41,026 nucleotides of DNA, taken from positions 1-41,026 of the forward strand of contig DYPD01000024.1 in the NCBI GenBank assembly GCA_020720115.1. Reading direction: 5' to 3'. Positions 1 through 41,026 of the stretch are shown in pieces. Source of the stretch: Thiomargarita sp. Its GTDB lineage: Bacteria > Pseudomonadota > Gammaproteobacteria > Beggiatoales > Beggiatoaceae. The notes under the pieces are model-generated. The model did no database searches. It had not been told where the DNA came from and saw nothing but the letters and a program-made list of their open reading frames with translations. The position numbers and the translations under genes were made by a program. The stretch's first letter is position 1. The number at the start of each line of letters is the position of its first letter.

Positions 1-12
1 TTTCAAACGATT

Positions 13-963
13 ATGCAAAATCTCTTTCTAAATTCCCTTAACTTAATGGCATTGATCTGCTTGTCAGTAAAGAGGCCTGCTTATGCGCCACCTAAAGCAT
101 TTAGTGTTGTTATTGATTTTATCCCTCTGCTGTTGCCTATTACTTCACTCATAGCGGAAGAAATCCCCAATAGTAGCGCCCCGCCACTGATTATGGGAAT
201 TTTCCCACGTCATAACGCCACTGACACCATGACAGCTTTTCGTCCATTAGCTCAGCATTTATCCGTTCAATTAGGACGCGAAGTGAAATTGATTACAGCA
301 AAAGACTTCAAAAGCTTCTGGCAAGGGTTACAACAACAAGACTATGACCTGGTACATTACAACCAATACCACTATGTGGTCTCACACGAAAAACAAGGTT
401 ATCAAGTCATTTTGAAAAATGAAGAATCTGGTGAAGCAACTATTGCCGGTGCTTTAATTGTGCGTAAAGACAGTGGCATTAACAGCATTGCGGATTTAAA
501 AGGCAAAAAAATCCTATTCGGCGGCGGTCCTAAAGCCATGCAAAGCTACATTGTAGCCACCTATTTATTACGCCAAGGGGGATTACAAGCCGGCGATTAC
601 ATAGAAGAATTTGCCAAAAACCCGCCCAACGCCATCCTCTCAGCTTTTTATGGACAAGCAGCAGCAGCGGGTTCTGGAGATAAGGTTTTAAACTCAGAAG
701 CTATACAACAACAAATTGATACAGAGCAATTGAAATTTTTAGCACGCGGAGAACAATTAGCGCATTTGCCCTGGGCAGTCAAAGGCACAATGAACACCGA
801 GTTGCGAGACAAGATTCAAAACCTCCTGACTCATCTCCAGGATTCAACCGAAGGTATGAAAATCTTAGAACAAGCACATTTAACTGCATTACTGCCCGCC
901 ACTGATGAAGAATATGATCCACACCGTGCGATCATTAAGGCAGTCTATGGAAATTCATACTAA
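13..963 (+). CDS. PhnD/SsuA-family periplasmic substrate-binding protein (N-terminus uncertain, probable frameshift)
   Basis: The protein is 316 residues and resembles phosphate/phosphonate-type periplasmic binding proteins. From about residue 58 it follows the family pattern: LIMGIFPRHNATDTM, then YDLVHYNQYHYV, then IADLKGKKILFGGGPKAMQS. Such proteins bind small oxyanion-like ligands in the periplasm; the ligand here cannot be told from sequence. The first 50 residues do not look like a signal peptide in this frame. A second frame starts at ATG 83 behind an AGAGG motif and encodes a classic signal peptide (MRHLKHLVLLLILS..., Cys/Leu-rich core), stopping at TAG 152-154 exactly where this frame becomes family-like (AEEIPN). 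A one-base indel near 140-155 would join them. The reading frame is also open to the left edge. There is no permease or ATPase gene beside it; the following hybrid kinase overlaps its stop codon, suggesting a sensory binding protein rather than a transporter subunit. Confidence 0.75.
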   Translation: MQNLFLNSLNLMALICLSVKRPAYAPPKAFSVVIDFIPLLLPITSLIAEEIPNSSAPPLIMGIFPRHNATDTMTAFRPLAQHLSVQLGREVKLITAKDFKSFWQGLQQQDYDLVHYNQYHYVVSHEKQGYQVILKNEESGEATIAGALIVRKDSGINSIADLKGKKILFGGGPKAMQSYIVATYLLRQGGLQAGDYIEEFAKNPPNAILSAFYGQAAAAGSGDKVLNSEAIQQQIDTEQLKFLARGEQLAHLPWAVKGTMNTELRDKIQNLLTHLQDSTEGMKILEQAHLTALLPATDEEYDPHRAIIKAVYGNSY

Positions 964-3889
964 AAGTAAAAATGCTCGGCGACAAAAAAACTTGGGCACT
1001 CGCGTAGCCACTGGCTTAGGGACGCATTTTGCCTTGCTTACAGGAATAGTGCTGTTGCTTGCCCTGCTGCTGGTGAGCGGTTTAAGTTTGTATCGCCAGC
1101 AACACAACATACAGGAAGAACTGCGAGAAAAAGGCCTGCTGTTAGGGCACTTTGTTGCTACTATCAGCCCGGAAGCTATTTATTCTTATGATTTCAATAG
1201 TCTCAATGAACTGGTTAAAAAACTCGGTCAATATCGAGACATCAGCTATAGCCTAGTGGTAGATGCACAAGGCAAAGCCCTGACTTCTTTCCTTGAACAA
1301 GATACCCCTCTCATTCAAGAAATTATGCAACTCAAGCCGCAGAGTTCTCCAATATCCGTGATAGAACAATTGCGGCAACGAGAAGATCTGATTCATCTCG
1401 TCTTACCTATCACCCATAACGCCGAGCAATTAGGGGAAGTATGGATAGGAATTAGCACTGAACGTTCCATCCAGTTGCTTAAAGATGCAGCAAAAGAACA
1501 ACTCTGGTTTAATCTGCTACTTATTTTTTGCATCAGCGTCGGAGTTTTGATTGTATTTCGCATTAAAGTGCTCAATCCAGTGCATGATTTAATGCAAGCC
1601 GCGCACCGTACCAGTGCGGGTCAGTTTGAGTATCTAATTCCAATTAGAAGCCGAGATGAATTTGGTAGTTTAGCCGAAAATTTCAATTTCATGATCCAAG
1701 CAGTACAGCAAAATAATGAAAATTTTAACCATATGATTGAAATGCTGCAAGTAAGCATGTTAGAAAAGGATCAGGCGCTCTTTGAGGCTTCAGAACAAAA
1801 CTGGCTCAATGAAGGCATTCGCTTATTTGTAGAATCTATGCACAGCAGCTTTGCCATAGATTCTTTGGCTAGTCGTAGCGTGGAAAACCTAAGCACTCGT
1901 CTGGATTTAGCAGCCGCTATTTTGTACACCCATGAAGGTTCTGATTTGCATAAAATTGCCTGCTCAGTAGAACTGGACGAACTTTCGCTGGATTATATTT
2001 CACTTGATGAATATGACATCTTAGAACAAATTAAACAAGAGCATCAGCCCGTGTTATGTCAAACTCGTCCCCTGTTAACCCAAACCAAACAGGCAGACCT
2101 ACTACTTATACCTTGGGTGTATTATTTACCTTTGCTGCTACAAGGAAGCTTTATTGGTTTGTTAGAGCTAGGGTTTATGACGCAGCCAAAGAAAATTCAA
2201 CTGGCTTTCTTAGCCCATATTGCTAATCATCTCGCCATCAGTTTATATGCCTCACAACAGCAGCAACAAACCCAACAAGCATTGCAAATTACCCAAGAAA
2301 AAACCCGTCAGTTAGAACAGAAGAGTTTGGAATTGCATTTGGCCATGGAAGAAACCGAACGCGCAACTAAAGCTAAAAGCGTGTTTCTTGCCAATATGTC
2401 GCACGAATTACGCACGCCTTTGAATGCGATTTTAGGTTTTAGCGAAATGATTCTCGAAGACCTGCAAGATGTAGGCGAAGATGCAGAAATGATTGATGAT
2501 ATGCGCAAAATTCATCATTCTGGACAAAGTTTACTCAGCTTGGTGAATGATGTGCTGGATATATCTAAAATTGAATCGGGCAAAATGGATGTTTATATAG
2601 AATATATTGATTTAAACCATTTATTAAGCGGTGTAATGAACACCATTGCGCCGCTGGCAGAAAAAAATCATTGTCCACTCGTGTTAGAAAAAGACAGTAC
2701 ACTTAATGATCTAGATTTTTATGCGGATTTAACTAAAGTACGTCAGGTGCTCTTAAATTTGCTGAGTAATGCAGTTAAATTTTGTGAAAACAAAACAGTG
2801 CAATTATTGGTCAGTAGCTTGGATCAAATGTTCATTGAGTTTAGGGTGCAAGATCAGGGTATCGGTATCAGTGCAGAAAAAATTGAATCCTTATTTCAAG
2901 CCTTTACTCAAGCAGATGCTTCCACCACGCGCAAATATGGCGGCACTGGGTTGGGTTTAACTATCTGTAAAGAATTTGTCGAAATGATGGGCGGTGTTAT
3001 TGAAGTTGAAAGCACAGTGGGACAAGGCAGTTGTTTTATTGTACGACTTCCCTTACATGTGCAAAAACCAGAAGAGCGTAGTGCACATAAACCTACCTTA
3101 GCTTCTGGAAAACAACGTTTAGTTGATACCCAGTTAAATAGCATTAAAGAAAATGGCATCATTTTAGTGGTAGATGATGATCACGAAATACGTCAGTTGT
3201 TATCTGAACATCTGGAGAAACTTGGCTATCATCCGGTGACTGCTGCCAGTGGTGAAGAGGCTTTAAGTTTGGTGCATAAACTACGACCAGATGCTATTAC
3301 GCTGGATGTTATGATGCCGGATATGGATGGTTGGGCGGTGTTGACTCAACTCAAATCTGATGCGGAATTGATGCGGATTCCGGTGATTATGCTCTCTATC
3401 ATTGAAGATAAAGCGAAAGGCTATGCGCTAGGTGCGACTGAATATTTGGTAAAACCAGCAGAACGTGAAGAATTGTCGCGGGTGTTGCGTAAGTACCGCG
3501 AAGATGCGCCAGCACTGGTGATGTTGGTGGAAGACGATGAAACGACGCGCAGCATGATGTGTACTATGCTAGAACGCATTGAATGCAATGTGATTACTGC
3601 CGAAAATGGTAAAATCGCGCTTCAGCGCTTGCAGCAACATCGTCCTGACGTGATTTTGCTAGATTTAATGATGCCAGAAATGAGCGGCTTGGAGCTTGCT
3701 CAAATTCTACATCAGCATCCACTATGGCATAATATTCCCATCATTGTACTCACGGAGAAGGATTTAACGCCAGAAGAACGTCGAGATTTGGCGGGTTGTG
3801 TAGAAATCATTTACCAAAAAGGTAATTATCAACGTGTTGATCTGTTACAACAAATTCAAAGTTGTTTAACCCAAGCACTGCAAAAGTAA
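947..3889 (+). CDS. membrane hybrid sensor histidine kinase with two C-terminal receiver domains
   Basis: About 980 residues. Order: a first membrane segment (about residues 28-50), a periplasmic sensor of about 130 residues (sCache-like), a second membrane segment (about 185-207), HAMP, a GAF-like region (about 285-440), coiled coil, a HisKA dimerisation domain with phospho-acceptor His near residue 486 ([14 protein letters not shown]), HATPase_c with NLLSNAVKF, DQGIGIS and GTGLGL boxes, then two receiver domains with phospho-Asp near residues 787 (LDVMMPDMDG) and 906 (LDLMMPEMSG). The start at 947 is preferred over an in-frame ATG at 905 because AAGG at 937-940 lies six bases before it; 905 has no ribosome-binding site. 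It overlaps the binding-protein gene by 17 bases, so the two are probably translated together, and the binding protein may present ligand to the periplasmic sensor (inference). The tandem receiver tail is paralogous to that of the kinase at 30414-32432. Confidence 0.9.
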   Translation: MEIHTKSKNARRQKNLGTRVATGLGTHFALLTGIVLLLALLLVSGLSLYRQQHNIQEELREKGLLLGHFVATISPEAIYSYDFNSLNELVKKLGQYRDISYSLVVDAQGKALTSFLEQDTPLIQEIMQLKPQSSPISVIEQLRQREDLIHLVLPITHNAEQLGEVWIGISTERSIQLLKDAAKEQLWFNLLLIFCISVGVLIVFRIKVLNPVHDLMQAAHRTSAGQFEYLIPIRSRDEFGSLAENFNFMIQAVQQNNENFNHMIEMLQVSMLEKDQALFEASEQNWLNEGIRLFVESMHSSFAIDSLASRSVENLSTRLDLAAAILYTHEGSDLHKIACSVELDELSLDYISLDEYDILEQIKQEHQPVLCQTRPLLTQTKQADLLLIPWVYYLPLLLQGSFIGLLELGFMTQPKKIQLAFLAHIANHLAISLYASQQQQQTQQALQITQEKTRQLEQKSLELHLAMEETERATKAKSVFLANMSHELRTPLNAILGFSEMILEDLQDVGEDAEMIDDMRKIHHSGQSLLSLVNDVLDISKIESGKMDVYIEYIDLNHLLSGVMNTIAPLAEKNHCPLVLEKDSTLNDLDFYADLTKVRQVLLNLLSNAVKFCENKTVQLLVSSLDQMFIEFRVQDQGIGISAEKIESLFQAFTQADASTTRKYGGTGLGLTICKEFVEMMGGVIEVESTVGQGSCFIVRLPLHVQKPEERSAHKPTLASGKQRLVDTQLNSIKENGIILVVDDDHEIRQLLSEHLEKLGYHPVTAASGEEALSLVHKLRPDAITLDVMMPDMDGWAVLTQLKSDAELMRIPVIMLSIIEDKAKGYALGATEYLVKPAEREELSRVLRKYREDAPALVMLVEDDETTRSMMCTMLERIECNVITAENGKIALQRLQQHRPDVILLDLMMPEMSGLELAQILHQHPLWHNIPIIVLTEKDLTPEERRDLAGCVEIIYQKGNYQRVDLLQQIQSCLTQALQK

Positions 3890-3894
3890 GTTTT

Positions 3895-4224
3895 ATGCAC
3901 ACTGATTATTTATTGGTATTAAATACCTGTCCGGATCAAAATAGCGCAGAACAACTGGCTGTGTATTTGGTAGAACAACAGCTTGCAGCCTGTGTCACGC
4001 TGTTACCGAAAGCCACTTCCATTTATCGCTGGAAAGATGCAGTACAAACCGCAACGGAAATTGTTTTACTCATCAAAACCCGCATCCAGTGTTATGCTGC
4101 TTTGGAAGCAGCATTAGTTGCTCACCATCCCTATCAAGTGCCTGAACTTATTGCATTTCCAATTGCACAAGGGTTAGCGGCTTATTTGCATTGGATTTCT
4201 ATTAATACCCCTATTGAGGTTTGA
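3895..4224 (+). CDS. cutA: CutA1 divalent-cation tolerance protein
   Basis: 109 residues, the usual length for trimeric CutA1. It shows the family signatures CVTLLPKATSIYRW, EIVLLIKT and HPYQVPELIAFPI followed by YLHWI. The protein belongs to a PII-like ferredoxin-fold family and was linked genetically to copper tolerance; its biochemical role remains unclear. An upstream in-frame TTG at 3862 lies inside the kinase gene; ATG 3895 gives a normal N-terminus and follows a TAAG motif overlapping the kinase stop. The gene begins five bases after the kinase gene and ends six bases before dsbD. The cutA-dsbD pairing is familiar from other proteobacteria, where the dsbD gene was once named cutA2. Confidence 0.93.
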   Translation: MHTDYLLVLNTCPDQNSAEQLAVYLVEQQLAACVTLLPKATSIYRWKDAVQTATEIVLLIKTRIQCYAALEAALVAHHPYQVPELIAFPIAQGLAAYLHWISINTPIEV

Positions 4225-4230
4225 ATCATC

Positions 4231-6948
4231 ATGCGCACACTTTTTTCTTCGCCTTTGTTGCTGTTGCTGGGGTGGTTGAGCAGCCTTAATCTGTTCGCTG
4301 CTGAGCAAACATTGCCTGATTTTGCACAGATTTTTAGCGCCGAGGTTGTGGCACTTGACGCGAAACGTCTGCGCTTAAAATGGCACATGAAAGACGATAG
4401 CTTTTTGTTTGCCAACAAGTTTCGCCTACAATCCGATACCCCTGGCATTAGCTTTGGCGACCTCGAACTGCCGCCTGCAACGCCTCGGCACGATGCTTTT
4501 TTGGGTGATTTTTCCGTTTATACTCAAGAAATTGAGTTGAAAGTGCCGGTACAGCGAGAAGCCAATGGTGGAGACACCCTGAACTTTACAGTGCTGTTGC
4601 AAGGGTGCTTAGACCTGGATCATTGCTATCCGCAACGCGCTGAATCTTTCAGCGTTAGCTTGCCGCCTCAGCGCAATGAGGCGACGCCTTCTGCTACGCA
4701 AGCACTTGTTGCAGATGAAAAAACTGCCGCTGAGACCGCTCCCGCTGCGAATGCCGAAGAAAATTTTTTAGACCCAGAAGTGGCGTTTTTATTCAGCAGC
4801 CGTTTGTCCGATGATGAGCGTAGCCTTCATGCCAGTTGGCAAATTGCTGAGGGCTATTATTTGTACCGCGACAAAATCCACTTTAGCGCCGATCAGCATC
4901 CAGACGCGCTGGGCGTTGTGCAATTGCCGTCAGGTCAAATCAAACAGGATGAATTTTTTGGCAAAGTGGAGATTTATCACGGCACGCTGAACATTGATGT
5001 GCCTTTGCAGAATGTCCAAGGATTGGAAAATCTCGGCGTACAGATCAGCTATCAAGGCTGCGCCGAAGCCGGTTTGTGTTATCCGCCACAGCATAAAAAT
5101 CAAATCCTTAGCCTGACACCGACCAGCACCAACGAGAGCTTAGCCGCACTCTTGAATAAAGCTAAAAATCCCTTGGCAAATTTGCAAGATAATAGCGGCG
5201 CGAATTTGCATAACGCGGAGGACTTTTTAGACCCTGAAATGGCTTTTCAATTCAGTGCGGAAATGGACGGCAACGACACTCTGGTAGCGCACTGGCAAAT
5301 TACCGAGGGCTATTATTTGTATCGGCATAAATTCCACTTTGCTTTGGCGCAAGGCACGCTCGGCGAAGCCGAATTGCCAGAGGGGGAAGTTAAGCAAGAC
5401 GAGTATTTTGGGCGTGTGGAAGCCTATCATTACCAGGTCACGGCGCGTTTGCCGATCAGCGATATTCAGGGCTTGGACAGCTTGAAATTGAGCGTTAAAT
5501 ACCAGGGTTGCGCGGATGCGGGCTTGTGCTATCCGCCGCAGGAAAAAACCCTGAGCGTGCCGGTGACTGATGCGAATGTCCGTGCCGCTGCGCCTGCGGC
5601 TAAGTCTCAAGCGGCTGAAGCTAAAGACAATTTATCCGAGCAAGACCTGATTGCGCAATCGCTTGCCAGCGATAATCTGTTGTGGATATTGTTGAGTTTC
5701 TTCGGTTTTGGCTTGTTGTTGGCGCTTACGCCCTGCGTGTTTCCCATGATTCCGATTTTATCCAGCATAGTCGTTGGGCAGGGTGCTGCTTTGACTACGC
5801 GCAAAGCCTTTTTCATGTCGCTGACTTATGTGCTGGCAATGGCGTTTACTTATGCACTGGCGGGCGCACTGGCGGGTGTGTTAGGCGAAAACATCCAAGC
5901 TGCCTTTCAAAATCCTTGGGTACTCTGGGCTTTTGCCCTGGTATTCGTTGCTTTAGCCTTGTCCATGTTTGGTTTTTACCAGTTGCAATTGCCTTCTAGC
6001 TTGCAAAGCAAATTGACCGAAATCAGCAACCAGCAATCCGGCGGCACGCTCATCGGCGTTGCCATTATGGGCTTCTTGTCGGCGCTGATTGTCGGTCCTT
6101 GCGTTGCCGCGCCTTTGGCGGGTGCGCTGATTTACATCAGCCAAACCGGCAATGCGCTATTGGGTTTTATGGCTTTATTTTTCATGAGCTTAGGCATGGG
6201 CGTACCGTTGCTCATCATCGGCACTTCAGCAGGTAAACTGTTACCAAGAGCGGGCGGTTGGATGGACACGGTTAAACATGTGTTTGGCGTGTTGCTGTTG
6301 GCAACGGGCGTGTGGATGCTGGATCGCGTGATTCCGCCGCAAGCTACACTACTGCTGGCGGCGTTGTTGCTTATTGTGCCGGCCATTTACATGGGCGCTC
6401 TCGATAATTTGGGCGCAGCTGCCAGTGGTTGGCAGAAATTCTGGAAAGGTATTGCGGTGGTGTTATTGGTGTATGGCGTGTTGCTGATCATAGGCGCAGC
6501 CAGCGGCGGCTCTAGCCTGTTGCAGCCGCTACAAGGCTTGACTGTAGGCAGCGGCAAGGGCGGCGGCGCTAGCGCGACTGCTGGCGGCTTAAATTTCCAA
6601 CGTATCAAAGGCTTAGAGGGCTTGCAGCAAGCCCTGGAGCAAGCCAAAGCAGCGCACCAGCCGGTCATGTTGGATTTTTATGCCGACTGGTGCGTGTCTT
6701 GTGTGGAAATGGAACACAATACCTTTAGCGACGCGCAAGTGCAGCAGGCATTGGCAAACAGCCTGCTGCTGCAAACGGATGTAACGCAAAACGACGCACA
6801 AGACAAGGCGTTGCTTAAGCATTTTGGCTTATTTGGTCCGCCCGCCATTTTGTTTTATACGGCGGATGGCGAAGAACTCAAAGCCAAGCGTTTGGTGGGT
6901 TTCAAGCCCGCCAAAGCTTTTTTGGCGCATGTGCAGGCGTTGGATTAG
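4231..6948 (+). CDS. dsbD: thiol:disulfide interchange protein DsbD with triplicated N-terminal domain
   Basis: 905 residues, against about 570-600 for ordinary DsbD. DsbD carries electrons from cytoplasmic thioredoxin across the inner membrane to periplasmic partners such as DsbC and cytochrome c maturation proteins. A signal peptide (about residues 1-24) is followed by three DsbD-alpha immunoglobulin-like domains, each with its Cys pair in the same spacing: Cys126/132, Cys277/283 and Cys427/433. Copies two and three are close paralogues (YQGCAEAGLCYPPQ and YQGCADAGLCYPPQ); copy one is more diverged (LQGCLDLDHCYPQ). The central eight-helix domain (about 485-745) keeps both redox cysteines (LTPCVFPMIPI and IVGPCVAAPLAG). 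The C-terminal thioredoxin-like domain has WCVSC (Cys821/Cys824). GAGG at 4216-4219 serves as ribosome-binding site. The stop codon overlaps that of ubiB on the other strand. Confidence 0.95.
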   Translation: MRTLFSSPLLLLLGWLSSLNLFAAEQTLPDFAQIFSAEVVALDAKRLRLKWHMKDDSFLFANKFRLQSDTPGISFGDLELPPATPRHDAFLGDFSVYTQEIELKVPVQREANGGDTLNFTVLLQGCLDLDHCYPQRAESFSVSLPPQRNEATPSATQALVADEKTAAETAPAANAEENFLDPEVAFLFSSRLSDDERSLHASWQIAEGYYLYRDKIHFSADQHPDALGVVQLPSGQIKQDEFFGKVEIYHGTLNIDVPLQNVQGLENLGVQISYQGCAEAGLCYPPQHKNQILSLTPTSTNESLAALLNKAKNPLANLQDNSGANLHNAEDFLDPEMAFQFSAEMDGNDTLVAHWQITEGYYLYRHKFHFALAQGTLGEAELPEGEVKQDEYFGRVEAYHYQVTARLPISDIQGLDSLKLSVKYQGCADAGLCYPPQEKTLSVPVTDANVRAAAPAAKSQAAEAKDNLSEQDLIAQSLASDNLLWILLSFFGFGLLLALTPCVFPMIPILSSIVVGQGAALTTRKAFFMSLTYVLAMAFTYALAGALAGVLGENIQAAFQNPWVLWAFALVFVALALSMFGFYQLQLPSSLQSKLTEISNQQSGGTLIGVAIMGFLSALIVGPCVAAPLAGALIYISQTGNALLGFMALFFMSLGMGVPLLIIGTSAGKLLPRAGGWMDTVKHVFGVLLLATGVWMLDRVIPPQATLLLAALLLIVPAIYMGALDNLGAAASGWQKFWKGIAVVLLVYGVLLIIGAASGGSSLLQPLQGLTVGSGKGGGASATAGGLNFQRIKGLEGLQQALEQAKAAHQPVMLDFYADWCVSCVEMEHNTFSDAQVQQALANSLLLQTDVTQNDAQDKALLKHFGLFGPPAILFYTADGEELKAKRLVGFKPAKAFLAHVQALD
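4765..5548 (+). repeat. tandem duplication of the DsbD-alpha domain coding unit
   Basis: Two in-frame units inside dsbD, about 4765-5098 and 5224-5548, encode domains that begin FLDPEVAF and FLDPEMAF and end at CYPPQ. They lie about 153 codons apart. Shared blocks are EGYYLYR, KQDEFFG/KQDEYFG and YQGCA-AGLCYPPQ. The third, more distant unit lies at about 4310-4650. The pattern suggests duplication of an already active domain, with both redox cysteines kept in each copy. Confidence 0.85.
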
Positions 6949-8606
6949 CGATTATCGCTTAGCCAGGCAATCAATAAGATTGCCAAGCCGGTGCTTGCCA
7001 AAGCAAAGCCAGCCATCACAGTGTAACTCACGGAAAGATTTTGCAATGACAGCAGCAGACTGCCGCTGAGCAGCAAAGCTGCCCCACCGATGTTTACCCC
7101 ATGTTGCCGTCCGTTGCTTTTTACCGCTTGTTCTAAAGATTTGAGTTGCACCAGCATTTGCTCGCGTTGGCGGCGCTCTTGACTCAGTTGCTCTAAGCTG
7201 CTGTGCAACAAAATCGGTAATTGCGGCAGGGTTTCTATCCACTGGGGAGCAGCTTCTTGCACATTCTGCCACAGCGCCCACAACCCCAACCGCTCACGCA
7301 TCCAACGCTCCAAAAAAGGTTTAGCGGTTTGCCATAAATCCAATTCTGGATAAAGCTGTCTACCCAAGCCTTCAATATTCAAAAAAGTCTTTTGCAACAA
7401 CACCAGTTGCGGTTGCACTTCCATATTAAAACGCCGTGCAGTTTGAAACAAACGCATTAACACCAATCCAAAAGAAATTTCTTTCAACGGACGATTGAAA
7501 ATAGGTTCACATACGGTACGAATTGCACTTTCAAAATCTTCCACACGGGTATTTGACGGCACCCAACCAGAAACCACATGCAGTTCGGCTACGCGGTGAT
7601 AATCGCGGTTAAAGAAGGCTAAGAAATTTTCCGCTAAATAATGTTGATCGGCTTTATTCAACACGCCCATAATGCCGAAATCTACGGCAATGTAATGCGG
7701 ATAATCAGGGTTTTCTGCATCCACAAAAATATTGCCTGGGTGCATATCAGCGTGAAAGAAATTATCTTGAAATACCTGAGTGAAAAAGATTTCTACCCCT
7801 ATTTCGCCGAGCCGTCGCAGATTGACCTTGTGCGCTTTTAATTGTTCTATATCACTGATTTGTATGCCATAAATGCGTTCAAGCACCATCACGTTACGGC
7901 GCGTATAATCCCACTCAACTCTGGGAATGTAGAGCAAGTCAGACTCTTCAAAATTGCGCCTGAGCATGGCGCAATTCGCCGCTTCTTGCATTAAATCCAA
8001 TTCATCATACAAATGACGTTCAAATTCTTGCACGACTTCAATCAGGCGCAAACGACGACTGTCTACCCAATAATTCTGCGTCAATTCCGCCAGCAAATAC
8101 ATAAGCTCAATGTCGCGCTTAATACGTTTTTCGATGCCAGGACGCAGAATTTTGACTACCACATCACTGCCATCTAAGAGCCGCGCTGCATGTACCTGCG
8201 CAATAGATGCCGCCGCCAGCGGGTTGGGATCGAACTCAGCAAACACTACGTCAGGCGCACAACCGTAGGCATCATGCAAAATTTGCCAGGCTTGCGCATT
8301 GGGAATGGGTTTCACCTGATCCTGTAATTTCGCCAATTCCAAGGCAATGTCATCCGGCAATAAATCTCGACGGGTAGACAAAATTTGCCCAAATTTCACG
8401 AAGATAGGACCCAATTCTTCCAAGGCTTCGCGGATGCGCTGCCCACGCGGTGCGGCTGCACTGCGTTGCCAATACGCAGGCGTTAGCCACAAAAACAAGC
8501 GCAAAATCGGCAAAGCGCGAGTGACTGGAATGAGTTCATCCAGCCCATATTTCACCAGCGTTTGATAAATAGAAAACAAATGCGTAAGTTGGCGGGGGTG
8601 CGACAT
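6945..8606 (-). CDS. ubiB: UbiB family ABC1/ADCK-like protein kinase fold, ubiquinone biosynthesis
   Basis: 553 residues, close to the usual 540-550. UbiB is an atypical kinase-fold ATPase needed for aerobic ubiquinone biosynthesis and is anchored in the inner membrane. Visible features are the family KxGQ motif (KFGQILSTRRDLLP, about residue 71), the ATP-binding lysine region VVVKILRPGI, the catalytic-loop equivalent FHADMHPGNIFVD and the metal-binding DFG motif AVDFGIMG. Two hydrophobic helices occupy the last 50 residues, matching the family's C-terminal membrane anchor. No ubiE or ubiJ gene is adjacent; it stands alone here, convergent with dsbD, sharing the four bases TTAG at 6945-6948 for both stop codons. 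Confidence 0.95.
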   Translation of the reverse strand: MSHPRQLTHLFSIYQTLVKYGLDELIPVTRALPILRLFLWLTPAYWQRSAAAPRGQRIREALEELGPIFVKFGQILSTRRDLLPDDIALELAKLQDQVKPIPNAQAWQILHDAYGCAPDVVFAEFDPNPLAAASIAQVHAARLLDGSDVVVKILRPGIEKRIKRDIELMYLLAELTQNYWVDSRRLRLIEVVQEFERHLYDELDLMQEAANCAMLRRNFEESDLLYIPRVEWDYTRRNVMVLERIYGIQISDIEQLKAHKVNLRRLGEIGVEIFFTQVFQDNFFHADMHPGNIFVDAENPDYPHYIAVDFGIMGVLNKADQHYLAENFLAFFNRDYHRVAELHVVSGWVPSNTRVEDFESAIRTVCEPIFNRPLKEISFGLVLMRLFQTARRFNMEVQPQLVLLQKTFLNIEGLGRQLYPELDLWQTAKPFLERWMRERLGLWALWQNVQEAAPQWIETLPQLPILLHSSLEQLSQERRQREQMLVQLKSLEQAVKSNGRQHGVNIGGAALLLSGSLLLSLQNLSVSYTVMAGFALASTGLAILLIAWLSDNR

Positions 8607-8847
8607 GAGGGGTCGTTAATCTTAGTAAAATCAATGAATAAGGAAAAAAAGCGTGCAGTGGGTCTGGTTTAAACAGAAAACAAAGGGGTATAGCCTTACA
8701 TAAAATCCTAATTTAAGCAAATTCTTAAAGAAATCTACAGGCTATGAGTAAATTTTGAGCTATTTCTCTAAGCATAAGTACAATAGTTTTTCTATAAAAA
8801 TTAAACTTTCTTGGGCTTATATTCAATTTCTACAGATTAAGATAAAA

Positions 8848-9663
8848 TTGCCACCCGTTCTTTTAATTAATGCGACCTCTATGCACCTCATTTCCTTTAA
8901 TTTGTTTCGCAGTTTGAATATTCCTGGTATTACTTACATTAAACCTGAACACTGGCTACGCCATCGTCATGAGATTACAACTGCTGATTGGGTGCTATTT
9001 CCTGAATATTGGCAGGTCAACAGCTTGATTTATGGCTATAAAAAGCGGATTTTTCCCAGTCCCGCCGCGTATCACTTAGGGCACGATAAAGTGCAGATGA
9101 CACGGGTGTTTGAGGCACTGTATCCAGAACATGTACCACATACGCGCATCACGGCAGCCGATACTGATCATCTGTGGGCGCTACCCGAAGAATTTGGCTA
9201 CCCCTTTGTGGCAAAAGAAATCCGCAATTCAATGGGGCAAGGCGTGTTTTTAATTGATTCGCCCGCCGCTTGGCGAATGTATGCACAGGCAAACAACGTT
9301 TGGTATGCGCAAGAATATTTGCCCATCAATCGAGATTTGCGCGTAGTGATTATCGGCGAACAGGTGGCTGTTGCTTATTGGCGGGACATTCCTGAAGGCG
9401 CATTTCACGCCAATGTAGCGCGTGGCGGGCGGGTGAATTTTGCCGACGTACCCAGCGAGGCGCTGAGTTTTGCCTTACAAGTGGCGCGTTCATTGGGTAT
9501 TGATCATGCGGGTTTTGACCTGGTAATGGTTGGCAATCATTTGTATTTACTGGAATTTAACCTGTATTTTGGCAATCAAGGCTTGGCAACGCAAGGCGTC
9601 AATAGCGCCGATCTTATCTATGGCTATTTGTCAGCATTTGAATGCTCATCACACAAATGTTAG
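8848..9663 (+). CDS. RimK-like ATP-grasp protein
   Basis: About 271 residues. It has the ATP-grasp features of the RimK/glutathione-synthetase group: FVAKEIRNSMGQGVF (ATP-binding lysine and glycine-rich loop), YAQEYLPINRDLRVV and HAGFDLVM followed by LLEFNLYFGNQG (metal-binding Glu/Asn). The substrate cannot be assigned; relatives ligate amino acids to peptides or small molecules. The N-terminal region (VLLINATSMHLISFNL, then IPGITYIKPEHW) looks like a conserved pre-ATP-grasp domain, so the start should be before ATG 8881. TTG 8848 fits best; an earlier TTG at 8755 would add 31 Lys/Phe-rich residues that look unrelated. The ribosome-binding site is weak. The gene converges on the methylase gene with overlapping stops (TTAG at 9660-9663). 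Confidence 0.75.
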   Translation: MPPVLLINATSMHLISFNLFRSLNIPGITYIKPEHWLRHRHEITTADWVLFPEYWQVNSLIYGYKKRIFPSPAAYHLGHDKVQMTRVFEALYPEHVPHTRITAADTDHLWALPEEFGYPFVAKEIRNSMGQGVFLIDSPAAWRMYAQANNVWYAQEYLPINRDLRVVIIGEQVAVAYWRDIPEGAFHANVARGGRVNFADVPSEALSFALQVARSLGIDHAGFDLVMVGNHLYLLEFNLYFGNQGLATQGVNSADLIYGYLSAFECSSHKC

Positions 9664-10541
9664 CTTTTAACCCAAAGCTCAAATTGCTCGCTCTCTTGAG
9701 ATGTGCTTTTCCTATTGAAACCATCCGCTGACAGTGCGTAATTAGAAATAAACAACTCATGACCTTTCTCGGCTTTGCTCTGTTTATAATTGTTCATGCC
9801 ATATTGCAATTCCCATTCATACATAGTTGCCCAAGAAAAATTATCTCTAATTTGCGGGCAATCATCATAAGTAATCAACCATGAATGTTTGCATTTTTTC
9901 ATTTCAACAGCAAAATCTGTATGATTAAATGCAGTGTGCAAAATCCCCTTTTTTCCATACAGTTTTGATTGGGTTGCTTTAAAGTAAGGTGGATCAAGAA
10001 AGGTAAATATGTTTTTATTGCCTTCAGATAACAAATGGCTATAGTCCAGATGCGTAATCTTGACTCCTTCAAGTAGCGTTCCTAGCGCGGCCAAGCGAGC
10101 AACCGCAGAAGTCGTAAAGCGCCCAACAAAGGCTTGTTGTGAATAGCCACCGGATTCTACAACACCAGAAAAAGTAATGCGATTCAACACAAAAAAACGC
10201 ACTGCGCGTTCAAATTCAGTCAGCGTATTGCTCTCTGTATTGAGCAACTCATTAAATAACTCTCGCCCATCTGATTTTTCATTTTTTATTTTGCTTACTT
10301 CATAAGCTAAACATTCTGAATCAAGCTGGGCTTGTTTCCAAAAACAATACAATTCTGGATTGAGATCGTTAATCCAAATTTTTAATTGTGGATAGACCTG
10401 TTTTAAGTAAAGAAATACTGAACCACCGCCGACAAAAGGTTCTCTATACTCTTCAAAGTCTTTTGGCAATACCTGCTTTATTTGTTTTATGGCGCGGGAT
10501 TTTCCGCCAGGATACCTTAATGGGCTGTTAATAAGTTTCAT
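9660..10541 (-). CDS. D12-class (Dam-like) DNA adenine N6-methyltransferase of a Type II restriction-modification system
   Basis: 293 residues. It begins INSPLRYPGGKSRAI, the typical start of Dam/DpnM-type enzymes, with AdoMet motif I as EPFVGGGSVFLYL and the catalytic motif IV as FLDPPYF. These transfer a methyl group from S-adenosylmethionine to adenine N6 in a short DNA site; the site cannot be deduced here. Its ATG overlaps the TGA of the upstream gene (ATGA at 10538-10541), so translation is coupled to the endonuclease gene. That placement argues for a restriction-modification methylase rather than a housekeeping Dam. The base composition is more AT-rich than the neighbours, consistent with horizontal acquisition. 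It appears intact. Confidence 0.9.
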   Translation of the reverse strand: MKLINSPLRYPGGKSRAIKQIKQVLPKDFEEYREPFVGGGSVFLYLKQVYPQLKIWINDLNPELYCFWKQAQLDSECLAYEVSKIKNEKSDGRELFNELLNTESNTLTEFERAVRFFVLNRITFSGVVESGGYSQQAFVGRFTTSAVARLAALGTLLEGVKITHLDYSHLLSEGNKNIFTFLDPPYFKATQSKLYGKKGILHTAFNHTDFAVEMKKCKHSWLITYDDCPQIRDNFSWATMYEWELQYGMNNYKQSKAEKGHELFISNYALSADGFNRKSTSQESEQFELWVKS

Positions 10542-11362
10542 ATTGTATTTGGCGAAATTTGAATACTAAGCTTCTTATTGTTAGAGGCTTCCTGGTTTAA
10601 TTGATCCAGTGTCCTTTTTTCTGCTTTAGAGTATTTACCTTGATTTTCATGTAAAAATTTAGCCAGAGTAGATTCACTGCAAGGCATTGATAAAGCCCCG
10701 AATATATTTCTTCCGGTCAATTTTAGACGAGACTTGAACGCAACTGGTTGTGAGTTTAAGCAAAGTGTATCCAAATTTGAATACAAAATTAACTTAAATA
10801 AGCCATCTTTAATATCCGACAGTGAGGGCAGAAATCCTGATGTGGAATTTTTTGATTCTTGGATAACATGGGTGTTTTTATCTATAACCACTTCATCTAT
10901 TGTTAAATGATATACACCGTCAAGATAATTTTTAATCTGTATTGTCGCTTTCATACCATCAGATAAATATTCCAATTCATGAGTGGTTTGACTTTCTCGA
11001 ACAGACGCCGCTTGCGATCCACGCACAGAAATATCCTTAAAATTATTAAAATCACCCATAATTTTGTCTAAATATTTTTCTTGAATAGTGCGGTCATGTA
11101 ATTGTGTACCTGTTGTATTGGCTATTGCTTCGTAACTGTCTAAAGCTGGTTTATATATGCTGACAAAATTATCTTCAATAAGAGTACGATTCCAATGTAA
11201 AGCACTTTGTTTGTAGTGGCTGATTTGTAAAAGTTGCTGGTTGACTATATCAACATTAAGTTTTTGATGGGTAATTTTGTGTTTTTGTGCTTGTGACGGA
11301 TGAGTGTTTTTTTCTGCTGTATCGTAATAGGCTAAAACCACATAAATATTCAGTAGATTCAT
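10538..11362 (-). CDS. C-terminal part of a split Type II restriction endonuclease (putative)
   Basis: 274 residues, AT-rich. I assign it as an endonuclease from its position, stop-start coupled to the adenine methylase, and from a plausible PD-(D/E)xK core: EVVIDKNTHVIQESKNS, with the acidic residue about a dozen positions before an E-S-K triplet. The ATG at 11362 follows directly after a TGA, and the upstream 102-residue ORF is in exactly the same frame. Reading through gives ...RIQFSTIS-stop-MNLLNIYVVLAYY, which looks like one continuous core helix. It is therefore probably the larger piece of a 377-residue enzyme interrupted by a nonsense codon. Reinitiation at this ATG could still make this piece. 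The recognition site is unknown. Confidence 0.6.
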   Translation of the reverse strand: MNLLNIYVVLAYYDTAEKNTHPSQAQKHKITHQKLNVDIVNQQLLQISHYKQSALHWNRTLIEDNFVSIYKPALDSYEAIANTTGTQLHDRTIQEKYLDKIMGDFNNFKDISVRGSQAASVRESQTTHELEYLSDGMKATIQIKNYLDGVYHLTIDEVVIDKNTHVIQESKNSTSGFLPSLSDIKDGLFKLILYSNLDTLCLNSQPVAFKSRLKLTGRNIFGALSMPCSESTLAKFLHENQGKYSKAEKRTLDQLNQEASNNKKLSIQISPNTI

Positions 11363-11671
11363 TCAAGAAATTGTAGAAAACTGAATACGGTCTAAATCTC
11401 CATCTATCCCTTCATCTTTAAGGATAGGAATAATGGTTAGGCGCACAGGAGAGTTAAAGGTATTGTATATTCTATCAAATGGATAACTGCGGGTACGTTT
11501 TGGAGAAACCCATTTTGAATACGCTATCTCACCATTTTGAAATAGTATTTTTCCTGATGTTGTAGCTGTATTTATATCTAAGTTTGTGTATTTGTATGGC
11601 GGTAAGCGAACAGAAGAGAGGAAAGCTTTGTATTGAACATCTTTGATAAAGCCCTCAAAATTGATGTGCAT
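11363..11671 (-). CDS. N-terminal part of the same split restriction endonuclease (putative)
   Basis: 102 residues ending in an in-frame TGA at 11363-11365, with no spacer and no frame change before the next ORF. The end of the piece (IIPILKDEGIDGDLDRIQ) resembles the region preceding the catalytic core of several Type II endonucleases, where the chain continues into a long hydrophobic helix. The start at 11671 has a GGATC motif a few bases upstream. The simplest reading is a single gene interrupted by a premature TGA (one substitution from a Trp or Leu codon). A two-subunit enzyme is less likely, given the exact in-frame junction. It could also be a sequencing error. Confidence 0.55.
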   Translation of the reverse strand: MHINFEGFIKDVQYKAFLSSVRLPPYKYTNLDINTATTSGKILFQNGEIAYSKWVSPKRTRSYPFDRIYNTFNSPVRLTIIPILKDEGIDGDLDRIQFSTIS

Positions 11672-11820
11672 TTTTGATCCAGTTCAAAGTGGCGTATTTT
11701 TAGCTATTTAGTGGTTAGCTTTGAGGGTAGACAGAACCCGTAATCCTCAATAAAAAACACATTAATAATCAACTTATTGGTAAGTATGATAAAACATCGT
11801 ACTCACATGACTCATAACAT

Positions 11821-11860
11821 AAAAATGCCACAGTGTTGTTTAATCAACTGTGGCGTTTTT
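11821..11860 (-). terminator. rho-independent terminator after the Ca2+-ATPase gene
   Basis: An 8-bp stem (GCCACAGT 11827-11834 with ACTGTGGC 11847-11854), 12-base loop, flanked by A5 on the left and a T-run on the right. The A5 gives a U-tract for minus-strand transcripts leaving the ATPase gene, whose stop is about 20 bases away. The flanks make it potentially bidirectional. Confidence 0.8.
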
Positions 11861-11882
11861 TTGTATGTTGTGTAGTGCGATG

Positions 11883-14576
11883 TTATTTGTGAACTGGGTT
11901 GCCAAACACCGCATTACGAATCAATTTGCGCAGCAAATCTATAGGGATGATAACGATGGAAAACAGTACCAAATAGAGCCAATCCTGAATACTTAAGCCC
12001 ACCACGCGCATGACATCTCCACCAATATAAGTAAAGAGTATTTGTAAGCCAAAAATCATCGCTACAACAAATATGAAGTTCTTATTTTCGTTTAAATGCT
12101 CCAATAAATTCAAACTCTCAGTGCGTGCATTGAATTTATTGAAATTGTGTAGAAACACAAAGAAACCGAAGAACGCTGTCAAAAATAACAGGTTGTTGCC
12201 AGGCTCCAACGGCTTGTCAGGATTAACTAATAAGCCAGTCATATCAGGTAATACGAAGAGTTGGTAAATAGAATCATTGAGTAAAAAGAAAATACTCATT
12301 GCTGCCGCGATGAAGCCGGTAACCAGAATCTGCGACCACATTTCTCCAGTGATTAAAGGGGCATCTTTAGGAATGGGTTTGTCTAGCATGTAGCGTGCGA
12401 GTGCCGCTTCGCCAGAGAATGCCAAAGCCGCCAGTGTATCCATAATGATATTGATCCACAGCAGTTGAATCATGGTTAAAGGCAATTCAAAACCCAAGAA
12501 AGGTCCTAAGAATGCCAAGAGAATGGCGGACACATTGACAGTTAATTGAAACACCAAGAATTTACGGATAGAACGAAACAAAGTACGTCCATATAAAACG
12601 GCTTGAGTAATGGAAGCAAAGTTGTCATCGAGAATCACGATGTCGCTGGCTTCTTTGGTCATTTCCGTGCCGCTGCCCATTGCAAAGCCAACATCGGCGT
12701 TTTTCACTGCTGGGGCGTCGTTCACGCCGTCTCCCGTCATGCCTACTACCCAATTGATTTCTTTAGCTAATTTTACCAAGCGGCTCTTGTCGGTGGGATA
12801 AGCGCGAGACACGACCGCAAGCTTAGGCAAAACTTTTTTCACTTCGTCGTCAGACATTTGGTTAAGTTCGGCGGAGGTTAAGACGACCGAATCGCTGTTG
12901 ACCAACAAGCCAACATCACGGGCGATAGCTTGGGCGGTTTCTTTGGCGTCACCGGTGATCATTACCACTTGGATACCCGCTTGCTGTGCGAGTTTGACCG
13001 CTTGCTGCGAAGTGGCTCGCAGCCCATCGCGGATACCAAAAACCCCAACTAAACAAAGGTTTGCTGGTAAACTCTGCGCTTCGCCAATGGCTTCGTCGGT
13101 GACTGCGACTGCCAACAGGCGCATGGCGTCAGCAGACAAGCTGTGCATTTCAGCACGGAAAACTGCATGGTCTAGGGGGATTTTGTTGCCGTTGATGCCG
13201 AAATAATGCGTGCAATTTTGTAGCAAAACTTCTGGCGCTCCCTTGACTAAGGTGAGATTTTGTTCACCGCTGACTTGGGTGGCGGAGAATTTACGCGCAC
13301 TGTTGAAAGAAATCATGTCCGCTATGTCCACTGCGCTTTTTTCGCCTAATTGCGCCCCTAAAAAGCGTAGCAAAGCCTGTTCTGTGCGGTCTGCGCCCAC
13401 AATCTTAGCCTCGCCGGCACCGCTGGCGTCTATCACTGCACTGGTATTGTTGCGCACGGCAAAAATGAGTTTATCGCGCAACGCAGCAGGTACCGCCTCT
13501 AGGTTTTCAAACTGTTCATGCCCGCCCGTCAAGAATTTTTCGGTTTTTAATTTCCCCTCGGTCAAAGTGCCGGTTTTATCGGTAAACAGCACTGTCAAAC
13601 TGCCAGCGGTTTCAATTCCTAACAGCTTGCGCACCAACACCTTAGCACGCAGCAATTTGCGCATATTGAGCGACAACACGACGGCAATCATCATCGGCAG
13701 CCCTTCGGGTACAGCAACCACAATGATGATAATGGCAAGCACTAAAGCGTGTACCACATCCGCCACTATGGGACCTGTGCCGAGTGCTAAATAGGCTGAC
13801 AAGCTACCTTCATCCATGACATTTTTGAACATAAAAGAAAACGCAATAAAGCTTGCGCCAATGTAACCGAAAGTAGAAATATGACCGCCAAGCACTGTCA
13901 ATTTCTCTTGCAAGGGCGATAAACGATCTTCAGCACTGACCAGTTCTTTCATGGTTTTGCCATATTCGGTGTGGTCGCCTACAGCAGTGACTTTCATCAC
14001 TGCTTCACCGTCATCAATTAAAGAAGCGCGAAAAAGTTTGTGCTGATCTTCATCCGATTTTTTATTTTCATCTAGCACCGCTATTTTTTTGACAGTTTCA
14101 GATTCACCGGTTAAGGCTGCTTGATTGACTTCTAAGTGTCCACTGACTAAGAAACCATCGCAAGGCACTGTATCGCCAGGTTGCAATAAAACATAATCAC
14201 CTACCACTAAATCATTGATTGGCAGTTCTATTAAATGTCCGGCGCGAAAAGTTTTTACTTGAATTAATGAAGCTTCTTCTAGCAGGCGTTGAAATTCATT
14301 CTCATTGGTATATTCAGACCAGGTAGCAACCAGTGTTGCCATAGCCACAGCCAAAGCAATGCCGATACCTTCATACCAGGGTACATAACCAAATACTGAC
14401 AAAGTTACAGTGATCACCAAAGCAACCACTAGAATAAGAATGATTGGGTCTTTAAAGTTATCTATAAACTTATCCCAAAAGGTTTCTGCTTCCTGCGTGG
14501 TGACAGCATTAGTGCCATGCGTTTGACGCGATACCAGTACCGCGTCTTCTGCAAGACCGCTATAGTTGAATTTCAT
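11883..14576 (-). CDS. calcium-translocating P-type ATPase, PMCA (type IIB)-like
   Basis: 897 residues. A P2-type cation pump that exports Ca2+ at the expense of ATP across the inner membrane. Seen in order: a short N-terminal region, a membrane pair, the actuator domain with TGES, a membrane pair carrying VPEGLP (the ion-site motif of the Ca2+ pumps), the phosphorylation motif DKTGTLT with Asp333, the nucleotide-binding KGAPE, the hinge MTGDGVNDAPAVK, and six C-terminal membrane segments. PEGLP and the plasma-membrane-type layout favour Ca2+ over Na+/K+ or Mn2+, but the family does not give absolute specificity. The start is supported by AAGGAGAA just before the ATG. It is a single-gene unit with an extended -10 promoter at 14656-14664 and a hairpin terminator at 11821-11860. 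Confidence 0.88.
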   Translation of the reverse strand: MKFNYSGLAEDAVLVSRQTHGTNAVTTQEAETFWDKFIDNFKDPIILILVVALVITVTLSVFGYVPWYEGIGIALAVAMATLVATWSEYTNENEFQRLLEEASLIQVKTFRAGHLIELPINDLVVGDYVLLQPGDTVPCDGFLVSGHLEVNQAALTGESETVKKIAVLDENKKSDEDQHKLFRASLIDDGEAVMKVTAVGDHTEYGKTMKELVSAEDRLSPLQEKLTVLGGHISTFGYIGASFIAFSFMFKNVMDEGSLSAYLALGTGPIVADVVHALVLAIIIIVVAVPEGLPMMIAVVLSLNMRKLLRAKVLVRKLLGIETAGSLTVLFTDKTGTLTEGKLKTEKFLTGGHEQFENLEAVPAALRDKLIFAVRNNTSAVIDASGAGEAKIVGADRTEQALLRFLGAQLGEKSAVDIADMISFNSARKFSATQVSGEQNLTLVKGAPEVLLQNCTHYFGINGNKIPLDHAVFRAEMHSLSADAMRLLAVAVTDEAIGEAQSLPANLCLVGVFGIRDGLRATSQQAVKLAQQAGIQVVMITGDAKETAQAIARDVGLLVNSDSVVLTSAELNQMSDDEVKKVLPKLAVVSRAYPTDKSRLVKLAKEINWVVGMTGDGVNDAPAVKNADVGFAMGSGTEMTKEASDIVILDDNFASITQAVLYGRTLFRSIRKFLVFQLTVNVSAILLAFLGPFLGFELPLTMIQLLWINIIMDTLAALAFSGEAALARYMLDKPIPKDAPLITGEMWSQILVTGFIAAAMSIFFLLNDSIYQLFVLPDMTGLLVNPDKPLEPGNNLLFLTAFFGFFVFLHNFNKFNARTESLNLLEHLNENKNFIFVVAMIFGLQILFTYIGGDVMRVVGLSIQDWLYLVLFSIVIIPIDLLRKLIRNAVFGNPVHK

Positions 14577-14655
14577 AGAACTTCTCCTTAAGAAAAGAAT
14601 GTTGAATATAAATGAATTAAAATCAGCGGCATTTTCTTATAAAAGCCAGCAAACC

Positions 14656-14664
14656 AGTATAGCA
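14656..14664 (-). promoter_or_regulatory. extended -10 promoter of the Ca2+-ATPase gene
   Basis: The minus strand reads TGCTATACT, an extended -10 element (TGn plus TATACT), 80 bases before the start codon. No good -35 hexamer is visible, as is common for extended -10 promoters. The same nine bases occur before lpxC. Confidence 0.5.
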
Positions 14665-14709
14665 TTGTTGCTGTGGCAAAAATCTTACGCTTAAGCAAGG
14701 TAAGCAGAA

Positions 14710-15681
14710 TTAGGAGTGAGGTTTACGCGGGAAGAGGCTGGTTTTAATTTGATAATAAAGGCTGTTTTGTTGCCAGAAAGCCCGTATTTCTCGGTGAATT
14801 TGCGCAGGGAGCAAACAAGGCTGTACAGGCGTTAAAAAACCTTCTTTGACAGCACGAATATACCAGCCTAGGGTGCGTCCTTGAATGGCGCGAACCAAGC
14901 CTATGCAAAGCCTAGAAAAAACTAAATAAATCAGCATCGGAAAACGCGCATAACGGCGTAGCAGCCAGAGTGTATTGCGCGTTGGATAATAAACCCGCCG
15001 CCAACTGGGGCGGTCGGCAGGCAATCCGTGATGCACCACACGGCAACGTGGTTCATAGTAAATCTCAAATCCCGCCAGGCGCACCTGAAGTGCAACTTCA
15101 ATTTCGTTTTGGTAAAGAAAAAATTGTTCAGGATACCAGCCCACTTGGGCAAACAATTCACGGCGAATCGCAAAGCCACAGCCTATAAAGGCCGGTGAAC
15201 GCCCCGCACGATCTTGCGGGGGTAAATGCCAGGTCATCACTGCCGCACCTTCTGGTGTCTCTATGCGGCACGCCAGCACTCCAACGCTTGGATGGTTATC
15301 CAGATATTCCAGCAATAAATCAAAGAGTTCTGCATTCTGTGGATAGGAGTCATCATCCAAAACCAGAACATAGTCGCCGCTTGCTTGTGCAAAGCCTTGA
15401 TTATAACCAGCAATTCCCAGATTAGCGCCAGTTTGCAAAAAGTACAAAAAATCCGTTTGCGTTTGTAAAAACTCTGCCGTACCGTCAGTTGAGCCGTTAT
15501 CCACCGCAATGACTTCAATATCTTGGCGATTACCTAGCAGATGACGCAACTGTGCAACAGTGCGGCGCGAATCAGCCACCCGATTATAATTCAGAAATAC
15601 CACACTCAAGCGCGGTGCGGCTTGATAGGGGAGAACAGCAACGCTGTCGTTCTGCTGACTGGAGGTAGAGAGAACAAACAT
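14710..15681 (-). CDS. family 2 (GT-A) glycosyltransferase
   Basis: 323 residues. GT-A fold glycosyltransferases transfer a sugar from a nucleotide-sugar donor to a saccharide or lipid acceptor. Visible are SVVFLNYNR at the start of the Rossmann-like half, VIAVDNGSTDGTAEFL for nucleotide binding, the metal-binding acidic triad in YVLVLDDDSYP, and FFLYQNEIEVALQVRLAG in the acceptor half (rhamnosyl-/GlfT-like layout). A hydrophobic stretch near residue 255 may associate with the membrane. The start overlaps the stop of the upstream small gene by one base (TGATG at 15679-15683), so the two form an operon. Donor and acceptor are unknown. Confidence 0.88.
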   Translation of the reverse strand: MFVLSTSSQQNDSVAVLPYQAAPRLSVVFLNYNRVADSRRTVAQLRHLLGNRQDIEVIAVDNGSTDGTAEFLQTQTDFLYFLQTGANLGIAGYNQGFAQASGDYVLVLDDDSYPQNAELFDLLLEYLDNHPSVGVLACRIETPEGAAVMTWHLPPQDRAGRSPAFIGCGFAIRRELFAQVGWYPEQFFLYQNEIEVALQVRLAGFEIYYEPRCRVVHHGLPADRPSWRRVYYPTRNTLWLLRRYARFPMLIYLVFSRLCIGLVRAIQGRTLGWYIRAVKEGFLTPVQPCLLPAQIHREIRAFWQQNSLYYQIKTSLFPRKPHS

Positions 15682-16055
15682 CAGAAATCCTTACGCCGTC
15701 CGGGTTTAAGTTTTTCCACTGTTTTCAAAATAGCGACATATTCTTCATCGCTCATGCGCATTAAAGCGTGTAAACCAGCACGCAATACCTCACCTTTAGT
15801 CGCATTAATGCGAAAATCCATTGCCCGATCCCGTAGCGTTTGAAATAGTAGGTAATCATTTTCTGGTAGAGTGAAGGAATCCCGCACTACTTTCGAGGGC
15901 GCTTTGCCGTTTAGCGGTTTCTCGGAAGCTTCTATATATTTATTCAGTTGCCCTGCCAACGCCTCCCGCGCTTGCTCATTTTTTTCTTTGGTTTTCAAAG
16001 CTTGTAGCAAAACTTCAAGTTCAGATGAAGAATACTCTTCTAATTTCTTGCTCAT
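15681..16055 (-). CDS. small protein with ribbon-helix-helix-like C-terminal half
   Basis: 124 residues. I do not recognise it as a named family. The first 50 residues are charged and probably helical (coiled-coil-like EVLLQALKTKEKNEQAREAL). The second half, DSFTLPENDYLLFQTL followed by ATKGEVLRAGLHALM, resembles the strand-helix-helix of MetJ/Arc/ParD-type DNA-binding proteins, where SFTLPENDY would be the DNA-contact strand. The resemblance is by eye only. It is the first gene of an operon with a glycosyltransferase, behind a sigma70-like promoter at 16093-16121, so it may regulate its own operon. No toxin gene is adjacent, which argues against a toxin-antitoxin pair. Confidence 0.6.
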   Translation of the reverse strand: MSKKLEEYSSSELEVLLQALKTKEKNEQAREALAGQLNKYIEASEKPLNGKAPSKVVRDSFTLPENDYLLFQTLRDRAMDFRINATKGEVLRAGLHALMRMSDEEYVAILKTVEKLKPGRRKDF

Positions 16056-16092
16056 GGAAAAATCATCGCGGGGTTAGATAAAAACAGTATAG

Positions 16093-16121
16093 ATTATCTC
16101 TGAATTTGAAAATCACGCCAA
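16093..16121 (-). promoter_or_regulatory. sigma70-like promoter of the RHH-like protein/glycosyltransferase operon
   Basis: The minus strand has TTGGCG at 16121-16116 and GATAAT at 16098-16093 separated by 17 bases. The match is four of six at -35 and five of six at -10. It lies 38 bases from the start codon. Confidence 0.5.
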
Positions 16122-16219
16122 ATTATTTTTTGCTTAATCAGTCAAACTTTTGAAATTAAAATAAAATATTTCACTATCGAAAAGAACCAGTAAAACAATT
16201 TTCATTAGGGTATTCTTTT

Positions 16220-16268
16220 AAAATACAAAACCCCGCGAGGTTGAAGACCTCGCGGGGTTTTGTATTTT
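16220..16268 (-). terminator. strong hairpin terminator after secA
   Basis: A perfect 22-bp inverted repeat (16220-16241 with 16247-16268) with a 5-base loop; the core CCCCGCGAGGT pairs with ACCTCGCGGGG. The flanking A- and T-runs give a U-tract on either strand. The secA stop lies five bases to the right, so its main role is ending minus-strand secA transcripts; it also insulates the upstream region of the 124-residue gene. Confidence 0.85.
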
Positions 16269-16273
16269 TTAGC

Positions 16274-19081
16274 TTATTCTAAACGTCCGTGACACTGTTT
16301 GTATTTTTTGCCAGAACCGCAGGGGCAGGGTTCGTTGCGCCCCACTTTGCGCCCTTCGCGTACAAAAGGCTGGTGTTGTTTTGCTTGTTCGTCTGTTTGC
16401 CCTTCACCTGCACGCATAGCGCCTTGGTGTGCTAAGGCGACGGCGGCGGCAGCGGCTTCAGGGGACATTTCTTGCTGCATGGCGCTGGCTTCCCCGTGTT
16501 CAAATTGCATGGGTAGGGTCTGCCGCTGCTTGATTTCGAGCGCCATGAGGTCGGCTTCTACTTGTGCACGATCTGAGGCTTTGACGAGTTCTTGGGTAGC
16601 GGTTGCTATGACGGTTTGTTTGATGTCTTCCAACAGTTGCTGGAACATTTCAAAGGCTTCGCGTTTGTATTCTTGCTTGGGATTTTTCTGTGCATAGCTG
16701 CGCAGGTAAATGCCTTGACGCAAGTAATCCATTGCTGCAAGGTGTTCTTTCCAGTTTTTATCCAAAATTTGTAGCAGCAGGGCTTTTTCAAAGTTGCGCA
16801 CGTTGGCAATGCCTAGCAATTCCGTGCGTGCAACGTAGGTATTGAGTAAAGCATGCTCGATTTTTTCGCGTAAATTGGTTTCGTGCAGGTCGTGGTCTTC
16901 TTCTAGCCAGGTGTGGATCGGCAGCTTTTCCAGAAACTCTTGTTCTAAGGCGGCTTCCAGTCCTTTTATGTCCCAGATGTCGTCTGGGCTTTGCGGCGGA
17001 ACATAGCGGCTGATGAGTGCTTCTATGGCATCATGGCGGATGTTTTGAATGATGTCTTCAACGGTTTCTGCGTCCATGATTTCGTTGCGTTGCTGGTAAA
17101 TGACTTTGCGCTGGTCATTGGCAACATCATCATATTCAAGCAGCTGTTTGCGAATATCAAAGTTGCGCCCTTCAACTTTGCGCTGGGCATTTTCAATGGC
17201 TTTGCTGACCCAGGGGTGTTCGATGGCTTCGCCGCGCTCCATACCGAGTTTCTGCATCATGCCGGAAACGCGCTCGGAGGCGAAAATGCGCATGAGCGGG
17301 TCTTCTAATGCCAGGTAAAAGCGGCTGGAACCGGGATCGCCTTGGCGTCCGGCGCGTCCGCGTAATTGGTTGTCAATGCGGCGGGATTCATGGCGTTCTG
17401 TGCCTATGACATGTAGACCGCCAGCAGCAACCACTTGTTGATGACGCTGTTTCCAGTCTTCGCGCAGGGCAGCAACTTGGGCGGCGTCAGCTTCTGGAAG
17501 GGCAGAAATTTCTGCTTCGATATTGCCGCCCAAAACGATGTCTGTTCCGCGTCCCGCCATGTTGGTGGCGATGGTGACGGCGCCCGGACGTCCAGCTTGG
17601 GTGATAATTTGCGCTTCTTGCTCGTGGAATTTGGCGTTCAAAACCTGATGCGGAATTTTCGCGTCACTGAGCATTTTGGATAAGCGTTCAGAATTTTCAA
17701 TCGAAACTGTGCCGACTAGCACCGGTTGTTTGCGCTCTCGACAATCCTGGATGTCTTCTAGGATGGCTTCGTATTTTTCAGCGGTGGAGAGATAAACCAG
17801 ATCGCCACGATCATCACGCACCATCGGCTGATGAGTGGGAATGACTACTACTTCCAAACCATAAATCTGTTGAAATTCAAAGGCTTCTGTGTCTGCTGTG
17901 CCAGTCATACCCGCCAGCTTTTTGTACAGACGGAAGTAGTTTTGAAAGGTAATGGAAGCGAGGGTTTGATTTTCCAATTGAATGGCTACGCTTTCTTTGG
18001 CTTCAATGGCTTGATGCAAGCCTTCTGACCAGCGCCGTCCTGGCATGGTACGTCCGGTAAATTCATCCACTATGACGATTTGATTGTTTTGTACTATGTA
18101 GTCAACATTGCGTTCAAATAGCACATGTGCCCGCAACGCAGCGTTGACATGGTGCATCAGCATAATATTTTGCGCGTCGTACAGGCTTTCACCGGCTTTT
18201 AACAACCCCGCTTCAATCATCATTTCTTCAATGTGTTGATGCCCTTCTTCGCTTAAAAACACCTGCTTAGATTTTTCATCTACCGCATAGTCGCCAGGTA
18301 AATCGTAATCGTCGTCTTTTTCTGGCATCCGCTCTTGCGGGGTTAAGGTTGGGATCATCTGATTGATGCGACGATAGAGCGCGGAACTGTCTTCAGCGGG
18401 ACCGGAGATGATTAAAGGAGTACGGGCTTCGTCAATAAGGATGGAATCCACTTCATCCACGATGGCGTAATGCAAGGGACGCTGCACGCGCTCGCTGGCT
18501 TGGAACGCCATATTGTCGCGCAAATAATCAAAGCCAAATTCGTTGTTAGTGCCGTAAGTAATATCAGCAGCATAAGCGGCGCGGCGCTGTTCGGAGGAGA
18601 GTTCGGCAACTATCACACCCGTGCTTAAGCCCAGAAATTCATAGACTCGTCCCATCCAGGCAGCGTCACGTTTGGCTAAATAATCGTTGACTGTGACCAC
18701 ATGCACGCCCTTGCCAGGCAGGGCATTGAGATAAGCAGCTAAGGTAGCGACCAGGGTTTTGCCTTCACCAGTGCGCATTTCAGAAATTTTGCCCTCATGC
18801 AGCACCATGCCGCCAATCAATTGCACATCAAAGTGACGCATTTTTAGCACGCGCTTGCCAGTTTCGCGCACTGTGGCAAAGGCTTCCGGCAACAGGCTGT
18901 CAAGCTTTGCACCTTGGTTTAGACGTTCACGAAATTCGGCGGTTTTAGCCTGTAAGGCAACATCACTGAGTTGGCTATACTCAGCATCAAACGCATTAAT
19001 TTGCTCAACCAGCTTATTCAGGCGCTTAAGAATGCGCTGATTGCGGCTGCCAAAAAGTTTAGTCAGGATATTTTTAATCAT
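16274..19081 (-). CDS. secA: protein translocase ATPase SecA
   Basis: 935 residues, near the usual 900. SecA binds SecYEG and drives unfolded preproteins through the channel by ATP hydrolysis. Seen: N-terminal [18 protein letters not shown] as in enterobacterial SecA, Walker A region [24 protein letters not shown]-like [30 protein letters not shown] in the second nucleotide-binding fold, and [17 protein letters not shown]. The C-terminal zinc finger is present ([13 protein letters not shown]), which binds SecB and phospholipid. There is no secM-like secreted leader gene; dciA lies upstream on the opposite strand. A minus-strand TATAAT at 19158-19163 and a 70-base leader precede it. Confidence 0.98.
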
Positions 19082-19112
19082 AGAGAGTATGCTACTGCGT
19101 TGCTTGGGGAGG

Positions 19113-19136
19113 GTTGGATTGTCCCAACTCCGGGAC
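19113..19136 (-). promoter_or_regulatory. alternative small hairpins in the secA leader (putative)
   Basis: In the leader, GTCCC/GGGAC (19121-19125 with 19132-19136) and GTTGG/CCAAC (19113-19117 with 19124-19128) can each form a 5-bp stem. They share bases 19124-19125, so both cannot form at once. The leader has no ATG of its own, so this is not a secM-type peptide. Regulatory meaning is speculative. Confidence 0.25.
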
Positions 19137-19157
19137 TCGAAGCGAATAAAGTCGCGG

Positions 19158-19163
19158 ATTATA
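19158..19163 (-). promoter_or_regulatory. -10 box of secA promoter (putative)
   Basis: The minus strand reads TATAAT, a perfect -10 consensus, about 77 bases before the secA start. The -35 position is poor. The rest of the 341-base secA-dciA intergenic region (19082-19422) holds the leader hairpins and an overlapping short ORF from 19325 with a GGAGG motif; no clear dciA promoter was found. Confidence 0.4.
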
Positions 19164-19422
19164 CTACAATAGCCGCCTAGATGCGGGGTAAAAAATTGCC
19201 ATGAATATTAGACTTGTTGCGGCTATGAAATCAATAAGTTACAAAAAACACCTTGATTTAACAACTACGGAAAATCAATGGGTTAGCTGAAATTGACTAA
19301 AATCTGAAAAATTGGGAGGGAGTCATGTTTCCAAACCCCGCATTTTTACTGGGTTTTATACCGCAACAAGTCTATTCTATGCGTAGAGATCACGCTGTTG
19401 TCAGGCGGAGTCGGGGCTTTAT

Positions 19423-19851
19423 ATGCAAAACATTACACAGATTTGTACGCAAAGATCAGTCGGATTGGGAGCATTATTGCGGCATCATGCCCACTTGCAA
19501 GCAGTTGGCAGATATTTAGCGGAATGTTTACCAGCACCTTTGCCTGAACATGTACAGGTGGCGAATGTACGCCAAGGGGTTTTATATCTACATGTTGACA
19601 GTTCTGCGTGGGGCAGTCGGGTGCGTTTTGTCATCCCACATCTATTAGCTTGCTGTCAACAGCGGCGAGAACTCAAAGAAATAAGTAGCATTCGCTTAAA
19701 AGTGCGCCCGCTTTCTATGATTCAACAGCGTCCGAAAAATAAACCGAAATTATCGCGCCATAACGCCACTCTACTTTCTCTCAATGCGGAGTTGACCGAG
19801 TACGCGCCTTTACGTTCAGCCTTATTGAAATTGGCAAGCAATGGTATTTGA
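19423..19851 (+). CDS. dciA: DciA (DUF721), replicative helicase loader/activator
   Basis: 142 residues. DciA proteins interact with the replicative helicase DnaB and substitute for DnaC-type loaders in most bacteria. The N-terminal half matches the DUF721 pattern: LGALLRHHAHLQAVGRYL, then LPAPLPEHVQVANVRQGVLYLHVDSSAWGSRVRF, with the conserved Trp, followed by RELKEISSIRLKVRP. The position next to secA and lpxC is the usual gammaproteobacterial context. The ATG has GGAG ten bases upstream. The C-terminal tail (about 45 residues) is variable in the family. It is convergent with lpxC, with 18 bases between stops. Confidence 0.85.
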   Translation: MQNITQICTQRSVGLGALLRHHAHLQAVGRYLAECLPAPLPEHVQVANVRQGVLYLHVDSSAWGSRVRFVIPHLLACCQQRRELKEISSIRLKVRPLSMIQQRPKNKPKLSRHNATLLSLNAELTEYAPLRSALLKLASNGI

Positions 19852-19869
19852 ACTGAACTCGATTTTTGT

Positions 19870-20790
19870 TTAAGAAACAAAAGCAGGATTTAAGAAAGCT
19901 AAGAGCGGATGAGCTTCTGCTTCATCATTAAAGCTAACCATTTCCCAAGCAGTGGCATGACTTAAGAGCGTGCGCAACAACAGATTATTCAATTCATGCC
20001 CTGATTTGTAGCCAACAAAAGCACCAATCAAGCTGTGTCCCAACAAATAAAGATCACCAATTGCATCGAGAATTTTGTGTTTAACAAATTCATCTTCATA
20101 GCGCAAGCCATCTTCATTTAAAACACGATATTCATCCATCACAATGGCATTATCCAAACTGCCGCCCAGGGCTAATTTTTGTTCACGTAGTAATTCAATT
20201 TCGTGCATAAAGCCAAAAGTTCTGGCGCGACTCACCTCTTTAACAAAAGAGGTTTGCGAGAAATCCAGTTCGACTGCTTGATTGCTACGCTTAAACGCCG
20301 GATGTTCAAATTCAATTTGAAAACGCACTTTGAAACCATCGTAAGGTTCAAAACGTGCCCATTTGTCACCTAATTTAACCTGTATTGGCTGTTTGATGCG
20401 AATGTAACGTTTGGGCGCGTTTTGTTCTTCAAAACCAGCAGATTGCAACAGAAACACAAAAGGACCGGCACTGCCGTCCATAATAGGAATTTCTGCTGAA
20501 TTAACATCAATATAAGCATTATCAACACCTAAGCCGGCCATTGCAGACAAGAGGTGTTCTACTGTGGAAACCCGAATACCGTCGCTATTCACCAGCGTGG
20601 TAGATAAGCGTGTGTCGCCCACATTTTCGGCAGTTGCCTTGATACTGACAGAGGGTGATAAATCCATGCGCCGAAAAATAATGCCTGTATCTACAGGAGC
20701 AGGACGCAAAGTAATATAAACTTTCTCGCCTGTATGCAACCCAACACCTGTTGCCCGAATCACGCTTTTTAAGGTGCGTTGTTTTATCAT
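19870..20790 (-). CDS. lpxC: UDP-3-O-acyl-N-acetylglucosamine deacetylase LpxC
   Basis: 306 residues, matching the standard 305. LpxC is the Zn2+-dependent, committed step of lipid A synthesis in the cytoplasm. Seen: [24 protein letters not shown] at the start, the zinc His in [13 protein letters not shown], the [14 protein letters not shown] segment with the second His and the Asp ligand, and KSGHELNN with the catalytic His. ATG 20790 follows AGGAAAA; an upstream TTG (20916) would add 42 residues absent from the family, so it is rejected. The 358-base interval to the ftsZ stop holds an extended -10 (20950-20958) and the ftsZ terminator. Confidence 0.97.
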
Positions 20791-20949
20791 TATTTTTCCT
20801 AAATATCTGAAAGTTAATGGCTTTAAAAGGCTGAGTCCAGCAAAGCAGCCTGCCTCATTATGCGGGTTGAAGGAAGACAAGTGCAGACCGGAAAAGTCTT
20901 TGAGTATGCCTAACAAACAACCTTAAATAGCAGCCGTATATTGCGGTGC

Positions 20950-20958
20950 AGTATAGCA
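20950..20958 (-). promoter_or_regulatory. extended -10 promoter of lpxC
   Basis: The minus strand reads TGCTATACT, identical to the element before the Ca2+-ATPase. It is about 160 bases from ATG 20790, implying a leader of roughly 150 bases. No clear -35. This would let lpxC be transcribed independently of ftsZ, beyond the terminator at 21034-21073. Confidence 0.45.
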
Positions 20959-21033
20959 AATTTTACAAAAAATTTCCGTTTACTAAGCTGCGCTATTAAG
21001 CCCGCAATATGTGTTCAACCCAATGAAAAGCGT

Positions 21034-21073
21034 AAAAAAATGGCGCTTGAATAAAGGGATTTATTCAAGCGCC
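21034..21073 (-). terminator. rho-independent terminator after ftsZ
   Basis: A perfect 14-bp stem (GGCGCTTGAATAAA 21042-21055 with 21060-21073), 4-base loop GGGA, and seven A at 21034-21040 that become a U-tract on the minus strand. It lies about 75 bases past the ftsZ stop and separates ftsZ from lpxC. Confidence 0.9.
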
Positions 21074-21148
21074 TGGATACCTAAAAATCACCAGCGGTGG
21101 TGGTATGCCGCTTGGTGAAATAAAGAGCCTTCAACATCCGCAACCCAC

Positions 21149-22411
21149 TTAATCAGCCTGGCGGCGCAAAAACGCTGGAATATCTAAGTAATCTGCGTCT
21201 GTTTCCTTGCCGCCTGCACCGATGTTTTCGGCTTCAGGGTGCTTATGACGCACCATTGTGGGACGCTCATAATGTGAATAATCAATGCTATCTGTTGTTT
21301 TTGTAGCGACTTTGCCGCGCTGCGGTTCGGGTGCTTTGGGTGTTGCCATTACCACTGCTTGGGGTTGCTGCTGTGTGGACGGTTCAGCATTTGCGCTCGG
21401 TTGGTTTTTGCTTGCGGCGCTGGAATGTGAGGTTTTGGGAGCGGAACGTGAGGAAACGCGCTCAACTCCAGTTGCAATCACTGTCACTCGCACTTCGTCA
21501 GTCATTTCTGGATCAATGACTGAACCGACTACGACGGTAGCATGTTCGGAAGCAAATTCTTCAATCACATCCCCCATTTCTTCAAATTCGCCGATGGTCA
21601 TATCCAATCCGGCGGTCATGTTTACTAAAATACCCCGTGCACCAGCTAAATCAATGTCTTCTAACAACGGGCTAGAAATAGCATCTTTGGCGGCTTTGCG
21701 GGCACGATCTTCGCCACTGGCACGACCTGTACCCATCATTGCCATGCCCATTTCCTGCATGACGGTTGAGACATCGGCAAAATCTACGTTAATTAAGCCT
21801 GGGCGCGTGATGAGTTCAGAAATCCCTTGTACGGCGCTGTAAAGCACGTTGTTGGCGGCACGGAAAGCGTCAAGCAAGGAGGTGTCGCGTCCTAGGACGC
21901 TGAGTAATTTTTCATTAGGAATAATGATTAAAGAATCTACATGCTGGGTCAGCTCTTTAATGCCCTCTTCAGCAATGCTGGCACGTTTGCGCCCTTCAAA
22001 GGGGAAAGGACGGGTGACCACAGCAACAGTGAGAACGCCCAGCTCTTTGGCAATCTGTGCAATGATCGGTGTGGCGCCGGTACCTGTACCACCGCCCATG
22101 CCTGCGGTCAGGAAAATCATGTCTGTGCCTTCTAAGACGCCCATGATACGCTCGCGGTCTTCTAGTGCCGCCTGCTGTCCAATGCCAGGATTAGCGCCAG
22201 CTCCCAGACCTTTGGTTACATCTGTGCCTAATTGCAACACGGTGCGTGCGGAAGAATTCCTTAATGCTTGAGCATCTGTATTGGCTACGATAAATTCTAC
22301 ACCTTCTATGCTGCCAGCCAGCATATGCTCTACGGCATTACCGCCACCGCCACCGATACCCATGACTTTTATCACAGCATTTTGGCTGTAGGTATCCACT
22401 AACTCAAACAC
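21149..22411 (-). CDS. ftsZ: cell division GTPase FtsZ
   Basis: 420 residues. The tubulin homologue that polymerises into the division ring. Seen: [20 protein letters not shown], the GTP signature [14 protein letters not shown], the T7-loop region [11 protein letters not shown], a variable Ser/Gln/Pro-rich linker (about residues 320-385), and the C-terminal peptide [14 protein letters not shown] that binds FtsA and ZipA. The start is GTG 22411: AGGAGGT at 22417-22423 lies six bases before it. The longer ATG at 22426 cannot be used because it lies upstream of and inside the ribosome-binding site. The resulting N-terminus [16 protein letters not shown] matches other FtsZ. A 39-codon ORF ends at the ribosome-binding site. 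Confidence 0.98.
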
Positions 22412-22416
22412 TTTAA

Positions 22417-22423
22417 ACCTCCT
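22417..22423 (-). promoter_or_regulatory. ftsZ ribosome-binding site
   Basis: AGGAGGT on the minus strand, an almost full anti-16S match. It decides the GTG start of ftsZ at 22411. The stop codon TGA of the small upstream ORF (22425-22423) touches it. Confidence 0.8.
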
Positions 22424-22542
22424 CATAACAAAGCTTTTGATACGCTATGCTTTGGAATCGGGCGCACACCCGCTTGAATTTCATGCAAATAACTTACCAC
22501 AGGCAAAGGATACTTAGTTTTACTGCCTGGTATTGACTGCAT
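22423..22542 (-). CDS. small ORF (39 codons) immediately upstream of ftsZ
   Basis: ATG at 22542, stop TGA at 22423. It begins [16 protein letters not shown] and ends [14 protein letters not shown] lies four bases before the ATG, a fair ribosome-binding site. The stop overlaps the ftsZ ribosome-binding site, an arrangement typical of translational coupling or a leader peptide. No known family is recognised and there is no signal peptide or membrane segment. It is the only ORF-like content in the 310 bases between ftsZ and ftsA; I see no terminator and no convincing promoter in the remaining 22543-22721. It may be chance. Confidence 0.3.
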
Positions 22543-22721
22543 ACTATCCCTTCACTGTTTTGATTTTCGACAATATTATCATAATACAGCAACCCAAAAC
22601 ACGATTAACCCGCTTAATAAAAATAGGCGCTGACTCGCTGCTTATAAACGATTTGTTCCGTTTTGCGATATTGGCAGCAGATCAAACAGCAACATTATTC
22701 TTTAAGAAGGTTGCAGCTTGA

Positions 22722-23948
22722 TTAAAAATTACCTTGAAACCAGTTTGTAATACGCCCAAAAACTGAATTGAGTTTGTTGCCAGTGACGGTTTCTCGTCCA
22801 CGCTCATTTCGGTGTTGATGACCAAAGAGCAATAAACCTACGCCAGTGGAGTGAATAGGATTTTTTACTACGTCTACTAATCCCGTGACATAGCGCGGGT
22901 AGCCTAAACGGACTGGCATATGAAAGACTTCTTCTGCTAATTCTACGGCACCGTCCATTTTTGCTGAACCGCCGGTTAAGACGATCCCCGCCGCAATTAA
23001 ATCCTCATAACCGCTACGTCGAATCACTGATTGTACCAGGGTAAACAGCTCTTCAAAACGCGGTTCTACCACGTCTGCTAAAGTTTGGCGTGCTAACAAA
23101 CGCGGCGGACGCGCACCGACGCTTGGCACTTCGATCATTTCTTCAGCATTGGCTAATTTGGTTAAGGCGCAAGCGTACTTGATTTTGATGTCTTCCGCAT
23201 ACTGAGTTGGCGTGCGCATGGCGACGGCAATGTCATTGGTAATTTGATCGCCGGCAATAGGGATCACCGAAGTGTAACGAATTGCGCCGTCGGTAAAAAT
23301 GGCAATATCTGTAGTGCCGCCGCCGATGTCTACTAAGCAAACGCCCAGTTCTTTTTCATCTTCGGTCAACACGGCGGCGCTGGATGCCAGTTGTTCCAAA
23401 ATCAGTTCGTCAACATCCAGTCCGCACAGGCGCACACATTTGATGATGTTTTGCGCGGCGCTGGCAGCACCAAACACTATGTGGACTTTGGCTTCCAAAC
23501 GCACCCCAGACATGCCGATAGGTTCGCGGATACCCTCTTGATTATCAATGACAAATTCTTGCGGCAGAATATGCAGGATTTTTTGATCTGCGGGTACGGC
23601 AACCGCACGCGCTGCATCAATGACGCGATCAATGTCATCGCGGGTGACTTCTTTATCGCGGATAGCCACCACGCCGTTAGAGTTCATGCTGCGAATATGG
23701 CTGCCGGCGATCCCTGCATAAACCGAGTGAATTTCACAGCCGGACATTAATTCGGCTTCTTCGAGGGCGCGCTGGATGGAATGCACGGTGGAGTCAATAT
23801 TGACCACGACGCCTTTTTTCAGTCCGTGAGAAGGATGTTGTCCTAAGCCGATCACTTCGACTTGGTTGCCGGACACTTCTCCAACGATGGCGACAATTTT
23901 CGATGTCCCTATATCCAGACCCACGATTAAATTCTTATCTTTCGCCAT
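22722..23948 (-). CDS. ftsA: cell division protein FtsA
   Basis: 408 residues. An actin-fold ATPase that tethers FtsZ to the membrane and recruits later divisome proteins. Seen: LIVGLDIGTSKIVAIVGEV (phosphate 1), LVDIGGGTTDIAIFTDGAI (phosphate 2), AGIVLTGGSAKMDG (adenosine), and a C-terminal amphipathic helix FGRITNWFQGNF acting as the membrane-targeting sequence. ATG 23948 has AGGGAG five bases upstream and gives MAKDKNLIVGLD; the TTG at 23963 would place the ribosome-binding site inside the gene, so it is rejected. It follows ftsQ after a 164-base gap in which I see nothing. Confidence 0.97.
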   Translation of the reverse strand: MAKDKNLIVGLDIGTSKIVAIVGEVSGNQVEVIGLGQHPSHGLKKGVVVNIDSTVHSIQRALEEAELMSGCEIHSVYAGIAGSHIRSMNSNGVVAIRDKEVTRDDIDRVIDAARAVAVPADQKILHILPQEFVIDNQEGIREPIGMSGVRLEAKVHIVFGAASAAQNIIKCVRLCGLDVDELILEQLASSAAVLTEDEKELGVCLVDIGGGTTDIAIFTDGAIRYTSVIPIAGDQITNDIAVAMRTPTQYAEDIKIKYACALTKLANAEEMIEVPSVGARPPRLLARQTLADVVEPRFEELFTLVQSVIRRSGYEDLIAAGIVLTGGSAKMDGAVELAEEVFHMPVRLGYPRYVTGLVDVVKNPIHSTGVGLLLFGHQHRNERGRETVTGNKLNSVFGRITNWFQGNF

Positions 23949-24112
23949 CTTAACTCCCTGCAAAATGAAAAATCATGATTTTTAATGGGTAGCGCGACCA
24001 CAAAGCCTCTATTTTCCATTATATTCTGATATGACGCAAAGCCTGTTTTAGACTTGGGTTTTCCCGTCTTTTTGCTTTAAGGCCTGTAGCCACGCATTCT
24101 GCCCTGTTTTTT

Positions 24113-24976
24113 TCAGCGAAAATGCACCGCTACGCCGCTGTCGTAGCGTAAATCTAAGGCAAGAATCTCACCCGCTTGTGTGACCAAAGTATTTTGATAA
24201 AGCTGAATAAAACGCTGCCAGCGTGTCATGAGCGGTGCTTTGCCCAAAGTGACGCTAAACCAGGGCAGCGGTTGTGGAAAACTCAACCAGACTCGCCATT
24301 GCTGCAAAGCATCCAATTGTAGCGTTTCAATGCGTAAACCTGTCACTGTGAGCGCCTGTTGCAATGCCTGATATTGAGCAAGCATCTGCGCTTCGCTGCC
24401 AGGGATGCCATGTAAATGCGGCAAGGGTAAATCAGGAAATGCTTGGCTACCCAACGTAAAAAGTTCGCCTGCTGGGTTCAATAACATTTGTTGTGGCGCT
24501 TTGTCATCCAGCGTTTGCCAGTAGGCAACTGCTTGTTGTTCTTGTAGTTGTACGAACAGGGTTGCAGGCAAATGGCGCTCTATCTTTGCGCTACGCACCC
24601 AGGGTAATTGCAACAGGGTTTGTTGAATTTCTGCCATATTCAAACGCAGGATGTTGCCCTGCGCTACCCCGCGCAAAGCGGCTTGCACTTCCTGCGTGCG
24701 GATATGTTTAAGCGGCTGCGTTTGTCCGCTCGCATCTATGCCGCTAATGTCCACTTGACGCAACGGCAGGGTTTGCGGTTGCCGCAACCAGCTTGACACT
24801 CCCAGCAAAATACAGAACAGCAAAAGCAGCCAAAGCCATGTGCCAGGCAGTTTAAAAGTGGGCAAAGAGAGACTTCTTTTGGTTGTCGCCTTTGTCCGAT
24901 AAGCGGCTTGCCGCCGCACACTGTTTTGTTTCGGCGGCGGTGTTTTCCCAGCTTGACGCGACGCACCTAGCGCCAC
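24113..24976 (-). CDS. ftsQ: cell division protein FtsQ
   Basis: 287 residues. A bitopic divisome protein bridging early and late components with FtsB and FtsL. Seen: a basic, Pro/Lys-rich cytoplasmic tail (about residues 1-44), one membrane segment (LWLLLLFCILLGVSSWL, about 48-64), a POTRA domain starting PLRQVDISGIDASG, and the FtsQ beta domain with VRSAKIERHLPATLFVQL. It starts with GTG 24976, with GGAG five bases before it, and overlaps the end of ddl by 10 bases, as in many dcw clusters. The sequence is weakly conserved, as usual for this family. Confidence 0.92.
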   Translation of the reverse strand: MALGASRQAGKTPPPKQNSVRRQAAYRTKATTKRSLSLPTFKLPGTWLWLLLLFCILLGVSSWLRQPQTLPLRQVDISGIDASGQTQPLKHIRTQEVQAALRGVAQGNILRLNMAEIQQTLLQLPWVRSAKIERHLPATLFVQLQEQQAVAYWQTLDDKAPQQMLLNPAGELFTLGSQAFPDLPLPHLHGIPGSEAQMLAQYQALQQALTVTGLRIETLQLDALQQWRVWLSFPQPLPWFSVTLGKAPLMTRWQRFIQLYQNTLVTQAGEILALDLRYDSGVAVHFR

Positions 24977-25881
24977 GAAGTCTCCAAAATGGCGAGCACT
25001 AATGAATCAAAATCCAAGCCTGCTGCTTTCGCTGCCATTGGCACTAAGCTATGGTTGGTCATGCCAGGCGCGGTATTGACTTCCAGCAGCCAGGGTTGCG
25101 CATCGGCATCCAGCATTAAATCTACCCGCCCCCAACCGCTCGCACCTATGCTAGAAAACGCCTGCAATGCCAACGCTTTAAAGTGATTTTCTTGGGCTTC
25201 GGATAAGCCACTGGGACAAAAATACTGGGTTTGGTCGTCCTGATATTTGGCAGTGAAATCGTAGAAATCTCGTGGGGTTTGCAGGCGTATCAGCGGTAAG
25301 GCTTGCGCTTGCAAGAGGCTGGCAGTGTATTCAGCACCGCGAATGTAACGTTCCGCAAACACCTGCGAGGCGCAGGCATTAGCAGCAGCCCAAGCGGCGG
25401 GCAGATCAGCTGGGTCATCAACTTTGCTGATGCCCACGCTCGATCCTTCTAATGCGGGTTTAATCATCAAAGGCAAACCGAGTTGCTCAACGACTGAGCT
25501 CCAATCGGTTTGCGCATCCACCAAAATCACCGGCGGCGTCGGTAGCCCTACACTCTGCCAAAGTTGCTTAGTGCGCAATTTATCCATTGCCAAAGCAGAA
25601 CCCAGCACACGGCTGCCCGTGTAAGGAATACCCAAGAGTTCTAGCAAGCCTTGCATAGTGCCATCTTCACCACCGCGCCCGTGTAACGCAATAAACGCAC
25701 GATCCGGCTTCGCCTCAAGCAATTGTTCTATGAGGTTGTGCTGCGGGTCTATAGCCTGCGCATTGACCCCCTTGCGTTGCAAGGCGGCTAACACTGCTTG
25801 TCCGGAGTTGAGAGAAACTTCACGTTCGGCGGAGTTTCCACCCATTAACACCACCACTTTGCCATATGCTTCAATGTGCAT
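24967..25881 (-). CDS. ddl: D-alanine--D-alanine ligase
   Basis: 304 residues, the length of DdlB. An ATP-grasp enzyme that makes the D-Ala-D-Ala dipeptide for peptidoglycan. Seen: VVVLMGGNSAEREVSLNSG, FIALHGRGGEDGTMQGLLE, IPYTGSRVLGSALAMDK, LPLMIKPALEGSSVGISKV (ATP-binding Lys and Ser loop), and LLEVNTAPGMTNHSLVPMAA (metal-binding Asn, and the tail typical of DdlB). AAGGAG lies just before the ATG. It is the first recognisable dcw gene in this direction: no murB, murC or murG lies upstream; the neighbouring genes are signalling genes. Confidence 0.96.
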   Translation of the reverse strand: MHIEAYGKVVVLMGGNSAEREVSLNSGQAVLAALQRKGVNAQAIDPQHNLIEQLLEAKPDRAFIALHGRGGEDGTMQGLLELLGIPYTGSRVLGSALAMDKLRTKQLWQSVGLPTPPVILVDAQTDWSSVVEQLGLPLMIKPALEGSSVGISKVDDPADLPAAWAAANACASQVFAERYIRGAEYTASLLQAQALPLIRLQTPRDFYDFTAKYQDDQTQYFCPSGLSEAQENHFKALALQAFSSIGASGWGRVDLMLDADAQPWLLEVNTAPGMTNHSLVPMAAKAAGLDFDSLVLAILETSWR

Positions 25882-25882
25882 C

Positions 25883-26264
25883 TTATTGCTCCTTATTCAT
25901 TTTTATGGATTTTGCTGACAGCCAAGGTTTTATCATACCGTCATCCATGCTCGCTGCTAGACAATTTTCTAACTGAATGTCGTGCATATAGCCGCTAAAA
26001 GCAATAATGGGAATACGAGAAATAGTTGGTTGACTGTGTTCCCAAAGTCCGAATGGCGCGTGTTGCGCCCAAACCATCCAGACCCAGCATGTCTAAATCC
26101 ATCAAAATCAAGTCATACACACCTTGCTGTACTGCCTCTAGCGCCTGTTCGCCGTCGCTTACGGTCTCTGCCTCATAGCCTAAAAGCTGAAGTTGCTCTT
26201 GGGTTAAACGACGGTTAGCTGCGTCATCGTCTGCTACCAGGTGCGGAATATGGGGGGCTTGCAT
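25883..26264 (-). pseudogene. frameshifted single-domain response regulator
   Basis: Two minus-strand frames together make one receiver domain. The first (26264 to about 26050) gives LVADDDAANRRL, ETVSDGEQALEAV and LILMDLDMLGLDGLGATRAIR. The second (about 26050 to 25883) continues RIPIIAFSGYMHDIQLENCLAASMDDGMIKPW, including the conserved Thr/Ser-like and Lys-Pro positions. The junction is near 26030-26055, so a one- or two-base indel disrupts it. The usual Pro after the phospho-Asp motif (MP) is Leu here (DLDMLGLDG). The gene ends one base before the ddl start codon. It was probably once an output partner of the kinases upstream; sequencing error is the alternative. Confidence 0.75.
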
Positions 26265-26387
26265 GTTTGAAATTTACTGAAATCTAAATGATATTAATCA
26301 GTTGTGCGCGGATCACGCAACAAATCGCCCGGGCATACCCATTGATGATCTGCAAGCGCCTGACACAAATGCGGACAATCAGACCAC

Positions 26388-27875
26388 TTAAACCGCAAAA
26401 ATATCGTTGGTAAAAGCCTCGTCTAACTTGCGTAACGCGGGTAATGTCAGACTAATGCAAACGCCGGGGCGATCTTCTCGGTTATTCAAACGGCACTGCC
26501 CGCCTGCACTCCAAATGATTGCCGCCACCTTGGTGAGTCCCAACCCCATGCCTGCGACTTCGCCGGTAAAACTTTTTTCATTCTGGTAATAAGGACGCCA
26601 GACCTTATCCAGTTCTTCTACAGGTAAGTGCACGCCATCATCTATAAGTTGTAAAATCAGGGTGTCAGATGCACCTGATTTTATTTTACATAACAGACTA
26701 GGATTTTTTTGTGGGTTGAATTTTTTTGCATTATTAAGCAAGTTGACAAAGACCGTTTGCCAATCGCTCGTGCTTAAACTAAAGAGTTGTTTAAGAAACT
26801 CATGAGGCACATGCGTGTGCAATCGAATATCTTGTTTCTCAGATTCCGCTTCTAGCAACGTCAGGATTTGTAACACACTGGTATGCCGTTCTTCTTGAAT
26901 CAATCCGACCGCATTCAGGGTTTCAACATAAGTAATAATTTCTTGTACCTGTTGTTGCAACTTATCTGCGCTACTAATGGCTAAATCTAAAAACTCCATC
27001 AAATCCGCACTCATTTGCCCGTTTAGCTTGGTTTTTAGCAACGGCAAAATGCCCATAGTACCTAATGGACTCAATAACTTATGCGAGACCAGTGCTTCAA
27101 AAGTGCAGGTACGCCGCTGCAAACTGACTTGATTGCTGACATCACGCAATTGCACCAACATCCCATCAACACTAGCGGGTGAATGAAAAGTGCGCACATC
27201 CAACCACAGAGCATGGCTTTGGCGAGTTTCGGAACGCACTAAATACAGGGATTCTGGCGTATCCGTTGGCGGCGGCCAGTGTGCCCATAATGCCTCTGGC
27301 TGACATTGGTAATGGCGTTGCACATGGCTTACAAATTCAATAGGCGCAGTCTCCTTATCTAACACTGTGGGTAAATGCAGAAACTCTCGTGCGCAGGCAT
27401 TGGCATACACAATTCCCCCCGATTCATTAAGCAACACATAACCTTCACTCGCTTGATCCACCACCCACTGAAACTTGCGTTGTTCATTGATCAAACGGCG
27501 ATAGCGATTGAGGCGCATAATGGTACGCAAACGAGTGCGCAATTCCATGCGATCACAGGGCTTAATGAGAAAATCGTCTGCGCCTGCTTCAATCCCCTGT
27601 AAACGGGAATCTCTATCGTTCATTGAAGTCAGCATTAAAATCGGCACCGTCGAAAGCAGTGCGTCAGAGCGCAGATGGCGGCATAATTCGCGTCCATCCA
27701 TGATTGGCATCATCAGGTCAGTGATAACAATGTCAGGCTGGACGCGCCGAGCTATTTCCAAACCTTCAGCACCCTGTGTGGCAAAGCTTAATTGGTAGCC
27801 CTCGTTGCGTAACGCACCTTGCAACAGGCCGCGAGCTTCTGCGTCGTCATCAACGATTAAGATGTGGTTTTGCAT
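26388..27875 (-). CDS. receiver-PAS-histidine kinase hybrid
   Basis: 495 residues, cytoplasmic, no membrane segments. An N-terminal receiver domain with Asp54 (VITDLMMPIMDG) and Lys in FLIKPCDR, a PAS-like domain (about 135-255; FQWVVDQASEGYVLLNESG), a helical His region (FEALVSHKLLSPLGTM, about 260) and an ATPase domain with NLLNNAKKF and AGMGLGLTKV. The residue after the phospho-acceptor His is Lys, not the usual Glu/Asp, and the G1 box is IDDGVHLP rather than DxGxG, so kinase activity may be reduced. The start has no close ribosome-binding site. It is divergent from the kinase at 27991, and its 3' neighbour is the broken response regulator. Confidence 0.85.
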   Translation of the reverse strand: MQNHILIVDDDAEARGLLQGALRNEGYQLSFATQGAEGLEIARRVQPDIVITDLMMPIMDGRELCRHLRSDALLSTVPILMLTSMNDRDSRLQGIEAGADDFLIKPCDRMELRTRLRTIMRLNRYRRLINEQRKFQWVVDQASEGYVLLNESGGIVYANACAREFLHLPTVLDKETAPIEFVSHVQRHYQCQPEALWAHWPPPTDTPESLYLVRSETRQSHALWLDVRTFHSPASVDGMLVQLRDVSNQVSLQRRTCTFEALVSHKLLSPLGTMGILPLLKTKLNGQMSADLMEFLDLAISSADKLQQQVQEIITYVETLNAVGLIQEERHTSVLQILTLLEAESEKQDIRLHTHVPHEFLKQLFSLSTSDWQTVFVNLLNNAKKFNPQKNPSLLCKIKSGASDTLILQLIDDGVHLPVEELDKVWRPYYQNEKSFTGEVAGMGLGLTKVAAIIWSAGGQCRLNNREDRPGVCISLTLPALRKLDEAFTNDIFAV

Positions 27876-27990
27876 AGCGAATTTTGCTGCTCCCTAATGA
27901 CATCATGCCTTAACATAGGACGATAAACCTAAACCGGGTATTCTAAAGGCTCTATAGACCCGCTTAAACAGGCACCAATGGATTGTAACA

Positions 27991-30270
27991 ATGCAGGTTT
28001 TTTTTCGTCATATTTCGATTAAAAGTAAATTGCGCCTGGTGATTTTATTGATCAGCGGCGCGGTTTTATTATTAGCCTCAACAGCCTTTATTATCAATGA
28101 TCTTATCCAGTTTCGCCGCGACATGGTGGGTGGCTTGATCATACTGGCAGACTTAGTAGGATTTAACAGCACCGCTGGGCTGCTGTTTAAGGATGCTCAA
28201 GCGGTGCAAAACAGCCTAACAGTTTTGCAGGTTGAGCCGCATATTTTGTTTACGCATGTCTATAATGAACAAGGAGAAATCTTCAGCTGCTATACTCGCC
28301 AAGAACTGAGCAAGGGGGTAACTGATGCGGACCCTAGTATTATTCAACAAGCACTGGCACAGCCTAAACCTCTGTATTTTTTTAGTAAGTTTTATGTGGA
28401 TGTGTTTAAGCCGATCTTTTTTCAAGGAGAGTTTGTTGGTACTGTACACATGCGTTCGGATTTAACCGCCTTTGATGAACACTTGCTAAAAGCAGGCTCT
28501 ATTATTATCACTACGCTGTTTATTTCTTTGTTGTTAGCATTTGCTTTAGCTTCTTGGTTTCAACAGATGTTGACCGCACCCGTTTATCATCTGCTCAATA
28601 CCATAAATCAGATACCTATACTGAAAAATTATGCCATTCGTGCGCATAAAACAACAGATGACGAGCTGGGACGTTTAATTGATGGTTTTAACAACATGCT
28701 GGCACAAATTCAAAAGCGGGATATAGAGTTACAAGAATACCGCCAGCATTTAGAGGATATGGTCATCAAGCGCACTGATGAGTTGCAAGAATCTTGGGAT
28801 CAAGCCCTCACGGTCAACGATATTCTACAGCGCCGCACCCAAGAACTCGCAGAAGCCAGGGATCAAGCCGAGGCTGCCAGCACTGCTAAAAGTACCTTTT
28901 TAGCCAATATGAGCCACGAGTTGCGCACGCCCTTAAATGGCATTCTCGGTTATGCACAAATTCTCAATCGTAACAATCAGTTAGATGAGCAACAACGAAA
29001 AGGCATTCAAATCATCCAAAGCAGCGGCGAATATTTGCTAACGCTGATTAACGATATTCTTGATCTCTCAAAAATCGAAGCCGGACGCATGGAATTGCAT
29101 CCAACTGAATTTAATCTGCCGGTTTTTTTGCACACCATTGTGGAAATTTTCAAATTGCGGGCACAAAGCAAAGGTATTGTGTTTACCTATCAAGCCGATA
29201 ATTCTTTGCCCGCAGTGGTACTGGGCGATGAAAAGCGCCTGCGGCAGATTTTTATGAATTTGTTAGGCAATGCGCTGAAATTTACTGAACAGGGTAAGGT
29301 GTTGCTTAGCGTGCAACATGCGTCTGAGCAGGGCTTGGTTTTTAAGGTGAAAGATACGGGTATTGGTATTACCGAAACGGATTTAGAGAAAATTTTTTCG
29401 CCTTTTCATCAAAGTGGCTCTTATTTGCAAAAGGCACAAGGCACGGGTTTGGGTTTATCTATCACGAAAAATCTCGTCACCTTAATGCAGGGTATGATTG
29501 AAGTACAGAGTCGTTTAGGCGAAGGCAGTGAATTTTGTGTGCAATTACCGCTACCCGTCATCACCACACAGGCTGCGCAAGCTACCACGGAAAACACTCA
29601 AACAGTACGCGCATATCGTTGTACTACAAGCCCAGATTACCGCTATAAGATTTTGATTGTTGACGATAAAATTGAAAATAGAGGGGTCTTATTGAATTTG
29701 CTCAAACCCTTAAATTTTAGTTTGCAAGAAGCAGAAAACGGACAGCAAGCAGTAGATATTGCGCAGGATTGGCAGCCTGATTTGATTTTGATGGATTTGC
29801 TCATGCCAGTTTTGGATGGTTTTGATGCCACACGCCAGATTTTGACGTCGCCTAATTTGCCAAAGCTGCCTATTATTGCCATTTCTGCCAGTGTATTTGG
29901 CGAACACCGTCAGCAAAGTAGTGCCGCTGGATGTTGTGATTTTGTGGGTAAACCCTTTCAGGTCAGAGAGTTGCTTGAAGTGTTAGGAAAGCATCTGGCA
30001 TTAGACTGGATATATGCTGAAGAATCTAGCGAAAACAACGCATTGCGCGAAGCAGAAAAGCTGGAGGAACTACCGCCCCAAGCCGCTTTGGAACAATTGC
30101 AAGCGTTAGCACAACGCGGACATATCAATGGCATCTTGAGTTTTCTTGAAGAATTGCGCGAGCAATACCCAAGCACGCAGATTTTATTAAACAAAATCAA
30201 AGTTTTGGCTGAAAATTTTGAGGACGAACAGATTTGTAACCTAGTGGATACGCTACTGATGACAACATAG
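27991..30270 (+). CDS. membrane hybrid sensor histidine kinase
   Basis: 759 residues. Two membrane segments (about 17-37 and 165-190) flank a periplasmic CHASE8-like sensor (DMVGGLIILADLVGFNSTAGLLF). Then a HAMP domain, a long coiled coil, HisKA with His near 309 ([17 protein letters not shown]), HATPase_c (NLLGNALKF, DTGIGI, GTGLGL), and a receiver with Asp near 601 (LMDLLMPVLDGFDA) and VGKPF. The 100-residue C-terminal tail (ELPPQAALEQLQALAQRG...) is a helical segment often seen in such hybrids and of unknown role. The following kinase at 30414 is in the same orientation, 143 bases on, so they may share an operon. The signal sensed is unknown. Confidence 0.9.
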   Translation: MQVFFRHISIKSKLRLVILLISGAVLLLASTAFIINDLIQFRRDMVGGLIILADLVGFNSTAGLLFKDAQAVQNSLTVLQVEPHILFTHVYNEQGEIFSCYTRQELSKGVTDADPSIIQQALAQPKPLYFFSKFYVDVFKPIFFQGEFVGTVHMRSDLTAFDEHLLKAGSIIITTLFISLLLAFALASWFQQMLTAPVYHLLNTINQIPILKNYAIRAHKTTDDELGRLIDGFNNMLAQIQKRDIELQEYRQHLEDMVIKRTDELQESWDQALTVNDILQRRTQELAEARDQAEAASTAKSTFLANMSHELRTPLNGILGYAQILNRNNQLDEQQRKGIQIIQSSGEYLLTLINDILDLSKIEAGRMELHPTEFNLPVFLHTIVEIFKLRAQSKGIVFTYQADNSLPAVVLGDEKRLRQIFMNLLGNALKFTEQGKVLLSVQHASEQGLVFKVKDTGIGITETDLEKIFSPFHQSGSYLQKAQGTGLGLSITKNLVTLMQGMIEVQSRLGEGSEFCVQLPLPVITTQAAQATTENTQTVRAYRCTTSPDYRYKILIVDDKIENRGVLLNLLKPLNFSLQEAENGQQAVDIAQDWQPDLILMDLLMPVLDGFDATRQILTSPNLPKLPIIAISASVFGEHRQQSSAAGCCDFVGKPFQVRELLEVLGKHLALDWIYAEESSENNALREAEKLEELPPQAALEQLQALAQRGHINGILSFLEELREQYPSTQILLNKIKVLAENFEDEQICNLVDTLLMTT

Positions 30271-30413
30271 CAGTAAGGTAAAGCGCCAGCCCCGTTGCCT
30301 TTTGCTGCACGCTAACATCCATTATAGTTGTTTTACATCTGATACTTGCTGATTGACGCTTCAATCACCGCACAATCCCAATAAAAGCCCTAATTCCAAA
30401 TAGGAGTTTCACC

Positions 30414-32432
30414 ATGATTAGCCATACGCCTAAACCAGACACCTTACTGATTGTTGATGACACGCCCGCCAATTTAAATCTGTTGTTTGATTTTTTGAAC
30501 GCTGCCAATTTTGAAGTGTTGGTTGCCAAAAATGGGAGTAGCGGTTTGCGCAAAGCAGAATTAGCTAAACCCGATCTCATTTTGCTAGACGTGATGATGC
30601 CCGGAATGGATGGTTTCAGTGTTTGCAAAGCCCTTAAAGAACAAGAAGATACGCGATTTATTCCGGTTATTTTTATGACCGCATTAAGCGATACAGTGGA
30701 TAAGGTGAAAGGTTTGCAACTGGGTGCGGCTGATTACATCACCAAGCCTTTTCAGCAAGAGGAAGTGCTGGCAAGAATCCAGACACAATTACGCTTGCAC
30801 CGCTTGCAACAAGAATTAGCCGAAAAAAATATACTGCTGGAGCAACAAAACCAAGCTTTGTCAACGGTGGTGGATGCTTTGCAAGAAGCCAAACAGACAG
30901 CGGAAGCCGCAAATCTGGCAAAAGGCCAATTTCTTGCCAACATGAGCCATGAATTGCGCACGCCGATGAATGCTATTTTGGGCTACGCGGAAATTTTACG
31001 CGACGAAGCCGACGAGCTACCAAAAAAAGAATTTTCCGAAGATTTACAAAAAATTTCCGTTGCCGGGCAGCATTTGATGATGTTAATCAACAGCGTGCTG
31101 GATTTTTCCAAAATCGAAGCTGGACGTATGCAGTTGTTTAACGAGACTTTTCTGGTTAATGATTTACTCTACGATGTAAAAATTTCGGCTCAACCGCTGG
31201 CACTTAAACAAAACAATAGCTTGCAACTCGAAGCGCCGGATCAGTTGGGGGAGATTACTGGCGACATGACCAAAATGCGACAAATTTTGCTGAATTTGCT
31301 GAGTAATGCGTGCAAATTCACTGAAAATGGACAGATCACGTTGGGCGTTGCCTGTTATACAGAACAAAATAAAGAATGGCTGGAGTTTCAAGTCATAGAC
31401 ACCGGCATTGGAATGACGCCCGCACAGCAAGAAAAAATCTTTCAGGCATTTGCCCAAGCCGATGCTTCTACTACGCGCCGCTACGGCGGCACGGGTTTGG
31501 GTTTATCCATCAGTCGTCGTTTAGCAGAAATGATGGGTGGCGCTTTATTGGTTGAGAGCGAATATGGCAAGGGCAGTCGCTTTATTTTGCGCTTGCCGCG
31601 CAACAGCCCGCACAGCACCCAACAACTTCCTATGGCTGTTGTAGAACAAATCAGCGCCACATCTGCCATTGACGGCACTGTGTTGCTGGTTTCTTCTGAT
31701 GCCTTGTCTTGCGGGACTTTGTTTAATTATATCAATAAATTGGGCTATAAAACCCTGATCGCTGGCAACGTCTGGGAAGCTTTGCACTTAGCCCGCGAGC
31801 ATCATCCTGATTTAATCACTTTAGATGTGCTAAACCCACAGGCAGAGGGCTGGTCATTTTTGTCGCAGTTTAAGCAAGAGCAGGGTTTATCACATATTCC
31901 GGTATTATTGCTGTCTGTCAATGAAAGCGAGAATAACGGCTATGCGCTGGGCGCTTCGGCTTACATGATTAAGCCCGTTGAGCAGGCGGAGCTGAATAAA
32001 TTACTACACCGCTACGCACCGAGAAATGGGGCAGATGCCCCTAAAGTGTTGGTAGTGGATGATGATCAAGCCACCCGTGAGATGTTGGCGCGGCAATTAG
32101 ATAAGGCAGGTTGGCAGGTAGAAACGGCTAATAACGGGCGTCAAGCCTTGGTTGCATTGGAAAAAATCCTACCTGATTTAATCTTGTCCGATCTGATGAT
32201 GCCTGAAATGGATGGTTTTGAATTGATTGAACATTTACGCCGACACGCGCAATGGCAGGCGATTCCAGTGGTGGTGTTGACGGCTAAAGACATCAGCTCG
32301 GAAGAGCGACAACGCCTACACGCAGGGGTGAGCCGCGTGTTCCAAAAAGGCGCTTACAAACGTGAAGATTTACTGAGAGAAGTACGCATGGCATTGATGA
32401 CAGCCCAATACGAGGCATACCACCCCCTATAG
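30414..32432 (+). CDS. cytoplasmic REC-HisKA-HATPase-REC-REC hybrid kinase
   Basis: 672 residues, no membrane segments. A first receiver ([14 protein letters not shown], phospho-Asp near 59 in [15 protein letters not shown]), a coiled coil, HisKA with His179 ([17 protein letters not shown]), HATPase_c ([21 protein letters not shown]), then two more receivers. The middle receiver has lost the acidic pocket ([12 protein letters not shown] in place of VDDD) but keeps an Asp in [11 protein letters not shown]. The last is intact ([25 protein letters not shown]). TAGGAG lies a few bases before the ATG. Its receivers two and three match those of the kinase at 947-3889 in order and in the QKG-Y tail. 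It is probably fed by the membrane kinase just upstream (inference). Confidence 0.9.
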
Positions 32433-32616
32433 GCAAAAGTCACTTAGCATAGTAAAACTCTGATCAAAAAACATAGAAGTTGAAGATCATGCCTTTATAC
32501 TTTTGCAATTAGGCTTTATACTGTGAGACTTGTTTGGGGTTTGACTCCCGCAGAGCAGAGCTTTAATCGCTGTTTGAGGCTTTAACCTGCGACCGAGCAA
32601 TCACACAGAACCCAAA

Positions 32617-32701
32617 GCGAAAGTGGCGAAATCGGTAGACGCGCTGGTTTTAGGTGCCAGTGGGGTAACCCGTGAGAGTTCGAGTCTCTCCTTTCGCACC
32701 A
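32617..32701 (+). tRNA. tRNA-Leu (anticodon TAG)
   Basis: 85 nt with the CCA encoded. The acceptor arms GCGAAAG and CTTTCGC pair fully. The D-arm region is GGCGAAATCGGTAGACGC, the anticodon loop TTTTAGG sits in the GCTGG/CCAGT stem, there is a long variable arm typical of tRNA-Leu, and the T loop is GTTCGAGTC. It reads CUN leucine codons. In the 184 bases upstream there are two TATACT boxes 21 bases apart (32496 and 32517) but no convincing -35. Confidence 0.95.
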
Positions 32702-32888
32702 TTAAAACTCGGTTTCACAATGCAAGACTCCTCGTGTTCGGTTAAACAGCCAGGATTCGGTGTTAGCAGCTTGGCGTGTTGAGAATTGATTGTCGCATCT
32801 AGGCACTTAATTGCGAAACAAGTTTCTACCCTTATCTTCCAGCTTAAAATTTTAAACCTTTCCATTGAGGTGTTGTTAAGAGGTAACC

Positions 32889-34235
32889 ATGCAGGTATCA
32901 GTTGAAATCAATGACCTTGAGTGTCGCATGACGGTTGGTGTACCCCGTATGCGAGTAGATGAAGAAGTACAAAAACGCCTGGTAGACTTGGCGCGTAAAA
33001 GCCGTATTAACGGTTTTCGCCCTGGTAAAGTGCCTGTGCGAGTCATACAGCAGCGTTACGGTGAGCAGGTTCGCCAGGAAGTGCTGGGTGAATTGACTCA
33101 GGAAAGTTTTCAAAACGCCGTGATGCAAGAGCAGTTACGTCCAGCAGGAATGCCTTCGATTGAGTTTGATGAAGAAGATAACAACGCTGAACATATCTCT
33201 TTCACAGCCGCTTTTGAGATTTATCCAGAATTAGCAGAGATACAACTGGCTGGCATCAGCGTAGAAAAAGTTACCGCTGAAGTTGCAGAAACAGATATTG
33301 ATGCAATGATCAGCAAGTTGCGCGAACAACGTAAAGGCTGGGAAATTGTTGCACGCGAAGCACATGAAGGTGATGCCTTGTCAATTAACTTTGAAGGCTT
33401 CCTGGAAGGTGAAGAAGCGTCGTTCAACGGCGGAAGCGCGGAAAATTATTTTCTGGAATTAGGTGGCGGTCGCCTGATTGAAGGTTTTGAAACGGGTTTG
33501 ATAGGTTGTCAAGCAAACGAGCAACGGACGCTAAATCTGGTTTTTCCCGAAAACTACCAAAACGATGAACTCGCAGGTAAAGCTGTTCGCTTTGAAATAA
33601 CTGTGCATTCTGTTCAGGAAGCTAAATTACCTGAAGTAGACGCTGATTTTATCAAGTCTTTTGGAGTTGAAGCGGGTGAACAAGAAGCTTTCCGCGCTGA
33701 TATACGCGACAACTTGGAGCGCGAACTGACGGATACTTTGCGTGGACGTCTAAAGCAACAGGTGTTGGATAAGCTCCTGGAGCACAACGATATTAAAGTG
33801 CCTAAAGCTTTAGTGGAAATGGATGCTAAACAGCTTAAAGAAAACGTGGAAGCTGAATTTACCAATAAAGGTCTTGATCTGGCTTATCTTAATCTACAGA
33901 CTGAGCTGTTTATTGAGCGTGCGAGTAAACGTGTCAAACTGGGCATTTTGATTGCTGAAATCATCAAACAAAATAGCCTGCATCCGCCAGCCGAAAAAAT
34001 ACGCAATATGGTAGAAAATGTAGCAGCTACCTATGAAGAACCTGAGACTGTTATTGCTTGGTTTTATTCAGACCCAGAACATCTCAAAGAAATTGAAGCC
34101 AGCGTATTAGAAGATGAAGTGGTTAATTGGGTGTTGGAGCGTGTAACAGTTACAGAAACCGCTCGTTCTTTTGCTGAAGTCATTCATCCTGATGTGGATG
34201 CGGATAACAACACTGAAGTCAATGCAGATGCCTGA
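32889..34235 (+). CDS. tig: trigger factor, ribosome-bound chaperone
   Basis: 448 residues. Binds at the ribosomal exit tunnel next to L23 and assists folding. Seen: the N-terminal ribosome-binding signature NGFRPGKVPVRVIQQRYG (about residues 40-56), the FKBP-type prolyl isomerase domain (about 150-245; EGDALSINFEGFLEGEEASF, LELGGGRLIEGFETGLIG), and the C-terminal helical chaperone domain. AGAGGT lies just before the ATG. First gene of the classical tig-clpP-clpX operon, with 27 and 25 bases between genes; lon is not next to it in this window (mnmE follows on the other strand). Confidence 0.97.
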   Translation: MQVSVEINDLECRMTVGVPRMRVDEEVQKRLVDLARKSRINGFRPGKVPVRVIQQRYGEQVRQEVLGELTQESFQNAVMQEQLRPAGMPSIEFDEEDNNAEHISFTAAFEIYPELAEIQLAGISVEKVTAEVAETDIDAMISKLREQRKGWEIVAREAHEGDALSINFEGFLEGEEASFNGGSAENYFLELGGGRLIEGFETGLIGCQANEQRTLNLVFPENYQNDELAGKAVRFEITVHSVQEAKLPEVDADFIKSFGVEAGEQEAFRADIRDNLERELTDTLRGRLKQQVLDKLLEHNDIKVPKALVEMDAKQLKENVEAEFTNKGLDLAYLNLQTELFIERASKRVKLGILIAEIIKQNSLHPPAEKIRNMVENVAATYEEPETVIAWFYSDPEHLKEIEASVLEDEVVNWVLERVTVTETARSFAEVIHPDVDADNNTEVNADA

Positions 34236-34262
34236 TACAAATCTGCTGATGGAGAATAATAA

Positions 34263-34922
34263 GTGAGTTTTCTTACCCCAGATGTAAGTATGCACGCCCG
34301 ACCAATCACTGCGGCGGGTGGGTTAGTGCCTATTGTGGTAGAGCAGTCAGCACGCGGTGAGCGTGCTTATGATATTTACTCGCGCTTACTCAAAGATCGT
34401 GTGCTCTTCATTGTCGGACAAGTAGAAGACTACATGGCAAATTTGGTGGTGGCTCAATTGCTCTTTTTAGAGTCAGAAAACCCAGAAAAAGATATTCATT
34501 TGTATATCAATTCTCCGGGGGGATCAGTCACTGCTGGCATGGCTATTTACGATACCATGCAGTTTATCAAACCTGACGTGAGCACCCTATGTATTGGTCA
34601 AGCTGCCAGCATGGGGGCTTTATTGCTGGCGGGTGGCGCAACTGGCAAGCGTTATTGTTTGCCGCATTCGCGCATGATGATTCATCAACCGCTGGGCGGT
34701 TTCCAAGGACAGGCGTCTGACTTTGACATTCATGCACGGGAAATCCTCAAGGTTCGTGATCGTCTTAATAAAATTCTTGCCCAGCATACCAAGCAAAGTT
34801 TGGAACAAATTGCAGCGGATACCGAACGCGACAATTTTATGGATGCAGAAGAAGCTTTGGCTTATGGCTTGATTGATAAAATCATGGATAAACGAGAATC
34901 GTCCGTGAAAGAAAAAGCCTAA
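34263..34922 (+). CDS. clpP: ATP-dependent Clp protease proteolytic subunit ClpP
   Basis: 219 residues. The serine peptidase barrel that works with ClpX. Catalytic Ser in [16 protein letters not shown], His in [17 protein letters not shown], and the Asp region ([22 protein letters not shown]) are all present. It starts with GTG 34263, with GGAG eight bases before it. A short N-terminal propeptide is expected, ending near [20 protein letters not shown]. Lies between tig and clpX. Confidence 0.97.
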
Positions 34923-34947
34923 CTAGCGGCGGATTAGGAGCATCTCA

Positions 34948-36234
34948 ATGAGTCATGACAAAAAAGGCAAATCAGGCGACGACGAACGTCTGTTGTATTG
35001 CTCTTTTTGCGGGAAAAGCCAGCACGAAGTGCGCAAATTGATTGCAGGTCCCTCTGTGTTTATTTGCGATGAATGTGTTGAGCTCTGTAATGACATTATT
35101 CGTGAAGAAATTCAGGAAAATGCAGAAAGTGGTAAACAACGTGCTTTGCCTACGCCGCATGAAATCAAAGCTTGGCTGGATGAATATGTGATAGGGCAGG
35201 AACACGCCAAGAAAATCCTTGCCGTTGCGGTTTACAATCATTACAAGCGCATTGAATCTGGCATCAAAAAAGACGATGTAGAATTGGCTAAAAGCAATGT
35301 ATTGCTTATAGGACCTACGGGTTCTGGCAAGACTTTGTTAGCGGAAACTTTAGCACGTTTGCTTAACGTGCCCTTTACTATCGCAGATGCCACTACATTG
35401 ACTGAAGCGGGTTATGTTGGTGAAGATGTAGAAAACATCATCCAGAAGCTTTTGCAAAAATGTGATTATGATGTCGAAAAGGCACAAACTGGCATTATTT
35501 ACATTGATGAAATTGATAAAATTTCGCGTAAATCAGACAATCCTTCTATTACCCGTGATGTATCTGGGGAGGGCGTGCAGCAGGCATTGCTTAAACTTAT
35601 TGAAGGCACTATAGCTTCTGTTCCTCCCCAGGGAGGACGTAAGCATCCTCAGCAGGAATTCCTGCAAGTGGATACGTCAAATATGTTGTTTATTTGCGGT
35701 GGTGCTTTTGCAGGTTTGGAAAAAGTAGTGCGTGCGCGTTCAGAAAAAAGCGGTATTGGTTTTTCTGCGGAAGTCAAAAGCAAAGACGATAAAAAAACAC
35801 TGAGTAAGTATTTATCAGAAGTTGAACCAGAAGACTTGGTTCGCTATGGGTTAATCCCTGAATTTGTTGGACGTCTGCCGATCAATGCAGTGCTACAAGA
35901 ACTGAATGAAGAGCAATTAATTCAAATTCTAACTGAACCTAAAAACGCACTTTCTAAACAATACCAACGCTTGTTTGAAATGGAAGGCACAGAACTAGAG
36001 TTTCGAGAAGATGCTTTGCGTACTGTAGCAAAGAAGGCAATGGATAGAAATACAGGGGCGCGTGGTCTACGTTCCATCCTGGAAAATGTATTGCTAGACA
36101 CTATGTATGAATTGCCATCAATAACGGGGGTCAGCAAAGTAATAGTAGATTCTGCTGCTATTAAAGGCGAATCTAAACCTTTGATGCTCTTTAATCAAAC
36201 AGAAAAAGCACGAGTGAATGCGGGCGATATGTAG
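34948..36234 (+). CDS. clpX: ATP-dependent Clp protease ATPase subunit ClpX
   Basis: 428 residues. AAA+ unfoldase that recognises tagged substrates and threads them into ClpP. Seen: the N-terminal zinc domain with four Cys (YCSFCGKSQ and ICDECVELC), Walker [16 protein letters not shown], Walker [16 protein letters not shown], a pore-loop GYVGEDVE, sensor [11 protein letters not shown] and [17 protein letters not shown] lies eight bases before the ATG. The last gene of the operon, followed by a hairpin terminator shared with mnmE. Confidence 0.98.
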
Positions 36235-36257
36235 GTAGCCTGGCTTGCACTGTTACT

Positions 36258-36293
36258 AAAAAGCCTCCGGTTTTTGTAAGCTGGAGGCTTTTT
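36258..36293. terminator. bidirectional terminator between clpX and mnmE
   Basis: A 13-bp stem (36258-36270 with 36281-36293, one G-T pair) with a 10-base loop; the core GCCTCC pairs with GGAGGC, flanked by A5 and T6. It lies 24 bases after the clpX stop and 25 bases beyond the mnmE stop, serving both convergent genes. Confidence 0.85.
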
Positions 36294-36318
36294 TATGCGC
36301 CAAACAAGGCGGTTGATG

Positions 36319-37689
36319 TTATTTTCCAATGCAAAATTCTGAAAAAATCTTACCTAATAAATCATCGCTGGTGACGGTTCCGGTGATTTCTCCTAGCGCC
36401 TTTTGCGCCTGACGCAACTCTTCTGCTAACAACTCATTGTAACCGGCGCGTGCTTGTTCCAAACTGTTTTCAATGGCTAAATGGGCGTGTTTTAGCGCCT
36501 CCAGATGTCGCCGCCGCGCCATGAGTGCCCCACCGGATTCGGTTTGCGCTTGGCTTTGCAAGCCTGCACAGCGTTTCAACCAGTCATACAGCAATTCAAG
36601 TCCGGCACCGGTTTTGACTGATAAACGCAAGCTGTGTTCAGTTACAAAACCAGGCGGCTGACCGCTGAGGTCGCATTTATTGCATAGCAGCAAATGTGGG
36701 ATTTGTAACGGCACTTCAACGGGCAGCTCTGTTTGTGCTTCTTCTGCTTCGCGGTCGTCCACCAACAGCAGCACTGCGTCAGCATCCTGGAGTGCCAGCC
36801 GCGCACGGCGGATGCCTTCTTGTTCAACCGGGTCGGTGGTGTCACGCAAGCCAGCGGTATCTGTGATGTGTAATGGCATCCCGTCTAGGTTCACGCTGTC
36901 GCGGATGATGTCGCGGGTGGTGCCAGGAATATCTGTAACAATGGCGGTCTCGCGTTGGGTTAAGCGATTGAGTAAACTCGATTTTCCGGTATTTGGCTTG
37001 CCAATAATGACGATTTGCATTCCTTCGCGCAGCAGGCTGCCTTGTTGGGCTTGCGCTAAAATCTGTTGCACCTGTTGCAACAGGTGCGCGAGTCTGTGGA
37101 GCACCTGTCCGTCGGCAAGCAAATCAATTTCTTCGTCGGGAAAGTCTATTCCGGCTTCAATGTAGCTGCGCAAAGCTGTCAAGGCTTCAACCAATTCATT
37201 GATTTTTTTTGAAAACTCACCTTGAAGTGAACGCATGGCGCTACGTGCCGCTTGAATGCTACCACTGTCTATGAGATCGGCAATCGCTTCGGCTTGTAGC
37301 AAATCAATTTTGCCATTGAGAAAGGCGCGTTCGCTAAATTCTCCTGGACGTGCTGGGCGTGCACCCAGTTCCAGCACCGCTTGAAGCAAACGATCCATTA
37401 CCACAGTGCCGCCATGTCCTTGTATTTCAATAACTTCCTCACCAGTAAAGGAGTGCGGTGCAGGAAAATAGAGGGCTATTCCCTGATCTAAAAGCTCGCC
37501 TTGACGATTGTGAAAATGGCATAGGCTGGCGTGGCGTGGGTGCGGCAATTGCCGCGTGAGGTGTTGCGCAATGATTGGCGCGAGTGCGCCAGAAATGCGG
37601 ATTATACCAATGCCGCCACGCCCTGGCGGTGTTGCCAGAGCGGCAATAGTGTCGGTGTTCTGGAGTTTGGGGAGGAAAGCGTTTTTCAC
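36319..37689 (-). CDS. mnmE: tRNA uridine-5-carboxymethylaminomethyl GTPase MnmE
   Basis: 456 residues, standard length. With MnmG it makes the (carboxymethyl)aminomethyl group on U34 of several tRNAs. Seen: NTDTIAALATPPGRGGIGII for tetrahydrofolate binding, P-loop GKPNTGKSSLLNRL, DIPGTTRD, DTAGLRDT, NKCD and the C-terminal FCIGK with the conserved Cys. It starts with GTG 37689, which overlaps the TGA of the upstream glycosyltransferase gene (GTGA at 37686-37689), so it is translationally coupled to it. That operon partner is unusual; mnmE more often follows yidC. Confidence 0.97.
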   Translation of the reverse strand: MKNAFLPKLQNTDTIAALATPPGRGGIGIIRISGALAPIIAQHLTRQLPHPRHASLCHFHNRQGELLDQGIALYFPAPHSFTGEEVIEIQGHGGTVVMDRLLQAVLELGARPARPGEFSERAFLNGKIDLLQAEAIADLIDSGSIQAARSAMRSLQGEFSKKINELVEALTALRSYIEAGIDFPDEEIDLLADGQVLHRLAHLLQQVQQILAQAQQGSLLREGMQIVIIGKPNTGKSSLLNRLTQRETAIVTDIPGTTRDIIRDSVNLDGMPLHITDTAGLRDTTDPVEQEGIRRARLALQDADAVLLLVDDREAEEAQTELPVEVPLQIPHLLLCNKCDLSGQPPGFVTEHSLRLSVKTGAGLELLYDWLKRCAGLQSQAQTESGGALMARRRHLEALKHAHLAIENSLEQARAGYNELLAEELRQAQKALGEITGTVTSDDLLGKIFSEFCIGK

Positions 37690-39128
37690 TGCACGTTCCT
37701 ATCTTTACCTAAAGAGCCGAACCAATAAAAACGCAGATACCATTTGATGCTGTCCCAAACCGCACGAAGGCTGGGACGGGGGCGTTGGCTAAAATTCTCG
37801 TCATTAATGAAAATCACCCGTGGCGACAACCAAGACAGGGTAAGAAAAGACTCGTAATCCGATTGGATGATCAAATCATAATGGTTATACAGTTTCCAAA
37901 AAGCATAGCGTCGTTTCCAGCGACCAAAGGGCAAATGCAGAAATTGTGCGCCAGGAACTTGGTAAATGCGCAATTGCGTAAAGGGATCGGCGAGAAATTC
38001 GACTTCTAATTCTGGGCGTTGATGCTGTGCTTGAATGATGATTTCTTGAATTTTCGTAGCCTGTAGATTCACTTGACTAATGAGGACGCGCTTAATGCGT
38101 TTGTCCATAAAAACTTCGCTGATTTGTGCGTTGGGTTTATAGGGCGCATCAAGTTTGATGTCTTTCTTGCCCAGCCGATTATTGAGAAAGTCTGCCACTG
38201 CATCTCGGTGCAAACGGCTTAAATCGCTTTTACCTAAGAGCGCATAATAACCCGCTTTTTTCAGGATATGGAGCATACGATGACGTAGCATTTTTTGGGT
38301 TGTGCCCAAGGTTTTTGCCAGTACCAGCACGTTGCGATTGTCGTAATAGAGCACCCAAGTAGGGATTTTTGCGGCTGCGGATAAATGCCAAATGACTGAT
38401 TGTGCTGATACCACTACGCGATGTCCCATACGCCCAATGCGCAAGCACCAATCTACATCATCAAAATGAATAAAGAAGTCTTGCCATAAACCGGCTTCTT
38501 TGGCAACTGTTGCACGCACTAATAAAGAGGCGGCTGCGACATATTCAACGTCCATATAGGGTTGGCAGTGCAATAAGGCTTTACTTAAATCCAGGGTTTC
38601 ATCTCGAATCATTTCTTGTGGCTGGCGTCCGCGCCAATGTAAAATTTCTTCAAAATGCCGGTTTAACATGAGGGCGCCATCTAAGGGATTCACATAAGCA
38701 CCCATTTCATTAATACGCCAAGGAAAATCCAGTTGCATCATAGTTGAACCTGCAACTGCAATATCCTCGTTTTGTTCCATGATTTCTACTAAGGCAGTTA
38801 ATGCGTGGCGATGCACTAATACATCATTATCCAATAGCCACAAATACTGGTATTTACCCTCTGGTTGCGCAAAGGCATGGGCGAGTCCGGTATTAAAACC
38901 GCCGGTGCCGCCAATGTTTTCTGGATTGCAAATCAATTGGACTTGCGGATGTTGAGCGCGAATGGCTTCTACCGTGCCATCGGAACTGGCATTGTCCACT
39001 ACCAGCACTTCAAATAGTGCAGCGGGATAATCCAGGTTGGTTAAAGCATCCAACAATTCCAACACATATTTCTTTTTATTCCAGGTGACGACAATGATGA
39101 GGATTTTTGCACTAGGGGTTTGATTCAT
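37686..39128 (-). CDS. family 2 glycosyltransferase, GlfT2/galactofuranosyl-transferase-like, with extra C-terminal domain
   Basis: 480 residues. The N-terminal 300 residues are a GT-A domain: LIIVVTWNKKKYVLELLDAL, VLVVDNASSDGTVEAI, NIGGTGGFNTGL, the metal-binding LWLLDNDVLV and the acceptor-side FIHFDDVDWCLRIGRMG, a motif seen in GlfT2-like and rhamnosyl transferases. A second part of about 140 residues (VLISQVNLQATKIQEIIIQA ... RVIFINDENFSQ) has an alternating strand-helix pattern and looks like a separate Rossmann-like domain. Donor and acceptor are unknown. Surface polysaccharide synthesis is likely. First gene of a two-gene operon with mnmE; no clear ribosome-binding site before its ATG. 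Confidence 0.85.
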   Translation of the reverse strand: MNQTPSAKILIIVVTWNKKKYVLELLDALTNLDYPAALFEVLVVDNASSDGTVEAIRAQHPQVQLICNPENIGGTGGFNTGLAHAFAQPEGKYQYLWLLDNDVLVHRHALTALVEIMEQNEDIAVAGSTMMQLDFPWRINEMGAYVNPLDGALMLNRHFEEILHWRGRQPQEMIRDETLDLSKALLHCQPYMDVEYVAAASLLVRATVAKEAGLWQDFFIHFDDVDWCLRIGRMGHRVVVSAQSVIWHLSAAAKIPTWVLYYDNRNVLVLAKTLGTTQKMLRHRMLHILKKAGYYALLGKSDLSRLHRDAVADFLNNRLGKKDIKLDAPYKPNAQISEVFMDKRIKRVLISQVNLQATKIQEIIIQAQHQRPELEVEFLADPFTQLRIYQVPGAQFLHLPFGRWKRRYAFWKLYNHYDLIIQSDYESFLTLSWLSPRVIFINDENFSQRPRPSLRAVWDSIKWYLRFYWFGSLGKDRNVQ

Positions 39129-39276
39129 GAGTAAAGCAACTTAGGTTGGGATAATCTGAATATGCCAGAACATTTGTTTGTTCTCGACAATAGCGGCGTT
39201 AAGAAAATACGCTGGACATTTTAGCGCGCTGTTACGCGCTCGTCTGCTGTATAAGAGGCGCAGTAGCGCAAAGCTG

Positions 39277-39906
39277 TTAGGGTGCGACGGGCGTCAATTC
39301 TGTCCAGGTGATCCATTTCTGCGCTTTTTCGGCGGGCAATGTACCCACTGGCGAGGGCGGCTGACCTTCTGGCACTATGAAATAATCCAGTGGTTTATCC
39401 AGCAATGCGTGCGTTGTGCCGGAACTGACTGCGACCTTGCCTTCCAGCAGACAAAGTAGCGTTTTTCCCTCCAACCAAGCCGATCCCCATATATCTGTGC
39501 CACGAATGCCGGCTGTGATGGATTTTCCCACTTTTATCTGAATGTCCCGTGCTGCAGGTTCTTCAGCAGTAAAGCGAAACACACCTTGTACAATTTCCAA
39601 GGCGGCACTGAATAATCCGCCCTCGGTTTCGGGTGGCAGAATGTTGGACAGATTTACAATACTGTACTCGCCGAGTTTCACAATGCTGTCATCCGGTAAT
39701 TTTAGGATGACCCGCGCTTTTTCGCCGGTGCGGATTTGATCGCCAGAGACTAAAGCCATGTGCTCAATGGCTGCATAGCTGTTGTCGCCGCGCACCACCC
39801 AAGCATCGGCTTGTACCGCAGTGATTTCTGCTTGTGGCGCGGCTTGACTATAACCAGCCACACCAGCAAGCCACAAAATACCTATAAAAATGCTGAAAAT
39901 ACGCAT
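39277..39906 (-). CDS. secreted FecR-domain protein
   Basis: 209 residues. A signal peptide (about 1-22, ending SQA) is followed by a FecR-type beta-rich domain: VQADAWVVRGDNSYAAI, LVSGDQIRTGEKARVILKLPDDSIVKLGEYS, and ITAGIRGTDIW. In Fec systems the domain belongs to an anti-sigma factor, but this protein has no N-terminal cytoplasmic anti-sigma part and no sigma-factor gene nearby. It is more likely a free-standing periplasmic or surface protein. AAGGAAG lies before the ATG. Transcribed toward the glycosyltransferase gene, with a 148-base gap that shows no terminator. Confidence 0.85.
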   Translation of the reverse strand: MRIFSIFIGILWLAGVAGYSQAAPQAEITAVQADAWVVRGDNSYAAIEHMALVSGDQIRTGEKARVILKLPDDSIVKLGEYSIVNLSNILPPETEGGLFSAALEIVQGVFRFTAEEPAARDIQIKVGKSITAGIRGTDIWGSAWLEGKTLLCLLEGKVAVSSGTTHALLDKPLDYFIVPEGQPPSPVGTLPAEKAQKWITWTELTPVAP

Positions 39907-39943
39907 ACGCTTCCTTTCTGGCAGAAGATTGACAAAAAAACGC

Positions 39944-39949
39944 TATAAT
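39944..39949 (+). promoter_or_regulatory. candidate -10 box before lgt
   Basis: A perfect TATAAT, about 80 bases before the lgt start. A perfect TTGACA at 39929-39934 is only nine bases away, too close for a normal -35; the properly spaced position has no match. Confidence is therefore low despite two consensus hexamers. Confidence 0.35.
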
Positions 39950-40030
39950 CGTCGCAGCCTCGCTCAATCTAAATGCTGGACTTGGCTAGTGAGCAGCCAT
40001 TTTCATCTTAACATAAACAGGACGCTTCCC

Positions 40031-40813
40031 ATGCTGATGTATCCCCAAATAGACCCTATTTTGCTTCAGTTAGGTCCGCTGAAAATACACTGGTACGGAT
40101 TCATGTATTTGCTGGCGTTTAGTTCCGGCTGGCTGTTGGGCATTTACCGTGCCCGCTTGCCAGGCTCGCCTTATACTCCAGAGCAAGTTGGCGATCTGGT
40201 GTTTTATGTGGCGGTTGGTGCGGTATTGGGCGGACGTTTGGGCTATGTGCTGTTTTATAACTTGCCACTTTATCTCGCACATCCGTTGGATATATTCAAG
40301 GTTTGGCAAGGCGGCATGGCGTTTCATGGTGGTTTGCTCGGTGTGTTACTGGCAGTTTGGTGGTTTGCGCGTAAACAACAACGCGGCTTTTTTGCCAGCA
40401 CCGATTTTCTAGCGCCCTTAGTGCCTGCGGGATTAGCCTTTGGGCGCTTGGGCAACTTCATCAACGGCGAACTTTGGGGCGCACCGACCACAGTCCCCTG
40501 GGGTATGGTGTTTCCGCATGTGGATGACCAACCGCGCCATCCTTCACAACTCTATGAATTTGCTCTGGAAGGCGTGTTACTTTTTATATTGCTTTGGTGG
40601 TTTGCGCGTAAGCCGCGTCCGACGATGGCGGTATCCGGCTTATTTCTGATTGGCTACAGTTGCTTTCGTTTTCTGGTGGAATTTGTGCGAATGCCCGATG
40701 CGCATATCGGCTACCTCGCCTTTGGCTGGTTGACAATGGGGCATGTGCTGACGCTACCCATGCTGTTTTTTGGCGGGTTATTGATGTTGCTTGCCTATCA
40801 GCGCAAAACCTAG
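40031..40813 (+). CDS. lgt: prolipoprotein diacylglyceryl transferase Lgt
   Basis: About 260 residues. An inner-membrane enzyme that transfers diacylglycerol from phosphatidylglycerol to the lipobox Cys of prolipoproteins. Seen: IDPILLQLGPLKIHWYGFMY, VLGGRLGYVLFYNL, AFHGGLLGVLLAVWWFARK, the Lgt signature GRLGNFINGELWG and HPSQLYEF, plus about seven hydrophobic segments. The frame is open from 39890, but ATG 40031 gives the family N-terminus and has AGG upstream; the 47 extra residues are rejected. ATG 40037 is a possible alternative. Confidence 0.95.
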   Translation: MLMYPQIDPILLQLGPLKIHWYGFMYLLAFSSGWLLGIYRARLPGSPYTPEQVGDLVFYVAVGAVLGGRLGYVLFYNLPLYLAHPLDIFKVWQGGMAFHGGLLGVLLAVWWFARKQQRGFFASTDFLAPLVPAGLAFGRLGNFINGELWGAPTTVPWGMVFPHVDDQPRHPSQLYEFALEGVLLFILLWWFARKPRPTMAVSGLFLIGYSCFRFLVEFVRMPDAHIGYLAFGWLTMGHVLTLPMLFFGGLLMLLAYQRKT

Positions 40814-40899
40814 GCTTTAGGATCATGACCCTATCCCCACATAGTTACACAGTCAGCGCATACAGCGCGCAATACCCCCCTCACAACAGGAGTTCCCAT

Positions 40900-41026
40900 A
40901 TGCCCTCTCTCTTTGAACCTTTTGCCTTGCCATGCGGCGTAACGCTGAATAACCGTTTAGCGATGGCGCCCATGACCCATTGGTCGAGCCATCCAGACGG
41001 CACTGTGTCTGATGTTGAACTGGCGT
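40900..41026 (+). CDS. NADH:flavin oxidoreductase / Old Yellow Enzyme family, 5' part only
   Basis: The gene runs off the right edge; only 42 codons are present. The text MPSLFEPFALPCGVTLNN followed by RLAMAPMTHWSSHPDGTVSD matches the start of the OYE TIM barrel: LFEPF, the NRLAMAPMT strand that packs against FMN, and a DGTVSD loop. These flavoproteins reduce activated alkenes or related substrates. AGGAG at 40888-40892 sits seven bases before ATG 40900. It lies 86 bases after lgt in the same direction. Confidence 0.85.
   Translation, partial: MPSLFEPFALPCGVTLNNRLAMAPMTHWSSHPDGTVSDVELA

What the first reader, a model, noticed from the sequence alone, without database searches (positions are those of the whole stretch)
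10538..11671. Restriction endonuclease gene split by one in-frame TGA beside an intact methylase
The 102- and 274-residue ORFs are in the same frame, separated only by TGA, and the protein text reads continuously through it. The methylase downstream is intact. This looks like a recently inactivated restriction enzyme, a system frozen as an orphan methylase, or a gene with stop read-through or reinitiation at the adjacent ATG.
Basis: partly seen in the sequence, partly recalled or inferred. Interest (0 to 1): 0.55.

Follow-up and report, generated by a model that had tools for sequence, protein, structure and literature searches.

The report
Recently broken restriction enzyme gene
A bacterium's DNA-cutting defence enzyme appears to have been disabled by a single stop signal while the partner enzyme that marks the cell's own DNA stays whole, an ordinary and often-repeated step in the life of such gene pairs.

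Summary
One in-frame TGA (11363-11365, minus strand) splits a single 377-codon gene; the frame has no other stop and the downstream methylase is open. Of 64 related systems, 62 cover the site: 59 have Trp, 2 Leu, 1 Met, none a stop. All 52 rows aligned match a PADLOC type II restriction-enzyme model. Reading: an R-M system whose endonuclease died recently. RF2 is present, the tRNA-Trp seen has anticodon CCA, and no tRNA-Sec passes the cut-off, so recoding is not supported. Endonuclease death recurs here: 12 of 63 assessable endonuclease genes are broken, by different lesions, against 2 of 62 methylases (Fisher p=0.009). Correction: the methylase is no plain Dam-type enzyme; its closest solved relative (57-58% identity) is M.CbeI, an alpha-class N4-cytosine methylase of GGCC, so m4C at GGCC without cutting is the prediction. 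Ordinary; low-to-moderate interest. Leaky UGA readthrough, which would insert the native Trp, is not excluded.

The parts
11363..11671 (-). 5' part of the endonuclease gene, residues 1-102 plus the TGA stop
   Evidence: PADLOC REase_II PDLC03572 E 2.4e-19 alone
11363..11365 (-). in-frame TGA at codon 103
   Evidence: Trp in 49 of 51 intact homologues, Leu in 2
10538..11362 (-). 3' part of the endonuclease gene, residues 104-377, with the putative PD-(D/E)xK core (invariant D259, E272, K274) and its terminal TGA
   Evidence: the motif name is recalled
10895..10897 (-). codon of invariant D259, putative catalytic residue
   Evidence: invariant column; catalytic role inferred
10850..10858 (-). 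codons of E272-S273-K274, putative ExK motif
   Evidence: E272 and K274 invariant; catalytic role inferred
9660..10541 (-). open methylase gene of the M.CbeI kind (D12 fold, DPPY), start codon overlapping the endonuclease stop
   Evidence: Pfam PF02086 E 1.3e-37; M.CbeI 7m6b E 5.2e-99; 57-58% identity

Best explanation
This is a type II restriction-modification pair in which the endonuclease gene was silenced recently by one nonsense change at a conserved Trp codon, while the overlapping downstream methylase gene stays whole. Translation should end after 102 residues, before the catalytic core, so no working nuclease is made (inferred). The methylase should keep modifying its site, by homology GGCC with N4-methylcytosine (inferred), so losing the nuclease is harmless to the cell and the pair is now in effect a solitary methylase. 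Shown here: the single lesion, the sense residue in relatives, the open methylase frame, and repeated breakage of the same nuclease elsewhere. Inferred: absence of activity, site and methylation type.
For: Single stop in 377 codons. Trp at the site in 59 of the 62 other systems that cover it, no stop in any. REase_II profile in 52 of 52 rows. TGA ends 7 of 28 window genes, counting the endonuclease's own end; RF2 is present; the tRNA-Trp seen has anticodon CCA and a 5-bp anticodon stem by hand count; no tRNA-Sec above cut-off. Recent: the window row changes 1 of 39 residues invariant in the other 51 rows and 2 of 66 nearly invariant ones, against 0-10 in the other rows; its end branch is 0.42 for the nuclease and 0.38 for the methylase, so the nuclease shows no marked acceleration over its partner. 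Recurrence: 12 of 63 nucleases broken against 2 of 62 methylases. Foreign origin: G+C 34% and 38% against 46% for the window; the five nearest intact nuclease rows are Chloroflexota (broken copies such as the Oscillatoriales L021 were not in that tree), and the methylase groups with Chloroflexota rows and L021 in a tree of 20 rows I chose.
Against: No reads, RNA or protein data: an assembly or strain-mixture error at this base is not excluded. The ATG directly after the stop could allow reinitiation, and UGA is leaky in general (recalled), so some product may be made. The window nuclease's end branch (0.42) is about twice those of its sister rows (0.12-0.22), which could mean older relaxation, though the methylase shows the same (0.38). 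Related broken copies (several Poribacteria) are not fully independent, and some lesions may be assembly errors. The fold evidence for a nuclease is weak.
Confidence: 0.87

Rival explanations
1. Leaky UGA: ribosomes sometimes read the TGA as Trp through ordinary tRNA-Trp, which puts back the native residue, so a small amount of working nuclease is still made.
For: Native residue is Trp; the only stop is UGA; the rest of the gene is conserved. In a Poribacteria system (L053) another conserved Trp codon (aligned to W160) is also TGA. Paper PMC13092985 (abstract read) reports UGA readthrough by tRNA-Trp(CCA) variants with a 4-bp anticodon stem.
Against: The tRNA-Trp found here has an ordinary 5-bp anticodon stem by hand count (the minimum-energy fold is not a cloverleaf and does not help). 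No other of 62 covering systems has TGA at this site. No unusual structure around and after the stop (z 0.42). One change in an otherwise invariant residue near the putative active site (G251) hints at further decay.
Confidence: 0.06
2. Functional split enzyme: translation ends at the TGA and restarts at the adjacent ATG, giving 102-aa and 274-aa subunits that assemble.
For: ATG directly follows the TGA; both halves remain conserved, with a mean N-minus-C identity difference of 0.048 against 0.056 (sd 0.024) for other rows.
Against: No homologue split at this place in 64 other systems. The Met is an ordinary invariant internal residue. In the model the cut falls inside helix 98-106, with strands before and after it. 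No clear Shine-Dalgarno-like run before the ATG by eye.
Confidence: 0.03
3. Sequence artefact: the gene is whole in the organism and the TGA is an assembly or strain-mixture error.
For: Fragmented assembly, 185 contigs, 4.36% contamination estimate; no reads available.
Against: I noticed no other split gene by eye in the window's ORF list (not tested systematically). A single-base substitution is an uncommon consensus error (recalled). Nuclease breakage is common in this family by other lesions too.
Confidence: 0.04

Closest known systems
CbeI / M.CbeI R-M system of Caldicellulosiruptor bescii (GGCC)
   Same: Nuclease gene just upstream of the methylase; window methylase 57-58% identical to M.CbeI with DPPY. 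Papers: PMC3425538 (abstract and two sections read), PMC8616854 (passages), PMC3679861 (passages; there the nuclease gene was deleted on purpose and the methylase kept working).
   Different: Here the nuclease is broken by nature.
M.Ssp6803II (sll0729) of Synechocystis, GG(m4C)C methylase
   Same: Predicted same site and methyl type; the paper links it to transcription, replication and repair (PMC6560206: title and start of abstract, passages).
   Different: Sequence kinship with the window methylase was not tested; whether it lacks a partner nuclease was not stated in the passages seen.
PADLOC REase_II PDLC03572
   Same: Joined protein matches at 8.6e-60; 52 of 52 aligned rows match.
   Different: The window copy is broken at codon 103.
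Dam-type adenine methylases (TIGR00571; DpnII methylase 2dpm)
   Same: D12 family; weak sequence match to 2dpm, E 1.7e-13.
   Different: Score under the TIGR00571 cut-off (108.7 against 114.85 bits) and far closer to M.CbeI.

Membership tests
Type II R-M system | nuclease gene with kin among type II restriction enzymes | tested here: met
   PDLC03572 E 8.6e-60, PDLC03474 E 6.6e-21; 52 of 52 rows. The label is PADLOC's
Type II R-M system | cognate methylase beside it | tested here: met
   adjacent in the window and in 63 of 64 other systems (cut by the contig end in L027 and L056); not seen in L061, whose contig ends there
Type II R-M system | intact nuclease reading frame | tested here: not met
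   one TGA at codon 103; so it is filed as a degraded system
Type II R-M system | site-specific cutting activity | not testable with these tools
   needs an enzyme assay
PD-(D/E)xK nuclease fold | core fold with D...ExK | tested here: inconclusive
   model pLDDT 92.9; Foldseek no hit at E<=0.001; best VIA-align Z 5.6 and 5.4 over residues 229-377, BsmI at 3.7-4.1 over most of the model, BamHI, BglII and EcoO109I at 3.4-3.8, but Rab GTPases also reach 3.4-3.9 on the N-terminal part; D259, E272, K274 invariant
M.CbeI-type alpha-class N4-cytosine methylase | sequence kinship to M.CbeI with DPPY | tested here: met
   57-58% identity, E 5.2e-99
M.CbeI-type alpha-class N4-cytosine methylase | m4C in GGCC | not testable with these tools
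   inferred from M.CbeI and DmtB (PMC3425538)
Recoded gene (selenocysteine, suppressor or TGA=Trp code) | dedicated tRNA or code change | tested here: not met
   RF2 present; no tRNA-Sec above cut-off, and the four weaker matches are tRNA-Trp(CCA), Ser, Tyr and Arg; TGA ends 7 of 28 window genes including the nuclease itself. Limits: one search scored 150 of 328 candidates, and not every tRNA of the genome was examined, so a suppressor tRNA elsewhere is not ruled out

The most novel reading that the evidence does not exclude
The UGA works as an attenuator: near-cognate tRNA-Trp restores the native Trp at low frequency, so the cell keeps a trace of restriction at little risk of self-cutting, and nonsense at Trp codons is a reversible low-dose state of restriction enzymes.
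Probability: 0.05. Interest if true: 0.5.

Novelty: new member of a known kind. Interest (0 to 1): 0.22.

Why it matters
It is a clean, early example of a restriction system turning into a lone methylase, with the nuclease otherwise almost unspoiled. Among the 57 genomes (the window's own included), 5 carry a close M.CbeI-like methylase and only 1 of these has an intact nuclease of this family, so the set shows stages of what may be the same process. It also corrects an easy mis-annotation: the methylase would be called adenine-specific by its Pfam family, but its closest solved relative makes N4-methylcytosine at GGCC.

Tried and rejected
Selenocysteine or a changed code: not supported. Structure around the stop: none unusual. 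Plasmid or phage kin: no tblastn match in either collection; one viral-contig relative at 37%. Solved structures by sequence: none for the nuclease. Fold search: no strong relative, only weak PD-(D/E)xK-like matches, with unrelated folds at similar Z. HaeIII family (PF09556) elsewhere in the genome: no match. Empty site in relatives: the P-type ATPase beside the pair was found in 6 of 6 relatives searched, but none of the other 8 window genes tested lay in the short stretches held (9 loci), and the ATP-grasp gene gave no match in 6 of 6 (a search without a positive control), so no insertion boundary could be drawn. A cyanobacterial census of lone M.CbeI-like methylases was not possible. Promoter and terminator scans gave no excess over shuffles. 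Dating: with no second stop, neutral change since death is bounded at about 0.02-0.06 per site by the simple models (the lower figures assume indel rates of my choice). The invariant-residue bound printed there (0.033) assumed no change, but one (G251) was seen; with one change I make it about 0.05 by hand.

Broken-gene count: 65 systems (window, G007, G019, 62 loci). Nuclease not assessable in 2 (L043, L061: contig ends). Broken in 12: window, G019, L009, L021, L026, L029, L044, L047, L053, L054, L066, L067. Methylase not assessable in 3 (L027, L056, L061); broken in 2 (L009, L022). L017 and L023, flagged odd by the script for a stop at query position 269, were counted as intact because they end there at a full 269 and 274 aa. 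Without the window itself: 11 of 62 against 2 of 61, p=0.016. The viral locus L080 was not added to these counts. Only intact copies (51 of 64 others) entered the alignment A1 and the nuclease tree; the methylase tree used 20 rows that I chose.

Full report
Observation. On the minus strand, ORF 11671-11363 (102 aa) runs in frame into ORF 11362-10538 (274 aa), interrupted only by TGA at 11363-11365; the next codon is ATG. The joined frame has 377 codons and one internal stop. The methylase ORF 10541-9660 is open, and its ATG overlaps the endonuclease's terminal TGA.

One gene, not two. The 274-aa part found 62 related loci in genome contigs, and the joined protein found two more genomes among 56 others searched (G007, G019). 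Of these 64 systems, 51 have the nuclease as one intact ORF of 361-406 aa, 11 have it broken and 2 are cut by contig ends. At the TGA position 49 of 51 intact copies have Trp and 2 Leu. Counting broken or cut copies that still cover the site, 59 of 62 have Trp, 2 Leu, 1 Met (G019), and none has a stop; L029 and L067 do not cover it. Both halves match consecutive stretches of the same PADLOC type II restriction-enzyme profile, and all 52 alignment rows match it. Pfam and NCBIfam gave no matching family for the nuclease.

Structure. An AlphaFold2 model of the read-through protein is confident (mean pLDDT 92.9, pTM 0.90). The stop falls inside helix 98-106. The C-terminal part (229-377) resembles PD-(D/E)xK nucleases only weakly (best Z 5.6; BsmI 3.7-4.1; BamHI, BglII and EcoO109I 3.4-3.8), and unrelated Rab GTPases score 3.4-3.9 on the N-terminal part; Foldseek gave nothing at E<=0.001. 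Invariant D259, E272 and K274 are my candidate catalytic residues; the motif is recalled. The stop lies before all three.

Recoding is unlikely. The genome has RF2 (that match holds a TGA of its own, which I recall as RF2's usual programmed frameshift), no tRNA-Sec above cut-off, and a tRNA-Trp with anticodon CCA whose anticodon stem has five pairs (27-43 to 31-39, counted by hand; the energy fold is not a cloverleaf). TGA ends 7 of 28 window genes, the endonuclease among them. The adjacent ATG codes for an ordinary internal Met, invariant in 51 of 51 relatives. A suppressor tRNA elsewhere in the genome was not excluded.

Timing. No second stop or frameshift exists, which bounds neutral change since death to roughly 0.02-0.06 per site under the simple models. 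Only 1 of 39 residues invariant in the other 51 rows is changed (G251). That could be a second early lesion or harmless. The window's end branch is about as long for the methylase (0.38) as for the nuclease (0.42), so there is no sign that the nuclease was long under relaxed selection relative to its partner, although both are about twice their sister rows. Identity before and after the stop is balanced as in other family members.

Origin. G+C is 34% (nuclease) and 38% (methylase) against 46% in the window. In the tree of intact nucleases the window joins four Chloroflexota rows with strong support (100/99). The methylase groups with Chloroflexota rows and one Oscillatoriales row (99/97 for the 10-row set; 20 rows chosen). 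The family mates G007 (both trees) and G019 (methylase tree) lie elsewhere. Besides the window, the nuclease was found in 2 of 56 other genomes and in none of 368 others in a class-wide sample. Transfer is likely but the donor is unknown.

Repeated loss. Of 63 assessable nuclease genes 12 are broken, against 2 of 62 methylases (Fisher p=0.0086; without the window 11 of 62 against 2 of 61, p=0.016). The lesions differ: nonsense (window, L047, L053), DDE-transposase insertion (G019), IS110-type insertion plus nonsense (L066), frameshifts in A-runs (L021, L026, read by eye), truncation, deletion or frameshift (L009, L029, L044, L054, L067). Caveats: many are MAGs, assembly errors are possible in both genes, several Poribacteria are close kin, and the loci were found through the nuclease. 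In the 57 genomes, 9 have a methylase match at 1e-20 and 5 of these are close (E<1e-60, a line I drew afterwards; the other 4 lie at 1e-21 to 1e-25): nuclease intact in G007, broken in the window and G019, not found in G012 and G024 (neighbourhoods of G019, G024 and G012).

The methylase. Its best solved relative is M.CbeI (7m6b; E 5.2e-99; 154 of 265 aligned residues identical, 58%). M.CbeI was annotated as an adenine methylase but makes N4-methylcytosine in GGCC, as does its 57%-identical relative DmtB of Anabaena (PMC3425538; PMC8616854). The window methylase is thus predicted to be a GGCC m4C enzyme. This is inference: relatives of similar identity can differ in site. When cbeI was deleted in C. 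bescii, the methylase kept protecting DNA and growth was comparable (PMC3679861, passages), which is the state proposed here. A GG(m4C)C methylase of Synechocystis, M.Ssp6803II, is linked to transcription, replication and repair (PMC6560206: title, start of abstract and passages), so a lone methylase of this kind could gain a role; its kinship to this one was not tested.

Verdict. An ordinary, recent pseudogene of a restriction enzyme beside a whole methylase gene. The general pattern of lone methylases left by nuclease loss is well known (recalled; of the searches I saw listings only). I did not look for prior reports of this locus, and the organism was not identified.

Noticed in passing
L091 3783-4601, 6943-7764, 8223-9254: In G019 the M.CbeI-like methylase is present twice (93% identical) around a DUF6575 gene, beside a nuclease gene interrupted by a DDE-transposase element.
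   Followed up: partly
L022 1333-2145: Methylase with an internal TAA next to an intact nuclease, a combination one would expect to harm the cell; perhaps a sequence error.
   Followed up: no
L021 about 5081; L026 about 5075: Two nuclease genes are frameshifted at A-runs in the same part of the gene, which could be phase variation, decay or error.
   Followed up: no
L053, codon aligned to W160: A second case of TGA at a conserved Trp of this nuclease, in a Poribacteria MAG.
   Followed up: partly
L080 5001-6005: A viral contig (IMG/VR) encodes a relative of the nuclease at 37% identity.
   Followed up: no
window 8755-9663: RimK-like ATP-grasp gene beside the pair; no match at E<=1e-20 in any of 6 relatives searched, without a positive control.
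   Followed up: no
L078 (G000:C83:13147-13350): A weak D12-type methylase match in the same genome, with one TGA and one TAA inside, score under the cut-off.
   Followed up: no
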